Positions 1 to 64,000 of a stretch of 64,000 bases of DNA are shown here, one piece after another (the stretch's first letter is position 1; every line of letters begins with the position of its first letter). The position numbers and the translations under genes are program-made. The notes beneath the pieces were generated by a model. The model ran no database searches. It was given only the letters and a program-made list of their open reading frames with translations, and had not been told where the DNA came from. The stretch comes from Candidatus Microsaccharimonas sossegonensis (GTDB taxonomy: Bacteria > Patescibacteriota > Saccharimonadia > Saccharimonadales > Saccharimonadaceae): NCBI GenBank assembly GCA_004100325.1, contig SCKX01000001.1:479453-543452 (forward strand). Reading direction: 5' to 3'.

Positions 1-1
1 T

Positions 2-133
2 CGCCAAGATGAAATTGGTACGCCGCACTGCGTGGTGGTGGACTTCCAAACGCTTGAAGATGACACGGTGACCATTCGTGAGCGTGACACAACCCAGCAG
101 CGCCGGGTCCCTATCGAAGAGTTGGTGAAATAG
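2..133 (+). CDS. glyS: Glycyl-tRNA synthetase, C-terminal end (partial)
   Basis: Only the last 43 codons lie in the window; the gene enters from the left edge and stops with TAG. The visible peptide reads [20 protein letters not shown] followed by a [20 protein letters not shown] tail. This is the end of the class II anticodon-binding domain of the alpha2-type glycyl-tRNA synthetase, where the pattern GTPxCVTVDFxTLED..TVTxRxRDxxxQ.RV is well conserved. The enzyme charges tRNA-Gly with glycine in the cytoplasm. The next gene starts 16 nt downstream with its own -10 box overlapping the end of this gene. Confidence 0.85.
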
Positions 134-148
134 CGTATAGTACTTACT

Positions 149-1255
149 ATGAAATGGTGGACGGGCATGGTGAGCAAAGTGTGGCGAACACAGGAAAAGT
201 CGAAGGCTTTTACACTCGTGGAACTACTGATTGTCATCGTGGTGATCGTTATTTTAGCGACCATTGTCACAATTGGATATGGCGCAGTGGTAGGGAATGC
301 CAATGATAAAGCCGTCCAAGCCGACGTGACGAAATTAGCCGATGCATTGAAATTGAAAAGTCTTGACAATAACAACATTCCAGCCGGCGGAGCAACCTCA
401 TCGAATACTGGCGACTCAACTCAACTGAGCGGTATAACATTCAAACCTAATGTGAATGGATACGATCCGACAGTATCTAATCTGTACTACTGTTCCGGTA
501 CAGTCAATGGGTCGAGTGAATTTGCGGTGGCAGCCCGTTCAAAATCCGGCAAAGCCTTTTCTTATATTTCAAATAAGGGAGTGTCTGATTTTGTGGGATA
601 TTCCTGGACGGCATCCAGTAACGGCGTTGCACTTTGTACGGCGCTTGGGTTTAGTGCGCCATTTACCTGGTCATATGGCTACAATCCAAGTCCGTCGTAT
701 GGCTGGTATGCTTGGGCATTCCCTGGTGACATAATTAAAAATATTGTTTTAAACCCAAAAGGAGTTGGGTCAACCGCAGGATGGTTTAGTCCAATTGTGA
801 GTTCGGTAACAGCAACCTCAAATGTCAGCTGGAATGGCAAAGCAGATTGGTATCGTTATGTCTGGGATGGTACCGGTGCCAGTACAGTCAGGTTGAATGT
901 CAATCAAAGTGATTTAGTAAACGGCCAGACGTACACGGCATCAATGCTAGTTGGTAATTCGGGCGCATCATCTGTTTCTTGGTCGAATGACTGGAGTGAT
1001 CAAAATATGACGAACTTTACGCTTGCTGCGGGTCAGCAAAAGCGTATATACTTTTCTGCATCACGCGCCACATATGACGCAACCTATCGTTTTCTAGATT
1101 TTAACTTAACGACTTCCGGTGTTCCTGGGCTTTTAGTGAGTGATGTTATGATAACAAGCGGGACAAATCAATATGCGTATGGTGATGGCAATTCTAACGG
1201 ATGGCAGTGGACGGGCGGTGCTTACGCATCAACTTCCTCTGGTCCTGGTCGTTAG
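149..1255 (+). CDS. Type IV prepilin-like protein with large C-terminal domain
   Basis: The 368-residue product carries a class III signal peptide. A short basic leader is followed by KAFTLVELLIVIVVIVILAT (about residues 19-40), which fits the prepilin peptidase site (cleavage before F, Glu at +5) and a hydrophobic polymerisation helix. The remainder (about 60-368) is Ser/Thr/Gly/Asn-rich with many aromatic residues and no family I recognise; it may be a beta-rich surface or adhesive domain. Ordinary major pilins have 130-200 residues, so this is more likely a minor or tip pilin. A TATAGT box at 136-141 lies 7 nt before the ATG and there is no Shine-Dalgarno, so the mRNA is probably leaderless. 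No pilus assembly genes are adjacent. Confidence 0.8.
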   Translation: MKWWTGMVSKVWRTQEKSKAFTLVELLIVIVVIVILATIVTIGYGAVVGNANDKAVQADVTKLADALKLKSLDNNNIPAGGATSSNTGDSTQLSGITFKPNVNGYDPTVSNLYYCSGTVNGSSEFAVAARSKSGKAFSYISNKGVSDFVGYSWTASSNGVALCTALGFSAPFTWSYGYNPSPSYGWYAWAFPGDIIKNIVLNPKGVGSTAGWFSPIVSSVTATSNVSWNGKADWYRYVWDGTGASTVRLNVNQSDLVNGQTYTASMLVGNSGASSVSWSNDWSDQNMTNFTLAAGQQKRIYFSASRATYDATYRFLDFNLTTSGVPGLLVSDVMITSGTNQYAYGDGNSNGWQWTGGAYASTSSGPGR

Positions 1256-1325
1256 GACTGCAAACGAGCATAAATAATTGGTACGCATTACGTGTATTAT
1301 ATAAAGGGTAAAAAGGAGAAATTAT

Positions 1326-1628
1326 ATGAAAGCAATCTGGCATAATCAAGTTCTGGCCGAAGCGCCAACAGAAGAGCTTATTCGCATTGAAGGAAATTGG
1401 TATTTTCCACCACATTCACTGAACCGACAATTCTTTAAAGACAGCGACCATCACACAACCTGTATGTGGAAAGGGGACTGCAGTTATTACGACGTGACGG
1501 TTGAGGGCGCCACAAATGAGTTTGGCGCCTGGTATTATCCCAAGCCAAAGGAAGGTTCTATCGAACGAGTAAAGAAAGATTTTACTCATTATGTGGCGTT
1601 TTGGAACGGTATTGAAGTACGCGAATAA
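1326..1628 (+). CDS. DUF427 domain protein
   Basis: A 100-residue protein that reads as a single DUF427 domain (PF04248): MKAIWHNQVLAEAP at the start, then GNWYFPPHSL, a CxWKG motif (TCMWKGDCSYYDV) and AWYYPKP. The biochemical role of this small beta-rich family is not established. A strong ribosome binding site, AAAGGAG, lies 7 nt before the ATG, unlike the leaderless neighbours, and a TATTAT/TATATA stretch near 1295-1302 could be the promoter. The protein stands alone between a prepilin and a membrane protein; no operon partner is evident. Confidence 0.8.
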   Translation: MKAIWHNQVLAEAPTEELIRIEGNWYFPPHSLNRQFFKDSDHHTTCMWKGDCSYYDVTVEGATNEFGAWYYPKPKEGSIERVKKDFTHYVAFWNGIEVRE

Positions 1629-1699
1629 ATAATAGTGAATTATAAGCTGCTTTTCAGATTTTAGCAGTACCTTTATTGGTAGAAGGAGAAATAACAACT

Positions 1700-2248
1700 A
1701 TGGCTGAAAATAATCAAACAAAGCATGTAAAAGAAGAAGTGACTGAAAAGACCATTACTGAAGGTGATACACCAACAGGTGGCGTTGTGGCGGAGCATCG
1801 TCATTCGAGATCTTGGGTGATCGCGATCGTGGCAATTGTTGTGGTGGTGTATTTGATGTTGATGGTTGCTGGATTATGGCTCTTCCAATCAATCGCTGAT
1901 CGTCGCAATAGTCTTGGTACGAACGGGACAACGGCAACAGAACAACTGGGGGGACGATATGAGTTTGGAGGCGGTGATCGCAGTTATACGTTGCGTCAGA
2001 GCAGCTCTGATGGACTGACCACGACAACGACAAACACGACCTACACTCAGACGCAAGGAGTTGTAACGGCAGTAAACAGTGATAGCATCGTGGTTGCTGG
2101 CGGTGGAAAAACACAAACGATCAAAACCAATTCATCAACAACCTATGTAAATTCGACTAAGCCTGCTGTCAACGACACGGTTGTGGTGGTTGGTACTAAA
2201 AATGGCACTACCATCACTGCAACGCAGGTTGGTGTCTATAATTACTAG
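1700..2248 (+). CDS. Single-pass membrane protein with OB-like C-terminal domain
   Basis: The 182-residue product has a hydrophilic N terminus with many Lys/Glu/Thr, one membrane helix (about residues 43-64, WVIAIVAIVVVVYLMLMVAG), a Ser/Thr/Gly-rich linker and a C-terminal beta-rich segment (GVVTAVNSDSIVVAGGGKTQ onward to the end). That last segment resembles the DUF5666-type fold found in many bacterial extracytoplasmic proteins; this is similarity by eye. I chose the start at 1700 rather than an in-frame ATG at 1676 because AAGGAG at 1683-1688 sits at normal spacing from it. The C-terminal domain probably faces outside. Function unknown. Confidence 0.65.
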   Translation: MAENNQTKHVKEEVTEKTITEGDTPTGGVVAEHRHSRSWVIAIVAIVVVVYLMLMVAGLWLFQSIADRRNSLGTNGTTATEQLGGRYEFGGGDRSYTLRQSSSDGLTTTTTNTTYTQTQGVVTAVNSDSIVVAGGGKTQTIKTNSSTTYVNSTKPAVNDTVVVVGTKNGTTITATQVGVYNY

Positions 2249-2293
2249 CAAACGCTTCTCAGTCGTACTATCACTGGTGTAAAATAAAGTGTA

Positions 2294-2728
2294 ATGATCA
2301 CGTATTATACCGATGGTAGCTGTAGCCCTAACCCAGGTCCAGGTGGATTTGCTGTCATAAAAGACATGCAGCCTTGGGTGGTAGGGCATGAACTCAGCTC
2401 AACGAACATTCGCATGGAAGGAATGGCGTTAATCGCAGCCATGCGAGATGCCGGCGGAAAAAAATGTCAGATCTACAGCGATAGTGAATTTTGGATCAAT
2501 GTTATGACAAAATGGGCATCAGACTGGGAAGCAAAGAGTTGGGCTAAAAAAGGCGGCGCAATCAAGAATCTCGACCTCGTCAAAGAGGCGCATGAATTGT
2601 ATCAGAATTCACAGGCGATATTGACCTGGGTGAGGGGTCATGAAGGCGATCTTGGCAACGAGATGGCCGATGAGTGGGCAAATATCGCGAGGACAAAACG
2701 GCTACATGGACCAGTTAACAAGGTGTAA
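2294..2728 (+). CDS. rnhA: Ribonuclease HI
   Basis: Cleaves the RNA strand of RNA:DNA hybrids, removing replication primers and R-loops. At 144 residues it has the usual length. The four acidic metal ligands are visible: D7 in YYTDGSC, E41 in RMEGMAL, D62 in IYSDSEF and D125 in NEMADEWA. The PNPGPGGFAV segment after the first Asp and the WVRGHEGDLGNEMAD block are typical, with the flexible His (GH) present. A TAAAAT box at 2280-2285 lies 8 nt before the ATG, so the message is likely leaderless. The next gene begins 3 nt after the stop, which suggests cotranscription. Confidence 0.92.
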   Translation: MITYYTDGSCSPNPGPGGFAVIKDMQPWVVGHELSSTNIRMEGMALIAAMRDAGGKKCQIYSDSEFWINVMTKWASDWEAKSWAKKGGAIKNLDLVKEAHELYQNSQAILTWVRGHEGDLGNEMADEWANIARTKRLHGPVNKV

Positions 2729-2731
2729 TAT

Positions 2732-3238
2732 ATGAGTCGTGCGATTGTTGTTAACGACAAAATGCAACACGGCTATCGCTACGAATGTATCGCACCGATA
2801 GGAAAAAACTTTGATGAAGCTTTTACGCCAGAACTCACTCCTAAGGAAATGCTTGCTTTAGGAGTGTTTGGTGGCGTGTATATGCGTGATTGCCGCGACG
2901 AATTTCCTAAAAGTTGGTTTACGCAGGCGAAATTAGCAGACAGCAAGCGTGATCCACTGTTAAATTTTTTTGAAGTCAATGCCAGTCAGCACCTCATGGA
3001 ATGGCGTCGAAAGGGATGGATATATAAAGACGATCCTCGTGGCTGGTTTCAATGGTATTGTCGGTACTATATGGGAAGAAGGTTGCCCGCGGAAGACGCT
3101 CGTCAAATCAAGCGCTGGCGCAATATGACACGGCACATTGGGCAAATCAAAAAATACTGTCGACCGGGCGAATTAGACTGTCGCCGGCGACAACGTCAGG
3201 CGCTGTTACATTGGGCATACGATAGCCGCAACATATAA
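2732..3238 (+). CDS. Conserved hypothetical protein
   Basis: A 168-residue soluble protein with no recognised domain name. It is Trp-, Tyr- and Arg-rich (YRYECIAPIGKNFDEAFTPE, LTPKEMLALGVFGGVYMRDC, GWFQWYCRYYMGRR, then a basic C-terminal part with RRRQRQALLHWAYDS). Proteins of this kind occur in scattered bacteria and some eukaryotes, as far as I recall, without a known role. It begins 3 nt after rnhA and has a weak AAGGTG ribosome site inside the end of rnhA, so it is probably cotranscribed and translationally coupled. The basic C terminus would suit nucleic acid binding, but that is only inference. Confidence 0.7.
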   Translation: MSRAIVVNDKMQHGYRYECIAPIGKNFDEAFTPELTPKEMLALGVFGGVYMRDCRDEFPKSWFTQAKLADSKRDPLLNFFEVNASQHLMEWRRKGWIYKDDPRGWFQWYCRYYMGRRLPAEDARQIKRWRNMTRHIGQIKKYCRPGELDCRRRQRQALLHWAYDSRNI

Positions 3239-3408
3239 TATATAGAACATCCAGTTGGCTTTCACTAAAGTCACACATTGACAACAAATACGGTTAACAT
3301 GTAACTGCTTATGTTAGTATGAACTCAGTTTACTTGCATTTATATAGTAATCAGGTTTAAATAGATATAGAACGCGGGTGAAATACACCCCAGTTAGGAA
3401 CGATATTC

Positions 3409-3888
3409 ATGACTCGTCAAAATGACTTCGCGGTCAAAACGAGCCCAATAAGCACCATTACCATCCCCATTGAAATACCTCCTCAGATCACGCCAGTGAG
3501 CATGGAGGACCTCCCTAGCACAGACGTCGTCTTTGTTGCTGAAAACCTTTCGGCGCCGGCCATCGAGAAGGTGATTCGGCATGATTTTACGCGTCATAGC
3601 TGTCCCGTCAGCGTGTACTACTCGAAAACGAGAGCTCGATTTCTCGTCATGATGAACATGCGCCGTGGGCTGATTACGGTATCCGATGTTGTCTCCATGT
3701 TCGCGGAGAATATGCCGGAAGCCGTTATCTCGCCCGTCGAGGAGATCCTTTCGCAGGAAGCTGCCGACATGGAATCGCAATCTTGTGAGCGGTTTCGACT
3801 GCTGAAGTCGCAGGTCGATGATGTGGAGATGGGAAAGATCGTCTACCTGAAGGGAAGCGAATCACCGTCACTGCGCACCGCGTCCTAA
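3409..3888 (+). CDS. Hypothetical protein with atypical codon use
   Basis: The 159-residue product has no motif I recognise. It starts MTRQNDFAVKTSPISTITIP, has a proline-rich stretch (IPIEIPPQITP) and a mixed alpha/beta centre (CPVSVYYSKTRARFLVMMNM), and ends with an acidic-to-basic helix. Translation is supported by TTAGGAA 8-14 nt before the ATG and a clear terminator just after the stop. Codon choice (many GTC, ATC, CTC, GCG, TCG) is richer in G/C at third positions than in the neighbouring genes, which could indicate transfer or high expression. It sits alone between two intergenic gaps. Confidence 0.6.
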   Translation: MTRQNDFAVKTSPISTITIPIEIPPQITPVSMEDLPSTDVVFVAENLSAPAIEKVIRHDFTRHSCPVSVYYSKTRARFLVMMNMRRGLITVSDVVSMFAENMPEAVISPVEEILSQEAADMESQSCERFRLLKSQVDDVEMGKIVYLKGSESPSLRTAS

Positions 3889-3912
3889 TCTACAGCCCGA
3901 TCCCTCGAAGTC

Positions 3913-3948
3913 GAGAGTCCTCCTTCGCGGGCGGGCTCTCTTCTTTTG
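3913..3948 (+). terminator. Intrinsic terminator after hypothetical gene
   Basis: An 8-bp stem, GAGAGTCC (3913-3920) with GGGCTCTC (3933-3940, one G-T wobble), is followed by TTCTTTTGT. The loop includes TTCGCGGG. It closes the 3409-3888 gene 25 nt after its stop codon. Confidence 0.8.
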
Positions 3949-3975
3949 TACGTACGCACTGTATAATAGACAGTA

Positions 3976-5502
3976 ATGAATCAGGGTTTAGCACTCGAGA
4001 TTATGCTCTCGGGAAAGAGTGTGCTATTAACCGGCCCAGCTGGGGCTGGTAAGACGTTTGTGTTGAATCAATGTATCAAGCTCGCGAAGTACGCCGGCAA
4101 ACATGTTTCGGTGACGGCAACAACCGGGCTTGCCGCAACGCATCTTGGTGGGACTACAATTCACAGCTGGTCTGGAATTGGTGTGTATGATTCAATTGGC
4201 AATAACTTTGTCGATCATATGGCAAAAGGTCGACGTGAAATTATTGAAAAGACGGATATACTGATCATTGATGAGATTAGTATGATGCACGATTTCCGCC
4301 TAGATATGGTCGACGAAGTCTGTCGATTGGTGAGAAAAAATGACGAGCCATTTGGGGGTATTCAGATTATTATGTCGGGGGACTTTTTCCAGCTACCACC
4401 GATTAACCGAGGGGATACACGGGCTGGTGGATTTGTCGTGAATTCGCAGGTGTGGCGTGAACTGGATCCGGTGATTTGTTATCTGCACGAGCAACACCGG
4501 CAGGACGACGAGCAGTTACTTAATATTTTGAATGCTATACGCGCTGGTGATGTTCGTCGCCATCACGCTGAGTTACTGCTTGCTCGGGCGGAAGAATTCC
4601 CTGATGATCTAGAGCAATTGACAGAGCTTCACACGGTGAATGTGGACGTCGATACAATGAATGAAGCCAAACTCGAAACGCTAGAAGGCGATGAAGTCGT
4701 CTATAGCCAAATGACGACTGGATCAGAAAATTATGTCGAAACATTACAACGATCTGTTCTTGCGCCGGCGAATTTGAAGGTAAAAAAAGGCGCCTTAGTG
4801 ATGGCGGTAAAGAACAGCCCAGAGCGTAAATATGTGAATGGTAGTATCGGCACGATTATTGACTTTGAACCCTATACTGATTATCCGATTGTAAAGTTCA
4901 AAAACGGCAAAGAGGTTTCAATGGTACCTGATACTTGGGAACTTCGTGACGGTGATAAAAAACGGGCCAGTATTAGCCAGATCCCACTTCGCTTGGCATG
5001 GGCGATCACCATCCACAAATCCCAAGGGATGACTTTGGATGCGGCCAGAATGGATCTTCGCAAAGCCTTTGTTGAGGGTATGGGATATGTTGCACTGAGC
5101 CGAGTAAAAAAATTGAACAATCTGTATTTAATCGGTATCAATCAGATGGCATTGAAAGTGAGTGAAGAGGCGCAGACAATTGATGCGGTCCTGCGGGTGA
5201 AAGCAGCCGCCGACGCAAAACGTTTCGCACACTTAGAAAAAAAGGCGAAAGAACGCGCCGAAGCTCCTGAACAGACACCCGCCACTGATAAAAAAAGTGG
5301 CTGGAACAAAAAAATTGCGAAAATGCGCCAAACGTACCCCAATGCCTACAGGCCTTGGGAATCTGATCAGGATGAACTATTAAAGCAAGAATTTCAACAG
5401 GGTCTGAACATTGCAGCGCTCAGCAAGCTACTCGGTCGTCACGAAGGCTCAATAAAAATGCGCTTGCAAAAACACTTTGGAGATGACGTCGTACAAGAGT
5501 AG
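3976..5502 (+). CDS. Pif1-like superfamily 1 DNA helicase with C-terminal HTH
   Basis: A 508-residue ATP-dependent helicase of the Pif1/RecD-like SF1 group. Seen in order: Walker A GPAGAGKTF (about residue 20), motif Ia-like TATTGLAATHLGG, Walker B LIIDEISMMHD, the Gln motif SGDFFQLPP, and near the C-terminal side of the core LRLAWAITIHKSQGMTLD with GYVALSRVKKLNNLYLIG (motifs V/VI). Such enzymes unwind 5'-3', often at G-quadruplexes or stalled forks. After a Lys/Glu/Ala-rich linker the last 50 residues (DQDELLKQEFQQGLNIAALSKLLGRHEGSI) look like a helix-turn-helix. TATAAT at 3962-3967 is 8 nt before the ATG, so a leaderless mRNA is likely. Confidence 0.88.
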   Translation: MNQGLALEIMLSGKSVLLTGPAGAGKTFVLNQCIKLAKYAGKHVSVTATTGLAATHLGGTTIHSWSGIGVYDSIGNNFVDHMAKGRREIIEKTDILIIDEISMMHDFRLDMVDEVCRLVRKNDEPFGGIQIIMSGDFFQLPPINRGDTRAGGFVVNSQVWRELDPVICYLHEQHRQDDEQLLNILNAIRAGDVRRHHAELLLARAEEFPDDLEQLTELHTVNVDVDTMNEAKLETLEGDEVVYSQMTTGSENYVETLQRSVLAPANLKVKKGALVMAVKNSPERKYVNGSIGTIIDFEPYTDYPIVKFKNGKEVSMVPDTWELRDGDKKRASISQIPLRLAWAITIHKSQGMTLDAARMDLRKAFVEGMGYVALSRVKKLNNLYLIGINQMALKVSEEAQTIDAVLRVKAAADAKRFAHLEKKAKERAEAPEQTPATDKKSGWNKKIAKMRQTYPNAYRPWESDQDELLKQEFQQGLNIAALSKLLGRHEGSIKMRLQKHFGDDVVQE

Positions 5503-5548
5503 CTTGGGGTAGCTGTATCAATGATACAATAGAAAGAGACCATTTGCT

Positions 5549-5575
5549 GCAGTACCTCTATGTAGGCAGTACCTC
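5549..5575 (+). repeat. Direct repeat GCAGTACCTC x2 upstream of GH1 gene
   Basis: GCAGTACCTC occurs at 5549-5558 and again at 5566-5575, a 17-nt period, between a TACAAT box at 5525-5530 and the GH1 start codon. A regulator or RNA-level role is possible. A third copy at about 5955-5965 inside the gene and a nine-base match near 1664 weaken the case for specificity. Confidence 0.4.
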
Positions 5576-5591
5576 AGTGGTCGCCTATCAT

Positions 5592-6851
5592 ATGACTAAA
5601 AAAACGAATACTCAATTTCCAAAACACTTCTTATGGGGTGCCTCAACTGCTTCACATCAGGTTGAAGGGGATAATCATAATCAGTGGACGGTGTGGGAAC
5701 TTGAAAATGCCAAATCAAAAGCTGCTCAGGCTGAATATCACTACAGTGACTATCCAAGTTGGGATTTTATAAAAAATGCAGCGAATGACCCAGACAATTA
5801 CGTATCGGGCGACTTGGCTGACCATTACCATCGCTATGAAGAAGATTTTGATTTTCTGACGAAAATGAATATGAACGCTTATCGATTTAGCATTGAATGG
5901 TCACGTGTCGAACCACGCGAGGGTGCGTGGAATATCGAGGCGATCACGCATTACAAGCAGTACCTCGCAGCTCTGCGTAAAAGAGATATTGAACCAATTG
6001 TGACATTATTTCATTTCACGCTACCAACCTGGTTTACTGATATGGGTGGCTTTGAAAAAAGAGCAAACGTGAAGTATTTTGTGCGTTACGCCGAAAAAAT
6101 TGTTCATGAGCTAGGCAGTGATATGCGTTACATTATTACGATTAACGAGCCCGAAGTCTACGCCTTTGAAAGTTATTATCTGCAGAACTGGCCACCGAAT
6201 CAAAACAGTATCTGGAAGTATCTTCGCGTCATACATAATATGGCGATTGGTCATAAAAGGGCAGCGAAAATAATTCACAGTATGAATCGTAAATTCAAGC
6301 TTTCAATATCCAAGAATTCTACCTATGCCTATCCAGGTGATAACGCCTGGCTCAGTCGTTTGAGTGCCAATGTAGTGCAATATTTTCAAGACGATTTCAT
6401 TATTAAAAGGTTTATAAAATCCTGTGATTTTCTAGGGGTAAATTATTACTTTACGAACCGTGTATATGGGTACCGTATTCATAATCCTGATTTGAAACTG
6501 AGTGATCTTCACTGGGATATGCAACCCGCCGATATTGAGTTCGTTATTGAACGACTCAACCGCACTTACAGGCTTCCAATTATGATCACCGAAAATGGTC
6601 TGGCTGACGCCAAAGATCAATATCGTGAGTGGTGGATTAAAGAAACGGTGGTGGGAATTCAAAAATCAATTGCCTCAGGCGCGGAAGTACTCGGTTATCT
6701 TCATTGGAGCCTGCTAGACAACTTTGAATGGGCGTATGGAAAGTGGCCGCGATTCGGACTAGTAGCAATAGACTATAAAACCGGCCGGCGCATTTTGCGA
6801 CCAAGCGCAGTGTGGTATGGTAAGGTTATTAAAAAATTAAGAAAATTGTAA
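5592..6851 (+). CDS. Glycoside hydrolase family 1 (beta-glucosidase type)
   Basis: A 419-residue GH1 enzyme hydrolysing beta-linked glucosides or galactosides by the retaining mechanism. The acid/base Glu is in TINEPEVY and the nucleophile Glu in IMITENGL. Other family marks are FLWGASTASHQVEG at the N terminus, AYRFSIEWSRVEP, LHWSLLDNFEWAYGKWPRFGL and VDYKTGRRILRPSA-like ending. There is no signal peptide, so it is cytoplasmic. I chose the second in-frame ATG (MTKKTNTQFPKHF) because homologues begin about here and the upstream 16 codons do not resemble the family. No sugar transporter lies next to it. The exact sugar cannot be read from sequence. Confidence 0.92.
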   Translation: MTKKTNTQFPKHFLWGASTASHQVEGDNHNQWTVWELENAKSKAAQAEYHYSDYPSWDFIKNAANDPDNYVSGDLADHYHRYEEDFDFLTKMNMNAYRFSIEWSRVEPREGAWNIEAITHYKQYLAALRKRDIEPIVTLFHFTLPTWFTDMGGFEKRANVKYFVRYAEKIVHELGSDMRYIITINEPEVYAFESYYLQNWPPNQNSIWKYLRVIHNMAIGHKRAAKIIHSMNRKFKLSISKNSTYAYPGDNAWLSRLSANVVQYFQDDFIIKRFIKSCDFLGVNYYFTNRVYGYRIHNPDLKLSDLHWDMQPADIEFVIERLNRTYRLPIMITENGLADAKDQYREWWIKETVVGIQKSIASGAEVLGYLHWSLLDNFEWAYGKWPRFGLVAIDYKTGRRILRPSAVWYGKVIKKLRKL

Positions 6852-6886
6852 ATCACACAGTCTAACTAACCTCCGACTTAAAAAAA

Positions 6887-6914
6887 TTGACAAAGCATAA
6901 GTGGTGTGTAAAAG
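6887..6914 (+). promoter_or_regulatory. Promoter of small membrane protein gene
   Basis: TTGACA at 6887-6892, a 16-nt spacer and TAAAAG at 6909-6914; the ATG follows 7 nt later. The -35 is a perfect consensus, the -10 weak. The spacing implies a leaderless or nearly leaderless message. Confidence 0.5.
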
Positions 6915-6921
6915 TAATGAC

Positions 6922-7158
6922 ATGGCAACGAAAAAAACTCTTAAAAAAACAATAAAAAAAGCATCAAAAAAACCGATCGGCCTCCGTCGATGGGTGACCG
7001 CACCCGGTCTACGCGAAGCAAGCACGTTAAATGACGTCAAAAATGCGATATTACTTGTCTCTTTACTGATAAATGCTGCGGTATTCATCGGCTGGCTCAT
7101 TCTCCGTCTGACGACAGTGTATGATCAGCAAGTGTACAACTTTTTGTTCGTTCGTTAA
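6922..7158 (+). CDS. Small basic membrane protein
   Basis: A 78-residue product. The first 25 residues are extremely Lys-rich (MATKKTLKKTIKKASKKPIG), followed by a short linker and one membrane helix (about residues 47-66, AILLVSLLINAAVFIGWLIL). No family is recognised. A start at 6901 is possible, but the ATG at 6922 fits the promoter and gives the better N terminus. It is followed by a terminator and sits just upstream of the mraZ regulatory region. Topology would put the basic end inside, possibly touching nucleic acid or the membrane surface. Confidence 0.55.
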   Translation: MATKKTLKKTIKKASKKPIGLRRWVTAPGLREASTLNDVKNAILLVSLLINAAVFIGWLILRLTTVYDQQVYNFLFVR

Positions 7159-7181
7159 CTACGAAGATAGCAGACAAAATT

Positions 7182-7225
7182 ACCACGCTTCAGGCGATAA
7201 AAGCACAGAGGCGTGGTTTGTTTTT
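7182..7225 (+). terminator. Intrinsic terminator
   Basis: ACCACGC (7182-7188) pairs with GCGTGGT (7211-7217) and TTGTTTTTC follows. The flanking AAAATT/TTGTTTT can extend the stem, so it could work in both directions. Confidence 0.7.
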
Positions 7226-7244
7226 CTCCCTAGAAGTGATAGAG

Positions 7245-7266
7245 TTGTTCACAAATCTGTGGATAA
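7245..7266. promoter_or_regulatory. Inverted pair of DnaA-box-like sites
   Basis: TTGTTCACA (7245-7253, one mismatch type to TTATNCACA) faces TGTGGATAA (7258-7266), the exact complement of the consensus DnaA box TTATCCACA, with a 4-nt gap. It lies upstream of the mraZ promoter. Binding is inferred only from the motif. Confidence 0.4.
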
Positions 7267-7297
7267 ATGGACAGATATGAAATATTCTGTCAAAAAT

Positions 7298-7331
7298 GGG
7301 GGTTGTAGTGGGTAATAGTGGGTTGTATGAT
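7298..7331 (+). promoter_or_regulatory. mraZ promoter with three MraZ boxes
   Basis: GTGGG at 7308-7312 and 7318-7322 and a GGGGG variant at 7298-7302 are spaced by exactly 10 bp, the arrangement known for MraZ operators (GTGGG repeats with 5-nt spacers). They overlap a good promoter, TTGTAG (7303-7308), 17-nt spacer, TATGAT (7326-7331). This predicts autorepression of the mraZ cluster. Confidence 0.75.
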
Positions 7332-7437
7332 GAGTCCAAGTGGAAATATAAAAATGCCCACAAAACAAACAACATTACATTAAAAAATAACGTACGAACA
7401 ATACAAAATCCATCGAATAATCGAGAAGAGAAACAAA

Positions 7438-7806
7438 GTGGCACGCGTAGATTATTTTGAACGAAGACTGGATGACAAGCGTCGATTGACGATACCTGCA
7501 GAACTCCGGACAGAATTTATCTCGGGCGTCGTTCTGACTCGCGGTTTTGGTTCTTATGTACACCTTTATCCTAAGAATGTTTGGGATGGAGAAGTGGAAA
7601 CTGCTTTACAGGCAAGTAGCAGTATTCTCGACGAAAAGACTGCCGATATGAATGTGCAGTTTCGCCGTGGTAAGACGGAAGCCGAACTCGATCAAAAACA
7701 GGGACGGATCACGATTGAACAGCATCTCTTAGAATACGCTGGTATCGCCAAAGATATCGTTGCTGTTCGAGCAGGTCAGTACTGGCGCTTGATGGCCCCT
7801 GATTAA
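7438..7806 (+). CDS. mraZ: MraZ-like transcriptional regulator
   Basis: A 122-residue protein with GTG start. The N-terminal AbrB/MraZ half reads ARVDYFERRLDDKRRLTIPAELRTEF, matching the DxKgRvxIPaxfR core, and a second half (KQGRITIEQHLLEYAGIAKDIVAV) repeats the pattern KxGRxxIPxxLxxxAGL, as in the two-domain MraZ fold. MraZ forms a ring that binds GTGGG repeats and represses the division and cell-wall cluster. Position directly upstream of rsmH and the presence of such repeats at its promoter support the call. The protein is shorter than the usual 140-150 residues. A weak GAGAAGAG ribosome site precedes the GTG. Confidence 0.82.
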   Translation: MARVDYFERRLDDKRRLTIPAELRTEFISGVVLTRGFGSYVHLYPKNVWDGEVETALQASSSILDEKTADMNVQFRRGKTEAELDQKQGRITIEQHLLEYAGIAKDIVAVRAGQYWRLMAPD

Positions 7807-8157
7807 CGTACGAAAATAGGTTTTTTCTGTAAAGTACCCGGCACCTTAACAACTTATTCGAACAAAGAGAACTACTCTCGAAATCAACTATCTGGTAGTG
7901 AGGCGTGGATTCTAGGAACACAGTAACCAACCTAGCGTACCTTCCTTAAAAAACACACCTCCCAAACTCCACCTCACATAAGTCTCTCAACAAGTTCTCG
8001 CCCGGGCACTAAAAGGGTATGAGTTGCTTTATGCGACCCCCTTGCCAGTGCGAAAACTGACTTTTAAAACAAACACACCTTGCGAAAACAAACAGCTTCA
8101 CTATCAGTTAGGTGATTTCGAAACTTTCCGAGTGTACGATACGCTATACTAGGAAAG
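7807..8157. other. Gene-free mraZ-rsmH spacer with small hairpins
   Basis: No ORF of note lies in these 351 nt. Several short stems can be drawn: CTAGG/CCTAG around 7910-7935, GTTGC/GCGAC around 8020-8035, CAGT/ACTG around 8045-8060. A TATACT box (8145-8150) at the end serves rsmH. In most bacteria mraZ and rsmH are nearly adjacent, so the gap may hold a long leader, an attenuator or a small RNA. I searched by eye for RNase P and tmRNA signatures and found no convincing one. Confidence 0.4.
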
Positions 8158-9045
8158 ATGAGTAAAGAACATCCACCACATCATATTCCAGTTCTGCTCG
8201 ATGCAACCCTCAATACCCTGAATCCTCAGGCAGGCGAATCATACCTTGATTTGACTGCTGGATACGGCGGACACGCAGGGGAAGTATTAAAAAGAACTGA
8301 AAACTTACCAGGGAGCGTCCTTGTCGACCGTGATGACTATGCCATCCAGCATCTGTCAAAATACGAAGATAAAGGCGTTCGTCTAATGCATACCGACTTC
8401 GAATCGGCCGCAAGGCAGCTTATCAAAGAAGGCAGGGCATTTGACGTTATCCTGATTGATCTGGGGGTGTCATCACCACAGCTCGATCAGGGCGAACGAG
8501 GATTTTCTTTTAAAAACACGGGTCCACTCGATATGCGTATGGATCGTCGGCAGGCATTGACTGCTCACGAACTTATCCAAGGCACGACAGTAGAAGAATT
8601 AGCAAAGATCATTCATGAATACGGTGAAGAGCGGTACATGGACGCGAAGCGAATAGCCGAGTTGATCATTGCCAATCGACCGTTTACATCAACAGAAGCA
8701 CTCGCTCATCTGATAGCTGAACATCATCGCGGCAAATGGGGTCACATCCATCCGGCCACGCGCACATTCCAAGCGCTCCGCATCGCCGTTAACGACGAAC
8801 TTGGGCACATAGAACGAACATTACCATTACTTCCAAAACTTTTACATAAAGGAGGAAGAGTAGGGGTGATAAGTTTCCATAGCCTTGAAGATCGACTCGT
8901 CAAGCGGTTTTTCAAGGATCAATTCGAGTTAGGCCTTGAAGCCGAACTCGCACCGATCACCAAGAAACCAATTACAGGAGCCGCTGAAGACGTTCACAAT
9001 CCGCGTGCTCGTAGCGCAAAGCTACGGGTCGCCGTGAAAAAATAA
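8158..9045 (+). CDS. rsmH: 16S rRNA (cytosine-1402-N4)-methyltransferase
   Basis: RsmH (MraW) methylates N4 of C1402 in 16S rRNA with S-adenosylmethionine. The 295-residue protein shows HHIPVLLDATLNTL, the SAM-binding YLDLTAGYGGHA, VILIDLGVSSPQLDQGERGFSF, the GPLDMRMD motif, and VISFHSLEDRLVKRFF near the end, all hallmark family blocks. A TATACT box at 8145-8150 lies 7 nt before the ATG, so it can be transcribed as a leaderless message apart from mraZ. It opens the dcw cluster continued by ftsL and ftsI. Confidence 0.95.
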   Translation: MSKEHPPHHIPVLLDATLNTLNPQAGESYLDLTAGYGGHAGEVLKRTENLPGSVLVDRDDYAIQHLSKYEDKGVRLMHTDFESAARQLIKEGRAFDVILIDLGVSSPQLDQGERGFSFKNTGPLDMRMDRRQALTAHELIQGTTVEELAKIIHEYGEERYMDAKRIAELIIANRPFTSTEALAHLIAEHHRGKWGHIHPATRTFQALRIAVNDELGHIERTLPLLPKLLHKGGRVGVISFHSLEDRLVKRFFKDQFELGLEAELAPITKKPITGAAEDVHNPRARSAKLRVAVKK

Positions 9046-9071
9046 AAACAACAAGGAAGGGGCAAAACACC

Positions 9072-9137
9072 ATGCCAATTCACATTACAGTACAATACGT
9101 GGATCAGCCGCAAGTGGTTGCAGTGCGCGTAAAGTAG
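9072..9137 (+). CDS. Possible 21-codon leader ORF upstream of ftsL
   Basis: ATG CCA ATT CAC ATT ACA ... AAG TAG encodes MPIHITVQYVDQPQVVAVRV plus K. It has a strong ribosome binding site (AAGGAAGGGG, 8-17 nt before the ATG) just after rsmH, better than most starts here. Its stop is followed within 5 nt by a hairpin that hides another GGAGGAG. Short length means coding status rests only on the ribosome site; a regulatory leader peptide or a small regulon protein are both possible. Confidence 0.45.
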   Translation: MPIHITVQYVDQPQVVAVRVK

Positions 9138-9141
9138 TCAC

Positions 9142-9195
9142 ACATTGTCTCCTCCTCCGAGCGGTGCGCTTTGGGGAGGAGAACCAGAGCAATGT
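9142..9195 (+). promoter_or_regulatory. Hairpin sequestering a GGAGGAG ribosome site
   Basis: ACATTG (9142-9147) pairs with CAATGT (9190-9195) and TCTCCTCC (9148-9155) with GGAGGAGA (9075+100, i.e. 9175-9182). Both the Shine-Dalgarno and an ATG at 9192 lie in the stem. No U-tract follows, so it is not a terminator. It could control translation into ftsL. Confidence 0.5.
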
Positions 9196-9273
9196 ACATA
9201 TGCAAAACTTGAACTATAACGTACCGAACAAACATCAACATATAAATGTGCTTTGCACAAATAAACCACCACA

Positions 9274-9624
9274 ATGTCACAAACACACAACAATTATTAC
9301 ACGAGCCGTCGGCAACAAAACTGGTCACGCAACCAAAATACAACTCGGTTCATGTCATCTGTCAAACTAGGACCAGTCACTCACACTGTCTTGGTTGCTC
9401 TTATGATTACCGTTCTCGGTCTGATTTATTTGACACAGGCGACACGTACCACTGGCTATGATTACGAATCGCAAAAAATAAACAGCCAAATTGCTACATT
9501 AAACAGTGAAAAGAGTGATCTTCAGATTGAAAATGCTCGCTTGACTGCATTATCAACAGTGAAAAACAGTCCTGTTGCCCGTGCAATGACGACGCCAGCA
9601 AGCACCGAATACGTGCAACAATAA
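9274..9624 (+). CDS. ftsL: FtsL-like division protein
   Basis: A 116-residue single-pass protein: polar, basic N terminus (about 1-35), one membrane helix (about 37-55, VLVALMITVLGLIYLTQAT) and a short coiled coil (SQKINSQIATLNSEKSDLQIENARL). Size, topology and place between rsmH and the transpeptidase gene are those of FtsL, which joins FtsQ/FtsB to activate septal synthesis; sequence conservation of FtsL is low, so the call is largely positional. Start: 9274 is the first in-frame ATG after a stop at 9262; an internal ATG at 9352 is the alternative. No Shine-Dalgarno precedes it. Confidence 0.7.
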   Translation: MSQTHNNYYTSRRQQNWSRNQNTTRFMSSVKLGPVTHTVLVALMITVLGLIYLTQATRTTGYDYESQKINSQIATLNSEKSDLQIENARLTALSTVKNSPVARAMTTPASTEYVQQ

Positions 9625-9645
9625 TAGACGCGATATAATATACCT

Positions 9646-11391
9646 ATGAAGTTAGAACTGTTAAAGGGAAGCCGGACTCGGATACTTGCCGCCGTGATAC
9701 TTGCGATCGTGGCTATTTTTGTTGTCAGGCTCTTTTATCTTCAGGTAGTGAAATATGATTATTATGTCGGACTCGCCAAAGCCGAGCAACAGAGCCGATT
9801 TGTCATACCGGCCAGCCGCGGTATCATCTATGCAAAAAGTGGTACTGCTATCGTGCCGATGGTCATGAATGAGACGGTGTATACAGTATTTGCCGATCCC
9901 GCAACGGTCAAAGACAAGACAAAGATTACCGATACATTACGGCAAGTGGCTGGTGGCAACGTTCGTGCTGATTTTGCGCAGTTGCTCAGCACGCCAAACT
10001 CTCGCTATCAGATCCTCGCGACAAAAGTGACCCGTACTCAAGCCGATAAGATAAAAGCGGCAAACCTTAGCGGCATTGGTTTTCAGGCTGTGAGCCAAAG
10101 GGTCTATCCAGAAGGTAGCCTGGGTGCACAAGTTCTTGGCTTTGTTGATACGACTGGACAAGGACGATATGGTGTCGAAAACTACCAAAATGATGCCCTA
10201 AAAGGTGTTGATGGCTACCTTAAAGCTGTGACCGACGTCAACAACGTGCCCCTGACGATTGGCAACGATAACGTCAGCCAGCCAGCAGTGAACGGAAAGA
10301 ATATCGTTTTAAGCCTTGATCGCAACATCCAATCCTATGTCGAGAGCGCACTGGCGGCAGGCTTGCAGCGGAGTGGTGCCAAAAAAGGGAGTGTTTTGGT
10401 GATGGATCCAAACAACGGTAAAGTCTTGGCGATGGCCAATCTTCCCACCTATGATCCGGCCAATTATGGACAAGTAAGCGACGTAGCGGCTTTTAATAAT
10501 GATACGATTTCAGCGCCGTATGAGCCGGGCTCAGACGTCAAAACCTATACGCTTGCGACTGGTATTGACAAAGGTGTTGTGAAAGCAAGTGATACCTATA
10601 ATAATACTGATTATATAAAAGTCGGTGATATCATCATATCGAACGCAACATTAGGACGTACGGGCAACATTACTTTTCAGACTGCACTTACTTGGTCACT
10701 CAATACTGGTTTTGTGACGATAGCCCAACGACTGGGTGATGGGACAAACATTACTAAAAGTGCCCGAGATATTATGTATGATTATTTTCACAATCGATTT
10801 GGTCTTGGAAGCTTGACGGGTATTGAGCTTGCCAATGAAGCACCAGGTACAGTCATTTCTCCTGACACTGTTCAGGGTAACGCAGTACGCTACTCAAACA
10901 TGGCGTTTGGCCAGGGTCTTGATGCCACATTAATACAGGTTGCATCCGGGTTTAGCGCCATTGTCAATGGCGGAAGTTTTTACAAACCCACAATCATTGA
11001 CGGCTACATGACCGATACTGGTTTCAAGCAAAATGCTACGCCAAAACCTATACGGACGAACATTATTGCCCAATCTACCTCTGTTCAAGTAAAGCAGGCA
11101 ACCCGCGATGCCCGTGCGACATCATTTGGTCGTACCGACAAGCCAGGGTATTATATTGGTGGCAAAACAGGCACCTCACAGGTGATCGTGAATGGGCAAT
11201 ATAGTAACAGTGAAACGATTGGTACCTACCTTGGTTTTGGTGGTAGTAGTATAGATACGCCGCGATATGTCATAATGGTTCAAGTATCAGGTAAAGACCA
11301 GAAGCTCGGAGGGGCTCAGGATGCATTGCCTATTTTTACAAATATTTCCAACTGGATGCTCGACTATTTAAAAATCCAACCGAAAGGCTAA
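9646..11391 (+). CDS. ftsI: Penicillin-binding protein, FtsI/PBP2 type transpeptidase
   Basis: A class B penicillin-binding protein of 581 residues that crosslinks septal peptidoglycan. An N-terminal membrane anchor (about 11-31), a dimerisation/pedestal domain, and a transpeptidase domain are visible. The catalytic motifs are SDVK (S296, K299) in YEPGSDVKT, SLN (351-353) and KTG (507-509) in GGKTGTSQV. FtsW downstream is its usual partner. TATAAT at 9634-9639 is 6 nt before the ATG, giving a second start point inside the cluster. Confidence 0.93.
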   Translation: MKLELLKGSRTRILAAVILAIVAIFVVRLFYLQVVKYDYYVGLAKAEQQSRFVIPASRGIIYAKSGTAIVPMVMNETVYTVFADPATVKDKTKITDTLRQVAGGNVRADFAQLLSTPNSRYQILATKVTRTQADKIKAANLSGIGFQAVSQRVYPEGSLGAQVLGFVDTTGQGRYGVENYQNDALKGVDGYLKAVTDVNNVPLTIGNDNVSQPAVNGKNIVLSLDRNIQSYVESALAAGLQRSGAKKGSVLVMDPNNGKVLAMANLPTYDPANYGQVSDVAAFNNDTISAPYEPGSDVKTYTLATGIDKGVVKASDTYNNTDYIKVGDIIISNATLGRTGNITFQTALTWSLNTGFVTIAQRLGDGTNITKSARDIMYDYFHNRFGLGSLTGIELANEAPGTVISPDTVQGNAVRYSNMAFGQGLDATLIQVASGFSAIVNGGSFYKPTIIDGYMTDTGFKQNATPKPIRTNIIAQSTSVQVKQATRDARATSFGRTDKPGYYIGGKTGTSQVIVNGQYSNSETIGTYLGFGGSSIDTPRYVIMVQVSGKDQKLGGAQDALPIFTNISNWMLDYLKIQPKG

Positions 11392-11397
11392 ACAAAC

Positions 11398-12432
11398 ATG
11401 AATGTGACCGTCCAAATTATGACGAATGAACTAACGCAGACATTTTTGTTGAGTGTTGGCGCATTTTTATTGGCAATGTTCCTAACGCCACTGTACACTT
11501 TTATGGCGTATCGTTTTAAGTTTTGGAAAAAACAACGGACGTCAAGTACGACGGGAGAGGCTCTAACTATCTTTACGAGGCTCCATGCCAGTAAATTCAA
11601 ACGCAATATTCCCACGATGGCTGGTGTGGTCTTTGTTGTAGCCATCGCTGTTGTCACCCTAGTCTTTAATCTTAACCGTGCGCAGACGTGGCTGCCGCTT
11701 GCCGCACTCCTTGGCGGAGCGGTTGTCGGTCTTCTGGATGATATTATTAATCTTCGTGGAGCTGGACAAGGTGTTGCAGGTCTTCGTTCCAGCTTAAAAT
11801 TCCTTATGATTACCGTCATTGGACTGGCTTTAGGCTGGTTTTTTTACCAAAAGCTTGGTATTGAAGCAATATATGTACCATTTATTGGCAGTGTGGCGCT
11901 AGGATGGGGTATCGTGCCGTTGTTTGCTTTTGCTGTTGTGGCTGCAGGTAACGCAGTTAATATTAGTGACGGTCTTGATGGACTTGCCGGTGGACTAGTT
12001 GTTATTGCGTACGGCGCATTCGGTACAATTGCGCTGTTGCAGGGGACGCCGATGATCGCCGGTTTCTGTTTTACGGTGGCAGGTGCACTTCTTAGCTACC
12101 TATGGTTCAATATCCATCCGGCACGTTTCTTTATGGGCGACGTGGGAAGTTTTGCGCTTGGGGCGTCGCTTGGCGTCGTGGCAATGTTGACCAACTCACT
12201 ATTTTTACTACCGGTGATTGGGATTGTGTTTGTGATTGAAGCAGGCACTAGCCTTATTCAAATCTTTAGCAAAAAAGTGTTCAAGAAAAAGGTATTTCTG
12301 TCAGCACCTGTGCACCATCATTTAGAAGCAAGTGGTTGGCCTGAAACAAAGGTAACAATGCGTTTTTGGGTGATAGGTGCGGTTGCAGCTTTTATTGGTA
12401 TTATGCTGGCAGTTGCTGGGGGTAACATTTAA
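11398..12432 (+). CDS. mraY: Phospho-N-acetylmuramoyl-pentapeptide transferase
   Basis: MraY transfers phospho-MurNAc-pentapeptide from UDP to undecaprenyl phosphate, forming lipid I. The 344-residue polytopic protein has about ten helices and the family motifs: IPTMAGVVFVVA, LLDDIINLR (the Asp pair), NAVNISDGLDGLAGG, HPARFFMGDVGSFALGASLG and the HHHLEASGWPE cytoplasmic block with the His cluster. A start at the second ATG (11419) is possible. It begins 6 nt after ftsI and ends 1 nt before ftsW, an operon arrangement. Confidence 0.94.
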   Translation: MNVTVQIMTNELTQTFLLSVGAFLLAMFLTPLYTFMAYRFKFWKKQRTSSTTGEALTIFTRLHASKFKRNIPTMAGVVFVVAIAVVTLVFNLNRAQTWLPLAALLGGAVVGLLDDIINLRGAGQGVAGLRSSLKFLMITVIGLALGWFFYQKLGIEAIYVPFIGSVALGWGIVPLFAFAVVAAGNAVNISDGLDGLAGGLVVIAYGAFGTIALLQGTPMIAGFCFTVAGALLSYLWFNIHPARFFMGDVGSFALGASLGVVAMLTNSLFLLPVIGIVFVIEAGTSLIQIFSKKVFKKKVFLSAPVHHHLEASGWPETKVTMRFWVIGAVAAFIGIMLAVAGGNI

Positions 12433-12433
12433 G

Positions 12434-13711
12434 ATGCGCGACCGTGGATGGAACGAACGCCCATCTTCGGATGTTGTCCGTCGGCATCGTCCTGATTATT
12501 TAATCCTTCTTTTTATGGGATTACTGATGCTGATCGGACTCGTGACCTTATATGCGATTGGTCCGCAGCGAGCGAATGTACTCAATAACTCATACGGCAG
12601 TAACTACGGCCCAACATACTTTTTTGTCAAACAGATTATCAGCTTGGCGGTTGCTTTAGTTGGATTTGTAATATTTGCGACGGTTCCTTATGAGTGGGTG
12701 TTGAAACAGGGTAAGAAGCTGCTATGGATCGGTCTCGGTCTCTGTGCGGTGCTGTTTATCGCTGGCGTTGCTCGTTTGTCAATTGCTCCACCAACGCTTG
12801 GTGCTGTCAGGTGGTTTCAGTTGGGCATTTTTGGCAGTATTCAGCCAGCGGAGTTGCTTAAGTTCGGTATTCTCGTCTTTTTAGGAGGTTTCATTGGTCT
12901 CCGCGCAAAACAAGGTCATGTCAATGATCTTTACAAAACGCTCATTCCGGTTGCAGCGGTCACTACCATTTCTTTACTGTTCGTCGTTATTTTGCAAAAG
13001 GATCTTGGTACGGGCGTGGCGATTACGGGTATAATCGCAGCGATGATGATGATTGGCGGAGTGAACAAACGCATTGGTATCATCGCGCTTATTACCCTAG
13101 CGGTGATAGGAAGTATATTTATTGTGATTGAACCAAATCGTGTTCAGCGCATCGTGACCTATACCGGTGGCTCAGATGCTCAAGGCGGAAATCGCTACCA
13201 GATAGATAATGCATTAATCGCTATTGGTACGGGTGGGCTGACAGGTGTTGGTATTGGCAATAGCGTCCAAGCAAGCGGTTATCTACCCGAAGCAACAAAC
13301 GACTCGGTCTTTGCTATTATGGGGGAAATATTCGGTTTTATAGGATTAATGGTGATTTTATTGATTTTGTTTGGGTTGCTTATGCGCCTTTTAAGCATCA
13401 TGGATCACTTAGTTGATATTCGCTTAAAATTATTGGTTGCGGGTGTCTTTGGTTGGTTCGGTACGCATGTTATCCTTAATATAGCAGCGATTATTGGCGT
13501 ATTCCCGCTCACAGGTATTACGTTACCATTACTCAGTTTTGGCGGGACAAGTTTAATTTTTCTGACCGCTGCACTGGGACTGGTATTTCAGTTATCACGT
13601 TACACCGTACATTCATCTAGATTAGCGAAAGTAGGAGACAGCAAACATGAAGATTCTGGCAGTAGGCGGCGGGTCGGGCGGACACGTTACGCCAGTCGTT
13701 GCAGTTCTTAA
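12434..13711 (+). CDS. ftsW: Septal lipid II polymerase FtsW
   Basis: A SEDS-family glycosyltransferase, 425 residues, about ten membrane helices. Seen: RWFQLGIFGSIQPAELLKFG (the family RWI..G..FQPSE..K block), the conserved Asp in KDLGTGVAI, GYLPEATNDSVFAIMGEIFGFIG (typical LPEAHTDFIFA..EE.G) and FPLTGITLPLLSFGGTSL. I start it at 12434, 1 nt after mraY, not at an earlier in-frame ATG inside mraY. The C-terminal 22 or so residues (HEDSGSRRRVGRTRYASRCSS) are encoded in the 65-nt overlap with murG, an unusually long overlap. Confidence 0.93.
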   Translation: MRDRGWNERPSSDVVRRHRPDYLILLFMGLLMLIGLVTLYAIGPQRANVLNNSYGSNYGPTYFFVKQIISLAVALVGFVIFATVPYEWVLKQGKKLLWIGLGLCAVLFIAGVARLSIAPPTLGAVRWFQLGIFGSIQPAELLKFGILVFLGGFIGLRAKQGHVNDLYKTLIPVAAVTTISLLFVVILQKDLGTGVAITGIIAAMMMIGGVNKRIGIIALITLAVIGSIFIVIEPNRVQRIVTYTGGSDAQGGNRYQIDNALIAIGTGGLTGVGIGNSVQASGYLPEATNDSVFAIMGEIFGFIGLMVILLILFGLLMRLLSIMDHLVDIRLKLLVAGVFGWFGTHVILNIAAIIGVFPLTGITLPLLSFGGTSLIFLTAALGLVFQLSRYTVHSSRLAKVGDSKHEDSGSRRRVGRTRYASRCSS

Positions 13712-14798
13712 AGAAATTCGCGCTGAAAAACCGAATGCAGAACTGCGCTTTTGGTGTGATACAAAGTTTGCTCCGCAAGCACGGGCAACCGTCGAAGCGT
13801 TCGACAACACCATCCCTGTCCAGACGATTGTTGCAGGTAAATTTCGTCGCTACCATCACTTAACGGTTTTTCAGCAGCTCACGTGGCCTTCACTGGTATT
13901 ACAAAATTTTGGCGATGTTTTTAAGGTTGGCGTCGGGTTTCTTCAGAGCTTTTTAAAACTTTTACTGTGGCGCCCTGATGTTGTGTTTACTAAAGGTGGT
14001 TATGTGTGCCTCCCAGTGGGTCTCGCGGCACATGTACTCCGGATTCCTTTAGTCATTCACGATTCTGATGCGCATCCTGGGCTGACGAACCGCGTACTTT
14101 CACGGTGGGCACGCGCAATCGGGACCGGCGCACCGTTAGAATACTATTCGTATCCTTTAACGCGCACCAAGTATGTTGGTATTCCGATTGCGGCAGCATT
14201 CCATCCCTTTACGACTGCCGAACAAATTGCTGCTAAAAGAGAGTGGGGGATGACGCCAAATCAACCGCTCATTGTCGTAACAGGCGGTGGACTTGGCGCC
14301 GCACGTATAAACACCATCGTAGTAGAAACGTTACATTCATTACAACAATTAGGATCAGTCGTGTTGGTTGCTGGAACGGCGCAATATGATGAGCTACGAT
14401 CACTCGTACCAGCTGATAACCAGCATTTTCAGCTGTATCCATTTGTCACCAATATGCATAGTTTGCTGGGGGCAGCGGACATTGTGGTGACACGCGCCGG
14501 TGCAACGACGATCCTTGAACTTGCGGCACTTGAAAAACCAACCATCCTTATTCCAAATGCAAAATTAACTGGCGGTCATCAGCTGAAAAACGCTGCCGTC
14601 TATGAAAAAGCCGGAGCAGTGACTGTCCTCGATGAAGATATCTTAGAACAGCACAAAGAACTACTGGCAAAAGAAATAAAGCTGCTCCTTTCTGAGCCAG
14701 CCGAAACTAAAGCAATGGCACTTCGATTCGCTGCCTTTAGTAAACCCAATGCAGCTAAAAATATGGCCGAAATGATTTTGAACGCAGCCAAAAAATAA
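13647..14798 (+). CDS. murG: UDP-GlcNAc:lipid I N-acetylglucosaminyltransferase
   Basis: MurG converts lipid I to lipid II at the inner face of the membrane. The 383-residue GT-B protein shows the first G loop LAVGGGSGGHVTPV, FTKGGYVCLPVGLAA (usually GFGGYVSGP), HDSDAHPGLTNR (typically HEQN..PGxxNR), the second G loop VTGGGLGAARIN and VTRAGATTILELAALEKPTILIP with the sugar-nucleotide binding Glu. The E-to-D and Q-to-S changes in HDSD are variations often seen in CPR. The start lies within ftsW. Confidence 0.92.
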   Translation: MKILAVGGGSGGHVTPVVAVLKEIRAEKPNAELRFWCDTKFAPQARATVEAFDNTIPVQTIVAGKFRRYHHLTVFQQLTWPSLVLQNFGDVFKVGVGFLQSFLKLLLWRPDVVFTKGGYVCLPVGLAAHVLRIPLVIHDSDAHPGLTNRVLSRWARAIGTGAPLEYYSYPLTRTKYVGIPIAAAFHPFTTAEQIAAKREWGMTPNQPLIVVTGGGLGAARINTIVVETLHSLQQLGSVVLVAGTAQYDELRSLVPADNQHFQLYPFVTNMHSLLGAADIVVTRAGATTILELAALEKPTILIPNAKLTGGHQLKNAAVYEKAGAVTVLDEDILEQHKELLAKEIKLLLSEPAETKAMALRFAAFSKPNAAKNMAEMILNAAKK

Positions 14799-14838
14799 CC
14801 GTAAATAAGTTCGAAAATGAATTATAATAACCACAGCC

Positions 14839-15756
14839 ATGAAACAGTTCGCCTCTAAAGACAAAAATGACACACCACGCCGTCGACAATCTACAAAGTT
14901 TGTTCGTACGCCAGCAGCCATGAATAACAGTGGTAATCAGTTCCGGCGTAATCAAACCCTAAGTGGTATCAAACATGAATCAGAACCCACATCTGAACGC
15001 ACACGCATGCATCACCTTGCACGTCGTCGCCGTAACATTTCTGCGATGCTGACGCTTGTTTTTGTCATTATTGTTATCCTCGGTGGTTTACTGAGTCAGT
15101 TCACGGGTCAAGTCGTTGTTGCAGGCTCTTCCCAAGCACTGACACAAAAAATCATTCCTGCTAATTATGAAAAAGCGATCACAGATTATTTAGCAATTCA
15201 TCCGGTAGAGCGACTTCGGTTCGCTCTTAACCAAACAGAGCTTAGCAGTTATGTATCGAACCTGTTACCAGAGGTATCGCGGGTGAAACTTACCTCTACA
15301 AATAATATCGTACAATCCAACTTTACTTTGACGTTTCGCAAACCTGTTGCTGGGTGGCAAATAAATAACCGTCAATATTATGTTGATGCTTCTGGGGTCG
15401 TTTTCCAAAACAATTATTACGAGATGCCTGCCGTACAAATCGTTGATCAAAGCGGGGTATCACCCCAGCAGGGGACGATTGTCGTAAGCTCACGGCTGCT
15501 CAGTTTTGTTGGCAAGGTTTTGGCGCTAGCAGGGCAGGGGAATTATACCGTTACGCAGGCTATTTTGCCTTCCGGAACGACCAGGGAGTTAGATATCCGT
15601 TTAAAAGATATTACTCCGCAAGTAAAATTTTCAATCGATAGAGGAGCAGGGGAGCAGGTCGAAGATATGACAAGGTCACTTGTGTATTTGAAATCCCAAG
15701 GAAAAAACGCCCAGTACATTGATGTAAGAATATCGGGACGAGTAGTGTACTTGTAA
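14839..15756 (+). CDS. ftsQ: FtsQ/DivIB-like division protein
   Basis: A 305-residue bitopic protein: long basic cytoplasmic N terminus (about 1-72, many Arg/Lys), one membrane helix (about 73-95, AMLTLVFVIIVILGGLLSQF), then an extracellular region with a POTRA-like segment and beta domain (SRVKLTSTNNIVQSNFTLTFRKPVAGWQINNRQYYVDASGVVF), where the RKPVAxW..xxxxYYVDxxGxxF pattern matches FtsQ (R.P.A.W..G....vd..G..f). It scaffolds FtsL/FtsB. TATAAT at 14823-14828 precedes the ATG by 10 nt. Confidence 0.78.
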   Translation: MKQFASKDKNDTPRRRQSTKFVRTPAAMNNSGNQFRRNQTLSGIKHESEPTSERTRMHHLARRRRNISAMLTLVFVIIVILGGLLSQFTGQVVVAGSSQALTQKIIPANYEKAITDYLAIHPVERLRFALNQTELSSYVSNLLPEVSRVKLTSTNNIVQSNFTLTFRKPVAGWQINNRQYYVDASGVVFQNNYYEMPAVQIVDQSGVSPQQGTIVVSSRLLSFVGKVLALAGQGNYTVTQAILPSGTTRELDIRLKDITPQVKFSIDRGAGEQVEDMTRSLVYLKSQGKNAQYIDVRISGRVVYL

Positions 15757-16427
15757 GTTTAAAGGTTACATCCCCACTCTCCTCTCTAGCTTTTCTAGTA
15801 TGTTCTATTTTTGTTCGATTAACTGTATTTGTGTGAAAAACATATAAAAGAATACAAACGCTAAAAAGTCAAAAAATAGCTCGGCGGAGAAGAATAGGGG
15901 GAGTTAAGATTTGTATCACGAACATGACAAGCTATGATGGCTGGTGTGGATAACTTAACATTAGACAAGATATGTGACGATACAGACAACACTATAATGT
16001 CGTTTTAAAAACAGTATATCAATTAAAGCATACAAGTATGACGAACATACTTTATTTACACAGTAATGACGACACAACTAAGCGTAAATATGAAAAACCA
16101 CAAGCACTACCCCACTTGAGACTTATCAGTACTCAACTATAACAAGTTTATTAAGAGTCGTAAAAGATATATTGTGCGACGTTAAGTCTCTATTTCAATC
16201 TCATTCACTCCTAGGCTTTCATACGATTTCGTGCCGATTATTCTTGTACTTTTTAGCTTTATGTCTACTACGTTCTGTTTGGACAAGTAAATTGCCTGTT
16301 GGACACGTACGGATGTCTATATCATGTGCGTTGTTGCTTTATATTCACGACAGTTATTAATGTTCTATCTATGTTCTATAATCTTTTTGCCCCCTAAAAT
16401 TGATACGTGTAATTTCCTTTTAGCAAA
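15757..16427. other. Gene-free region with a DnaA box
   Basis: This 671-nt A/T-rich stretch between ftsQ and the converging TraG-like gene has only short spurious ORFs. It contains TGTGGATAA (15945-15953), an exact DnaA-box complement, and an isolated TATAAT (15993-15998) without a good -35. I see no terminator with a convincing U-tract and no RNA gene signature. Confidence 0.5.
15945..15953 (-). promoter_or_regulatory. DnaA box
   Basis: TGTGGATAA, the exact complement of TTATCCACA, inside the 671-nt gene-free stretch after ftsQ. Confidence 0.35.
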
Positions 16428-19070
16428 TTACAATGCATCATTACTGGAAGCTGCAGCTTTTTTCTTCCGTGTCCTTGTTCTTTTCCGTTTTGGCTTTGCA
16501 GATTCTTTTTCTTGCTCTTCTGAGATGACAACCGAAGCAGATCCAAAGGCTGGTGTCACCACTTGCTGGACGGCTGCTGCGCCAGCGTCGAGTGGCCAGT
16601 TCCTTGCCTGGGCTTGTGATTGGGGCTGCGGTTTTGATGCTTGGACTGCTTGTTGCTGCACGGCAATGGCTTCGGCTATTGCCGCTTCTACCTCTGCTCG
16701 AGGGCGGCTGTAGTTGCGCCGGGTATTTTCAATGATCAGGGCGGTGTTATCAATCTGTTCGGGTGGCAGCGTCAATGTAGTAGCACTAAAGGCAGGTGCC
16801 TTCTCTCCCCCGATGACCATGTTGATGATGAAGTGTCTATTATGCATCTGAAGTAAATCTTGGGCTTCGAATTGTGGTTCAAATTGTTTTGCGAGAATTG
16901 GTGAGTCATCTGCCGAGACACGGAACGAAATCATTGTCCCGACGTTTCCAAAAACAGCGTCACGTACGGTGTCAGTCATTTGAGAGATATATTGATTAGC
17001 AACAGTCAGATTGAGGCCATATTTACGTGCTTCTGACAATATCGTTGCAAACGAATCGGTCGCAAAGTTTTGAAACTCGTCGACGTACAAATAGAATGGA
17101 CGGCGGTCTTCGATGTTCGGGATGTCGCTGCGACTCATGGCGGCAAGCTGCACCTTTGTTACAAGGAAGGCACCGAGGATAGCGGCATTGTCTTCGCCGA
17201 TCAAACCTTTGGAAAGGTTGACGATCAAAATCTTGCCTTGGTCCATGATTTCACGGATATTAAAGGTTGATTTCGGTTGACCGATGATGTTACGAATGAT
17301 TGGGTTAGCGGTGAAAGCCCCCACCTTGTTGAGCACCGGCGCGATGGCTTCGGACTGGAACTTATCGTTCCAGCTGGCAAACTCGACGTTCCAGAACTGC
17401 AGGACGACGGTGTCAGTGGAGTATTCCAAAGTCTCTTTTCGAAACTTTTTGTCGGTCAGCATGCGAGTAATATCAAGCATGGTTGTTGATGGACGGTCAA
17501 GTAGCGCCAAAATGGTGTACCGCAGGATGTATTCTAGTCGTGGACCCCACGATTCACCGAACATACGCTTTAAAACACCAATCACCTCCGATGAGATATT
17601 CGTCTTTTGACTTGGGTTGATGACCTCCAGGGGGTTAAACCCTAATGGATAGGCGGTATCGGCAGGGTTAAAGTACACCACGTCGTGCATACGACTGCCC
17701 GGAATAAAGCGCATGTTATCGACGGCAAAGTCGCCGTGCGGGTCGATGATAGCGTAGCCATGCCCGTGGAAGATGTCTGAGAGGGCAAACAGCTCTAGCG
17801 TCCCCGACTTCCCTGCTCCGGTCTGTCCGATAATATACACATGACGTGAGCGATCCGATCGCAGCATACCAAACTGGTGGTTGATTCCGCGGAAGTTTGT
17901 CAGACCAAAAGCACTAATATTTTCATCAATGGCAGTGTTGCCAGTGATTACCGGAAGCTTTGCTGGCGGCTCGGCGGTTTTAGATGATGCCCAGACGATG
18001 TTTGGCGTTTCGACATTGGTGTGCGGCAAGTGGAAGACACTGGCGAGCTCTTCAATATTCAAGATAAAACCACTTCTACCGAACGATCGCTGACGGTATT
18101 TGGAAAGATCTTCGGTTTTAAAGCTGGCGCTGGAAACTTTAAAGCCATTTAAGTTCGTGCTGTTGTACTGCTTGAAAGTGCCTACGATCGCCTGCATGCG
18201 CTGACGGGCAGTGACTTGGTTATCTCCGAGGTAGGCAAGGCGAATTTTTACCTGGTAGCCTAGCTTTGTCGCTTTCTTCTCTGCTTCGGCGATACGTGTT
18301 TTGTTACGATCAGATAATTCTTTTGGGGCAGCAGCTTTGGCTGAATCTTCAGGTGGTTTCCAAAGGGCTTCAAAAATGCCGGCGAAAAACGATACTCCCC
18401 CACCACTGCCACCAAAAATGCTCGTTTTTCCGGATTTTACGCCTTTAATCCAGGCTTCGGATTGTTTGTGCCATTCATCGGCGATCGGTCTAACCAGGAT
18501 TTGAATCCAGATTTCTTCACCGGTTTGTTCGAGCTTGGCAAGCGTGCCGGTAATACCCGCTAAAGGGTCGACCTCAAAGTTTTGAAAAGTTTTGATCGGA
18601 AGGACTTCGGGGTCGGTCAGGACAATTTCAGAAGTATAAATTACAGAATGTTCCCTTTCATGGGTAACATAATCTTCATCGGCTTCACGAATCTGAACTG
18701 TTGGATACTGGGAATAAATCTGGCTTTCAACAAAGCTTCGCAGCGGCTTTGGTACCCAAGTATAAAAACGAATCTGCCCACTTACCGAGGCAATCTCAAA
18801 GCTAAGGTGCTCCTGAATACCGTTGTTCATCTTCCGCTCTGTTTTGTCGCGAAGAATACCGTGAAGACTAGCGAAGAGTTGTTCGGCAGCCAGTTCTTGC
18901 TTATCATTTGTTTTTGGAATCTCAAGAATTAAAAGATCACTTTCAACGTTGGGAGCAATTTGTTCCGCCTTGCGGTAGTTGCGCCAGGTGAGAAATCCGA
19001 GAATTAAAACAATAGGTATCCATATGTACCACTGGAGAAAAAAATTAAGAATGTCGCCGATAATACTCAT
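16428..19070 (-). CDS. TraG/VirD4-like DNA-binding ATPase with DUF87-type core
   Basis: An 880-residue membrane-anchored P-loop ATPase related to conjugative coupling proteins and HerA/VirB4. One N-terminal helix (about 15-30), then a roughly 350-residue N-terminal domain of unknown role, Walker A GQTGAGKS (415-422) followed by IDPHGDFAVDN, Walker B FYLYVDEFQNF, and a sensor-like TVANQYISQM block. The C-terminal 120 residues are low complexity (Gln/Ala, then Lys/Arg-rich KPKRKRTRTRKKKAAAS). Such proteins pump DNA or protein substrates; no relaxase or other conjugation gene is next to it, so a chromosomal role such as DNA uptake or secretion is plausible. Monocistronic on the minus strand. Confidence 0.8.
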   Translation of the reverse strand: MSIIGDILNFFLQWYIWIPIVLILGFLTWRNYRKAEQIAPNVESDLLILEIPKTNDKQELAAEQLFASLHGILRDKTERKMNNGIQEHLSFEIASVSGQIRFYTWVPKPLRSFVESQIYSQYPTVQIREADEDYVTHEREHSVIYTSEIVLTDPEVLPIKTFQNFEVDPLAGITGTLAKLEQTGEEIWIQILVRPIADEWHKQSEAWIKGVKSGKTSIFGGSGGGVSFFAGIFEALWKPPEDSAKAAAPKELSDRNKTRIAEAEKKATKLGYQVKIRLAYLGDNQVTARQRMQAIVGTFKQYNSTNLNGFKVSSASFKTEDLSKYRQRSFGRSGFILNIEELASVFHLPHTNVETPNIVWASSKTAEPPAKLPVITGNTAIDENISAFGLTNFRGINHQFGMLRSDRSRHVYIIGQTGAGKSGTLELFALSDIFHGHGYAIIDPHGDFAVDNMRFIPGSRMHDVVYFNPADTAYPLGFNPLEVINPSQKTNISSEVIGVLKRMFGESWGPRLEYILRYTILALLDRPSTTMLDITRMLTDKKFRKETLEYSTDTVVLQFWNVEFASWNDKFQSEAIAPVLNKVGAFTANPIIRNIIGQPKSTFNIREIMDQGKILIVNLSKGLIGEDNAAILGAFLVTKVQLAAMSRSDIPNIEDRRPFYLYVDEFQNFATDSFATILSEARKYGLNLTVANQYISQMTDTVRDAVFGNVGTMISFRVSADDSPILAKQFEPQFEAQDLLQMHNRHFIINMVIGGEKAPAFSATTLTLPPEQIDNTALIIENTRRNYSRPRAEVEAAIAEAIAVQQQAVQASKPQPQSQAQARNWPLDAGAAAVQQVVTPAFGSASVVISEEQEKESAKPKRKRTRTRKKKAAASSNDAL

Positions 19071-19140
19071 AATAGTGTCTATGTTATTCTCTCACCTCTG
19101 ATACATAATGTCTACTGTCTTGAACCATTGGTTCCTAAGA

Positions 19141-19404
19141 ACGGCTGTTGGATGAAGCTTTTTAAGACAACGTGGCTATTGTAAGAATCTTGGTATAGCC
19201 AGGAATCTTACAATAGCCAGCGACATAGTAATTGTCTTAAAAAGCTTCATCCACCATCCATTCGACAACCGTAATTGTTTCGCCGAAGATTTCATTCATG
19301 CATTTCATGACACTTATTATGTCGCTGGACAAAGAGGGATTCCTGGCTATACCAAGATTCACTCTTTGTCCACGGTGTCCTGAAATGCATGAAAGAAATC
19401 TTCG
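19141..19404. repeat. Nested palindromic element with complementary loops
   Basis: Hairpin 1: GATGAAGCTTTTTAAGACAA (19151-19170) pairs perfectly with 19232-19251; inside, 19173-19186 pairs perfectly with 19206-19219. Hairpin 2: 19284-19313 pairs with 19375-19404 (10 + 11 + 5 bp, small mismatches); inside, GGACAAAGAG (19327-19336) pairs with 19362-19371. The apical loop regions are complementary to each other: 19185-19207 is the exact reverse complement of 19338-19360 (23 nt). A further segment, 19217-19231, complements 19314-19328 (14 of 15). It fills the space between two minus-strand genes, starting 10 nt after a stop codon. No ORF inside. Confidence 0.92.
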
Positions 19405-19413
19405 TTGGGACGA

Positions 19414-20466
19414 CTATTGAACGTCGAGAGTGTAGGTAGCCTTGGCAACTCGCTTAAACTGCGGCTTGCTTTGAAGGTTCAAAAGAATAGTCGTTTCCTT
19501 AACTTGGCGGCTTTTTAATACTCGTTTGACGATTTCGTCGCGGTGCAGCGGTTCGCTTGAGTCGCGTAGCACCTGCGCGATAATGTCTGAGACGGTCCCC
19601 TTGCTGTAGCCCCAGTTGTCGAGGGCGTAGATACCACGACCGATGAGCACAAACCGCTTGTCTTTAATCAGTTCGTTGTGAATCGCCTGTGTCGTGACGT
19701 CTTTTCGTTTAAAACTTGAGTCTTTAATACTTTTCGCAATTTCTGAAAAGTGTAGGGGTTTTTTGTTCTCTGATAAAATGACGTAAATTTTATCGCGAAT
19801 ATTCTTCGGGTTAACGGTTGGCCATTTTATGAGCCCCCAACTATCACGAAGGTGCGCCAGTTGTTTACTTATGCTTGCAAGGGCAGAAACATGGCTAGGA
19901 TGCTCGTAATGAAGTGCATCGTGAAGCTGATCAAGCGACAGAGGTTCTTTATGTTCTTTGATCGTCTTCACAATCTCGTCTATTTCAGCGCGCATCTTCT
20001 TTTCGTCACCGTATTCAGCGATACCAACAGCACTATGGTAGTTGTCGTTTTCGTCAATCACGGTCAAGCCAGGGGCAAGCGTCGCAATAAAAGCGACGTG
20101 GGCACGTTCCTGTTGGTTGGTAATGCGACCATATAGTTTGTCGGCAAGATCCTGCGTCCTAGCAACACGACCCACTTCGCTTAGTGTACGAATAAAAGTT
20201 TTTTCAAGGGTGGTGACGGCTTCGGTCTTGCCATCTTCGGCAGCGATCTTCAGGCGGATAAGAATCGCCTTCTCTAGTTGACGAACACGTTCACGAGTAA
20301 TGCCAAGCAGTTCTCCGATTTGTTCAAGAGTTTCTCGGCGGTCATACAACCCAAAACGACGGGTAATAATTTCACGTTCACGCTCCTGCTCAATAAGTGA
20401 TAGAACATTTGTAACGCCTGATTTTAGGTCGGTCGTCGGCTGTTTTTGGTCGTTTGCGTCGCTCAT
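19414..20466 (-). CDS. Sigma-70 region 4 / HARE-HTH regulator
   Basis: A 350-residue putative transcription factor. Residues about 22-75 (SLIEQEREREIITRRFGLYDRRETLEQIGELLGITRERVRQLEKAI) match sigma-70 region 4, the -35-contacting helix-turn-helix. The rest contains repeated winged-helix segments of the HARE-HTH/RpoE-delta type (EPLSLDQLHDALHYEHPSHVS, KPLHFSEIAKSIKDSS, EPLHRDEIVKRVLKSRQV). There is no region 2, so it cannot act as a complete sigma factor; it may bind core polymerase or promoters as an accessory factor. A consensus promoter with an inverted repeat lies upstream, and AGGAG precedes the ATG by 13 nt. Confidence 0.8.
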   Translation of the reverse strand: MSDANDQKQPTTDLKSGVTNVLSLIEQEREREIITRRFGLYDRRETLEQIGELLGITRERVRQLEKAILIRLKIAAEDGKTEAVTTLEKTFIRTLSEVGRVARTQDLADKLYGRITNQQERAHVAFIATLAPGLTVIDENDNYHSAVGIAEYGDEKKMRAEIDEIVKTIKEHKEPLSLDQLHDALHYEHPSHVSALASISKQLAHLRDSWGLIKWPTVNPKNIRDKIYVILSENKKPLHFSEIAKSIKDSSFKRKDVTTQAIHNELIKDKRFVLIGRGIYALDNWGYSKGTVSDIIAQVLRDSSEPLHRDEIVKRVLKSRQVKETTILLNLQSKPQFKRVAKATYTLDVQ

Positions 20467-20525
20467 CAGTTGGTCTATCTCCTCGCCACACCTCTAGTAT
20501 TATCGAATATATCTCTGTGCTTAAC

Positions 20526-20559
20526 ATTATATAAGATATTTGTAACTATGTCAAATATC
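20526..20559 (-). promoter_or_regulatory. Consensus promoter with overlapping inverted repeat
   Basis: On the minus strand TTGACA (20549-20554), 17-nt spacer, TATAAT (20526-20531): a perfect consensus promoter for the sigma-like gene. GATATTTG (20535-20542) and CAAATATC (20552-20559) form an 8-bp inverted repeat covering spacer and -35, a candidate operator. Confidence 0.75.
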
Positions 20560-20645
20560 ATAGTATAAATAAGCAAATCTTGAATGATTAGATTGATTAT
20601 AGCATGAAATAGACACGGATAGTAAATAGTGTTATGAGGCTTTAG

Positions 20646-20654
20646 TTATCCACA
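20646..20654 (+). promoter_or_regulatory. DnaA box
   Basis: TTATCCACA, a perfect consensus site, just downstream of the prepilin gene on the minus strand. Function inferred from motif only. Confidence 0.35.
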
Positions 20655-20674
20655 AGATGTGGTATGGTTTGCAC

Positions 20675-21472
20675 TTAACAACTGCCACTTTGAATCTTTA
20701 ACGAATCCGTGATACGCCACCGTAAGTCGCTATACTTTGAATACGTTGCTTCGATACAATACCAGGCCTGCGCTTGTGGCGTAGGAAGCGGTTCGGCTCG
20801 CGTGCCGCCGTTGGTTGAAGTTGCCCAGCTATCCCAAAAAGTAGTAATTGGATATGACCCGCCTTGTCGAGTTTGCCGGTCCACCAGTTCATAGTAGAAG
20901 TTCTTGACGACCGACTCTTGTGATTTATTATAGGTATCATTGGTGGTAAAAGTATTGGCATAATTAAGAAGCGTTGTAGCTGTAACCGGTGTCGTATAGA
21001 CTTTAGAGTCCCAGCCGGTGATCTGCATGCTACCACGATTCCAGTTACCACAGCCAGTGATGTAGGCATTGGTTTGACCACCTTGGTTGACGCCATTGCC
21101 TGCCCCTTCATTGACGAGGTCCTGGCAAATTTGTGACATCAGGACGCCATTTTGAACCGGGGTCAGTGCGCCTCCTCCACCGTAATAATTGATAGTTCCA
21201 GAATGTTTCAGCGTTAAAGTGACGTTTGGCGAGGCAGTAATATCACTCGGAAGGGTTGTCGGGTAGACGCCGTTGTTCTGCGAAGCAAGTCGCTGCATCT
21301 CACCAGACACTCGGTCGAGGTCGGCTTCCATTGCCTTGTCGGCGGCATTTTTCTGCACGCCGTTATAAGCAACAACCGATACGGCAACAAGAATGCCAAT
21401 CACGATGATCACAATGATCAATTCGACGATGGTAAAACCAGATTTTTTTGAGTGTGCCCACCGGACCTTCAT
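20675..21472 (-). CDS. Type IV prepilin-like protein
   Basis: A 265-residue protein with a prepilin leader: KVRWAHSKKSGFTIVELIIVIIVIGILVAV (processing after the Gly, Glu at +5, then the polymerisation helix about residues 12-33). A helical stalk (NAADKAMEADLDRVSGEMQRL) and a C-terminal globular domain with four Cys (CQDL, TGCGNW, WYCIEA, QSGSC) that could form disulfides. Thus a likely major or minor pilin of a type IV or pseudopilus system. The pilin-like protein at 149-1255 is a relative with another C-terminal domain; no assembly ATPase lies nearby. Confidence 0.82.
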   Translation of the reverse strand: MKVRWAHSKKSGFTIVELIIVIIVIGILVAVSVVAYNGVQKNAADKAMEADLDRVSGEMQRLASQNNGVYPTTLPSDITASPNVTLTLKHSGTINYYGGGGALTPVQNGVLMSQICQDLVNEGAGNGVNQGGQTNAYITGCGNWNRGSMQITGWDSKVYTTPVTATTLLNYANTFTTNDTYNKSQESVVKNFYYELVDRQTRQGGSYPITTFWDSWATSTNGGTRAEPLPTPQAQAWYCIEATYSKYSDLRWRITDSLKIQSGSC

Positions 21473-21495
21473 CTTTCTAGCTTAGCATGAATGAA

Positions 21496-21633
21496 CTATG
21501 ATCGGTGTTGCAGAAGACGGATGCTGAGTAGCAGGATAAAAAGCGTCCACGCCACCCACGAAATAAAAGCAACCCAGGTACCGAGTCCCGCAAGTATGAC
21601 ACTATCATCAGGGCGAGGAATGACGTACGCCAT
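21496..21633 (-). CDS. Possible 45-residue membrane protein
   Basis: The reading frame gives MAYVIPRPDDSVILAGLGTW followed by VAFISWVAWTLFILLLSIRL and LQHRS: a polar start, one strongly hydrophobic helix and a basic end, as in genuine small membrane proteins. A TATACT box (21648-21653) lies 14 nt before the ATG. It fills the gap between topA and the prepilin gene. It is too short for certainty. Confidence 0.4.
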   Translation of the reverse strand: MAYVIPRPDDSVILAGLGTWVAFISWVAWTLFILLLSIRLLQHRS

Positions 21634-21734
21634 GCGCTCAGATTGCCAGTATAAAATAGTAGCGGTAATACCGGATGGTGCGGCGCAAGCACCGACGTAT
21701 CATTGTTTTTTAGTGAGGGTGCTTGATTTCTTTT

Positions 21735-24131
21735 TCATTTCTTCTTTGGTGTCGTCTTTCGTTTAGCAGTAACTTGTTTGGCTGCGGATTTCTTCGTGGT
21801 TACAGCTCCTCGCCGGGCGAAGCGTCCTTTGGTGGCAGGTGCTTCATCAAGAAGTTTTTTTGCTTTTTCGTGCGTGATTTTTTCGGGTTTTACGTCCTTC
21901 GGAATCTTGGCATTCTTCTTGCCGTCAGTGATGTAGGGACCGTAGCGACCGTTTAATACTTTGAGACCGTCGCCGAAGTCGGTAATATTTTTCTCTGCCT
22001 CGGATTTGAGTTTGGCGGCGTAGAGTTCGAGCGCTTGGTCGAGCGTAATGTCGTGCGGGTCAAGCGGTTTGATGCTGACGAAGAGTTTGTCGACTTGGAT
22101 GTAGGGACCGAATCGGCCAATGTTGGCTTTGATATCTTTACCCTCATCAGTTTGTCCCACCAGCCGCGGCAGCTCGAAGGCCTTTAGGGCTTGTTCAAGC
22201 GTGACGGTTTCAATGCGAGCACCGGCAGGCATTGGTGCAAATTGCGGTTTATTCTCTTTGTCCTCGGTGTCGCCGAGCTGGAGCATAGGTCCGAAACGAC
22301 CAAAACGCGCAAAAATCGGTTTACCGGATTCTGGGTCGATGCCAACCTGGGTGGCCTGCGCAACCTGTGAACGGTCGATATCGCCCGAATTTTCGATCAG
22401 TTTATGGAATGGTTGGTAGAATTTCTCAAGCATGACATTACGTGCTAGTGCACCAGTAGCGATTTTGTCAAAGTCCTGTTCGACATCGGCGGTAAAGCCA
22501 TAGTCGACTACTTGTTCAAAGTGATCGGTTAAAAAGTCGCTAATCATTTGGCCAACGCCGGTGGGTACTAATTTACCCTTATCGGAACCGGTTTTTTCTT
22601 TGATAATTTCTCGGGTAACGTCTTGACGGGAAGATGACTGTGGTGAAAACGTATAGGTAATCACCTCGCGTTCTTCACCTTCGCCGTCACCCTTCACGGC
22701 GTAATCGCGGGCTTGGATAGTGGCAATAATGGTGGCGTAGGTGGATGGACGACCAATGCCGAGCTCTTCCAGCTTCTTTACCAGCGATCCTTCGCTATAA
22801 CGGGCTGGTGGACGGGTAAACGTTTGCTTCGCAAGAACATTTTGCAGATCAAGCCTATCGCCGGATGCCATTGCTGGCAAGATGTCTGGGTCTTTTTTAC
22901 CGGAACCATAGACTTTGAGGAATCCAGGGAAGATAATCACTTCACCTTTGGCTTCAAAATGGGCTTCGAAAATTTTTCCCTCAGTGCTAATGACAATGGT
23001 GACTGTGGTCTTTTCGAGCTTCGCTGGAGCCATTTGACTGGCAAGCGCCCGGTTACGTATCAAGTCGTACAGTTTCTGGTCGTAGTCGTTACTACTCCCC
23101 TTTTTGAGCGTCATATCGGTTGGACGAATCGCTTCGTGGGCTTCCTGGGCACTGGCAGATTTTGTCTTGAACTGGCGAACCTGTGAGTATTCTTCGCCAA
23201 ACTCAGTGGTAATAAAAGATTTGGCGGCAGCGATCGCCTGACCGCTCAGGTTGACGGAGTCGGTACGCATGTAGGTGATCTTACCGTCTTGGTAGAGTTT
23301 CTGGGCGCTCGACATGGTCGCACGGGCACCAAAACCTAATTTGGAGTTAGCTTCTTGCTGCAAGGTGCTGGTGGTAAACGGCGCGCCAGGGTTTCGCGTT
23401 CCAGGGGTTTTTGTCACGTTGCTGACAGTAAAGGTCGCGTCTTTCAACGATTCGAGGAATGCTCTCGCTTCTGTTTCGGTCTCGAAACGATCCGGCAGTT
23501 CGGCTTTCACCAATTCGCCGCCATGCATAAATTCGGCAGTGACTTTAAAGGTGAACGAGGCTTCAAATTTTTGAATTTCGCGTTCGCGTTCAACCAGTAG
23601 GCGGACGGCTGGCGACTGGACACGACCGGCCGATTTTCCGCCAGGCACTTTTTGCCAGACAACGGGAGAAAGTTCAAACCCAACCAGGCGGTCCAAAATT
23701 TGTCGGGCTTGTTGGGCCGCAACGAGCTTCATATCGACCGTACGAGGTGTTTTTATCGCCTCCTCGATGGCTGATTTCGTAATTTCATGGAATACGATGC
23801 GGTTGGTCGTTATTGGGTCAAGCCCCAGCACTTCGCAAAGATGCCAGGCAATGGCTTCTCCCTCGCGGTCTTCATCGGTTGCCAGCCAGACTTGATCGGC
23901 AGTTTTAGTAGCTTTCTTCAGCGCTGTAATTGTTTTCTTTTTATCCTGGTCTACTTCATAGGTGGTCGCAAAGTTGTTTTTGATATCAATCGGTGGTGTG
24001 CCGGTTTTGGTTTTCTTGGCTATCGAACGGATATGACCAATACTTGAGAGCACCGTAAAGTCACGCCCGAGGTATTTCTCGATCGTTTTTGCTTTTGCTG
24101 GGGATTCGACGATGACTAGATTTTTTGCCAT
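21735..24131 (-). CDS. topA: DNA topoisomerase I
   Basis: Type IA topoisomerase of 798 residues, relaxing negative supercoils. The TOPRIM domain opens the protein (NLVIVESPAKAKTIEKYLG, and ATDEDREGEAIAWHL with the metal-binding DxDxE-like acidic residues), the active-site Tyr lies in ITYMRTDSVNLS. The C-terminal third has repeated GRFGP/GRYGPYI units (RFGRFGPMLQLGD, NIGRFGPYIQVD, LNGRYGPYITDG) without zinc-binding cysteines, and ends in a Lys-rich tail. I use the second in-frame Met (MAKNLVIVES) at 24131; the earlier ATG at 24188 gives 19 unlike residues. dprA lies upstream, a common pairing. Confidence 0.95.
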   Translation of the reverse strand: MAKNLVIVESPAKAKTIEKYLGRDFTVLSSIGHIRSIAKKTKTGTPPIDIKNNFATTYEVDQDKKKTITALKKATKTADQVWLATDEDREGEAIAWHLCEVLGLDPITTNRIVFHEITKSAIEEAIKTPRTVDMKLVAAQQARQILDRLVGFELSPVVWQKVPGGKSAGRVQSPAVRLLVEREREIQKFEASFTFKVTAEFMHGGELVKAELPDRFETETEARAFLESLKDATFTVSNVTKTPGTRNPGAPFTTSTLQQEANSKLGFGARATMSSAQKLYQDGKITYMRTDSVNLSGQAIAAAKSFITTEFGEEYSQVRQFKTKSASAQEAHEAIRPTDMTLKKGSSNDYDQKLYDLIRNRALASQMAPAKLEKTTVTIVISTEGKIFEAHFEAKGEVIIFPGFLKVYGSGKKDPDILPAMASGDRLDLQNVLAKQTFTRPPARYSEGSLVKKLEELGIGRPSTYATIIATIQARDYAVKGDGEGEEREVITYTFSPQSSSRQDVTREIIKEKTGSDKGKLVPTGVGQMISDFLTDHFEQVVDYGFTADVEQDFDKIATGALARNVMLEKFYQPFHKLIENSGDIDRSQVAQATQVGIDPESGKPIFARFGRFGPMLQLGDTEDKENKPQFAPMPAGARIETVTLEQALKAFELPRLVGQTDEGKDIKANIGRFGPYIQVDKLFVSIKPLDPHDITLDQALELYAAKLKSEAEKNITDFGDGLKVLNGRYGPYITDGKKNAKIPKDVKPEKITHEKAKKLLDEAPATKGRFARRGAVTTKKSAAKQVTAKRKTTPKKK

Positions 24132-24232
24132 ATTTTTGCAATTCTGCAGGTTTATTCTGCTCGTGTTTGCTTCACCAGCTAAACACAAGGCTCGACTTTA
24201 CACAACTGAAACGGTTTTGTAAATGGGTTAGC

Positions 24233-25090
24233 CTATATAATTGTCCAGCGATTGCCCCCTAAAGCTCTAATAATACCCTGGATTTCTAACATGGTGATTG
24301 ATTGTAAAAATTCGCTGGCGCTAAAACCCGATGCTTTCTGAAGTGCATCCCCATCACGAATACCAGATTTGAGAAGTTCGATAATTTTTATTTCTATCGC
24401 ATTGCTCCCTAGATTGAAGGTTGTTTGCGGCTCAAGTAAATGTGGGGCAATCACCTGTAGAATATCATCGACGCATGTGACAGGATGCGCTCCCTGTGAG
24501 ATCAGCCGGTTTGGACCCACCGACATGGGGCTGGTTATATTGCCAGGCACGGCAAACACTTCCCTATTTTGCTCGAGAGCGTGCGCAACGGTTGACAGTG
24601 TGCCGCTACGCGAGGCGGCTTCGGCGACGATAATCGCATCCGATACTCCACTCACAATGCGATTACGGGCGAGGAACTGGAAATCTCTTGCTAGTGTACC
24701 GGGTGGATATTCACTGATAAGGGCACCGCCGTTTTTAACAATAGCAACTGCCAATTTTTGATTCGTTGCCGGATATATCGTATCTAATCCGCCAGCAAGA
24801 ACCGCTATCGTTGTTCCGCCGGCTTTTAATGCGGCTTGATGGGCGATCGTGTCTATCCCTATCGCCAGTCCGCTGACAATAATCACTCCTTTCTGGGCAA
24901 GCTTGTAAGCTAAATTAAAGGTGACTTCTTTACCATAAGAAGTAGGTTTCCGACTTCCGACAATTGCTACCACCGGAGACCCCTCGTGCGGAAGCGTTCC
25001 AATAAAGTATAATGCTTTTGGCTTTTTTGCAATAGTACTTATGATCCGAAAAAATATATGATCATCTGGAGAAATAACATTGATTTTCAT
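24233..25090 (-). CDS. dprA: DNA-processing protein DprA
   Basis: DprA loads RecA on incoming single-stranded DNA during natural transformation. The 285-residue protein contains the Rossmann core: VAIVGSRKPTSYGKEVT, VSGLAIGIDTIAHQAAL, GGTTIAVLAGGLDTIYPATN, GALISEYPPGT, FLARNRIVSGVSDAIIVAEA and SGTLSTVAHALEQNREVFAVPGNI. The C-terminal 60 residues look like the winged-helix DML1-type domain. It lacks the N-terminal SAM domain of some homologues. A TTGACA and TAAAAC pair upstream overlaps a divergent promoter for the non-coding RNA at 25146. Presence supports DNA uptake in this organism. Confidence 0.93.
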   Translation of the reverse strand: MKINVISPDDHIFFRIISTIAKKPKALYFIGTLPHEGSPVVAIVGSRKPTSYGKEVTFNLAYKLAQKGVIIVSGLAIGIDTIAHQAALKAGGTTIAVLAGGLDTIYPATNQKLAVAIVKNGGALISEYPPGTLARDFQFLARNRIVSGVSDAIIVAEAASRSGTLSTVAHALEQNREVFAVPGNITSPMSVGPNRLISQGAHPVTCVDDILQVIAPHLLEPQTTFNLGSNAIEIKIIELLKSGIRDGDALQKASGFSASEFLQSITMLEIQGIIRALGGNRWTII

Positions 25091-25110
25091 AGATTTTGTT
25101 TTAGAATGTA

Positions 25111-25139
25111 TTGACTATATGTCAAATACATGCTAAAAT
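25111..25139 (+). promoter_or_regulatory. Promoter of plus-strand ncRNA locus
   Basis: TTGACT (25111-25116), 17-nt spacer, TAAAAT (25134-25139). No ORF follows; the transcript would end at the terminator at 25471-25509. The palindromic sequence also gives TTGACA on the opposite strand toward dprA. Confidence 0.7.
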
Positions 25140-25145
25140 GCAAAG

Positions 25146-25509
25146 CGATTGGTTGATCCTCAAAAGTTTAACCAAGCACCTTATACCCCCTATTCTAACT
25201 TATGTTAGGTTACACATATGGTGTTCTTGTAGTAACTACCCTCCACTGCGAGAATCTTGCTCAGTGACAACTGGCATGTCAGCCCTATGTGTATACTAAT
25301 CCCTTTAACACCGTATCTTTTTTAAGATAAGGCATCCCAATTATTGGAACCTCACGTATAGTGACTATACAGTAGTGACTCTCCCTGTGAGCGTCAGGCG
25401 CGCACCATACATAGATTATCGGTCCAGCGACGCTTCACTGAGATTCCAGGGTGGGTTAAAGGGTAAAATGCGCTCACAGTGATGCCCACCCTTACTGTGA
25501 GCGTTTTTT
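25146..25509 (+). ncRNA. Structured non-coding RNA of unknown family
   Basis: About 364 nt between a promoter and an intrinsic terminator with no ORF or ribosome site. Stems seen: TTGGTT/AACCAA (25149-25154, 25170-25175), CTAAC/GTTAG near 25195-25208, TACACATA/TATGTGTA (25211-25218, 25286-25293), CACTG/CAGTG (25244, 25262), TATCTT/AAGATA (25314, 25324), GTATAGT/ACTATAC (25356, 25364). CTGTGAGCG at 25385-25393 can pair with CGCTCACAG (25471-25479), competing with the terminator stem, and GGGTGGG (25449-25455) complements CCCACCC in the terminator loop (25485-25491). No RNase P, tmRNA or SRP signature found. Identity unknown. Confidence 0.65.
25471..25509 (+). terminator. Intrinsic terminator of ncRNA locus
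   Basis: CGCTCACAGT (25471-25480) pairs perfectly with ACTGTGAGCG (25494-25503), followed by TTTTTT. Faces the 3' end of pth on the other strand. Confidence 0.88.
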
Positions 25510-25528
25510 ATTGAAAACGTATTAACTT

Positions 25529-26092
25529 TTATACGGTCACACTTGAAGCTTCGAGTGTGCCACCGATGAATTTTTCGATCAGAGAAATGGTATACGGAAT
25601 TATATCCTTGTTGAGCGTGTCGAACTCGTCTTTGGGAAACGTATCAAGGACAAAGTTCATATCGTCCACCAGGTTGCGTTGTGCGGTCCAAATGCCGACG
25701 CGGATACGTGTATACTCTGTGCCAAGGTGGGAATTTAGACTTTTAATGCCGTTATTACCAGCGTCGCTGCCAGTTTTGCGCACCCGTATAGTACCAAATG
25801 GTAATGCCAGGTCGTCGTGTATCACCAAAAAGTCCTTGGTTACGTCCAGTTTGTAATAATCAACCAGTGCGCGCGCCACCAGTCCAGTATCGTTGTAGTA
25901 GCTGAGAGGCTTTACGAGCAGCACTTTCTCGCCGTCTACTATGACAGTAGCAATGCGCCCTTTGTATGTATCGATATCACGCCAGCTGGCATCAAGTTTC
26001 TCGCCCATCGCATCGAGCACTAAAAAGCCTATATTGTGCCTGGTGTGGATGTATTTGGCACCTGGATTGCCTTGGGCGAAAATAATCTTCAT
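25529..26092 (-). CDS. pth: Peptidyl-tRNA hydrolase
   Basis: Releases peptides from prematurely dissociated peptidyl-tRNA. The 187-residue protein has the family blocks FAQGNPGAKYIHTRHNIGF (with catalytic His at residue 19-20), LVKPLSYYNDTG (usually KPxTYMNxSG), and VIHDDLALPFGTIRVRKTGSDAGNNGIKSL (catalytic Asp in HDD). The usual GGHNG reads GNNG, so the conserved His before Asn-Gly is replaced. TAAAAT (26099-26104) sits 6 nt before the ATG, indicating a leaderless message. Confidence 0.92.
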   Translation of the reverse strand: MKIIFAQGNPGAKYIHTRHNIGFLVLDAMGEKLDASWRDIDTYKGRIATVIVDGEKVLLVKPLSYYNDTGLVARALVDYYKLDVTKDFLVIHDDLALPFGTIRVRKTGSDAGNNGIKSLNSHLGTEYTRIRVGIWTAQRNLVDDMNFVLDTFPKDEFDTLNKDIIPYTISLIEKFIGGTLEASSVTV

Positions 26093-26184
26093 AGGTTTAT
26101 TTTACTACATTGATTTTATTTAAATTTCGTGTTATAATTTTTTTATCTTTTGTCATGTATTCGCATCGTTTGAGAGGGGTCAAC

Positions 26185-26595
26185 ATGAAAAAGATTGTTA
26201 CGTTGAAAGGATTGCTGGCTTTCGGGCCAGTCGTCTTATTCATCGGGCTGTACGGAGCAGGTCTGGTCTACACCGGGTGGCACAGCAAACAGGGAAACTT
26301 GTGGCTGATGATCCTTGATCTGATCGCCATCCCGCTGACGTGGTTTGTGTACTTCCGTGTTAGTAAGCACTACTGGGGAGTCCCCCGGCTGACTCGGCAT
26401 TCACTTGGCGCGTCGCCGGTTTACGTGACGGTGATAGCCTGCGTTCTGTTCGTGCTGCATCTGTTTGGGTTTATGGCAACAGATCCGGAAGCACAGAAGC
26501 TGTGGGCATACCTGCCGTACGCCATTCCGGCGGCGATCGGGGTCATCTACCTTCTGATGAAGGGGGCAGAAGCCAACCGGAAACACCAAGTCTAA
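26185..26595 (+). CDS. Four-helix membrane protein, unknown
   Basis: A 136-residue integral membrane protein with four predicted helices: about 8-28 (LLAFGPVVLFIGLYGAGLVY), 39-58, 74-97 (VYVTVIACVLFVLHLFGFMA) and 107-126. No family recognised. GAGAGGGG lies 5-12 nt before the chosen ATG at 26185; TATAAT at 26131-26137 gives a leader of about 45 nt. Codon use (CTG, GTC, ATC, GCC) is richer in G/C than surrounding genes, like the hypothetical at 3409-3888. It ends before a series of hairpins. Confidence 0.65.
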   Translation: MKKIVTLKGLLAFGPVVLFIGLYGAGLVYTGWHSKQGNLWLMILDLIAIPLTWFVYFRVSKHYWGVPRLTRHSLGASPVYVTVIACVLFVLHLFGFMATDPEAQKLWAYLPYAIPAAIGVIYLLMKGAEANRKHQV

Positions 26596-26660
26596 CAAGA
26601 ACATATCTTGTAATCGTGAGAAAGCCTCACGTCCCTAGCGAGTAATCGCTAGGGTTATTT
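26595..26660 (+). terminator. Three tandem hairpins ending in a terminator
   Basis: ACAAGA/TCTTGT (26595-26600, 26606-26611), CGTGAG/CTCACG (26615-26620, 26626-26631) and CCCTAGCGA/TCGCTAGGG (26633-26641, 26646-26654) followed by TTATTTCTCTTGTTTTT. The third is a terminator for the plus strand and abuts the der stop codon. Confidence 0.75.
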
Positions 26661-28064
26661 CTCTTGTTTTTGGCTTTGTCTTTGGGTTTTGGCTTTCGCC
26701 TTGTTGATCGGTTCTTTGCCGGCGGCGATGCGGGCTTTATTATCCTTCACTTGGTGTTCGTCGATGAAGCTAAATTTAATAGGTGTTCCGGCGTAGTCAA
26801 AAGCTTCACGGAAGTTGCGTTCAATGTACCGTTTGTATGACCAGTGAACGAATTTCAAGTTGCTGCCGTGAATGACAAACCAAGGGGGTGATGTGTCCGT
26901 CTGAACAACATAGCGAAGCCGCGGGTGGGTATTTTTCAGCCCTGCGGGTGGGTGTTTTTGGACGATACTTTGAAGAAGGTCATTCAGTTTTCGAGTTTTG
27001 AGTTCTTGGAGACGACGTCCGTCAATTTCAAGCGTCAGGTCAAATAATTTCGTAACGTTTTGCCCGGTAACGCTGCTAGTGAAAATAAGCGGCGCCCACG
27101 GAACAAAATCAAATCTATGGGCGATTTTTGGCGCGATGGTATCACGGGTAAATTCATCTTTACCTTCGGCGATATCCCATTTACTGACGACGATGACCAG
27201 TCCCTTGCCCGCCTCGTCAATGATGCCAGCCAGGCGTTGGTCGAGGGCGGTATTTAACTCGTTTGCTTCCATTAAAAGGAAACAAATATCTGATTCTTCG
27301 ATGGCTTGGAGGGTGCGAAGCACCGAGAACTTCTCGATGCCGACTTCTTGCTTGCCTGGTTTTCGCATGCCAGCCGTGTCGAGGATTTCAATAGTTTTCC
27401 CTTTATAACGAATCGCAACACGATTAACATCTCGCGTTGTCCCAGCGACGTTAGCCACAATTGCTTGTTGTTTTCCAGCCAGTACATTGAAAAGATTGCT
27501 TTTACCTACATTTGGGCGACCGATAAGTGAAACTCGAATCATGTCGCCGGCTGGTTCGTCTGTAGCTGGTGGGATAAGGCTGGTAATGGTTTGGAGAACG
27601 GCTTCGATGCCGGTATTATGCTCGGCGCTGGTGCGGATGATTTCCTTGATGCCGAGGCGTTTGAATTCATCAGATGGCAGGCTGCCCGCCAGGTCAGTTT
27701 TATTCACCAACAGCAGGACGGGTTTTTTGCTACGAAGCGCTTTTTTAGCGACTAGTTTATCTTGGTCGCTAGCATATTGTGTACCATCAACGACGACCAT
27801 GATAACATCAGCCGCAGCGGCAGCTTCTTCAATTTGTTCTTGAATGGAGGCTTCAAATGCGTCAGCGGCGTCTTTCAGGCCAGCAGTGTCAACCAGCCAA
27901 AATGTGTGATCGTTGTAGGATACTTTCCCGAGAACGTTATCGCGGGTCGTACCGGCTTCTTTGGCGACAACTGCCTGACGAGACCGTACGAAACGGTTAA
28001 AAAGCGAGCTCTTACCAACGTTCGCCTGTCCAATAATTGCCACTGTCGGAAGTTTAGAAGCCAT
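26655..28064 (-). CDS. der: Ribosome assembly GTPase Der (EngA)
   Basis: A double-GTPase that helps mature the 50S subunit. The 469-residue protein has two complete G domains, each with G1 (GQANVGKSSLFN, GRPNVGKSNLFN), G2 Thr (AGTTRD twice), G3 (DTAG twice) and G4 (NKTD; SKWD), followed by a C-terminal KH-like domain (PHTHPRLRYVVQTDTSPPWFVIHG type) and a Lys/Gln-rich tail. TATAGT (28075-28080) lies 10 nt before the ATG. It converges on the plus-strand membrane protein gene. Confidence 0.95.
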   Translation of the reverse strand: MASKLPTVAIIGQANVGKSSLFNRFVRSRQAVVAKEAGTTRDNVLGKVSYNDHTFWLVDTAGLKDAADAFEASIQEQIEEAAAAADVIMVVVDGTQYASDQDKLVAKKALRSKKPVLLLVNKTDLAGSLPSDEFKRLGIKEIIRTSAEHNTGIEAVLQTITSLIPPATDEPAGDMIRVSLIGRPNVGKSNLFNVLAGKQQAIVANVAGTTRDVNRVAIRYKGKTIEILDTAGMRKPGKQEVGIEKFSVLRTLQAIEESDICFLLMEANELNTALDQRLAGIIDEAGKGLVIVVSKWDIAEGKDEFTRDTIAPKIAHRFDFVPWAPLIFTSSVTGQNVTKLFDLTLEIDGRRLQELKTRKLNDLLQSIVQKHPPAGLKNTHPRLRYVVQTDTSPPWFVIHGSNLKFVHWSYKRYIERNFREAFDYAGTPIKFSFIDEHQVKDNKARIAAGKEPINKAKAKTQRQSQKQEK

Positions 28065-28140
28065 ACAGAGTATTACTATAACAGAGGTAGCTCATTTTTG
28101 CGAGCACAAGCGCTTTGAAGTTCACGGGGTTGAAAAATAT

Positions 28141-28554
28141 ATGCAGAGGAGTACTATAAAGGACGTGCGCAGTACAGAACGTTTTTATGTCACTATGCCA
28201 GAAGAAATTCCTACATTTACCGAAGGATTCCGCGTTGCCCCTAACGAGGGGACTTTTCCTGTTGATGCAACCGTCCATGTCCTTACCGAAGATGAATATT
28301 TTCTCACCTTCAAAATGTTTCCCAAGGGTCCATCAGAGAGAAGTTACTTGATTTCCCTTGTTGATTCAGAACCACCGTTAGCATCGAGCCGTGTTCATGA
28401 AAAAGAAGTATATGTAAAAGGAGATGTATTGATTCAAGGGCGTGAATTTAATTTGGATTCAGCCTTTCCTTACCTTTCTAAAACTGCCTTTACGGCAATG
28501 CGAATCTTTTCGAATATCGAAGAGATAGTTCTACCCCCTACAAAAAATTTTTAA
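28141..28554 (+). CDS. Hypothetical protein
   Basis: A 137-residue soluble protein of unknown function, mixed alpha/beta, with segments such as ERFYVTMPEEIPTFTEGFRV, VLTEDEYFLTFKMFPKG and KGDVLIQGREFNLD. No motif is recognised. The start is uncertain: the ATG at 28141 lacks a Shine-Dalgarno, and an internal ATG at 28195 (MPEEIPTF) is possible. Its last 4 nt overlap the 3' end of the convergent pseudouridine synthase gene. Confidence 0.6.
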   Translation: MQRSTIKDVRSTERFYVTMPEEIPTFTEGFRVAPNEGTFPVDATVHVLTEDEYFLTFKMFPKGPSERSYLISLVDSEPPLASSRVHEKEVYVKGDVLIQGREFNLDSAFPYLSKTAFTAMRIFSNIEEIVLPPTKNF

Positions 28555-29228
28555 AGTTTTTCGGTTATCGAAAATGTGCCGGGTTGTATATCACCCAGTG
28601 AATAATGACCAAAGTTTGTTCGATGCAGTTTTGTCACTCTGTAGCCAAGCGCATTGAATGTACGACGGATTTGCCGGTTACGTCCTTCGTGCATTGTGAC
28701 GATCCAGTGTTTTCGCGTGTCATCACTGCGTTCTAATACTAGTTTGCTTGGACCGTCTTCTAGCTGAATCCCGTGGTCGGCAACCAGTTGCTGGTGAATC
28801 GGTGCCAGTGCGGCATCGAGCGATATCTGGTAGATTTTTGTCTTAAAGAATTTGGGGTGGGTCATCTGATAAGTGAAATCACCATCATTGGTTAACAAAA
28901 TCAGCCCACTACTCTCTTTATCTAGGCGACCGACCGGTTTTAACGTGTGGTAGTGTTTGGGGAGCAAACTATAGATAGTAGGCGCATCCCCCTGTTGTTT
29001 ACGGGAACAAACGTAGCCGATTGGTTTGTTCATCGCGAGATATACGAACGCTGTGTCACTAGCCAGGGGCTTGTTTTTGACGGTAATCGTGTCCCCTTTT
29101 TCAAAACGTGCCCCTAACATCACTTTTTCACCATTTACTCGAACGTGATCGTACTGAATAAGATTATCGGCTTCGCGACGAGAAATACCCAACTGTAAGG
29201 CAATGTGTTTATTCAGACGTTCACTCAT
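28551..29228 (-). CDS. RsuA/RluB-family pseudouridine synthase
   Basis: A 225-residue RNA pseudouridine synthase. An N-terminal S4 RNA-binding domain (RLNKHIALQLGISRREADNLIQYDHVRVNG) precedes the catalytic domain with the active Asp in PVGRLDKESSGLILLTNDG and the EGRNRQIRRTFNALGYRVTKLHRTNFG block. This architecture belongs to the RsuA/RluB/RluE/RluF group; whether the target is 16S or 23S rRNA cannot be decided here. TATACT (29235-29240) is 6 nt before the ATG. Confidence 0.88.
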   Translation of the reverse strand: MSERLNKHIALQLGISRREADNLIQYDHVRVNGEKVMLGARFEKGDTITVKNKPLASDTAFVYLAMNKPIGYVCSRKQQGDAPTIYSLLPKHYHTLKPVGRLDKESSGLILLTNDGDFTYQMTHPKFFKTKIYQISLDAALAPIHQQLVADHGIQLEDGPSKLVLERSDDTRKHWIVTMHEGRNRQIRRTFNALGYRVTKLHRTNFGHYSLGDIQPGTFSITEKL

Positions 29229-29255
29229 CCGTTTAGTATAGCATTAACAGAGGTA

Positions 29256-30284
29256 TTAAAGACCGGGCTGGGGCGGAAATGGCGGAACTTGTGGCGTTGG
29301 TGGTTGAGGAGTCAAGGTGTACTGCGCTGGCGCAGGTGGCTGTGCCAAAGGCGCAGTAGGCGGGGGTGGTGGAGCTGTCGATGGAGCCGTTGTCGGCGTG
29401 ACCGTTGTTGTTGGCTGCTCGAAGCCTTGGAGGTGTGCATTCAACTCTTGATTCATCTGTGCAGCGATGTCAGTGACACTGGTAGCATTCAAACTTTCAG
29501 CTGAGGGCAGAGGGTTTATGATGCGATCACCAAGCCCAGCAGGAGGATCTGAAGAGAACGGCGCGGTCGGCGCTGGCAGTGTTGTAGCCGGCGGGAATGT
29601 GACGGGCGCCGGAGCCGTTACTGGCGCGGTCGGTGCGATTGGTTCAATAGGAGCGACAACTGGCGTCGATGGTGCCAATGGCTCAACTGGTGCTGCAACC
29701 GGTGCGGGTACTTGTATAGGAGCAGGCGCTGGTGTCGGAACAGGAGGAGGTGGCGGAGCCGATGGGACAATTGGCGTTGTCTCGAAAGCTGGGGTAGGAA
29801 TTTCAGCAACCGGTGGTTGCACGGGCGCAACGGGTGTAGTTGGAGTTTCTGGAGCAATCGTCGGAGCAATTGGCGCCACAGCTGGCGCTGAAGTTGCTGG
29901 ACTCGCACCAGAGATGCCATCGCCGAGCACGTCGTGTACAGTACGTACAACGTCTTCAATACCGACTTGGGATTTGACTAGGTAACGGTCGGCACCGAGG
30001 GCTTCACCGCGGGCACGCTGGTCTTCGCTGGATAGTGCGGTCATCATGATGACTTTAATAGCTTTTGTCTCTGTCGTGCTGCGAAGAATGTCGAGCATGT
30101 CGAAGCCACTAATCTTCGGCATCATCACATCACTGACAATCAGGTCAGGCCGTTCTTTAATAGAAACCGCAAGCGCTTCTTCGCCGTCGCCAGCTGAAAT
30201 AATGGTATATCCTTCGGCTTGCAGGCGTACTCCATAAATTTCGCGCAGGCTCTTGTCGTCTTCAACTAATAAAATTTTTGCCAT
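29256..30284 (-). CDS. Response regulator with long Pro/Ala-rich tail
   Basis: Residues 1-120 are a CheY-like receiver: DD (9-10) acid pocket, phospho-acceptor D52 in VSDVMMP, Thr in MMTALSS and K in LVKSQ. Instead of a DNA-binding output domain, a 220-residue tail extremely rich in Pro, Ala, Thr and Val follows (PAPAPIQVPAPVAAPVEPLAP type), with one short amphipathic stretch (TDIAAQMNQELNAHLQGFE). The tail may be a flexible spacer or docking arm. It lies directly downstream of a histidine kinase whose C terminus is also Pro-rich. TAGAAT lies 10 nt before the ATG. Confidence 0.85.
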   Translation of the reverse strand: MAKILLVEDDKSLREIYGVRLQAEGYTIISAGDGEEALAVSIKERPDLIVSDVMMPKISGFDMLDILRSTTETKAIKVIMMTALSSEDQRARGEALGADRYLVKSQVGIEDVVRTVHDVLGDGISGASPATSAPAVAPIAPTIAPETPTTPVAPVQPPVAEIPTPAFETTPIVPSAPPPPPVPTPAPAPIQVPAPVAAPVEPLAPSTPVVAPIEPIAPTAPVTAPAPVTFPPATTLPAPTAPFSSDPPAGLGDRIINPLPSAESLNATSVTDIAAQMNQELNAHLQGFEQPTTTVTPTTAPSTAPPPPPTAPLAQPPAPAQYTLTPQPPTPQVPPFPPQPGL

Positions 30285-30335
30285 AATTACCTTTATTCTA
30301 TCCGATGATCGTTACAATTACTATAGTGCTTATGT

Positions 30336-32378
30336 TTACTGTTGTCCAGTTCGTGGTGCTGGTGTCGATGTTACTGGTCTGACTGGGATGATTGTGGGTG
30401 CCGGGACAGGGGTCAGAATCTCTGGAGGCGCTACTGCTGGGGGTGTTGTTGCGACGTCTGTTTGCATCTGACGCGCCATTTCCTCTAGCTGTTTGACGTG
30501 CGCCTGGATTTGTTCGCGAGATAAGCTTTCGCCGCGTGGAACGGTGGTCGCAGGTTTGACTCCACTGGACGGCGAAGCGGTAGCTGCTGCGGTTGGCTGG
30601 GATGTTTGGGGATAGGGTGTCACGACTGGTGGCATCGCTGGAGCTGTCGCTGCTATCGTCGACTCATTTTGTGTGATTGCTTGGGCAGCTGTGGCGAACT
30701 GCTGGCGGCGCAGTTGTTCGGCTTCCTGGCTACTAATGCGTGGCAGTTCGAGGAAGAAAGTACTTCCCTGCCCATGGACGCTTTCTAGATACAATCGACC
30801 TTGCATGGCTTCGGCTAAACGCCGTGAAAGATATAGCCCTAACCCGGTTCCACCGATTGACGAGCGATCTTGATTGTCAACGCGGTAAAACTTCTGGAAA
30901 AGGTGCGGCACATCTTCGGTAGGAATACCCAGTCCGCTGTCTTTGACGCTGACGACCACTTTACTGTCCGAACCTTGGACGTCCACGACCACATTGCCTT
31001 TTAGGGTGTATTTAATAGCATTTTCAATCAGGTTATCGAGAATTTCACGGATATGATCGTTATCTTGGTTGACGAAAAAAACTGGCGTGATGGTTTTTTG
31101 ATTGCTGTTGTCGGTTGGTTTATAGATGAGACTTAATCCTTTGTCGGTTGCTTTTTGCGTTAGTCCTTGAACAATAGTTTTTGTAAAATCGGCCATATCA
31201 ACGACTTTCGGATTGTTTATCATGCGTCCGTCTTCTGATTTTGACACATCGAGGAGGTCCTGAAATAAATGGCCTAGATGCTGGGCAGCTTCGTGGGCTT
31301 TCATGATAAAATCTCGGGCTTTGGCGTCTATTTGAGCAGTGTTTGGATTTAAGGCGAGTCCTAGATAGCCTTCGATCGAGGCAACCGGTGTGCGCATCTC
31401 GTGACTGGCGGTGCTAATAAATTCAGCTTGTTCTTGTTCTTCGGCTTTTTCCTTCGTCATGTCTCGAAAAACGGTAATGACACCGGAACCTGGTGTGCCA
31501 ATTGGTGAAACAACTAATGACGAGGTAATCTTTTTGCCGGATTTTGTCTTGATAATCAGCGTGTTTGAACGAATTTGCTGATTAGTATTAAGTACTTGCA
31601 TGATAGGGTCGGTGGCGGGATCGAGCTCTTTATTATTGAGGTCAGTCAGCTGCAAAATCGACTTGTAGTGAAGTGCGAGCGCGTCTTGCTTCCCCCACCC
31701 CAAAATTCCTTGGGCAGCCGGGTTGATGAGTTGTATGGTGCCTTGAGCATCAATTGCGATGACGCCATCACCAATAGCATTAATGACAATTTCGGAACGA
31801 TTCGCTACCTCAGATAATTCATTAGCGAGCGTTTTAACATTTCGTTCTTGCTCGGTTAATTGCCCTCTGGCGCGCCAGACCAACATACCAATGACCGTCG
31901 GTAAGATAGAGCTAAATAATACAATGGCGACAACACTGACGCCAAACCGCGTTTCTATATAGGCTATCATTAAAAAAATTGCAGTAACAATGAACATTGG
32001 AAGCCAACCGTAGACTGCGAAAATAGGACTAACGAATGCTACCAACAGCCACAGCATGATAAATGGTGACCCGGTGCCACCAGTTTGCACCACCAGTACA
32101 CCGACGGTTGCCGCGAAAGCCACGTAAGCAATAAAAGGCTGGATAAAAGACTCCTTTTTCAGTGTGACGAGGTAAAAAATAACGCTCAGGACGGCAGTCA
32201 GCCCAGCGAGGACGGCAACAAAAATGGTAATACTAAAGAGTCCACTAGGAGCGACGTTGGTCACCTTCGGCACGACATACAAGGCAAGTATAGCCAGTGA
32301 AAGCAAAAAAGCCACCTCATAAATGCGGCGATGCCAATACCGTGACAGTGTAAGCGGTGTAATACGAGCCCCCCTCAT
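30336..32378 (-). CDS. Membrane sensor histidine kinase with PAS domain
   Basis: A 680-residue sensor kinase: about six membrane helices (20-170) without a large extracellular loop, a PAS domain (about 195-305, INAIGDGVIAIDAQGTIQLINP), HisKA with phospho-acceptor H326 in STASHEMRTPVASIEGY, and HATPase with N box NLIENAIKYT, G1 DSGLGIP and G2 GGTGLGLYLS. After the kinase core there is a 130-residue extension of Pro/Ala/Gln-rich sequence with a short coiled coil (REQIQAHVKQLEEMARQM). Its partner is the receiver protein 51 nt downstream. The membrane module may sense a small or membrane-soluble signal. Confidence 0.9.
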   Translation of the reverse strand: MRGARITPLTLSRYWHRRIYEVAFLLSLAILALYVVPKVTNVAPSGLFSITIFVAVLAGLTAVLSVIFYLVTLKKESFIQPFIAYVAFAATVGVLVVQTGGTGSPFIMLWLLVAFVSPIFAVYGWLPMFIVTAIFLMIAYIETRFGVSVVAIVLFSSILPTVIGMLVWRARGQLTEQERNVKTLANELSEVANRSEIVINAIGDGVIAIDAQGTIQLINPAAQGILGWGKQDALALHYKSILQLTDLNNKELDPATDPIMQVLNTNQQIRSNTLIIKTKSGKKITSSLVVSPIGTPGSGVITVFRDMTKEKAEEQEQAEFISTASHEMRTPVASIEGYLGLALNPNTAQIDAKARDFIMKAHEAAQHLGHLFQDLLDVSKSEDGRMINNPKVVDMADFTKTIVQGLTQKATDKGLSLIYKPTDNSNQKTITPVFFVNQDNDHIREILDNLIENAIKYTLKGNVVVDVQGSDSKVVVSVKDSGLGIPTEDVPHLFQKFYRVDNQDRSSIGGTGLGLYLSRRLAEAMQGRLYLESVHGQGSTFFLELPRISSQEAEQLRRQQFATAAQAITQNESTIAATAPAMPPVVTPYPQTSQPTAAATASPSSGVKPATTVPRGESLSREQIQAHVKQLEEMARQMQTDVATTPPAVAPPEILTPVPAPTIIPVRPVTSTPAPRTGQQ

Positions 32379-32437
32379 GTAACTTCGGTCAACGTGCTTA
32401 CGAATAGTATGAATGATAACGGGAGGTAAGGCAAGCG

Positions 32438-33088
32438 TTAGTTCACGACGGCGGTATAGGTCACCGAGTCGGTATAGTTTCCACTGCGCTGCGTCGCGTT
32501 GATGCAGAGACCAAACCAGACGTTGGTGCTGACTGCTGGGTTTGCCGCAACTGAGGACGAGGCAATCGTATCGGGTGTGGTATTTGATGCTGGTACGGCA
32601 GCGAAATTGAGACTGGGCACGGCACCACTAGAGACCGCGCTGGTTGGTCCTGCGCCAAACCCATTGATACCATCGACGCGGTATCCCCACTTACCGGCAG
32701 TTAAAGCCGTCGGTGAGGCGCTGGTACCGCTGGTGGTTGCAATGCTCCCAGAACCGCCGTCGTTAAGTGTCGTGTCGGTGTCGGTGTCGGTCATACTGAG
32801 TGTATATCCTGTGCTTGAGTCGGTTTGTACCTGCACTGTGGCGCTGGCAACGGAACACTGCGTTAAACCGGCCGCCGGCGTCACATTGAGGCTGACAGCG
32901 GCATCTGCTGAAAACGTAATACCACAGGAATTATAGGTACAGCTGCCGTAGCTCCCCGAGCCGTATGTGTCATTAGCAGTGACAACTGAGGGGGGAATAA
33001 GTAGGCTACCTAGTGCGGTGAGTATAGTCATCGCAGCAATCACTGCGAATTGCTGTAGCGAAATTCCCTTTGCTTGTTTGCCCGTCAT
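32438..33088 (-). CDS. Secreted surface protein, Ser/Thr-rich
   Basis: A 216-residue protein with an N-terminal signal/anchor (LQQFAVIAAMTILTALGSLLIPPSVVTA) and an extracellular part rich in Thr, Ser, Ala and Gly with four Cys, e.g. GSCTYNSCGITFSADAAVSLNV and STGYTLSMTDTDTDTTL. The pattern resembles the small beta-sandwich surface proteins often found beside DUF916-type proteins (WxL-like), but no defined domain is claimed. Its ATG overlaps the stop of the upstream gene as ATGA, so the two are translationally coupled and probably assemble together. Confidence 0.7.
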   Translation of the reverse strand: MTGKQAKGISLQQFAVIAAMTILTALGSLLIPPSVVTANDTYGSGSYGSCTYNSCGITFSADAAVSLNVTPAAGLTQCSVASATVQVQTDSSTGYTLSMTDTDTDTTLNDGGSGSIATTSGTSASPTALTAGKWGYRVDGINGFGAGPTSAVSSGAVPSLNFAAVPASNTTPDTIASSSVAANPAVSTNVWFGLCINATQRSGNYTDSVTYTAVVN

Positions 33089-34008
33089 ATGTGGTGAGAC
33101 TCTTTCCCTTTTTGGATACGCCGCCCTACCATAAACAGTAGTGTCAGTATTATCAGTATTATAATAGCAATAAGCACAAGGATTACCCAAGGTTTTACTA
33201 CCACAACCCACTTAATAGGGAGTTTTTCTTCTCCTTTTGGAAGGCTGACGGTTTGTTCAATGCGATATATACCGACGGCAGCTTGAGGCGACCACGTTGT
33301 CGTTAGTTGCCGCGCTGTCTGTGGAAGGACATAGGCATTTGCTTGATAAGAAAAAGCCGTCTGATTGAACATATCTTTTATGTTGGTGTTAATAGTTGTT
33401 TGGAAGTGGACACTTCCCTGATTCCCAACCGTCACAAGCAGCGGTACTTGGTCCTGTGTGATGACCAGTGGCAGGTTGGCTGCGTTTGCTGTTCCAGCTT
33501 GTGTGACATTGCCATTAACCGTGATATAGAGAATATCACCGACGCGACTGCGGGCTGCTACTCCAGAACCGGCGTCGTTTGGAACATCGGTTTCTGCAAA
33601 AATAACTGCGTAATAACCCCCGGGGGCTGTGCCAGCCGGCACGGTCACGGTATATGTGGCATCAAATAACTTTTTGCTTTCCACCGTAGCGGTGATTGGT
33701 GAGGTAAATTGGACCCATGTTGAGGGGTCAATCGTTCCCGGTAGCTGTGTAAATGAAGGGGTGTATTGCAGATTTTTGACGTAATACGGACTGACGGTAA
33801 GTTTTGTTTGAAAGCTTGTCGTCCCTTGATTGATAACGGTGACAATACCCTTTGCAGAGGCACCTGGTTCAACGCTGAGTGCAGTTGATGACGGCGACAC
33901 ATTAATCAATTGGGCTGGCTCGGCGGCGTAAGTAGTGTGGCTGGTAAAAAAGGTCACGATAACAACGAAGATGGCGATAATGGTCAAAGGGTGGCGCACA
34001 CGTTTCAT
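33085..34008 (-). CDS. Extracellular membrane-anchored protein, DUF916-like
   Basis: A 307-residue protein: signal peptide (MKRVRHPLTIIAIFVVIVTF to about 29), two beta-sandwich-like parts (VSPSSTALSVEPGASAKGIVTVINQG; QTTINTNIKDMFNQTAFSYQ) and a C-terminal membrane helix (about 278-298) with a basic cytoplasmic end. The order is that of DUF916/DUF3324 surface proteins that pair with WxL proteins to bind cell wall. I start at 34008, not at upstream ATGs, because a TATAGT box (34015-34020) lies 6 nt before it and the upstream frame runs through a non-coding RNA terminator. Confidence 0.75.
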   Translation of the reverse strand: MKRVRHPLTIIAIFVVIVTFFTSHTTYAAEPAQLINVSPSSTALSVEPGASAKGIVTVINQGTTSFQTKLTVSPYYVKNLQYTPSFTQLPGTIDPSTWVQFTSPITATVESKKLFDATYTVTVPAGTAPGGYYAVIFAETDVPNDAGSGVAARSRVGDILYITVNGNVTQAGTANAANLPLVITQDQVPLLVTVGNQGSVHFQTTINTNIKDMFNQTAFSYQANAYVLPQTARQLTTTWSPQAAVGIYRIEQTVSLPKGEEKLPIKWVVVVKPWVILVLIAIIILIILTLLFMVGRRIQKGKESHHI

Positions 34009-34030
34009 GACTTTACTATACCCAAAAAAA

Positions 34031-34064
34031 TTGAGAAAAAGAATAAGCCCACCGAAGTGGGCTT
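34031..34064 (-). terminator. Intrinsic terminator of the minus-strand ncRNA
   Basis: AAGCCCAC/GTGGGCTT stem (34045-34064) with a CGAA/TTCG loop; on the minus strand ATTCTTTTTCTC follows. The -10 box of the next gene is only 11 nt further. Confidence 0.85.
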
Positions 34065-34506
34065 TATGAAACCGGGATAGAACCGGTCGAGGTGGGGTGA
34101 GCAGGTCGCGGGCCTTCCGCATAAGACCTAGCTCAACCCCACCGGCACGATAGTAAACATCTAATACCATGTGCGAGCCTCTTGGCTCTTTAGTGTTCAT
34201 CCTGTTCGAGATTGAGGGCGTGCACGCCATCATCTAGCCGAGTAGGACTTACTCTTATTCTGTTACCAGCTTTTTTATCTGGCGCCGTTTTTCACTCTAG
34301 TGAGATGTGGTCGGCACATCCGACTCCACTGAGTGCCTATATCTGATAGGCGGTCTTTAAAACTTTATGTATTGTCCGTACCGGGAAAGCGTCTTGCTAC
34401 GCTTTGTTTCGGTTAGTCACCTCAACACAATACATGAGGGCTGGAATCCGTGTTCAGCCCACGATCAGTATGAGAACAGTGGTTCATACCTCTCGCGCAA
34501 GTTGTA
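34033..34506 (-). ncRNA. Structured non-coding RNA, about 475 nt, family unresolved
   Basis: Runs from a consensus promoter (TTGACA-17-TACAAT) to an intrinsic terminator with no credible ORF. Stems in transcript order: GTATG/CATAC, GGGCTG/CAGCCC (near 34436-34460), ATGTATTGT/ACAATACAT enclosing AAAGCGT/ACGCTTT, GCCTAT/ATAGGC, a compact pseudoknot (GTCGG:CCGAC with GATGTG:CACATC, 34304-34324), GAGTA/TACTC, GGCGT/ACGCC, GAGCC/GGCTC, a 12-bp GGTGGGG..CCCCACC stem (34091-34143) and a T-arm-like hairpin ACCGG-TTCTATC-CCGGT (34071-34087). Pseudoknot and T-arm recall tmRNA, but I find no tag ORF or CCA end; RNase P core motifs are also missing. Confidence 0.7.
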
Positions 34507-34512
34507 ATGCAT

Positions 34513-34541
34513 ATTGTAGCAGTCATTGGTTAACATGTCAA
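34513..34541 (-). promoter_or_regulatory. Consensus promoter of the minus-strand ncRNA
   Basis: TTGACA (34536-34541), 17-nt spacer, TACAAT (34513-34518) reading leftward; predicted start near 34506. Confidence 0.85.
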
Positions 34542-34751
34542 GTACATTTTTAATTATTTTTTTGATCACTTATAAAATCGTACAATACCATTTGGATGGT
34601 CAAGCTTTAGCCTTTCTTTTGTGACATTCTTAGCACTAATGACATTATGGATTGAAGGAATGATTGCTCCACTACTCTCAATATAGAGATTAATGTATAA
34701 ACAAACATAGAGATCTGTTCTTTCAAACAAATCTCTATTCGTTATTCAGTT

Positions 34752-34826
34752 TGGTGATCCCGCGGAGAATCGAACTCCGATTGCCAGGATGAGAACCTGG
34801 TGTCCTAACCGTTAGACGACGAGACC
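34752..34826 (-). tRNA. tRNA-Glu(CTC)
   Basis: Cloverleaf on the minus strand: acceptor GGTCTCG with CGGGATC (two wobbles), D arm GTCTAACGGTTAGGAC, anticodon arm CCAGG-TTCTCAT-CCTGG with anticodon CTC, T arm CGGAG-TTCGATT-CTCCG. Discriminator A and an encoded CCA (34752-34754). Reads GAG codons. gltX is 4 kb away on the same strand. Confidence 0.93.
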
Positions 34827-34944
34827 ATGAGGGTGAGCGATGCGAAATAGGTTTACTTATTTAGTATCCTGTACCGTGTGGACTTCGTACAAAGTACGAG
34901 ACCAGAACTTGATTAATATACCAAATAACAGTAGTAATGTCCAG

Positions 34945-35586
34945 CTACGCCAGGTAAAAGATAGCTGCGCCAATGCCAACGAATGCCAGTAAAATGAATA
35001 CTTTGACAAGCGGATGTATCTTTGGCGCAGTCCAGATGAATATGGTGATAGTTGCAAGGACGATGCTTACTACCAAGATTAATGCCAGGGCGACGCCGTA
35101 GCCGCCTAGTCCGTTAATAAGCTTTTTAGCAAGGTTAAAAATCGGCTGAAGTACTAAGAATACTGTCAGTAGAGTTGTCATCGTAACGGGCAGTGCACGA
35201 ACGCCGTTTTTTTGAAATCGATTGCCGACCCACGTAAACATGATAATAGTCATAATGACCAGAATCAAACCTAAGATAATAAAGACAAACAGCATTGGTC
35301 CGGCAATGGTGAAAACGGTACTGGTAAATGCCAGTTGCCATAGCAAGATGCCCAGAACAATAGGTAAACTGAGGCTCAGCCCGATTAAAATAGATGATTT
35401 TCGTAGTCCGGTTTGAATCGTATCGAGGTCTGCCTGGAAGGCTGCTTGACGATCTTTTTCCTGCATCCACGGCCCGAGGACTTCTTTTTTTGGTTGGGCA
35501 TAAAAGGACGTTAAGTCACTGTGATCTTCGACACCGGTTGCGGCTTGGTGTTGGTCTTTTGGATCGACAAAATGATGTTCTGCCAT
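34945..35586 (-). CDS. Multi-pass membrane protein after response regulator
   Basis: A 213-residue protein: hydrophilic N terminus (about 1-65, His/Asp/Gln-rich) and five or six membrane helices (e.g. ILIGLSLSLPIVLGILLWQL, IAGPMLFVFIILGLILVIMT, VALALILVVSIVLATITIFI, VFILLAFVGIGAAIFYLA). No family recognised. It begins 4 nt after the response regulator and so is the last gene of the DUF3048-kinase-regulator operon. I chose MAEHHFVDPK at 35586; an ATG 30 nt earlier lies within the regulator gene. Confidence 0.7.
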   Translation of the reverse strand: MAEHHFVDPKDQHQAATGVEDHSDLTSFYAQPKKEVLGPWMQEKDRQAAFQADLDTIQTGLRKSSILIGLSLSLPIVLGILLWQLAFTSTVFTIAGPMLFVFIILGLILVIMTIIMFTWVGNRFQKNGVRALPVTMTTLLTVFLVLQPIFNLAKKLINGLGGYGVALALILVVSIVLATITIFIWTAPKIHPLVKVFILLAFVGIGAAIFYLA

Positions 35587-35590
35587 GCTA

Positions 35591-35974
35591 TTAGGCTGGT
35601 TGGTCGAATTGTGCAATGACGCTGAGGAGTTTGCTTGGTGTTATTTCTGCTTTAATTAGGTAACCGTCGGCTTTTTTCTCCATTGCCATCCGAGATTCGT
35701 CGTCTTGTTCAAAATTAGTTAAGATAATTACTTTACTATGAGGGATGAGGTCCTCCGTACCACCGCGGAGTGCTTCGAGGATGTCACTCCCCCGTCGTTC
35801 GGGTAACATAACGTCCAACAGAATGAGGTCGTAGGTTTTGTTGCGTGCGGCGATCAGACCGTCATTGCCATCCACCATCCAGTCGACTGTGTAGCCGCTC
35901 TTTTTTAAGCTGCGCACATACATTTCACCAATGAATCGGTCGTCTTCTACCATGAGTATTGTTTTGATTGCCAT
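35591..35974 (-). CDS. Single-domain response regulator
   Basis: A 127-residue CheY-like receiver with acid pocket EDD (10-12), phospho-acceptor D54 in LILLDVMLPE, Thr in VIILTNFE and Lys in YLIKAEI. No output domain follows, so it may act through protein contacts or pass phosphate to another protein. It lies 15 nt downstream of a histidine kinase, its obvious partner. Confidence 0.9.
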   Translation of the reverse strand: MAIKTILMVEDDRFIGEMYVRSLKKSGYTVDWMVDGNDGLIAARNKTYDLILLDVMLPERRGSDILEALRGGTEDLIPHSKVIILTNFEQDDESRMAMEKKADGYLIKAEITPSKLLSVIAQFDQPA

Positions 35975-35989
35975 ATCTATGCTCCCCCA

Positions 35990-37573
35990 TTATCCCCTAT
36001 ACATTGAGTGGTTTTTAATCCAGCCTTCTCCATGTTCAATCAGCCCTTCATTGCTATTATCGCCTGCTTTCAGTTTATCTGCAACTGATGTATAAGTGGG
36101 GAGAGACACCGTAAAAGTTGATCCTCGTCCGTCTTCACTCCGCACGCTGATGTTGCCGCCATGTGATTCGACGATTGCTTTTGAAATATAGAGTCCAATG
36201 CCGGTGCCGGCGACCGTTTCGCGTGATCGGTGCGAACGGTAGAACTTCTGAAATAAATTGCCGATGACGCTGGTTGGCATGCCAATGCCGTGGTCCTCAA
36301 CGTAGATTTCGACCATATCACCCTTTTGCGCAGCGCTAACGATGATAGAACCGCCTTCGTTGCTGTATTTAATAGCGTTGTCAATCAGATTACCAAAAAC
36401 TTCGCTAAGGCTGGCTGTATCGCCGGCAATTGTTGGCAGGTCGCTCGGGATGTTAATGGCAAGCAGTCGGTTTTGAGCACTGGCTCGTAGCTTCATGTCA
36501 TCTTTGATGGTGTCGTATACTTCGTTGACGGTTGTTTCGGCGAGGTGCATTTTTAAATGTCGCCGGTCATAACGAGAGGTATTAAGAATATTGTTGATGT
36601 AACCCGACAAACGATTTGCCGAGACAGTCAGTCGGTGGAACAGTTCAATTTGGTCGTCCTTCAAGACGTCTTTTAATTCATCTTCGAGGACATCGAGGTA
36701 ACCACGGATAACCGTGATAGGTCCGCGCAGTTCGTGCGCCGCAAACGCAATAAAGTCGAGTTCTTGCTCGCTGACTTCGTAAAGATGTGTACGATCAATG
36801 AGGCTCAGAACAACTTCGCTTTCGGCACCTTTGTCATACGAAGCGATGACATCGAAAAAGCGGCGATTATCCTCTTCGGGTAATTTATCAGCAATACGCG
36901 ACCAGGTATGTTCGGCGTGAACAGCATTTTTATCACACTCTTCCAGCCAGGCATCAAGCGTTTCTCGTCCATTAAAAATCAGACTGAGGGACGTGACGCC
37001 GTTAGTATCGACGCTGAGGGGCGCTGCTTTATTAGCAAAGGTAATGTTTCGCTGGTGGTTCATGACAACGAAGCCACAGTTTGTTTCATTTAAGGCGTTT
37101 TCAAGCATGGTTGCCGCTAACTTGACCGCTGGAACAGGTGCAGTGATCGGGGCTGGTGCGTCTGTTGCCGATGAAAGAATGGTAGTGTGTTTATCTGAAT
37201 CGCTACTGGCAAGCCCATAAATGGTTTGTAGCACGTCCTTAAAGCCGGTTTGCTCGTAGCGGGCATCATTTGGATTTGGTGGTGTTGTTGCGGTTGGTTC
37301 GCCCGAGACGTGAATAACAGCGGCAAGCATATCTTTCATTGGCTGAGCAACTAATTTATAAATAGCAACCGATGAAACAGTCCCTAAGACTGCCTCTGCC
37401 AAAAGAATAGCCGCGAATGCCACAAGGTTCGTCTCATAAAAACCAAACAGGTAAAGTATGACTGCGATGACCAGAAGGACGATGAGCTGCGAGGTAATAA
37501 TCACCGTTGCAACGACCCGGTAAACATAAGGCCAAAAATCTTTTGCGAACTTTTGTTGTTTGTTTACTGCCAC
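35990..37573 (-). CDS. Membrane sensor histidine kinase
   Basis: A 527-residue kinase: two membrane helices (about 20-45 and 50-73), a linker, a PAS-like domain (about 155-265, CGFVVMNHQRNITFANKAAP), HisKA with H280 in FAAHELRGPITVIRGYL, and HATPase with NLIDNAIKYSNE, EDHGIGMP and AGTGIGLYISKAIVESHGG. It overlaps the DUF3048 gene by 10 nt and is followed by its receiver. The four genes form one operon; a link between envelope state and signalling is plausible. Confidence 0.92.
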   Translation of the reverse strand: MAVNKQQKFAKDFWPYVYRVVATVIITSQLIVLLVIAVILYLFGFYETNLVAFAAILLAEAVLGTVSSVAIYKLVAQPMKDMLAAVIHVSGEPTATTPPNPNDARYEQTGFKDVLQTIYGLASSDSDKHTTILSSATDAPAPITAPVPAVKLAATMLENALNETNCGFVVMNHQRNITFANKAAPLSVDTNGVTSLSLIFNGRETLDAWLEECDKNAVHAEHTWSRIADKLPEEDNRRFFDVIASYDKGAESEVVLSLIDRTHLYEVSEQELDFIAFAAHELRGPITVIRGYLDVLEDELKDVLKDDQIELFHRLTVSANRLSGYINNILNTSRYDRRHLKMHLAETTVNEVYDTIKDDMKLRASAQNRLLAINIPSDLPTIAGDTASLSEVFGNLIDNAIKYSNEGGSIIVSAAQKGDMVEIYVEDHGIGMPTSVIGNLFQKFYRSHRSRETVAGTGIGLYISKAIVESHGGNISVRSEDGRGSTFTVSLPTYTSVADKLKAGDNSNEGLIEHGEGWIKNHSMYRG

Positions 37574-38673
37574 GAGACCCCTCCTGTTAAAGGAACGGAA
37601 GTGAGCCAGGTTTGCCCGCGTGCCAGTGGGACGTCGTTTCCGCTTGCATCAGTGAAGGCAATCTGCTCGGTCTTACTTTTTTTGGTCCAGGTCACTTCCT
37701 GGGCGGTGCCATCTTGGAAAATAACCGCTTTACCGCTGCCAATGGCGTCGATTTGTTCACGGTTACCGTCTTCAAAGACAGTCCGTTCTGGAATTGTCAT
37801 AACGACGACGACACGTGGACTAATCTGACCTTTTTCTCGGTCTAAGTGTGGTGCTCCTCCGACCGAACGGTCATAGGTGTTTGTTGCCGAGTTATAGGTG
37901 TAAGAGCTGTTGTACGGCGCACTGCTGATAGTAACGCTAATTTGGGTAGCATTAGGCGTTTTTGAAGCGACACTGTCTTTACGAGTAAAGCCGGTAAAAG
38001 TTGAAGTTGTATACCCTTTTGAGGCGTTTAATGCATCCAATTTTTGGGAAGTCGTATAGACATTATGTGGCGCGTAGCGGTCGGTCGAGCGGTAATAATA
38101 GCTGCCGTTAAAGAACTGGTCGATATCACGGTAACTACCATTACGGACTTCATTTAGTGCGGCCAAGCTACCGCCGACGTGCGCAATACTGGCATTAAAG
38201 GCTGCAATCCAATCAACATAGTACGTGCGGACGCTTCGGACTGGTCCAATAAGGGCGGGTTTTTCTTGTTGGTATAAGACGGCGAAACGAGTAATACCAC
38301 CTTCGGCAATTGCTTCAAACACGACGCCGGCTTCTTTTAATCCAGATTGTGGACGGGCGATGGGACTATTTTCGATCATGACAGCCGTGACCGCTTGGGT
38401 AGTTGCCGCCTGATCTGCTACCTGTAGACCAGTCAGAGGTGAAAAATACTTTACTGGCACAGGTTGTGGCACTGGTTTCACAACGTTAGCTGGAGCTGGG
38501 GGAGGTGTAGGTTTCTTATTGACAACATAAAGTGCTGTCACTGTCCCGCCAGCGATCAAAAGAACGGACACAAAGCCGAGAATAATCGCCAACTTTTTGT
38601 GTCGACGAAACCAATGTGGCTGTTTTTGACCAAATTCAACGTAGTCAGTTTTTGGTTTTCGTTTAAATATCAC
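37564..38673 (-). CDS. DUF3048 family membrane-anchored protein
   Basis: A 369-residue protein with a short cytoplasmic N terminus, one membrane helix (about 29-51) and a Pro-rich linker, then the DUF3048 (YerB-like) domain: SPLTGLQVADQAATTQAVTA, VMIENSPIARPQSGLKEAG, GGITRFAVLYQ, GPVRSVRTYY and later DRYAPHNVYTTS. The family role is unproven. The start is a GTG at 38673 with TATAAT (38683-38688) 9 nt upstream, thus likely leaderless. It heads the operon with a histidine kinase, so it may feed an extracellular signal. Confidence 0.87.
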   Translation of the reverse strand: MIFKRKPKTDYVEFGQKQPHWFRRHKKLAIILGFVSVLLIAGGTVTALYVVNKKPTPPPAPANVVKPVPQPVPVKYFSPLTGLQVADQAATTQAVTAVMIENSPIARPQSGLKEAGVVFEAIAEGGITRFAVLYQQEKPALIGPVRSVRTYYVDWIAAFNASIAHVGGSLAALNEVRNGSYRDIDQFFNGSYYYRSTDRYAPHNVYTTSQKLDALNASKGYTTSTFTGFTRKDSVASKTPNATQISVTISSAPYNSSYTYNSATNTYDRSVGGAPHLDREKGQISPRVVVVMTIPERTVFEDGNREQIDAIGSGKAVIFQDGTAQEVTWTKKSKTEQIAFTDASGNDVPLARGQTWLTSVPLTGGVSWQ

Positions 38674-38757
38674 GTCTGCGTCATTATAGCAAAATGCTTG
38701 CGCTTTGTAACTTTTTAAGCCAGGTGTGTGCTCTTCACCCGAGAGTAACTGAACAAA

Positions 38758-40191
38758 CTAAACACGCTTGAGCGCGGCGTCGAGTCGAGAGAGGCTGACT
38801 TCTTTGCCAAGGACCGATAGTGTGTGATTGAGTGCGGGACTAAACGGTGCCCATGACACGACAGTACGGATTAAACTGAATAAGATAGCTGGTTTTTGAC
38901 TGGTTGTGATCAAAAGTTGGTTGAGGGTTTCCTGAATGGCTTCTGGTGTAAAATCGCTGGCGCCAAAGGCGTCGTAGGCTGCCTGAAGAAGCTGGTTTAA
39001 CTCGTCTTTTGATAGTTTTGCGAGTTGCTTGTTATTTTCAATAAGTGACCAATCGGCGGGTGGATCTGCGAAGAAATAACCTGTTAATACAGCAAGATCT
39101 TTTAATGTTTTGAGCCGATCCTGGACTAAAGCGAGGACCTGCTTCTTTAGGTCTTCACTGACGTTTACAGCAGACGCTGGCCAAAAGTCAGTCACTCGTT
39201 CGTACAAATCATCAAGAGGTAGCAAACGAATATGCTGACCATTCATCCATTCAAGGCGCTTGTCATCAAAGCGTGCGCCACTTTTTTGTACACGGTCGAG
39301 GCTAAACTTTTTGATCAGTTCAGAAATTGTAAAAATTTCTTGTTCAGTACCATCGTTCCATCCAAGACTCGCAATAAAATTCACCATTGTCTCTGGTAAG
39401 TAACCATCTTTCAGATAATCAAGCACGTCTTTTGCACCGTCACGTTTGCCGAGTTTCTTGTTGCCAGATACCGCCATAATGTGCGGCATGGTTGCAAAAA
39501 TCGGAACATCAAGCCCAAGTGCTTCGTAAATGTTCAAATAATTTGGCTGACTGGCGATAAACTCTTGGCCACGAATAATGTGGCTGATATTCATTTCGGC
39601 GTCATCAACAATGTGCGCGAAGTTATAGGTCGGAAACCCATCTGACTTGATAAGAATAATGTCGTCAATGACGTCAGGTCCCGTTGAAAGGTCACCTAGT
39701 ACTTCGTCGTGCCAGTGGTAGGTTTTTGGTTCAGATTTAAAGCGAAGTGGCATCGAGCCGTCCCAGGTTGGTGGGTTTTTTGGACGATAATCACGGTATA
39801 AGAAAGCTTTTTTGTCAGCACGGGCGGACTCTCGAATAGCATCAAGTTCGGCAGCCGTGTATGGATCGGCGTAGGCGCGACCGCTGTCAATCAGTTTTTG
39901 TGCCCAAGCTGTATAGATGCCTAGACGTTCACTTTGTAAGTAGGGTGCATATGGCCCGCCGACATCTGGACCTTCGTCGTGAGTAATACCCAGCGCACCA
40001 AGTGCCATAAGAATATGTTCAGCGGAACCGGCTACTTCCCTTTTTTGGTCGGTGTCTTCCAAACGAAGAATAAACGCGCCGCCAGCTTGACGAGCAACCA
40101 ACCAGGCAAATAAAGCAGTTCGAATACCGCCAACGTGCATAAACCCAGTCGGGCTTGGCGCAAAACGAGTACGAATTATAGCATCAGACAT
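38758..40191 (-). CDS. gltX: Glutamyl-tRNA synthetase
   Basis: Charges tRNA-Glu. The 477-residue class I synthetase shows RFAPSPTGFMHVGGIRTALF (HIGH signature HVGG), the acceptor-binding region, GNKKLGKRDGAKDV (KMSKS equivalent KLGKRDG), and a C-terminal helical anticodon-binding part. The start at 40191 is preferred over 40200 because a TATAAT box (40199-40204) covers the earlier ATG, and its -10 to ATG distance is 7 nt. Its substrate tRNA-Glu(CTC) is encoded at 34752. Whether it is discriminating or also serves tRNA-Gln is not visible. Confidence 0.94.
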   Translation of the reverse strand: MSDAIIRTRFAPSPTGFMHVGGIRTALFAWLVARQAGGAFILRLEDTDQKREVAGSAEHILMALGALGITHDEGPDVGGPYAPYLQSERLGIYTAWAQKLIDSGRAYADPYTAAELDAIRESARADKKAFLYRDYRPKNPPTWDGSMPLRFKSEPKTYHWHDEVLGDLSTGPDVIDDIILIKSDGFPTYNFAHIVDDAEMNISHIIRGQEFIASQPNYLNIYEALGLDVPIFATMPHIMAVSGNKKLGKRDGAKDVLDYLKDGYLPETMVNFIASLGWNDGTEQEIFTISELIKKFSLDRVQKSGARFDDKRLEWMNGQHIRLLPLDDLYERVTDFWPASAVNVSEDLKKQVLALVQDRLKTLKDLAVLTGYFFADPPADWSLIENNKQLAKLSKDELNQLLQAAYDAFGASDFTPEAIQETLNQLLITTSQKPAILFSLIRTVVSWAPFSPALNHTLSVLGKEVSLSRLDAALKRV

Positions 40192-40231
40192 GGTTCTCAT
40201 TATAACAGATAAGGAATGCTACTTACATTAA

Positions 40232-41191
40232 CTACAGGCTCGTCGCAATATGACGAATTTGATCACCGGAAAGTGGTGCATTGCTTTCGATTGTATACAG
40301 GATGCCACCGTTGACCCACGTCACGTTGTTATTATAAGAATAGATGGTCAAACCACTTTCCTGTGTCGTAATGTAATTGTCACCGGCAGCTTTCTTTACG
40401 ACATTGGTTAGTACGGCAGACGAGTCCCAAGAACTGCGTGTTTGAACAATTGTAAACTGGCTATCGTTAGAATTAGAAGTGAATTTTAGCGTGACTGTGC
40501 CGTCGCTATACGTCACTGGCTGGCTCAGACTATAACCGTCTGGTTTGTACTTGGGATAGGTGGCGTTAATGCCTGCTTGCGAGGCAGCAAATCCAACTGA
40601 AATACTAGCGAGATTAATGTAAATGACATATGCACCGACAATGAGCACGAGAAACATAGCGGTAATAATAGTCGAACGACCTGACCAACGGAAACTACGG
40701 CGCTTTCGAACTGGTGTGGCGACAGGGGTCTTCAGTACTTTATCGATTGCTGCGTCTTTCACCTGTTTCGCGGACGTTTGGACTGGTGCTGAGACAGCTG
40801 TTTTCGTGATGCGTTCAAAAGCACGAGCGGCGAGTGGATGTGCTTTTGGTGCGATATCTGGCGTCGCAATAGTTTTTTTGGGAGGTGCTATAGGTATGGT
40901 TGTCGGGTGCGGAGCGAATTTTGCTACTTTTGAGCTGCGGGTGATGTCCATATGTTGACCTGGTTTTGTACGTTTCAATACTGAAGGAATGACCTTTTTC
41001 GCCGCTCGACGGTGAAGTGTCTGCGAACGTTGTGGTTGAGCGTGGACCGACTGGGCGGCAGCTTCAGCTGCACGTTTTTTGACATTCGCGGGAGAAACTG
41101 TTTTTTCTGACGACTTTACTTTATTGACGGGAAGACCAGTCACCGCATCGTAAAGACGTCCATTGATTTCTACTGTTTTGTTTGCTTGCAT
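40232..41191 (-). CDS. Membrane protein with extracellular domain, unknown
   Basis: The 319-residue product has a long, basic, Ala/Pro/Lys-rich cytoplasmic N terminus (about 1-165), one membrane helix (about 172-192, TIITAMFLVLIVGAYVIYI) and an extracellular domain (about 195-319) with TVTLKFTSNSNDSQFTIVQT and YNNNVTWVNGGILYTIES, which resembles DUF4367-type sensor domains found in anti-sigma or outer-envelope proteins; this is by eye only. GAGGAAG lies about 14 nt before the ATG. It is next to gltX. Confidence 0.65.
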   Translation of the reverse strand: MQANKTVEINGRLYDAVTGLPVNKVKSSEKTVSPANVKKRAAEAAAQSVHAQPQRSQTLHRRAAKKVIPSVLKRTKPGQHMDITRSSKVAKFAPHPTTIPIAPPKKTIATPDIAPKAHPLAARAFERITKTAVSAPVQTSAKQVKDAAIDKVLKTPVATPVRKRRSFRWSGRSTIITAMFLVLIVGAYVIYINLASISVGFAASQAGINATYPKYKPDGYSLSQPVTYSDGTVTLKFTSNSNDSQFTIVQTRSSWDSSAVLTNVVKKAAGDNYITTQESGLTIYSYNNNVTWVNGGILYTIESNAPLSGDQIRHIATSL

Positions 41192-41342
41192 ACTAATTTA
41201 TTCTTCCTCGCAGGTCAAAATGAAGTATTGGATGTTTGCCCGCATACGTTATCACTTATATTAGATGTCTCATGATGCTTATGCAAGACCTGAATTAAAA
41301 ATGTATTCATTGCGTTACGCATGTTTTATACTGAGAGTTGAC

Positions 41343-42809
41343 ATGTTTAAACGTCCAACGAAAAGGCAGTTACTCATCCGACGGATTATTGTGTATAGCG
41401 TGATGGTTACTGCTATTGGTGTGATTGTTGCAGGAACAATCCTTTTTATTCAAGGCTATCGGCTAGATGGTGATAAAGGGCGGCTTGAACAAGGTGCGCT
41501 GGTGCAATTTGATTCGCAGCCAAATAATGCGGATGTGAGGATTGATGGCACGTCTATCAATGCGAACACACCCTCAAAACAAACTGTTGTTGCTGGACCT
41601 CATACATTTGTGATGAATAAAAGTGGCTATCAAAGCTGGCAAAAAACAGTCAACGTAAAGGCCGGAACGCTCGAATGGCTTGATTATCCCCTTCTTGTAC
41701 CAACAAAATTACCGGTGGAATCGGTGGCAAACTATGCAACCTTGTACGGTGAAAAAGCCTCACCAGATAATAAGTGGCTGCTGGTGCAAGAAAAGGCCAA
41801 CCTACCGAACTTTCAATTGGTTGACCTACGGTCTCAGCAGGTAAAAGTATCATCACTGACGCTGCCAGCCAGTGTCTACACTGATGCGACAACACCTAAC
41901 GTGACGCATACTTTTACGATGGAAAGCTGGGATAAAGATGGTCGGTACGTCATTATAAAACATACGTATAATAACAAATCTGAATATTTGGTGCTTGATA
42001 CGCAGGATGTCACTAAAACAGTCAATGTTTCAACCTTACTCAGCATTGCGCTTACCGAAGTGAAATTTTCTGGCACCAGCGGCACGCTGTTGTACGGGTT
42101 GACAGATGGAGTGTTGCGTAAGCTTGATCTTTCGAACGCAACAATCTCGCGCGGTCTCGTCTCGAGCGTCAAGGACTTTTCTATCTTTGCTAACACGATC
42201 GTGACCTATACGGGGACTGATCCGAAGAACGCTGCTAATCAAGTGGCGGGCATCTACCGTGAAGGCGACGATGCTCCGCATGTGCTCCGGACAGTGAACA
42301 ACCTGACCACGCCACTGACAATTACCGCCACTCAGTATTATAGTGATGATTACATTGCAATATCAGAGGGATTAAAAGTCACAATTTTAAAGGGTAAGTA
42401 TCCAGCTTCAACCGACACCACAAATGCTAGTTTGAAGAATTTTGCCGATCTAAAAGCTTTGTCAAACGTAGATACTATGCAGTTTAGTGTCAATGGTAAG
42501 CGTCTGGTTATTCAATCCGGATTGAACCTTGTCAGTTACGAAATTGACTACATGCGAGAAACTGATGCTACAATTGCGACGTCCGAAACAACACCACGTA
42601 CCTTGCAGTGGTTGAATAATGCATACTTGTGGGCGGTGTACGATGGACGGCTGTCAATCCGTGAATTTGATGGTACCAACGTCCGCGTTATTATGCCAAT
42701 GGAACCTGGTTATGACGCAACCCTCAGTCAGAACGGAAAATACCTGTATGGCATTGCAAAAAATGCCAACGGATACCAAGTACAACGCGTGACTATGATT
42801 CTCAATTAG
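41343..42809 (+). CDS. PEGA-domain membrane protein with beta-propeller-like region
   Basis: A 488-residue protein: basic N terminus, one membrane helix (about 15-38), a PEGA domain (about 50-115, GALVQFDSQPNNADVRIDGTSINANTPSKQTVVAGPHTFVMNKSGY) and a long C-terminal region with repeated beta segments and WLLVQEKANLPNFQLVDLRS-type motifs that suggest a propeller. PEGA domains occur in surface proteins. Start chosen at 41343; TATACT (41327-41332) lies 10 nt before it. It converges with the sortase gene, 10 nt apart. Confidence 0.8.
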   Translation: MFKRPTKRQLLIRRIIVYSVMVTAIGVIVAGTILFIQGYRLDGDKGRLEQGALVQFDSQPNNADVRIDGTSINANTPSKQTVVAGPHTFVMNKSGYQSWQKTVNVKAGTLEWLDYPLLVPTKLPVESVANYATLYGEKASPDNKWLLVQEKANLPNFQLVDLRSQQVKVSSLTLPASVYTDATTPNVTHTFTMESWDKDGRYVIIKHTYNNKSEYLVLDTQDVTKTVNVSTLLSIALTEVKFSGTSGTLLYGLTDGVLRKLDLSNATISRGLVSSVKDFSIFANTIVTYTGTDPKNAANQVAGIYREGDDAPHVLRTVNNLTTPLTITATQYYSDDYIAISEGLKVTILKGKYPASTDTTNASLKNFADLKALSNVDTMQFSVNGKRLVIQSGLNLVSYEIDYMRETDATIATSETTPRTLQWLNNAYLWAVYDGRLSIREFDGTNVRVIMPMEPGYDATLSQNGKYLYGIAKNANGYQVQRVTMILN

Positions 42810-42819
42810 CACAGTATAT

Positions 42820-44070
42820 TTATTTGGGTCCGAATAGTTGCGTAAATAATTTTGAAAAGAGAGTGCCGTTATCGCCAGGAATAAAACTGGTGCTGTTTTT
42901 TGCAGGGTTGCTTACGGTCGGTGCTGGGGCCGCCGCGCTCGGATCGGGACTGACCTGCTCGGCTGTGACAAGCAAACGATTCAGCGAGGTACCCAGCGGC
43001 GTACAGGTAACGAGAGTCATGACAGGCTTGGTGGTAGGATAAACGAGGGCGCCAACGTTCGTAGGTGCGACGACTTGCATTTTAGTGACGATGTATGTAT
43101 AACGTTTGCCTTTATAGTTGGCATAAATGCTATCGCCAATCGTTAATTTTTCAAGCTGTGCAAAAATAAACTTATAATCGCCCTTATCAAACAGGTCGTT
43201 ACTGCTGTGTCCGGCAAGGACGGTGTTACCTATTTCGCCAGGGTGGCTATTGGCACCAGGAATGGGAAATTGAGCAACACCTTTTGCCATTGCCGCCATT
43301 TGAGAGGCGTTGTCGGTCCCGACATCGTAGATGACCGGAACATCAACATTGATCTTTGGTATGATAAGTTTCGATTCCTGGGTGACCGCAACATCAGTTG
43401 TTGGATCAACAATGATGTTCTGCGGGTTGATACTACCTGGTGAAACGTACGCTAAGACATTGGCAGTGATCAATTGGTTGTATTGGATAACGACAAAAGC
43501 AGCGACCACAACCACTGCCGAAATAATGGGGATGAAATGACGGCTTTTGCGAATTTTTTTCGCTGAATCAGTGACGCGTCCGAGCAGTTTTTGACGGAGT
43601 TCAGACAGTGCTTCGCTATTTGAAAGTGATTCCGGCGTCACCTCTCGTTTTGTTTCAGTAGATTGATGTTGAAAAAAGTTATTCGTCTGGATGTCGTCTG
43701 AATCCTTGACGACAAGTGCCGGCGGCTGAGCAACTTGAAAGGCGTAATAATTTTCGTAATATTGCTGATAATAGTTTTGCCAGGCAGTGTGATACTGCTT
43801 CCATTGTTCGGCTTCGGGAAGGGGATGTGGCGTATGGTCACGCTGGTATGGGTTGGGATCGCTTTGTTGCGGAGTTTCAGTCACCACCTCCCCACTGCTA
43901 CTATCGTACAGATGACCAATTTGTGACCGAATGACGTCCGCAGCAAGTTTCTGCTGTGCTAAGTTATCGACTGATTGATGAGCCTGGGGCGCGACAGTAT
44001 CACCCGCGGATTGGGGCTGTACATCACTCGTACTATCATCGACGTTTTTGTTATCGTTATCGGGTTTCAT
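42820..44070 (-). CDS. Sortase with long N-terminal and C-terminal extensions
   Basis: A 416-residue class E/D-like sortase. Residues 1-170 are hydrophilic and Gln/His/Tyr-rich, presumably cytoplasmic; one membrane helix follows (about 186-205, IISAVVVVAAFVVIQYN). The sortase domain (about 230-372) has LIIPKINVDVPV, the catalytic His in NTVLAGHSS, Cys356 in TLVTCTPLGT and Arg365 in LNRLLV. A 45-residue C-terminal tail follows. Sortases join surface proteins to the wall or to each other. Its substrates are not obvious here; none of the surface proteins in the window shows a classical LPXTG end. Confidence 0.88.
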   Translation of the reverse strand: MKPDNDNKNVDDSTSDVQPQSAGDTVAPQAHQSVDNLAQQKLAADVIRSQIGHLYDSSSGEVVTETPQQSDPNPYQRDHTPHPLPEAEQWKQYHTAWQNYYQQYYENYYAFQVAQPPALVVKDSDDIQTNNFFQHQSTETKREVTPESLSNSEALSELRQKLLGRVTDSAKKIRKSRHFIPIISAVVVVAAFVVIQYNQLITANVLAYVSPGSINPQNIIVDPTTDVAVTQESKLIIPKINVDVPVIYDVGTDNASQMAAMAKGVAQFPIPGANSHPGEIGNTVLAGHSSNDLFDKGDYKFIFAQLEKLTIGDSIYANYKGKRYTYIVTKMQVVAPTNVGALVYPTTKPVMTLVTCTPLGTSLNRLLVTAEQVSPDPSAAAPAPTVSNPAKNSTSFIPGDNGTLFSKLFTQLFGPK

Positions 44071-44140
44071 AGCTTTATTCCTGTTAGGTTCTATTGTACA
44101 ATACGTTGGTACTTTTCAGTAGTAGAAGTTACATTGCCGG

Positions 44141-44226
44141 GCCGCGGTGGTGGAATGGTAGACACGCTAGACTCAAAATCTGGTGTCAGCAATGACGTGC
44201 CGGTTCAAGTCCGGCTCGCGGTACCA
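44141..44226 (+). tRNA. tRNA-Leu(CAA)
   Basis: An 86-nt class II tRNA with long variable arm: acceptor GCCGCGG, D arm GGTGGAATGGTAGACACG, anticodon stem-loop CTAGA-CTCAAAA-TCTGG with CAA, variable arm TGTCAGCAATGACG, T arm GCCGG-TTCAAGT-CCGGC, discriminator A and encoded CCA. Reads TTG codons. Confidence 0.94.
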
Positions 44227-44241
44227 CGTTTTTACTATAAG

Positions 44242-44262
44242 ACTCCTGTATGGGAGTTTTTT
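44242..44262 (+). terminator. Terminator after tRNA-Leu
   Basis: ACTCC (44242-44246) pairs with GGAGT (44253-44257) and TTTTTT follows, 15 nt after the tRNA end. Confidence 0.75.
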
Positions 44263-44269
44263 GCTTTGA

Positions 44270-45058
44270 TTACCTACGTGGTTGGATACGGTCGAAGTGC
44301 GTGGTGATCTTGTCTGTGACGTGACCTGTGGCATGTCTCAGCAGGTCACGTTCATCGGGTAACATGCTGTCATCGACGTCACCTCGTTGATCCGTAATGA
44401 GCGCTTCTGCTAGATCAAAACGGTTTGCGCCGTCAATTAAAAGATCGTCTGGACGGATCTGGATGCGGTGTGCTCTTGACTGCGGCGTATGAATATATGC
44501 GACAGGTCGAGCGTTGGAAACAAACAGGAGCGCCCGACCAAGACTACGTCGGCGCAGTACTGTGAATGTGGTTGGCTTGTCGACATAATCTTCTTCTGGG
44601 CCAGCTGGAAGTAACACGATGTCGTCTTTCGTGTTGCTTTTGAACGAGCGACTGACGAGCTGTAAGACAGTGGTGTCGTCGATTGCTTGCCTTAACATTG
44701 TTTGATCAATCTGGTCGTCATCTACCCTGTCCATATACGCATTCAACAGTCGACTGTTTTGCTGAGGTATGTCACGAACTGCCCTGATCACCTGTATTGG
44801 AGTGTCATCGCCGTAGAACTCACGTTTAAAAAGTGGCAGTGCCACTGCTTTTAACGCAAGGCGACTGAGCGCGGGGCTCATGTCGCCTTGATGGACTTTC
44901 AAAAGAAAACGAAGGTCATCCTCTGCTACTTCAGGGTCAAGCCATAGGTGATGATCAAGGTCACTTTCGGACGTGAAAGAAAGCCCGAAATCACGTCTCG
45001 AGCCGGATTCGCTAATGGGACGTCCTGAATCCAGGAACAAGCGTTCAGCGCTACTCAT
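44270..45058 (-). CDS. Hypothetical protein
   Basis: A 262-residue soluble, acidic/arginine-rich protein without a recognised domain. Segments such as DLDHHLWLDPEVAEDDLRFLLKV, TTFTVLRRRSLGRALLFVSNARPVAYI and RHATGHVTDKITTHFDRI are visible. Start at 45058 (MSSAERLF): TATAAT at 45065-45070 lies 6 nt upstream, whereas the longer reading frame crosses the promoter. Neighbours upstream are kinase-like genes on the same strand, but the gene has its own promoter. Confidence 0.65.
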   Translation of the reverse strand: MSSAERLFLDSGRPISESGSRRDFGLSFTSESDLDHHLWLDPEVAEDDLRFLLKVHQGDMSPALSRLALKAVALPLFKREFYGDDTPIQVIRAVRDIPQQNSRLLNAYMDRVDDDQIDQTMLRQAIDDTTVLQLVSRSFKSNTKDDIVLLPAGPEEDYVDKPTTFTVLRRRSLGRALLFVSNARPVAYIHTPQSRAHRIQIRPDDLLIDGANRFDLAEALITDQRGDVDDSMLPDERDLLRHATGHVTDKITTHFDRIQPRR

Positions 45059-45136
45059 ACAAATATTATATAACATACACATAAAAAGTTCAAATACAAC
45101 TCCAACCATTGTGGTTTGCCAAGTAGCGTGATGATA

Positions 45137-45925
45137 TTAAGACAGAAGACTGCTAGTGATTGCCTCAAGAGGTCTATTGGGACTCCAGAGCCAATAGGCC
45201 GCTGCTTTCGCCGCCACACTTCCCCGCCAAATCAGCATCGGATTATTCCACAGCTGGCTGGTGACGGCACCGTGACTGGCGACGACTAAATGATCTTTGT
45301 GTAGTACGACAAGTGTGACAGGATACGTGATGGTAAATTTATGGACGGCTTCTACTAAATTGGTGAGCTGCATACTAAAGGTTAAAACTTTCGGGTAATA
45401 GACGGCTTGAAAAAGTTTTTGGAGCTGAGCAAACGAGACGATAAGGACGGTGTGAGGGCGATCAACCAGTAACTCAGAGCTGTTTTTTACGAGGTCGATC
45501 GCGTCACGGGTTACGACTAGTTGACCAGTGTATGCTTGGATAAATTGTTCATAGACAACGGCGGTTTCGCCGCTGCGACCGGCATCACCGATCATAAGGA
45601 TCGAATCTGCCCACTCACCGAGAGCTTTCATCTCGGCGATGGCGTTTTTTGACAGGCTACCAGAAGGGTTGGTCGGTGCAAATACCGTGTCGTTGATGGT
45701 TGTAGGAATTGTTCTCTTAAGGATATCGGGTAAGAGAACTCGAATATGACCTGCCCCAGTTGCAAGTGAAGTGCTGTATGCTTCAGCGACACCGGCGAAA
45801 CCAAGTGAGTTACCACCAATAATCCCCAACTTTCCCGCCATGGATTTTTGTTCAGGTTTACTCCATTCGATGTCCGGAAAAAGTGGTGTATCGAAGCTTT
45901 GGCGTTTCCAATAATCGTAGTCCAT
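45137..45925 (-). CDS. NAD(P)H-hydrate dehydratase-like ribokinase-fold protein
   Basis: A 262-residue protein resembling the ADP/ATP-dependent NAD(P)H-hydrate dehydratase (CARKD/YjeF C-terminal) family: KLGIIGGNSLGFAGVAEAYSTSLATGAGHIRVLLP matches the G.a.y.GAA..a..A...GaG.v.v pattern, and ILMIGDAGRSGETA sits where the catalytic GPGLG region is expected. The nucleotide-binding motif is divergent (no clear NAGTGD near the end), so it may be a non-canonical or inactive relative. Its ATG overlaps the stop of the upstream kinase gene by one base (TAATG), so they are coupled. Confidence 0.6.
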   Translation of the reverse strand: MDYDYWKRQSFDTPLFPDIEWSKPEQKSMAGKLGIIGGNSLGFAGVAEAYSTSLATGAGHIRVLLPDILKRTIPTTINDTVFAPTNPSGSLSKNAIAEMKALGEWADSILMIGDAGRSGETAVVYEQFIQAYTGQLVVTRDAIDLVKNSSELLVDRPHTVLIVSFAQLQKLFQAVYYPKVLTFSMQLTNLVEAVHKFTITYPVTLVVLHKDHLVVASHGAVTSQLWNNPMLIWRGSVAAKAAAYWLWSPNRPLEAITSSLLS

Positions 45926-46692
45926 TACGTTAAGGGTAGTTGGCTGCTGACGTTTTGTACAGCCCTCTCCATCTCATAGAGGAGCTTTAGCTTGCGCTCG
46001 GTTGACATAATGGGATGCGTTCGTTGATAGGCGGTGCGAATGACGTCACTGGCAGCAGTTTCTAGTTGTTCCGGCGTGTCACCGGTATCGACAAAACTCA
46101 GCCACGGTGCTTCAACGTTCAATCGTGCAAATGTCAGCGAGCCCATCGCCTCGACAAGGCGATCACGAATATCTGGAAAGTGCAGTCGTTCTTGTTCAAG
46201 TCGTCGTTGGTACAACGGGCCTCGAGCAACTGTAAAAACTGGGATGAAATCTTTGAATCCAGCCGACACGAGGTTGTCGATACTATCACTAAGGATTGGC
46301 CCGATGGCATACTCGGCAATATCTTCCGGTGCTGTCCCATACAGGTGACCGTTATTAAAGACGGAATAATTGACCAACTTTCGGTTGATGATATCCTCGT
46401 TCATCGAACGGTGTGTGATACCTTCGTTAGCGGTTTTGAAGTTGTCGGGATCAGTCGGTCGACGTGCTCTAGTTGTACGGGTGCCATTTGGCTTAAATTC
46501 TGGTGCCAGTTGAATGATTTTATCGGATAACGTCGATTTTCCGCTGCCAATTGGACCAATGGTTGCAACGAGTGTTTTGTCACTAAGTTCGGAATAGTCG
46601 TCGATTGGTTCAAAGCGGTAATCAGGCTGTTTCGCTCGTAGTGCTCTTGCGATTTCCTGATTAACTAGCGATAGTTCACCGGAATTGATCAT
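45925..46692 (-). CDS. Guanylate-kinase-like P-loop protein
   Basis: A 255-residue P-loop NTPase. The Walker A GPIGSGKST (about residues 46-54) and TRTTRARRPTDPDNFK with GITHRSMNEDI recall guanylate kinase (SxTTRxxRxxE...Y.F), and YSVFNNGHLYGTA recalls its GMP-binding NxYGT. A 40-residue N-terminal part and a longer C-terminal helical part make it bigger than Gmk (about 200). The substrate may differ from GMP. AAGGAG precedes the ATG. Cotranscribed with the ribokinase-fold gene. Confidence 0.7.
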   Translation of the reverse strand: MINSGELSLVNQEIARALRAKQPDYRFEPIDDYSELSDKTLVATIGPIGSGKSTLSDKIIQLAPEFKPNGTRTTRARRPTDPDNFKTANEGITHRSMNEDIINRKLVNYSVFNNGHLYGTAPEDIAEYAIGPILSDSIDNLVSAGFKDFIPVFTVARGPLYQRRLEQERLHFPDIRDRLVEAMGSLTFARLNVEAPWLSFVDTGDTPEQLETAASDVIRTAYQRTHPIMSTERKLKLLYEMERAVQNVSSQLPLT

Positions 46693-46759
46693 CGTAACTC
46701 CTTAAAAACCCACCACGACTTTAGTTGTATGTTCTATTATATCGTCTCATGCCTCAAGT

Positions 46760-47557
46760 TTAAAGTAATTCAATACTAACCGGACAGTGGTCGGAGCCCA
46801 TAATATCGGGGTGAATGGCGGCGTTTTTAATATTGTCTTTCAAGCTTTCACTAGCGATCCAGTAGTCAATGCGCCAGCCGATGTTTCGGGCACGGGCATT
46901 GGCCCAATGGGACCACCAGGTATAGAGTTCGGGTGTTTCGGGATATTTTGTGCGGAGTGTGTCGAATAGCCCGGCTTTCTCTAAGTTATCAAAGCCTGCG
47001 CGCTCTTCGTTGGTGAAGCCGTGTTTGCCGACGTTAGCTTTGGGGTTGGCAAGGTCAATGTCACTGTGCGCGACGTTAAGGTCGCCGCTAAACACGACAG
47101 GTTTTGTTTTCTCCAGTGCTTTAATGTGTTCTAAAAACGCTGGATCCCATTGTGTATGACGGAGGCTAAGGCGTGACAGATCTTCTTTGGAATTTGGCGT
47201 ATAGACGGTTACCACCCAGATGTTTTCAAATTCGGCCGAAATAACGCGACCTTCCTTTGAAGGGTCGCCGTAACTGTCGCCGGCAAGTTTATACTTCACG
47301 GCGATGTCACCGGCAAAGCCGTTGATAACTTGGTGTGGCTTTACTTTGCTAAAAATTGCCGTGCCGCTATAGCCGGCTTTGTCGGCGCTGTTCCAGTAGA
47401 GGTAGTAGCCTGGAAGGTCGAGCTTGACTTGGTCTGGTTTTGCTTTGGTTTCCTGTAAACAAATCACATCTGGGTCGTGTTCTTTCACGAATGTTTGAAA
47501 CGTTCCTTTACCAAGGACTGCCCGAATGCCGTTGACGTTCCACGAATAGAGTTTCAT
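46760..47557 (-). CDS. xth: Exodeoxyribonuclease III / AP endonuclease
   Basis: A 265-residue EEP-family nuclease for base-excision repair. Blocks: MKLYSWNVNGIRAVLGKG, VICLQETKAKPDQV (metal-binding Glu), NIWVVTVYTPNS, VVFSGDLNVAHSDIDLANPK (catalytic DLN), GFTNEERAGF, TWWSHWANARARNIGWRIDYWI and PDIMGSDHCPVSIEL (catalytic SDH). TATAAT (47564-47569) overlaps the smpB stop and lies 6 nt before the ATG, so it has its own leaderless transcript despite tight packing. Confidence 0.94.
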   Translation of the reverse strand: MKLYSWNVNGIRAVLGKGTFQTFVKEHDPDVICLQETKAKPDQVKLDLPGYYLYWNSADKAGYSGTAIFSKVKPHQVINGFAGDIAVKYKLAGDSYGDPSKEGRVISAEFENIWVVTVYTPNSKEDLSRLSLRHTQWDPAFLEHIKALEKTKPVVFSGDLNVAHSDIDLANPKANVGKHGFTNEERAGFDNLEKAGLFDTLRTKYPETPELYTWWSHWANARARNIGWRIDYWIASESLKDNIKNAAIHPDIMGSDHCPVSIELL

Positions 47558-47564
47558 AGCTTTA

Positions 47565-48041
47565 TTATAGACGAACTTTCGCGTCGCGTTGTTGATCTCT
47601 TAACTTGATCGATTGGCGCTTATCGTACTGTTTCCTACCTTTACCGAGCGCGATAACTAATTTAATGTGGCGGCCTTGAGTTAATAATTTCAGGGGTACA
47701 ATAGTCATGCCCTGGTGTTTTCGATCGGCAAGTTCATCGATCTCACGGCGCTTTGCTAGCAATTTGCGCGGCGACGTGTCGACGCTGGTGTCGGATTCAT
47801 TTTTAGTGTTGAGCACCAGGCTGAAACTCGCATTGTTGAGCCATAGTTCAGTACTCGCGTTAGTCTGACGTATTGTCACGAAAGAACCTTTTAACTGTAC
47901 GCGTCCATCGCGGGCAGCGCGGGCTTCTCTCCCTGTCAAGGCGATGCCTGTCACTAGTTCGTCGCCGAGGGCATAGTCAAAAGACGCGCGTCGGTTGACA
48001 ATCGCACGGGCACCTGGTTGTTTCTTTTTTTGGGCTGCCAT
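47565..48041 (-). CDS. smpB: tmRNA-binding protein SmpB
   Basis: Partner of tmRNA in rescue of stalled ribosomes. The 158-residue protein has NRRASFDYALGDELVTGIALTGREARAARDGRVQLKGSFV (typical N..a.hdy.i...yeaGi.L.GtEvKslR.g...L), then WLNNASFS, RKLLAKRREIDEL, MTIVPLKL and LVIALGKGRKQYDKRQSIKLRDQQRD. The conserved Glu of GTEVKS reads as GREARA. It implies a tmRNA gene in the genome; none is adjacent. TACAAT (48051-48056) lies 9 nt before the ATG. Confidence 0.93.
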   Translation of the reverse strand: MAAQKKKQPGARAIVNRRASFDYALGDELVTGIALTGREARAARDGRVQLKGSFVTIRQTNASTELWLNNASFSLVLNTKNESDTSVDTSPRKLLAKRREIDELADRKHQGMTIVPLKLLTQGRHIKLVIALGKGRKQYDKRQSIKLRDQQRDAKVRL

Positions 48042-48073
48042 AATGCCCCCATTGTATCAGAATGCTCGACAGA

Positions 48074-49138
48074 TTAGAGGAGAGAATGAATAGTGCTCAG
48101 CAAGGTGCGCGCCGAAGCATCCCACGTAAACGTAGCGATATGTTCTTTACCGATTTTGATCAATTGCTGCAAGGTTTCTTTATCGTCAAGCTCCTTGATG
48201 CGGTCAGTAAATTGCTTTGGGTTCATCGGGTCGAAATACAGTGCGCCACCGGCGGCAACTTCGTGAAAAATGGGGATATTACTTATGACCGCTGGAACGC
48301 CCATAGCCAGGGCTTCGGCGATGGGAAGACCATAACCTTCGTCAAAACTAGCCGATACTAGGACGGCATTATCGGCAAGGAGTGCTTCGTAGGCGTCATC
48401 GGTCACGCCGCCGTGAAAACGCACGTCGGCACCTTTTGGGATCAGTTTTGTTAATGCTTTACGGCGAGCTGGCGCTATTTTACTCAACAAGTGAAGGGTT
48501 CGTCCGGGAAGCCACTCCATTCCTTTGATAAGGAGTTCAACATTTTTATACGGCATAAACGACCCCATATAGATAAGATTTTTCGGCGCGTCCAGATGGA
48601 TGACTTTGTGGGTATGAAATGTTTGTGGTGCGTTTGGAATGACGACAATCGGTCGCTTGGTGAGTTTTGCGTGTTCAAATTCCCGCTGGACGGTGCTGCT
48701 GACAGTCGTTACGATATCGGCAGCATTCAGCGTCAGACGCTGAGGAATATAGGTTAAGTGATATAGTCGCCAGCCTAGCCGAAGCAGCCCATGAATGTTA
48801 TTTGGCGGCGTGGAGTGTCGGTAGTAAATCATGTCGTGCGATGTCAAAATCAGCTTGTAGTCTCGCCCGATCGTTCCCATGGTTTGCATCGGTGAGAAAA
48901 CAACGTCTGGTTCAAACTTATTTAAGATGTGTGCGGTAAATGGTTCAAGTGGTGAGGTTGGTGCATGGATGTATTCGAAGGTTGCTTTTTTGGGGAGGAA
49001 CTGTATCTGTGCTGGGTCGAAAATAAGAAACGTGACATCGGTGATTTTCGCCAGTGCCTTGCCAAGCTCGGTAGAATAACGACTGATGCCGTCGTGAAAA
49101 TCGGTGCGAATATAACGAGCATCGTACAGTAGTTTCAT
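48074..49138 (-). CDS. Glycosyltransferase family 4
   Basis: A 354-residue GT-B glycosyltransferase: N-terminal FHDGISRYSTELGKALA (acceptor-side G loop), DMIYYRHST, VTTVSSTVQREFEHA, GSFMPYKNVELLIKGM, and the donor-binding ASFDEGYGLPIAEALAMGVPAVISNIPIFHEVAAGGALYFDP with the EX7E motif. Likely builds surface glycans or glycolipids using a nucleotide sugar; specificity unknown. Divergent from a second GT4 gene 61 nt away, both with a -10 box close to the start. Confidence 0.9.
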   Translation of the reverse strand: MKLLYDARYIRTDFHDGISRYSTELGKALAKITDVTFLIFDPAQIQFLPKKATFEYIHAPTSPLEPFTAHILNKFEPDVVFSPMQTMGTIGRDYKLILTSHDMIYYRHSTPPNNIHGLLRLGWRLYHLTYIPQRLTLNAADIVTTVSSTVQREFEHAKLTKRPIVVIPNAPQTFHTHKVIHLDAPKNLIYMGSFMPYKNVELLIKGMEWLPGRTLHLLSKIAPARRKALTKLIPKGADVRFHGGVTDDAYEALLADNAVLVSASFDEGYGLPIAEALAMGVPAVISNIPIFHEVAAGGALYFDPMNPKQFTDRIKELDDKETLQQLIKIGKEHIATFTWDASARTLLSTIHSLL

Positions 49139-49199
49139 CTTGAGTACTCATTGTAGCATGCTGGGTGAGTGCTGGACGGTCGTGGTATACTGGGAGAAT

Positions 49200-50384
49200 A
49201 TGAAAATCCTTATTGCGTCGGATTTACACTACCCGACCATTAACGGCGTTGCCACTTTTGGTCGTAGCCTTGCGATTGGTTTAGCCAATCGAGGTCATGA
49301 AGTCATGGTGATTGCGCCAAGTCAAACAAGTAAAAAATTTAAGGAAATCGACGTCAACCATGTGGTTATACGAACGGCGAGCGTGCCATTCGTGCCATAT
49401 CAAAACTTTCGTATCTCCCCTACTCCTGGTCGTGAAGTCAAAAAAGCGATGCTTGATTTCGACCCCGACGTGATCCACATTCAAATGTTGATGTGGATTG
49501 GTCAAGCTGCCATGAAATACGGCAATAAATTTGGCATCCCTATTATCAGCACCAACCATGCAATGCCGGAAAACCTGATGGACAACATTTTGTTACTGGC
49601 GCCAATTGCCCGCCCGATTAACTTTATGCTGCGTCAATATGGCATGCGTTTTCACTCAAAAGCGGATTACATTACGATGCCAACGCAATCTGCGATCGAT
49701 ATGTTTAATTTGAGCGAGAAAATTACCGTCCCAATGGAGGCTGTTTCTAATGGTATCGATTTAGTGCGGTTCCAGCCTGGTAACCCAGGCCCAGAGATTT
49801 ATCGTCAGTTCAAACTTCCGCCGAATAAGCCGATCATCAGTTATGTCGGACGAGTCGATGCTGAAAAGCACTTGCCAGTCCTGGTGAAAGCGTTTGCAAA
49901 AGTGCGTAAAAAACACGATGCGCATCTGATGATTGTCGGATCAGGACAAGAAGTGCTCAATTTGAAAGAAATTGCACATGAGCTAGGGGTGTATAGCCAC
50001 GTGACGTTTACTGGTCGGGTGAGCGAAGAAGATAAGGTGTTGTTGCACCAAATCGGAACGGTCTTTGCCATGCCTTCGCCAGCTGAACTACAAAGTATTG
50101 CGACGCTTGAAGCAATGGCGAGTGGCCAGCCAGTGGTGGCGGTTGATGCCGGCGCACTCAGGGAACTGTGCCAGGACGGACGTAATGGCTATCTTTGCCG
50201 TAAAGATGACGTCGAACAGTTCGCTGAAGCGATTATAAAAATTCTTGATGATCCAAAAGAACAAAAACGTATGAGTGAAGAAAGTTTGGCAATTGCCCAC
50301 CTGCACGATTTGGATGCGACGCTTGATCGCTTTGAGGCGATTTATAAAGAATTAGCGAATCTAGAAACGAACAACGCCACTTGA
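49200..50384 (+). CDS. Glycosyltransferase family 4 (mannosyltransferase-like)
   Basis: A 394-residue GT-B enzyme: LIASDLHYPTINGVATFGRSLAIGLANRGHEVMVIAPS at the N terminus, IPIISTNHAMPENLMDN, VSNGIDLVRFQPG, YVGRVDAEKHLPVLVKAFA, and SPAELQSIATLEAMASGQPVVAVDAGALRELCQDGRNGYL (EX7E). This order resembles glycolipid mannosyl- or glucosyltransferases (PimB/DgdA type). TATACT (49186-49191) lies 8 nt before the chosen ATG. The 3' end overlaps the convergent hydrolase gene by 43 nt. Confidence 0.9.
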   Translation: MKILIASDLHYPTINGVATFGRSLAIGLANRGHEVMVIAPSQTSKKFKEIDVNHVVIRTASVPFVPYQNFRISPTPGREVKKAMLDFDPDVIHIQMLMWIGQAAMKYGNKFGIPIISTNHAMPENLMDNILLLAPIARPINFMLRQYGMRFHSKADYITMPTQSAIDMFNLSEKITVPMEAVSNGIDLVRFQPGNPGPEIYRQFKLPPNKPIISYVGRVDAEKHLPVLVKAFAKVRKKHDAHLMIVGSGQEVLNLKEIAHELGVYSHVTFTGRVSEEDKVLLHQIGTVFAMPSPAELQSIATLEAMASGQPVVAVDAGALRELCQDGRNGYLCRKDDVEQFAEAIIKILDDPKEQKRMSEESLAIAHLHDLDATLDRFEAIYKELANLETNNAT

Positions 50385-51121
50385 TCCGGCGTTTCGTAGT
50401 GGGTTAAGTGCCCAACATCTTCAATCACTTCTAACGTCGCATCGGGAAAGAGCTCGACGAGTTCTTGTTGTTTTTCTATGGGAGTAATATCGTCTTTGGT
50501 GCCAGCGATGAGTAAGGTGGGTGTCGTAATGTTTCTCGCAAAGTCACGGACGCTGTGATTGACGGAAGTCGCAAACGCTTCGGAAACCGACTGCGCTGAA
50601 TGGAATAGACTAAAGTATTGGCGATGTTGATCGTCAATGTAGGCACGCAGCGCCTTGTCTTTTGATTTAGTCATCGTTTGACTCATAATCTTCGTCACCG
50701 TTTGTGACGCTAGCCAGCTATGCGATAATTTGCCTGGTAGTTTTGTTCCTAGCCAGTAGTAAAAGAGAGCGAGTTTCGTCATGACAGCGCGTGGTCCTTC
50801 GAGGGCAGGTGCACCAATTGGATTCACGAGCACTAACTTTTCGATAGTGTCAGTATGTTTTGCTGCGTAAGCGGCAGTGACAATGCTTCCAAAGGAATGC
50901 CCTAAAAGAATTGGTGGCGTGTTTAAGTCGAGGCGCACAATAAACTGGTGGAGCCAGTCGACGTATGACGGTAAATCATATCTTTGCAAACGGTCACCTT
51001 CGGCAAAGCCAGGTAGGTCTGGGATGATCGTCTCAAAACCTTCAAGGTGCTTGGCAATCAGTTCCAATCCATGATGGGTGCCACGAAAGCCGTGGATAAA
51101 GATAATTGTTTGTTTAGCCAT
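50342..51121 (-). CDS. Alpha/beta hydrolase
   Basis: A 259-residue alpha/beta hydrolase: IIFIHGFRGTHHG (oxyanion HG), nucleophile Ser in LLGHSFGSIVTAAYA, Asp in IAGTKDDITPIE and His in EDVGHLTHYETP. No signal peptide. Substrate unknown; the family includes esterases and haloperoxidase-like proteins. AGTATA on the plus strand (TATACT, 51129-51134) lies 7 nt before the ATG, so it is likely leaderless. It converges with the glycosyltransferase gene. Confidence 0.88.
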   Translation of the reverse strand: MAKQTIIFIHGFRGTHHGLELIAKHLEGFETIIPDLPGFAEGDRLQRYDLPSYVDWLHQFIVRLDLNTPPILLGHSFGSIVTAAYAAKHTDTIEKLVLVNPIGAPALEGPRAVMTKLALFYYWLGTKLPGKLSHSWLASQTVTKIMSQTMTKSKDKALRAYIDDQHRQYFSLFHSAQSVSEAFATSVNHSVRDFARNITTPTLLIAGTKDDITPIEKQQELVELFPDATLEVIEDVGHLTHYETPDQVALFVSRFANSL

Positions 51122-51148
51122 TGTTTAAAGTATAGCGTATAACGGTAT

Positions 51149-51427
51149 TTATGCTGCGATTGGCTGAATACCGTGCGCCTTGATGGCGTCTTGAAGCTTT
51201 GGGCGGTCAAACCCGAGGATGATGTCACCGGCGACGTCGGTGACGGGCACGCCGCGAAAATCACCGTTGATCTTTTTCATCAGCTCATCGTTTGCGGCTG
51301 GATCAGCTTCAATGTCTTTTGCGATATAAGGAATACCAAGCTTATCAAGCCACTGCATTTCAGTGTGACAAAAGGCACACCAGCTGGTGCGGTAAACGGT
51401 AATTTGAGGTGTTGGTGTATCAGCCAT
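51149..51427 (-). CDS. Glutaredoxin-like protein
   Basis: A 92-residue thioredoxin-fold protein: ITVYRTSWCAFCHTEMQWLDKLGIPYIAKDIE, the cis-Pro in FRGVPVTDVAGDIILGFDRPKL. The redox motif is CAFC in place of CPYC. It probably reduces disulfides or mixed thiols, as NrdH/mycoredoxin-like proteins do. A GGGGAC ribosome site is 5 nt before the ATG. Confidence 0.87.
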   Translation of the reverse strand: MADTPTPQITVYRTSWCAFCHTEMQWLDKLGIPYIAKDIEADPAANDELMKKINGDFRGVPVTDVAGDIILGFDRPKLQDAIKAHGIQPIAA

Positions 51428-51523
51428 AAGTGTCCCCTTTTATGTGTCTCGGTAATGAATATACTGTACGCTTTTCGTACTTTACTATACATTGTACAGT
51501 GAATGATAGCGTCTGTAAATAAC

Positions 51524-51550
51524 TTGCGACTACTATGCTTATGCTACAAT
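51524..51550 (+). promoter_or_regulatory. Promoter of the glycine-rich giant gene
   Basis: TTGCGA (51524-51529), 15-nt spacer, TACAAT (51545-51550). The leader of about 40 nt contains a second box-like TATTAT and a five-codon ORF ATG GTT TGG GTT GGC TGA at about 51574-51591. Confidence 0.45.
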
Positions 51551-51597
51551 AATCTTAAAGGGATATTATAGTTATGGTTTGGGTTGGCTGACTACAT

Positions 51598-54500
51598 ATG
51601 CATTTCAAGGGTCACTATAGGGTGTCAAAGGCGTTTGCGCTACCGACTGTTCTAATTGCCTCAATTGTGTTACTTATGGTATTGGCTGTCTCTGTTAGTG
51701 CTACTGCTGCTGTACGAACGACACTTCAAAATCAATATTATGTTCAACTAGCGCAAATTGCCGGCGAATCAGGTGTCGCTTATGCCAAAGCCTGTCTGGC
51801 GGCCAATGGCAATGTACCGCAGTGGTCTGATGCAAAACCACTGACCCCTGCGACTGACTGTGCGGGCAATCAAATTCTTTCACCGACGGTCAAGGCATTG
51901 GTTGTTGGCGGCGGCGGTTCGGGCGGAGGTTCAACCGGCGGCGGCGGAGGTGGTGGCGGTGTCGTATATAGTTCCAGCTTGACAATTAATGCAACTGCTT
52001 ACTCGGTTATCGTTGGCGGCGGCGGCGCAATTCCTGGTAATAAGTCGGCAGGATTAAGTGGCGCCTCTTCTTCTTTCAATAGTATAACCGCAATTGGTGG
52101 CGGCGGCGGCGGTTGGTCAAATGGCAGCGGTGGCTCTGGACCAGGATTGAACGGTGGATCCGGCGGCGGAGGGCAAACCTATTATCAACCTACCTCTAGT
52201 GGTACCGGTACTGTCAATCAGGGTAATGACGGTGCACCTGGTGGTACCACGAATGCCGGTGGCGGTGGCGGCGCTGGCGGACCGGGTACGACAAACTCTA
52301 CCGCAAACATTGGTGGAAACGGTGGGGCTGGCGTTCCATATAACATCAGTGGATCGATGGTTTATTACGGCGCCGGTGGCGGCGGAGGTAACGGCGGCGT
52401 TGCAGGTACAGGTGGGAACCAGATGCCCGGTCCAAGTGGCGGTCAAGCGCCCTCGGCAAGTGCCAATACAGGCAACGGCGGCACTGGTGGTTGGGCATAT
52501 GCTGATGGTAACGGTGGTGCTGGTGGCTCTGGCATAGTCATTATTTCTTATCCGTCTAACAGTGGGATTGTGGCGAGTGGTGGAACAATAACAACCTCTG
52601 GTGGCAATAAAATCCACAAGTTCACCTCATCGGGAACGTTTACGGTGACTTCCACTGGTACCAGCAGTTGTCCGTCTGATCCAAAATGTTCTGTAACTAT
52701 AAATGGCAATGTTCGCAGTTCGTTTAGTGTGCCAAAGCCGACAGTTGATGCAAATGGTCAGGCGGTCACCATTCCGAATAGTGGGTATACGCAAATTCTC
52801 CGTACATCTAACGGTGCCGTGTGGCGTACATATCAACAACCAAGCGTGCAAAACGCTGTGGTGCCTGCTCTTTGTTCCGGCAATGCAACGGCAGCCAGGG
52901 GGTGGGGCCCAGCGGTACTTGCTACAAATCAAGACGCTCTGCCTTCTGCTTCTACTGCCCAGTCGATTACCATATCGAGTGGTAACATCATGTCTGGACA
53001 AATGTACTTTAGAAAAGACTTTAATGTCAGCAGGACTGATGCATATAATCTTAATGTCTATACAAAAAGCTCGCAGGACATTGCCGATATCTACATTGAT
53101 TCGTCTCTTGTCTCCACGGCAGCTGGCGCATTAGCAAGCAAAGCAACAACCCTGACGGCTGGATGCCACACGTTAATGGTACGGCTGACGAACGCCACTG
53201 TATTCCCTCGTCTGACTGATTTCACCTTATCACTCACCAGAGCTGGCAATACGGGCGGCGCTCCATTGGTCGTATCGAATACGTCGTGGCAGGTCACAGC
53301 TAGTAGCCCCGTCCACTTTTCACAGACAAACTATATGGAAACACCAAGTCTTTGGGATCAGGCATTGGTAATGGGAGGATGGGCCAATACGACGCTTCCG
53401 TGGGGTGGTGGTCCAGCTAACTGGGCATCTGTGAGCGGTGACCCCTATTCTAACTGGATTTCTACGAAGTATAGTACCGGGGGGACGAATCGGCCAGGTG
53501 ATTCATTTTCGTGGTTCAGACAAACATATCCATTTACGCTTAGTGCGCCTACGACGCTACGCATCTCTGATTATTGCGATGACCGCTGCACAGTATATCT
53601 AGATGGTGTGCAAGTATTCGACTCTGCACCTGGCGCTGGGCTGATATCCAAATCAATTCCAGTCCAAGCTGGTGTCCATACGTTTGGAGTAAGACTATAC
53701 AATGGCGCAAGTGGCAATGTCGGTGCATTCTTGTTTGCAGCTATGGACCTTGCGAACAGTAACATCGTCGCCAGAAGTGACGCCGGATGGGATTCAACCA
53801 ATTTTTGGCAAAATACCACCACGAAACCGTATTCATATGACAAGAACTTCTTGCCTAACCCCAACTCTGTTGGTGCAACGAACATTAAAGTCTTAGTTGT
53901 AGGCGGCGGCGGCGCTGGCGGAGGTGGCTGGGAAGGTGGTGGTGGCGGCGGCGGCGGGTATCTGTACGACGCAGCACGGTCTGTGACAGTTGGTACCTAC
54001 AATGTAACGGTTGGCGCAGGCGGAGCCGGCGGAGGGTATGGGTCGACCAATCCGGGAGGCTATTCGATGTTTGATACACTACGTGCCGTTGGTGGCGGAT
54101 ACGGAGTCGGAGAGCCTAATGGTGGGACAATCTATGGGTTAGCGGGAGGATCCGGCGGCGGTGCTTCTCATCCCTACCCTACCTACATTTCTACTGGTGC
54201 GACAGGACAGGGCTATGCGGGCGGTGCCGGTATCAGCGGTAACCCCTTTGTTGGCGGTGGTGGCGGTGGTGCCGGCGGCGGCGGTCAGAATGCCACAACG
54301 ACAAAAGCCGGTGATGGTGGCGTCGGCATGCCAAACTCCATTACTGGCTCGACAGTATATTATGCCGGCGGCGGCGGCGGCGCGTTTCGATCAGGTCCAA
54401 ATGGTGCCGGGGGTAATGGCGGTGGAGGTGCAGGAAGCGCAACAACAGGTGGATCTGGGGGTGCTAACACCGGCGGCGGCGGCGGCGCTGCTGGGAATAC

Positions 54501-55509
54501 TTCTGCAACTGGAGTTTCGGGATCTGGAGGATCGGGTGTCGTCATAATTTCCTACCCTTCAGCAGCCTTAAGTGCCACTGTAAGCGGCGCAACCGACATA
54601 TCGTCGGGTACACCAGGCTTTACCACGTATGCTTTTTATAGTAGTGGAAGTTTCACCGTCAACTCGATTGGAGCAAGTAATACAGTCTCGGCTGATGTCC
54701 TCGCTGTCGGCGGAGGTGGAGGTGGTGGAGGAAACTGTCCTACTTGTGGTGGCGCTGGCGGTGGCGGCGCTGGCGGTGTGGTGTATTCTCTTGGCGTACC
54801 AATGAGCGTTGGATCATTTGGAATAAATATCGGTATAGGCGGCGCTGGCGGCGCTGGTACTAATAGTGGTGCTGGACTTGGATCAAATGGCGGTATTACT
54901 TCTTTTGGATCACTAGTATCTGCAATCGGTGGCGGTGGTGGCGCTCCACAAGGTGGTATGTCGGGGAATTCTGGTGCATCGGGCGGCGGTGGTTCGGGAG
55001 GAAGCACTCCGGCTCCAGGATCGGGTGGTTCGGGCACGGCAGGTCAAGGTAATGCTGGTGGCGCTGGAAATTCATCAGGACTTGGCGGCGGCGGTGGTGG
55101 CGGCGCTGGAGGCACGGGAGGTACTGGTGCGGCGGCTTCTGGAGGTGTTGGTGTCATGTACTCAATATCTGGCAGCGGTGTTTACTACGGTGGCGGTGGT
55201 GGCGCCGGTGCTTATGGCGCGTCAAACACACCAGGAGCAGGTGGTACTGGTGGAGGTGGCAGTGGTGTCAATTCGAGCATGAATAGTGGTAAAGGATATT
55301 CTGGTGCGGCAAACACTGGCGGTGGCGGTGGCGGTGCGAGTGGGTATACGGCAGGTGGCAGTGGTGGTAGTGGTGGTAGTGGGATCATTATTATTTCATA
55401 TCCTACCGGTTCGATGGTTGCAACAGGGGGAACAATCACGAGCGTTGGCGGAAGAACAATACATACGTTTACAGCTAACGGCACATTTACGGTCGTATCC
55501 ATACCGTAG
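51598..55509 (+). CDS. Giant glycine-rich surface protein with prepilin-like N terminus
   Basis: A 1303-residue protein. The N terminus (KAFALPTVLIASIVLLMVLAVSVSATAAVRTTLQNQYYVQLAQIAGESGVAYA) resembles PilX/minor pseudopilins, with one membrane helix. Three glycine-rich modules follow (about 98-360, 760-1010, 1025-1303). Each opens with a KxLVVGGGG-type strand, runs through long GGGG/GGAGG tracts, closes with GGSGIVIISYPS and ends with a FTSSGTFTV-type strand. Between modules 1 and 2 are two beta domains (PA14/carbohydrate-binding-like, VYLDGVQVFDS). Poly-Gly tracts can form polyglycine-II bundles known from phage adhesin tips. Likely a long adhesin carried by a pilus-like base. No Shine-Dalgarno. 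Confidence 0.85.
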   Translation: MHFKGHYRVSKAFALPTVLIASIVLLMVLAVSVSATAAVRTTLQNQYYVQLAQIAGESGVAYAKACLAANGNVPQWSDAKPLTPATDCAGNQILSPTVKALVVGGGGSGGGSTGGGGGGGGVVYSSSLTINATAYSVIVGGGGAIPGNKSAGLSGASSSFNSITAIGGGGGGWSNGSGGSGPGLNGGSGGGGQTYYQPTSSGTGTVNQGNDGAPGGTTNAGGGGGAGGPGTTNSTANIGGNGGAGVPYNISGSMVYYGAGGGGGNGGVAGTGGNQMPGPSGGQAPSASANTGNGGTGGWAYADGNGGAGGSGIVIISYPSNSGIVASGGTITTSGGNKIHKFTSSGTFTVTSTGTSSCPSDPKCSVTINGNVRSSFSVPKPTVDANGQAVTIPNSGYTQILRTSNGAVWRTYQQPSVQNAVVPALCSGNATAARGWGPAVLATNQDALPSASTAQSITISSGNIMSGQMYFRKDFNVSRTDAYNLNVYTKSSQDIADIYIDSSLVSTAAGALASKATTLTAGCHTLMVRLTNATVFPRLTDFTLSLTRAGNTGGAPLVVSNTSWQVTASSPVHFSQTNYMETPSLWDQALVMGGWANTTLPWGGGPANWASVSGDPYSNWISTKYSTGGTNRPGDSFSWFRQTYPFTLSAPTTLRISDYCDDRCTVYLDGVQVFDSAPGAGLISKSIPVQAGVHTFGVRLYNGASGNVGAFLFAAMDLANSNIVARSDAGWDSTNFWQNTTTKPYSYDKNFLPNPNSVGATNIKVLVVGGGGAGGGGWEGGGGGGGGYLYDAARSVTVGTYNVTVGAGGAGGGYGSTNPGGYSMFDTLRAVGGGYGVGEPNGGTIYGLAGGSGGGASHPYPTYISTGATGQGYAGGAGISGNPFVGGGGGGAGGGGQNATTTKAGDGGVGMPNSITGSTVYYAGGGGGAFRSGPNGAGGNGGGGAGSATTGGSGGANTGGGGGAAGNTSATGVSGSGGSGVVIISYPSAALSATVSGATDISSGTPGFTTYAFYSSGSFTVNSIGASNTVSADVLAVGGGGGGGGNCPTCGGAGGGGAGGVVYSLGVPMSVGSFGINIGIGGAGGAGTNSGAGLGSNGGITSFGSLVSAIGGGGGAPQGGMSGNSGASGGGGSGGSTPAPGSGGSGTAGQGNAGGAGNSSGLGGGGGGGAGGTGGTGAAASGGVGVMYSISGSGVYYGGGGGAGAYGASNTPGAGGTGGGGSGVNSSMNSGKGYSGAANTGGGGGGASGYTAGGSGGSGGSGIIIISYPTGSMVATGGTITSVGGRTIHTFTANGTFTVVSIP

Positions 55510-55511
55510 CC

Positions 55512-55540
55512 TGTACAACTCTCCACTCCCCTGTTACAAT
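55512..55540 (+). promoter_or_regulatory. Promoter of the ATP synthase operon
   Basis: TGTACA (55512-55517), 17-nt spacer, TACAAT (55535-55540), 9 nt before the atpI start codon. The operon thus seems to begin with a leaderless message. Confidence 0.65.
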
Positions 55541-55549
55541 GAAGCTTAT

Positions 55550-55810
55550 ATGGGTGAGTCGCCACGTACGAAAACTGCCGAGATGACGACAAAGAATGGA
55601 CGGACATCACGAGCCGCTCTGATCTTAGCTGCTACAGCCCTTGATGCGACGTGGCGAACTATTTTGCCAGGCGTCGTCGGGACGATCGTGGGCATCATGG
55701 CGGATCATGCCCTTGGTGTGACGCCACTGCTCACCATCACTGGCTTGGTTTTAGGGATAGCTCTTTCTGTTTCCCTTATTTACAGATTATTTAGAGGAAT
55801 AAAAACATAA
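55550..55810 (+). CDS. atpI: AtpI/AtpZ-like ATP synthase accessory protein
   Basis: An 86-residue protein with a polar N terminus and two membrane helices (about 30-50 and 58-78). Size, topology and position before atpB are those of AtpI/AtpZ, which help c-ring assembly or ion import; sequence similarity is weak, so the call is mostly positional. Its stop overlaps the atpB start (TAATG). Confidence 0.65.
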   Translation: MGESPRTKTAEMTTKNGRTSRAALILAATALDATWRTILPGVVGTIVGIMADHALGVTPLLTITGLVLGIALSVSLIYRLFRGIKT

Positions 55811-56598
55811 TGAATAATCCCGCTGCATTCAACCTTCAGGTAAGTATTGGCGCAGAGACGCTTTTTACTCTGTTTGGTTTTAATGTGACGAACGGGTTAC
55901 TGACTGGACTGGTCGGTACAATTATTGCGATTGTCATTTTGGTGTACACCGCTGTTAGTGTGAAGCGCGGCACGTATAACCGTTTTATCGGTTTAGTACA
56001 GTGGGTGTTTGAAGGCTTACTTCGGCAAATTAACGATATTATTCCGGACAAAAAACTTGCCAAGAAAATGACGCCACTAGCAATTACGATTTTCTTCGTT
56101 GTCATGTTTAATTACTGGTTGTCGGTACTACCTGGGCTTGACTCTATTAGAGTGAACGGCATTCCCGTGCTTCGAAGTTCTGCTGCCGATTTAAATTTTA
56201 CTTTGGCGCTGGCAATTATTACTGTCGTCACGGTTCAAATGTACGCCGTCAGATATCTTGGCGTCTTTGGAAATATCAAAAGATACATTCGTAACCCCTT
56301 TAAAGATCCGGTTGGTGCATTCGAGGGCGCGCTGGAAATTATTGGTGAGTTTAGCCGCGGGGTTGCACTGGCACTTCGGCTGTTTGGTAATTCTTTTGCC
56401 GGCGAAATTCTGTTAATTGTGATACTACTCCTGACCAGCTACGTCGCGAGTATTGTATTGCCGTTCTTTATGCTGTTCGAGTTGTTTATTGGCTTTATCC
56501 AGGCATATGTCTTTTTCGTGTTGACACTTATCTTCACGTCACTGGCCGTGACGCATGAGGCACCGACTCATGATGAGAAGAAAAAGCAGACCGCATGA
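55810..56598 (+). CDS. atpB: ATP synthase subunit a
   Basis: The 262-residue proton channel subunit, five or six helices. The essential Arg lies in ALALRLFGNSFAGEILL (LRLFGN motif), and FMLFELFIGFIQAYVFFVLTLIFTSLA is the conserved last helix pair with Gln. It forms the half-channels next to the c ring. Start overlaps the preceding stop. Confidence 0.94.
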   Translation: MNNPAAFNLQVSIGAETLFTLFGFNVTNGLLTGLVGTIIAIVILVYTAVSVKRGTYNRFIGLVQWVFEGLLRQINDIIPDKKLAKKMTPLAITIFFVVMFNYWLSVLPGLDSIRVNGIPVLRSSAADLNFTLALAIITVVTVQMYAVRYLGVFGNIKRYIRNPFKDPVGAFEGALEIIGEFSRGVALALRLFGNSFAGEILLIVILLLTSYVASIVLPFFMLFELFIGFIQAYVFFVLTLIFTSLAVTHEAPTHDEKKKQTA

Positions 56599-56648
56599 GA
56601 GATGATATAATCAAAGTAATTCAAAGAAAATAGAATAAGGAGAAATTT

Positions 56649-56861
56649 ATGAATCAATTATCATTTGTACTTGGCTATGCCCTACCGGCACTTGGTGCAG
56701 CGATTGGTATTGGTATTACGGCAATGGGTGCATTGAACGCGTTCGGTCGCAACCCGGAAAAGCTGGCAGAAATTCGTACACTGATGATCCTGGGTATCGT
56801 CTTCGCCGACTCACTTGCATTTATCGGCATCATTGTGGCAATTATTGCGAGATTTATCTAG
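56649..56861 (+). CDS. atpE: ATP synthase subunit c
   Basis: A 70-residue hairpin: helix 1 (ALPALGAAIGIGITAMGALNA), polar loop FGRNPEK (the RNP contact with F1) and helix 2 with the ion-binding carboxylate D54 in VFADSLAFIGIIVA. Asp replaces the more common Glu, and no Gln of the sodium motif is visible in helix 1, so proton coupling is inferred. A very strong AAGGAG ribosome site fits the high copy number of the c ring. Confidence 0.94.
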   Translation: MNQLSFVLGYALPALGAAIGIGITAMGALNAFGRNPEKLAEIRTLMILGIVFADSLAFIGIIVAIIARFI

Positions 56862-56873
56862 GAGTATATACGC

Positions 56874-57407
56874 GTGCAGAATGTCACACAATTTGCAGCC
56901 GACAATAACATTTTTTCTAGTTTAGGCATTGACTGGAAGGCGTTAGTTTTGCAGATTATCGCCTTTTTGATTTTGGTGTTCATACTGGGCAAATGGGTCT
57001 ACCCATGGCTGATGAAATCAGTTGACGAACGTCAGGCAGGTATTGAAGCAGCCGCAAAAGCAACGGCCGAAGCAGAGAAAGCCGCCGAAGCCAATAAAGA
57101 GGCTGTTGCTGCACTGCTGGCTGAGGCTCGCAAAGAAGCAAATGAAATTATTGGAACTGCCAAACTTGAATCTGCCAACATGATAAGTAGTAGCGAACAA
57201 AAAGCCCAGAAAGCCGCCGAACGCATCGCGAAGGATGCTCATGAACAGCTTGAGAAAGATGTCGAGAACGCCCGCAAAATGCTTTATAATGACACGCTAG
57301 AACTGGTGGGTCTGGCAACTGAAAAGATTATCGAGAAAAAGCTTGATAAAAAGACTGATAGCGAGCTGATTACTGCTGTCGTTAAAACAACTGGGGTCGT
57401 CAAGTAA
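56874..57407 (+). CDS. atpF: ATP synthase subunit b
   Basis: A 177-residue stator protein: N-terminal membrane helix (about 23-42, ALVLQIIAFLILVFILGKWV) and a long Ala/Glu/Lys-rich coiled coil. Start is a GTG with AGGAG overlapping the atpE stop. Its stop overlaps the atpH start (TAATG). Only one b-type gene is present, so the stator is probably a homodimer. Confidence 0.92.
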   Translation: MQNVTQFAADNNIFSSLGIDWKALVLQIIAFLILVFILGKWVYPWLMKSVDERQAGIEAAAKATAEAEKAAEANKEAVAALLAEARKEANEIIGTAKLESANMISSSEQKAQKAAERIAKDAHEQLEKDVENARKMLYNDTLELVGLATEKIIEKKLDKKTDSELITAVVKTTGVVK

Positions 57408-57811
57408 TGCCTGGTCGCCTTTCTCGTCGCAGTATCGCCAGGTATATTGCCAATGGACTGATTGAGGGTACGCATAGCAAAAAAATACTTTTAAAGCAGC
57501 TTGCCGGTTATTTGGTAGAGACGCGGCGAACGAAGGAGTTGGAACTGATTGTCCGTGACATTGAGTTTGCTTTGGTTGAAAAAGGAATGGTGCAAGCGTC
57601 TGTCATTTCAGCTTTTGATTTGACAGCGGAAACGAAAAAAGCGCTCGTAGCCTTTGTAAAAACAAAAATGAGTGCGGCGCAAGTGAATGTATCTCACATC
57701 ATTCACCCAAATGTGATCGGTGGCGTCAAAATCACCGTCCCGGGACGTGAGCTTGATCAGACCATTGCCCGCCGACTGACTGTCCTAAAGACACGATTCA
57801 AGAAAGCTTAA
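57407..57811 (+). CDS. atpH: ATP synthase subunit delta (short)
   Basis: A 134-residue OSCP/delta subunit linking the stator to the F1 top. The C-terminal part is recognisable ([29 protein letters not shown], matching the usual ...l.GG..i.......D.S....L..l). The N-terminal helical domain is reduced: the family commonly has 175-185 residues, so this is a compact version. Confidence 0.82.
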
Positions 57812-57834
57812 AGAGAGAAATAAGGAATGAAATT

Positions 57835-59361
57835 ATGAGCGAATTATCTATAGCAGCATTATCAAAAGAGCTTCGCGATGCGATCGAGAACCTTGAAACG
57901 GACAAACAGCTGGACGAAGTCGGTGTGATTATTCGCGTTGGTGACGGTGTGGCCTGGATACACGGCCTGCGTAGCGCTGGCTACAGCGAAGTTTTGAACA
58001 TCGAGACACCAAAAGGTATCGTTGAGGCATTCGCTCTCAACCTGCTGGAAGACGAAATTGGCGCTGTGCTGCTGGGAGACGACTCGGAGGTCAAGGCAGG
58101 GCAAACAGTTCGCCTGAAAGGTACTGTTCTCGAAGTGCCAGTTGGCACTGAACTGCTTGGGCGAGTGGTTGATCCACTGGGCCGCGCACTTGACGGTGGC
58201 CCTGCTATTACAGCCAAGCAAACCGGACTGGTGGAACGCGAAGCCATTGGTGTGATGGGACGTAAGTCAGTCTTCGAGCCACTGATGACGGGTATTATGT
58301 CTATCGATGCGATGTTCCCTATTGGCCGCGGACAGCGTGAGCTGATTATTGGTGACCGTCAAACCGGTAAGACCGCCATTGCGATCGACACGATGATCAA
58401 CCAAGCCAAGCAAAACACCGGCGTCGTCAACGTTTACGTTGCGATTGGGCAAAAGTTCTCGAAAGTCGCTCGACTGGTCGAGCGTTTGAAAACAGAAGGC
58501 GTGATGGATCAAACTATCATTGTTGCGACGAGTCCATCTGACCCAGCGTCACTACTGTACCTTGCCCCGTACGCGGCAACGGCTATGGGTGAATTTTTCC
58601 GTGACAATTCTCAGCACGCACTGATGATTTATGATGACTTGACCAAGCACGCCGTCGCCTATCGTCAGATGTCTTTGCTTCTGCGCCGCCCACCAGGACG
58701 TGAAGCCTATCCGGGCGACGTTTTCTATCTTCACTCTCGACTTCTCGAACGATCGGCGAAACTGTCCGATGACCTCGGGGGCGGCTCATTAACTGCGCTA
58801 CCTATTATTGAAACGCAAGCCGGTGACATTAGTGCCTATATTCCAACTAATGTCATTTCTATTACGGACGGTCAGATTTTCCTTGAAACTGACTTGTTTT
58901 ACCAAGGTATCCGCCCAGCGATTTCTGCCGGTCTGTCGGTGTCGCGTGTGGGTGGTGCAGCTCAGACGGCTGCGGTGAAATCCGTTTCAAGTCATCTAAA
59001 GCTCGGACTTTCACAGTTCCGTGAGTTGGCCAGTTTTGCCCAGTTTGGCAGTGACCTCGACGAGGCAACCAAAAAGCAAATTGACCGCGGTCAACGCCTG
59101 ACTGAACTTTTGAAACAACACCAATACCAACCAGCCGCCATTTGGGAACAAGTTGTCAGTATTGCAGCGGTTTCTGGTGGGTACTTTGACAGCGTTCCTT
59201 CGGCGCAGATCAAGGCAGCGCAGTCGGCACTACTTGCCAAACTTGGGACTGATCACAAAAAGGAAATGGCTGAACTCGATAAGGGTGGCAAACCGGACGA
59301 GGTAATGAATAAGCTAATTGAAACGACTGCTACATCAGTCGCGAAAGGCTTTGCGGGCTAA
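57835..59361 (+). CDS. atpA: ATP synthase subunit alpha
   Basis: A 508-residue F1 alpha subunit: [13 protein letters not shown] Walker [12 protein letters not shown] and the beta-barrel N domain, [49 protein letters not shown], and [15 protein letters not shown] (arginine finger region). Non-catalytic nucleotide site. An AAGGAA site precedes the ATG. Confidence 0.96.
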
Positions 59362-59364
59362 GAC

Positions 59365-61661
<2,297 letters not shown>

Positions 61662-61665
61662 TGCC

Positions 61666-62088
61666 ATGCACTTACAGCTGATTACGTTATCAGGCGTCAG
61701 TGTCGATGCTGACATATATGAGATAACTGCGCCAACAGCGGCTGGTCCGATTAGTATTTTTCCGGGTCACGAGGCGTTAGTATCGGTTGCGATTCCCGGT
61801 GCGCTTGCGGTTCGCTATAAAAAAGGTGATGCCGACACAGAACGTGAATTTTTCGCGATTAGCGGCGGCGTGATTGAAGTCAGTCATACAGCTGTTCGCG
61901 TCTTGGTTGACGAAGCCGATCACGGCGATGATATCATTGAAGCCGAATCGCACGCCGCGCTTGATCGAGCCTTAAAGTTACGGAGTGAAGCTAAGAACCA
62001 GGTCGATCTCGAGCACGCCAAAGAACTGATTGATCGCCACACGGTCCGCCTCCAAGTCGCCGGACTTCGACGTCACAAACGCAGCTAA
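61666..62088 (+). CDS. atpC: ATP synthase subunit epsilon
   Basis: A 140-residue subunit with the N-terminal beta barrel (MHLQLITLSGVSVDADIYEITAPTAAGPISIFPGHEALVSVAIPGAL, with the usual PGH motif) and a C-terminal helical hairpin (AALDRALKLRSEAKNQVDLEHAKELIDRHTVRLQVAGLRR). It ends the operon. Confidence 0.93.
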   Translation: MHLQLITLSGVSVDADIYEITAPTAAGPISIFPGHEALVSVAIPGALAVRYKKGDADTEREFFAISGGVIEVSHTAVRVLVDEADHGDDIIEAESHAALDRALKLRSEAKNQVDLEHAKELIDRHTVRLQVAGLRRHKRS

Positions 62089-62096
62089 GCGTTATC

Positions 62097-62209
62097 GCGT
62101 CACGGTTTTGTTTCCTTGAGGAGGCCACTCTATGTGTAACTTCGTTAGCCCATGGCGTTCGGCTCGCTCTGATGGGGACATCCTCCTCTAGTAAGCAAAG
62201 CGGTGACGC
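62097..62209. repeat. Long imperfect hairpin between atpC and dus
   Basis: Nucleotides 62097-62124 pair with 62182-62209 in register over 28 positions with three mismatches (104/202, 114/192, 117/189). The 57-nt loop holds a second hairpin, CCCAT (62149-62153) with ATGGG (62172-62176). No U-tract follows on either strand, so a simple terminator is unlikely. It may protect 3' ends of both convergent messages. Confidence 0.85.
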
Positions 62210-62216
62210 TCTCCTG

Positions 62217-63164
62217 CTATTTCCCTAGTAATGCCCGCACTTCATTGGTGCTTTTGGTATGCATCATTTTTTCACGAAGTTCGGATGCCCCTTCGAAGTT
62301 TCGCACATAAATCTTAAAAAATCGTTTTAATGGATCAAACTTTCGAGGTTCGAGTTCCTGACTATATGTATCAAACAAGTCTAGCTGCATGCTTAGCAGC
62401 CCCAGTAACTCTTCTTTGTTGTGTTCACGTTTTTCTTTCGCAAACGCAAACGGATCGCTAAAAATCCCACGACCTATCATTATCCCGTCAACACCGTAGG
62501 TTTTGACCAATTCCAGCCCATGTTCTCGGTCACGAATATCACCGTTAATCGTGAGTAGTGTGTGCGGTGCAATTGCATCACGCAGTGTCTTAATTTCATG
62601 AAGAAGTTCGTAGTGCGCTGGAACTTTGCTCATTTCTTTTCGTGTCCGCAGGTGAACCGTGAGGTTTATGATGTCTTGTTGAAGGATATGCGTCAGCCAT
62701 CCGCTCCACTCTTCGGGCTTCACGTCACCCAGTCGTGTTTTGACGCTCACGGGTAGCCCAGATTTTTTAGCCGCGGCAATCAGCTTGGAGGCGAGTTCCG
62801 GCGTGCGGATAAGTCCGCTACCTCCACCTGTTTTGACAACATCCTTTGCAGGACAGCCCATGTTGATGTCAATGCCAGCGAACCCCTGCTTGGCCAACCC
62901 TTTTGCCATGCATTCAAAATGTTCAGGGTTACTACCCCATATTTGTGCCACTATAGGTTGTTCGTCATCTGTAAATGCTAAACGACCGCGGGTACTGGCG
63001 CGTCCTTTTTCGCTAAAATAACTGGCGGCGTTGGTGAATTCCGTAAAGTAGACATCTGGTCTGCCGGCTGCTTTGACGACATGACGAAATACGACGTCGG
63101 TGACCGCTTCCATCGGAGCCAACGCAAAAAAAGGTTTTGGGAGTTCTTGCCAGAAGTTTTTCAT
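62217..63164 (-). CDS. dus: tRNA-dihydrouridine synthase
   Basis: A 315-residue flavoenzyme reducing uridine to dihydrouridine in tRNA D loops. Blocks: [19 protein letters not shown] (APMxxVTD), [43 protein letters not shown] with the catalytic Cys, [49 protein letters not shown] use the Met at 63164 ([13 protein letters not shown]); the longer frame upstream overlaps the zinc-finger gene and has unnatural composition. Which D-loop position it modifies is not decided. Confidence 0.93.
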
Positions 63165-63304
63165 CGTTATTATTGTCTCACGGATTAGTTGTAAACTAAA
63201 AACGTCTCTTATCGACCACAAGCTTGTTATGATAAATAAGAGACGCAGAGATAGTGAAATCCTCAGCTTTTTGCGAACGGTTTCCCGAACGGTCTCGCGC
63301 ATGG

Positions 63305-63475
63305 TTAGCGCTTCTGTCCGGTACCGCCGCAAGCGGGGCAAGGTGTCGATCCGATCGATCCACGACCACCAATACCGAGGGTGCCGGTACCGCCGCACCT
63401 GTCACAGGGCTTGTTGCCTCGGGCATGTGCTGCTTCCTTGCGTTTTTCATCCTCAGACTTGAACGTTGTAATCAC
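63305..63475 (-). CDS. Small DnaJ-type zinc-finger protein
   Basis: A 56-residue product from a GTG start: [55 protein letters not shown]. The two CxxCGGTG motifs are the zinc-binding repeats of the DnaJ cysteine-rich domain (CxxCxGxG), giving one four-Cys zinc site. No J domain is present. The frame stays open upstream of the GTG to about 63565, so a longer start (for instance a non-ATG codon) cannot be excluded. It follows a 250-nt structured leader and precedes dus by 140 nt. Confidence 0.75.
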
Positions 63476-63731
63476 CTTCTCAGGGTGGAATTGGATTGCG
63501 GGAATTAGGTTGCAGGAGGCTTCCTGAAAACTATGAAATGTTTCTGACGACGTTGTCAGAAAATCTCAGGTTTTGCAAGAAGCCTCCAGCCTAAAAGCCT
63601 GGAATCTGGACTCCGCCGTACCATGCGTACGGCAAAAGCGGAAGTTTTTTCACATCTCTGTTAATGTGCAGAGACGGTGTAGAATGTAACCACCATTATG
63701 GCTGCTTACGTCCTACCCCACCGATCATGCA
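63476..63731 (-). ncRNA. Structured 250-nt leader or small RNA
   Basis: From a strong promoter (start about 63731) to the zinc-finger start codon. Stems: GTCTCTG/CAGAGATG (about 63655-63680), GCCGTAC/GTACGGC (about 63615-63635), GAAGCCTCC (63579-63587) with GGAGGCTTC (63515-63523) extended by TCAGG/CCTGA, and an apical TTTCTGAC/GTCAGAAA (63541-63548, 63555-63562) with 6-nt loop. No known riboswitch core was recognised. The 5' part (GGTGGGGTAGGACGTAAGCA) is vaguely SRP-like but lacks the conserved apical loop. Confidence 0.6.
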
Positions 63732-63737
63732 ATAAAT

Positions 63738-63767
63738 ATTATAGCATTTTTTTACCCGTATAGTCAA
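63738..63767 (-). promoter_or_regulatory. Promoter of the zinc-finger leader
   Basis: TTGACT (63762-63767), 18-nt spacer, TATAAT (63738-63743) on the minus strand. Confidence 0.8.
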
Positions 63768-63783
63768 TAGTTCGACAGTGGTT

Positions 63784-64000
63784 CTAGATAGTGCCGTCTA
63801 GTAGGTCTTGTTCGAATTCTAGCAGCCCTTTATAGGAGGATTCATACATGGAAGTATCGGGCAGGTCAAGTTCGATAATATGTTGCCAGACCTTGCCCAC
63901 AAGGGTGGCAAATCGATCTAATTCTGATTGATCAAAATTCAGACGAAGGCTAGCAATTTCGTTGGAACGGTTTGGTTCGACGAATTCCAGGCAGCCTTCA
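63784..64000 (-). CDS. C-terminal end of unidentified protein (partial)
   Basis: The last 71 codons of a minus-strand gene entering from the right edge, ending in TAG. The peptide (EGCLEFVEPNRSNEIASLRL, NFDQSELDRFATLVGKVWQH, IIELDLPDTSMYESSYKGLL, EFEQDLLDGTI) is acidic and could belong to the end of a PD-(D/E)XK/RecB-like nuclease, but that rests on a vague resemblance. Codon pattern and length without stops support coding. Confidence 0.6.
   Translation of the reverse strand, partial: EGCLEFVEPNRSNEIASLRLNFDQSELDRFATLVGKVWQHIIELDLPDTSMYESSYKGLLEFEQDLLDGTI

Follow-up and report, generated by a model that had tools for sequence, protein, structure and literature searches.

The window (the whole stretch of DNA analysed, 64,000 nucleotides) contains a palindromic element, here called F1, which sits in the intergenic gap between a gene for a sigma-like protein and an ATPase gene. 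The element consists of two back-to-back hairpins, HP1 and HP2. The features of the locus are as follows.

16428..19070, minus strand: flanking gene, VirD4/TraD/HerA-like ATPase
19086..19114, minus strand: promoter-like TAGACA-17-GAGAAT, ahead of the ATPase gene
19141-19404 region: F1 element, 265 bases, HP1 and HP2 back to back
19149..19253, plus strand: HP1, hairpin unit 1, with outer stem, CG clamp, inner stem and conserved terminal hairpin
19149-19170 with 19232-19253: HP1 outer stem, 22 bp, perfect
19173..19219, plus strand: HP1 inner stem and terminal part, 19173-19186 paired with 19206-19219 over 14 bp in the predicted fold
19185..19207, plus strand: HP1 terminal core GAATCTTGGTATAGCCAGGAATC, the same in HP2, self-folding (TCTTGGT/GCCAGGA, ATA loop)
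19223..19231, plus strand: HP1 asymmetric bulge ACATAGTAA, 9 nt, one-sided, 8 of 9 identical in HP2
19264..19283, no strand: HP1-HP2 spacer of about 20 bp, the approximate centre of the inverted pair
19284..19404, minus strand: HP2, hairpin unit 2, which repeats HP1 in inverted orientation and has another stem sequence
19284-19313 with 19375-19404: HP2 outer stem, 30 bp with 2 mismatches
19314..19322, minus strand: HP2 asymmetric bulge, 9 nt, ACATAATAA on the minus strand
19338..19360, minus strand: HP2 terminal core, GAATCTTGGTATAGCCAGGAATC when read on the minus strand
19414..20466, minus strand: flanking gene, protein with sigma-70 region 4 and HARE-HTH, its stop codon about 10 bp from HP2

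An earlier note on this DNA gave coordinates for F1 that were all correct on re-checking. The loop segments 19185-19207 and 19338-19360 are exact reverse complements, as it had claimed, with the same 23-mer on the plus strand of one and the minus strand of the other, and the side segments 19217-19231 and 19314-19328 are complementary at 14 of 15 positions. The outer stem of HP1 is perfect and, at 22 bp, slightly longer than the 20 bp described; that of HP2 measures 30 bp with 2 mismatches. Folded as RNA, F1 has a predicted energy of -144.5 kcal/mol compared with a shuffle mean of -65.2 (z = -16.4), and none of 200 shuffled sequences matched its stability. The opposite strand is also strongly paired (-142.9 kcal/mol). 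No intrinsic terminator was found at F1.

One structured unit is present twice, as HP1 and, in inverted orientation, as HP2, a relationship which the earlier note overlooked. The two hairpins align without gaps over 103 columns and share the 23-nt terminal core without a difference. The two hairpins differ at one of 38 core positions and at 32 of 65 positions elsewhere (p = 2e-7, a value that is only descriptive because the core boundaries were set after the alignment had been viewed). Among 44 base pairs 28 are unchanged, 13 carry two-sided changes, none carries a one-sided change and three are broken, each in one hairpin only. Sliding the partner by one to three columns as a control reduced the two-sided pairs from 13 to between one and three. 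There are no G.U intermediates between HP1 and HP2 among the 44 pairs.

Any inverted pair whose core has not changed will have complementary loops, so the complementarity of the two 23-nt loops is not evidence for a switch. The kissing loop or switch that had been proposed from this complementarity was rejected on both energy and accessibility. The HP1 x HP2 duplex is predicted at -104.8 kcal/mol against -144.5 kcal/mol for the two local hairpins, a deficit of about 40 kcal/mol for the long-range fold. In the predicted structure most of the 23-mer is already paired and only 5 of its nucleotides are free.

The orthologous gap was compared in 14 relatives of the same genus that have both genes in place and in four more members of the family; a further member of the genus (G016) has no match for the sigma-like gene. 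F1 is absent from all 14 of the genus gaps, and none of the compared genus and family gaps holds it. The gap is 343 bp here and 41-152 bp in most relatives; the closest relative, with a 93% identical protein, has a gap of 54 bp without F1. Longer gaps in G010 (917 bp), G009 (1062 bp) and G021 (708 bp) contain other sequence, and the insert of about 280 bp has no match within the gaps of the relatives. The GAGAAT end of the ATPase promoter (CAGAGGTGAGAGAATA) is conserved in the genus and retained here, whereas the usual TTGCC on the -35 side has been replaced in this genome, which implies that insertion of F1 altered the promoter region. No target-site duplication was recognised at F1, the gap sequences of the relatives being too diverged to place the exact junction. 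We infer that this lineage alone acquired F1, by an insertion directly behind the sigma-like gene.

The BLASTN and covariance-model searches for which the earlier note had called found no homologue of F1 beyond its own locus. No second copy was found in the rest of the genome, and in 60 relatives nothing was found by BLASTN or by pattern with three mismatches. A covariance model of HP1 and HP2, built from two sequences, matched only its own locus in 295 genomes of the class; the exact patterns miss diverged relatives. The loose core pattern CGTGGN{20,50}CCAGCGACATA gave three other matches in the 295 genomes, about the number expected by chance and without the core. Exact and loose patterns gave only chance matches in contigs of GTDB species genomes and in IMG/VR. 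Pattern matches in Paenibacillus were set aside, as by eye they resemble T-box leader sequences. BLASTN with the whole of F1 found nothing in phage and plasmid records, and the best matches in Rfam 15 were chance matches far below the gathering score. Within everything searched the F1 family occupies a single locus, and with only one copy known no movement of F1 has ever been observed.

F1 consists of a conserved structured core within a near-perfect outer stem whose sequence is locus-specific, and the same design is found in two dispersed families, F2 and F4. The 796-kb contig (C1) was scanned for inverted repeats with a score of at least 17 and a spacer of up to 160 nt. This identified 11 inverted repeats, compared with none in five genomes simulated at the same dinucleotide composition; three of the 11 belong to F1, four to F2 and one to F3. 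F3 is a lone large hairpin (C1:466349-466523) with a 28-bp perfect outer stem, a nested inner stem and a 119-nt interior. The four strong F2 copies (L086-L094; C1:314700-314813, 338904-339017, 456260-456373 and 585950-586062) have a common core (..CTCCGGGTCTCTCTCTGTTTCAGTACCGGGATAGACTCGG..) and surrounding stems that are unrelated in sequence. The last two flank the window, and no strong F2 lies inside it. F4 has a Y-shaped core and was first met in the relatives G006 and G014 and then in this genome (G000), which has at least two copies. One of these (C1:422170-422283, around C1:422250) is a single copy without cargo at the map-ftsA place. The other lies inside the window at about 62099-62211 (C1:541551-541663, around C1:541628), where a free outer stem surrounds the Y-shaped core; a minus-strand gene which by eye resembles one for a tRNA-dihydrouridine synthase ends 8 bp away. 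The names map, ftsA, rnjA, ftsK and dnaX used here were read from translations and not assigned by database.

Covariance models find F4 in 21 of 295 genomes of the class and, among 101 relatives, F2-like hairpins in 22; about 27 matches to the two families were inspected, and those with the lowest scores may simply be long hairpins of a generic kind. In weaker F2 matches the inner asymmetric motif GGCTTCRCKCCG...CTCGGGYTGCAGA is kept, and the tip and outer stem differ. Neither F2 nor F4 patterns occur in IMG/VR, and no Rfam match for the repeat families was found among the loci tested. Alignments reveal no core shared by F1 with F2 or F4; F1 is a family of its own.

F2 and F4 copies often lie within about 30 bp of a gene end, occur in both orientations relative to their neighbours (for F2, six the same and four opposite) and are also found inside open reading frames on either strand. 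An F2 copy lies within the open frame of dnaX in both G000 and G014; F2 in dnaX, read in frame, gives LEPES.PVLKQR.TRSEAV. This pattern of position and orientation suits mobile repeats better than a cis-regulatory RNA, a comparison which says nothing direct about F1. The rnjA-ftsK gap is a hot spot among 14 genomes (L208-L221), with F4 in G006 and G014, F2 in G000 and G014 and other inserts in some genomes; it measures 64-145 bp where there is no insert. The rnjA-ftsK terminator of G000 (GACTCTCATTAGGGGGAGTC) has GACTCTCATT in common with the F4 stem of G006 and may be a remnant of F4. At map-ftsA, inverted F4 pairs enclose changing genes: a 129-codon membrane-type open reading frame and a NUDIX gene in G006 (C1:114551-115690) and a membrane protein of about 200 codons in G014 (C7:20233-21243). 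It is possible that F4 pairs around varying genes behave as gene cassettes, and one might guess that F1 is an empty version of such an inverted pair.

The changes that stems undergo can be followed in F2, as all four F2 loci of this genome are also occupied in G014 and one is occupied in G006. In three same-orientation G000-G014 pairs the stems, although palindromic in each copy, are 0.62-0.73 identical, against a mean of 0.68 for random 30-mers, and the flanks and cores are 71-87% and 78-91% identical respectively. Between G000 and the closer G006 there are three substitutions in a 21-bp stem, and all three are two-sided. At L086 in G000 the 5' arm is now exactly complementary to the 3' arm, even at the motif that is usually asymmetric, and this arm conversion has left a near-perfect palindrome. 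At L090 in G014 the core is inverted relative to the same flanking tRNA-like and coding sequences. The tRNA-like sequence is by eye a tRNA-Arg. In yeast, template switching between inverted repeats yields both arm homogenisation and spacer inversion (PMC8604942). As the F2 arm conversion and core inversion are products of this kind, perfect pairing is likely to be partly mutational in origin and not selected. An alternative to in-place rewriting of the stems is independent re-insertion at the four F2 sites, which would also account for the flipped core of L090.

Mismatches in the stems carry a strand signal. In 51 outer stems of F2 and F4 the displayed strand has 59 A.C, 9 G.T and 94 other mismatches against 1113 Watson-Crick pairs, counts that are not independent since a recurrent mismatch is common to F4 copies and near relatives are included, both of which inflate the A.C figure. 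For F2 alone there are 18 A.C and 4 G.T mismatches (p = 0.004). F1, oriented as HP1 on the plus and HP2 on the minus strand, has three A.C and no G.T, too few to use. An A.C on one strand is a G.U on the other, and the complementary strand therefore looks as if it had been selected as RNA or had undergone C-to-T change while single-stranded. The excess suggests strand-specific selection and not only correction of DNA arms, and counts against the mobile-repeat reading set out below. Conserved wobble pairs in the F2 and F4 cores point to the strand opposite to that of the stem signal.

The explanation that we favour, with a probability of about 0.6, is that F1 is a non-autonomous mobile palindromic repeat in the form of an inverted twin, with a core that is kept and stems that are rewritten by arm-to-arm template switching. 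The conserved core would comprise the terminal hairpin CTTGGTATAGCCAGG and the one-sided bulge ACATARTAA, set in GACA-CGTGG...CCAGCGACATARTAA-TGTC, and is presumably retained because a mobility enzyme or another protein reads the folded DNA or RNA. Both stems, outer and inner, would be free in sequence yet paired, since a change in one arm would be copied into the other by polymerase template switching within the hairpin and unpaired variants would be lost. F1 would have arrived by insertion behind the sigma-like gene. Among the readings offered by the earlier note a foldback or MITE-like element is the best, with the insertion absent from relatives and families of the same design dispersed; against it, no parent insertion sequence was found, as the ends of F1 have no second copy in this genome or in 60 relatives. 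Repeated template switching, which that note had also considered, is probably part of how the stems evolve, as the F2 events indicate.

Two candidate movers were discarded. A search of this genome for Y1 (RAYT) transposases (PF01797, E 0.01) gave no match, in a search whose control worked. A reverse transcriptase gene of 353 codons is present (C1:630749-631360, L233), and by length could belong to a diversity-generating retroelement; reverse transcriptases are sporadic in the genus, found in four of 19 genomes searched, this one included, with three matches in one genome. The reverse transcriptase is not needed in G006, which lacks it and yet carries both F2 and F4.

Another explanation is that F1 is a local structured RNA or regulatory element, whose hairpins act in the transcript between the sigma-like and ATPase genes in mRNA stability, processing or promoter insulation and whose stems have undergone ordinary compensatory evolution. 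The strong fold of both strands, the two-sided changes between HP1 and HP2 and the strand-biased wobble of the F2 and F4 stems are consistent with this, and a non-coding RNA, as the earlier note had suggested, is possible. We consider it unlikely, as F1 is missing from every relative that keeps both genes, has no Rfam match and no terminator-like site, and HP1 and HP2 lie on opposite strands so that only one can be in sense. The lack of G.U intermediates also argues against it, as do the F2 and F4 copies, which lie inside open reading frames and have no fixed orientation to neighbouring genes.

F1 could instead be a purely local product of template switching, a foldback and inverted duplication at the gap that was never mobile and has no function. 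This would agree with the lack of any copy elsewhere, with the template-switch traces in F2 and with the documented occurrence of arm homogenisation and spacer inversion (PMC8604942). It is nevertheless quite unlikely, because an unconstrained core should also drift, whereas the core is the same in both halves and half of the other positions differ. In addition, the inserted sequence matches nothing in the gaps of relatives.

The attC sites of integrons are imperfect hairpins with one-sided unpaired bases, with conserved outer boxes and a variable tip. F1 likewise has imperfect hairpins with one-sided unpaired bases, which could be read as folded single strands; its tip is conserved and its outer stem differs between HP1 and HP2, in contrast to attC, the boxes being judged by eye. 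That F1 serves a recombinase which binds its single strands, either as an attC-like site of folded DNA or as the paired ends of a cargo-less cassette, is very improbable: the asymmetric bulge of each hairpin and the inverted F4 pairs around changing map-ftsA genes in G006 and G014, with a single cargo-less copy here, fit such a site, but no attC boxes were recognised by eye in F1, no recombinase is evident beside it, F1 and F4 have no common sequence and the cargo pattern occurs at one locus in two genomes only.

As a mobile palindromic repeat F1 can be compared with several known systems. Families of Rickettsia palindromic elements (RPE; Ogata et al. 2000), as PMC10969869 describes them, are marked by a conserved repeat that encodes a conserved peptide. 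They are similar to the repeats found here in being palindromic repeats of about 100-150 bp, in several families of a reduced genome, located in gaps and in frame within genes (F2 in dnaX). They differ, on the same description (PMC10969869), in that here the core alone is fixed and the stem differs at each locus; moreover F1 has only one copy, an inverted twin located within a gap, and the several in-gene copies are a property of F2 and not of F1. REPINs have conserved ends, a variable middle and many copies, depend on a RAYT (Y1) transposase and show compensatory stem changes (PMC3116915). F1 resembles them as an inverted pair of conserved foldable units, with one difference in 38 core positions, but keeps its middle, varies its ends, occupies one locus and has no Y1 transposase that we could find. 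Like MITEs (PMC10969869) it is a short non-coding insert with an inverted-repeat structure that carries no gene, and relatives lack it at the orthologous site. Unlike them it has no recognisable conserved terminal inverted repeat or target-site duplication, as far as the diverged gap sequences of the relatives allow these to be read, and no parent insertion sequence. The arm homogenisation and spacer inversion in F2 are those of quasipalindrome correction by template switching, which was described as mutating short repeats within yeast genes (PMC8604942), whereas here it apparently belongs to the regular behaviour of whole repeat families whose core is constrained. F1 works like an RPE or a REPIN and falls under neither definition.

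More broadly, this lineage may hold several mobile families that consist of a folded core only. The core alone would be inherited by sequence, the long outer stem would be made or remade and rewritten at each site, and movement would proceed via a folded single strand of RNA or DNA; F1 would represent one of these elements in inverted-twin form, perhaps as an empty pair of the F4 type. We put this forward tentatively and regard it as doubtful.

Conserved ends and stems are what usually identifies a repeat family in bacteria. In families of the F1, F2 and F4 type these are the free part, and ordinary sequence searches therefore miss them. F1 probably represents a kind of small mobile repeat that is spread through the relatives of this bacterium. 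Arm conversions and core inversions can be counted across the F2 and F4 copies, whose orthologous palindromes form a natural series, and such counts bear on an old question, the persistence of palindromes. The copies include in-frame palindromes in the essential gene dnaX of a reduced lineage, and possibly inverted hairpin pairs around changing genes.
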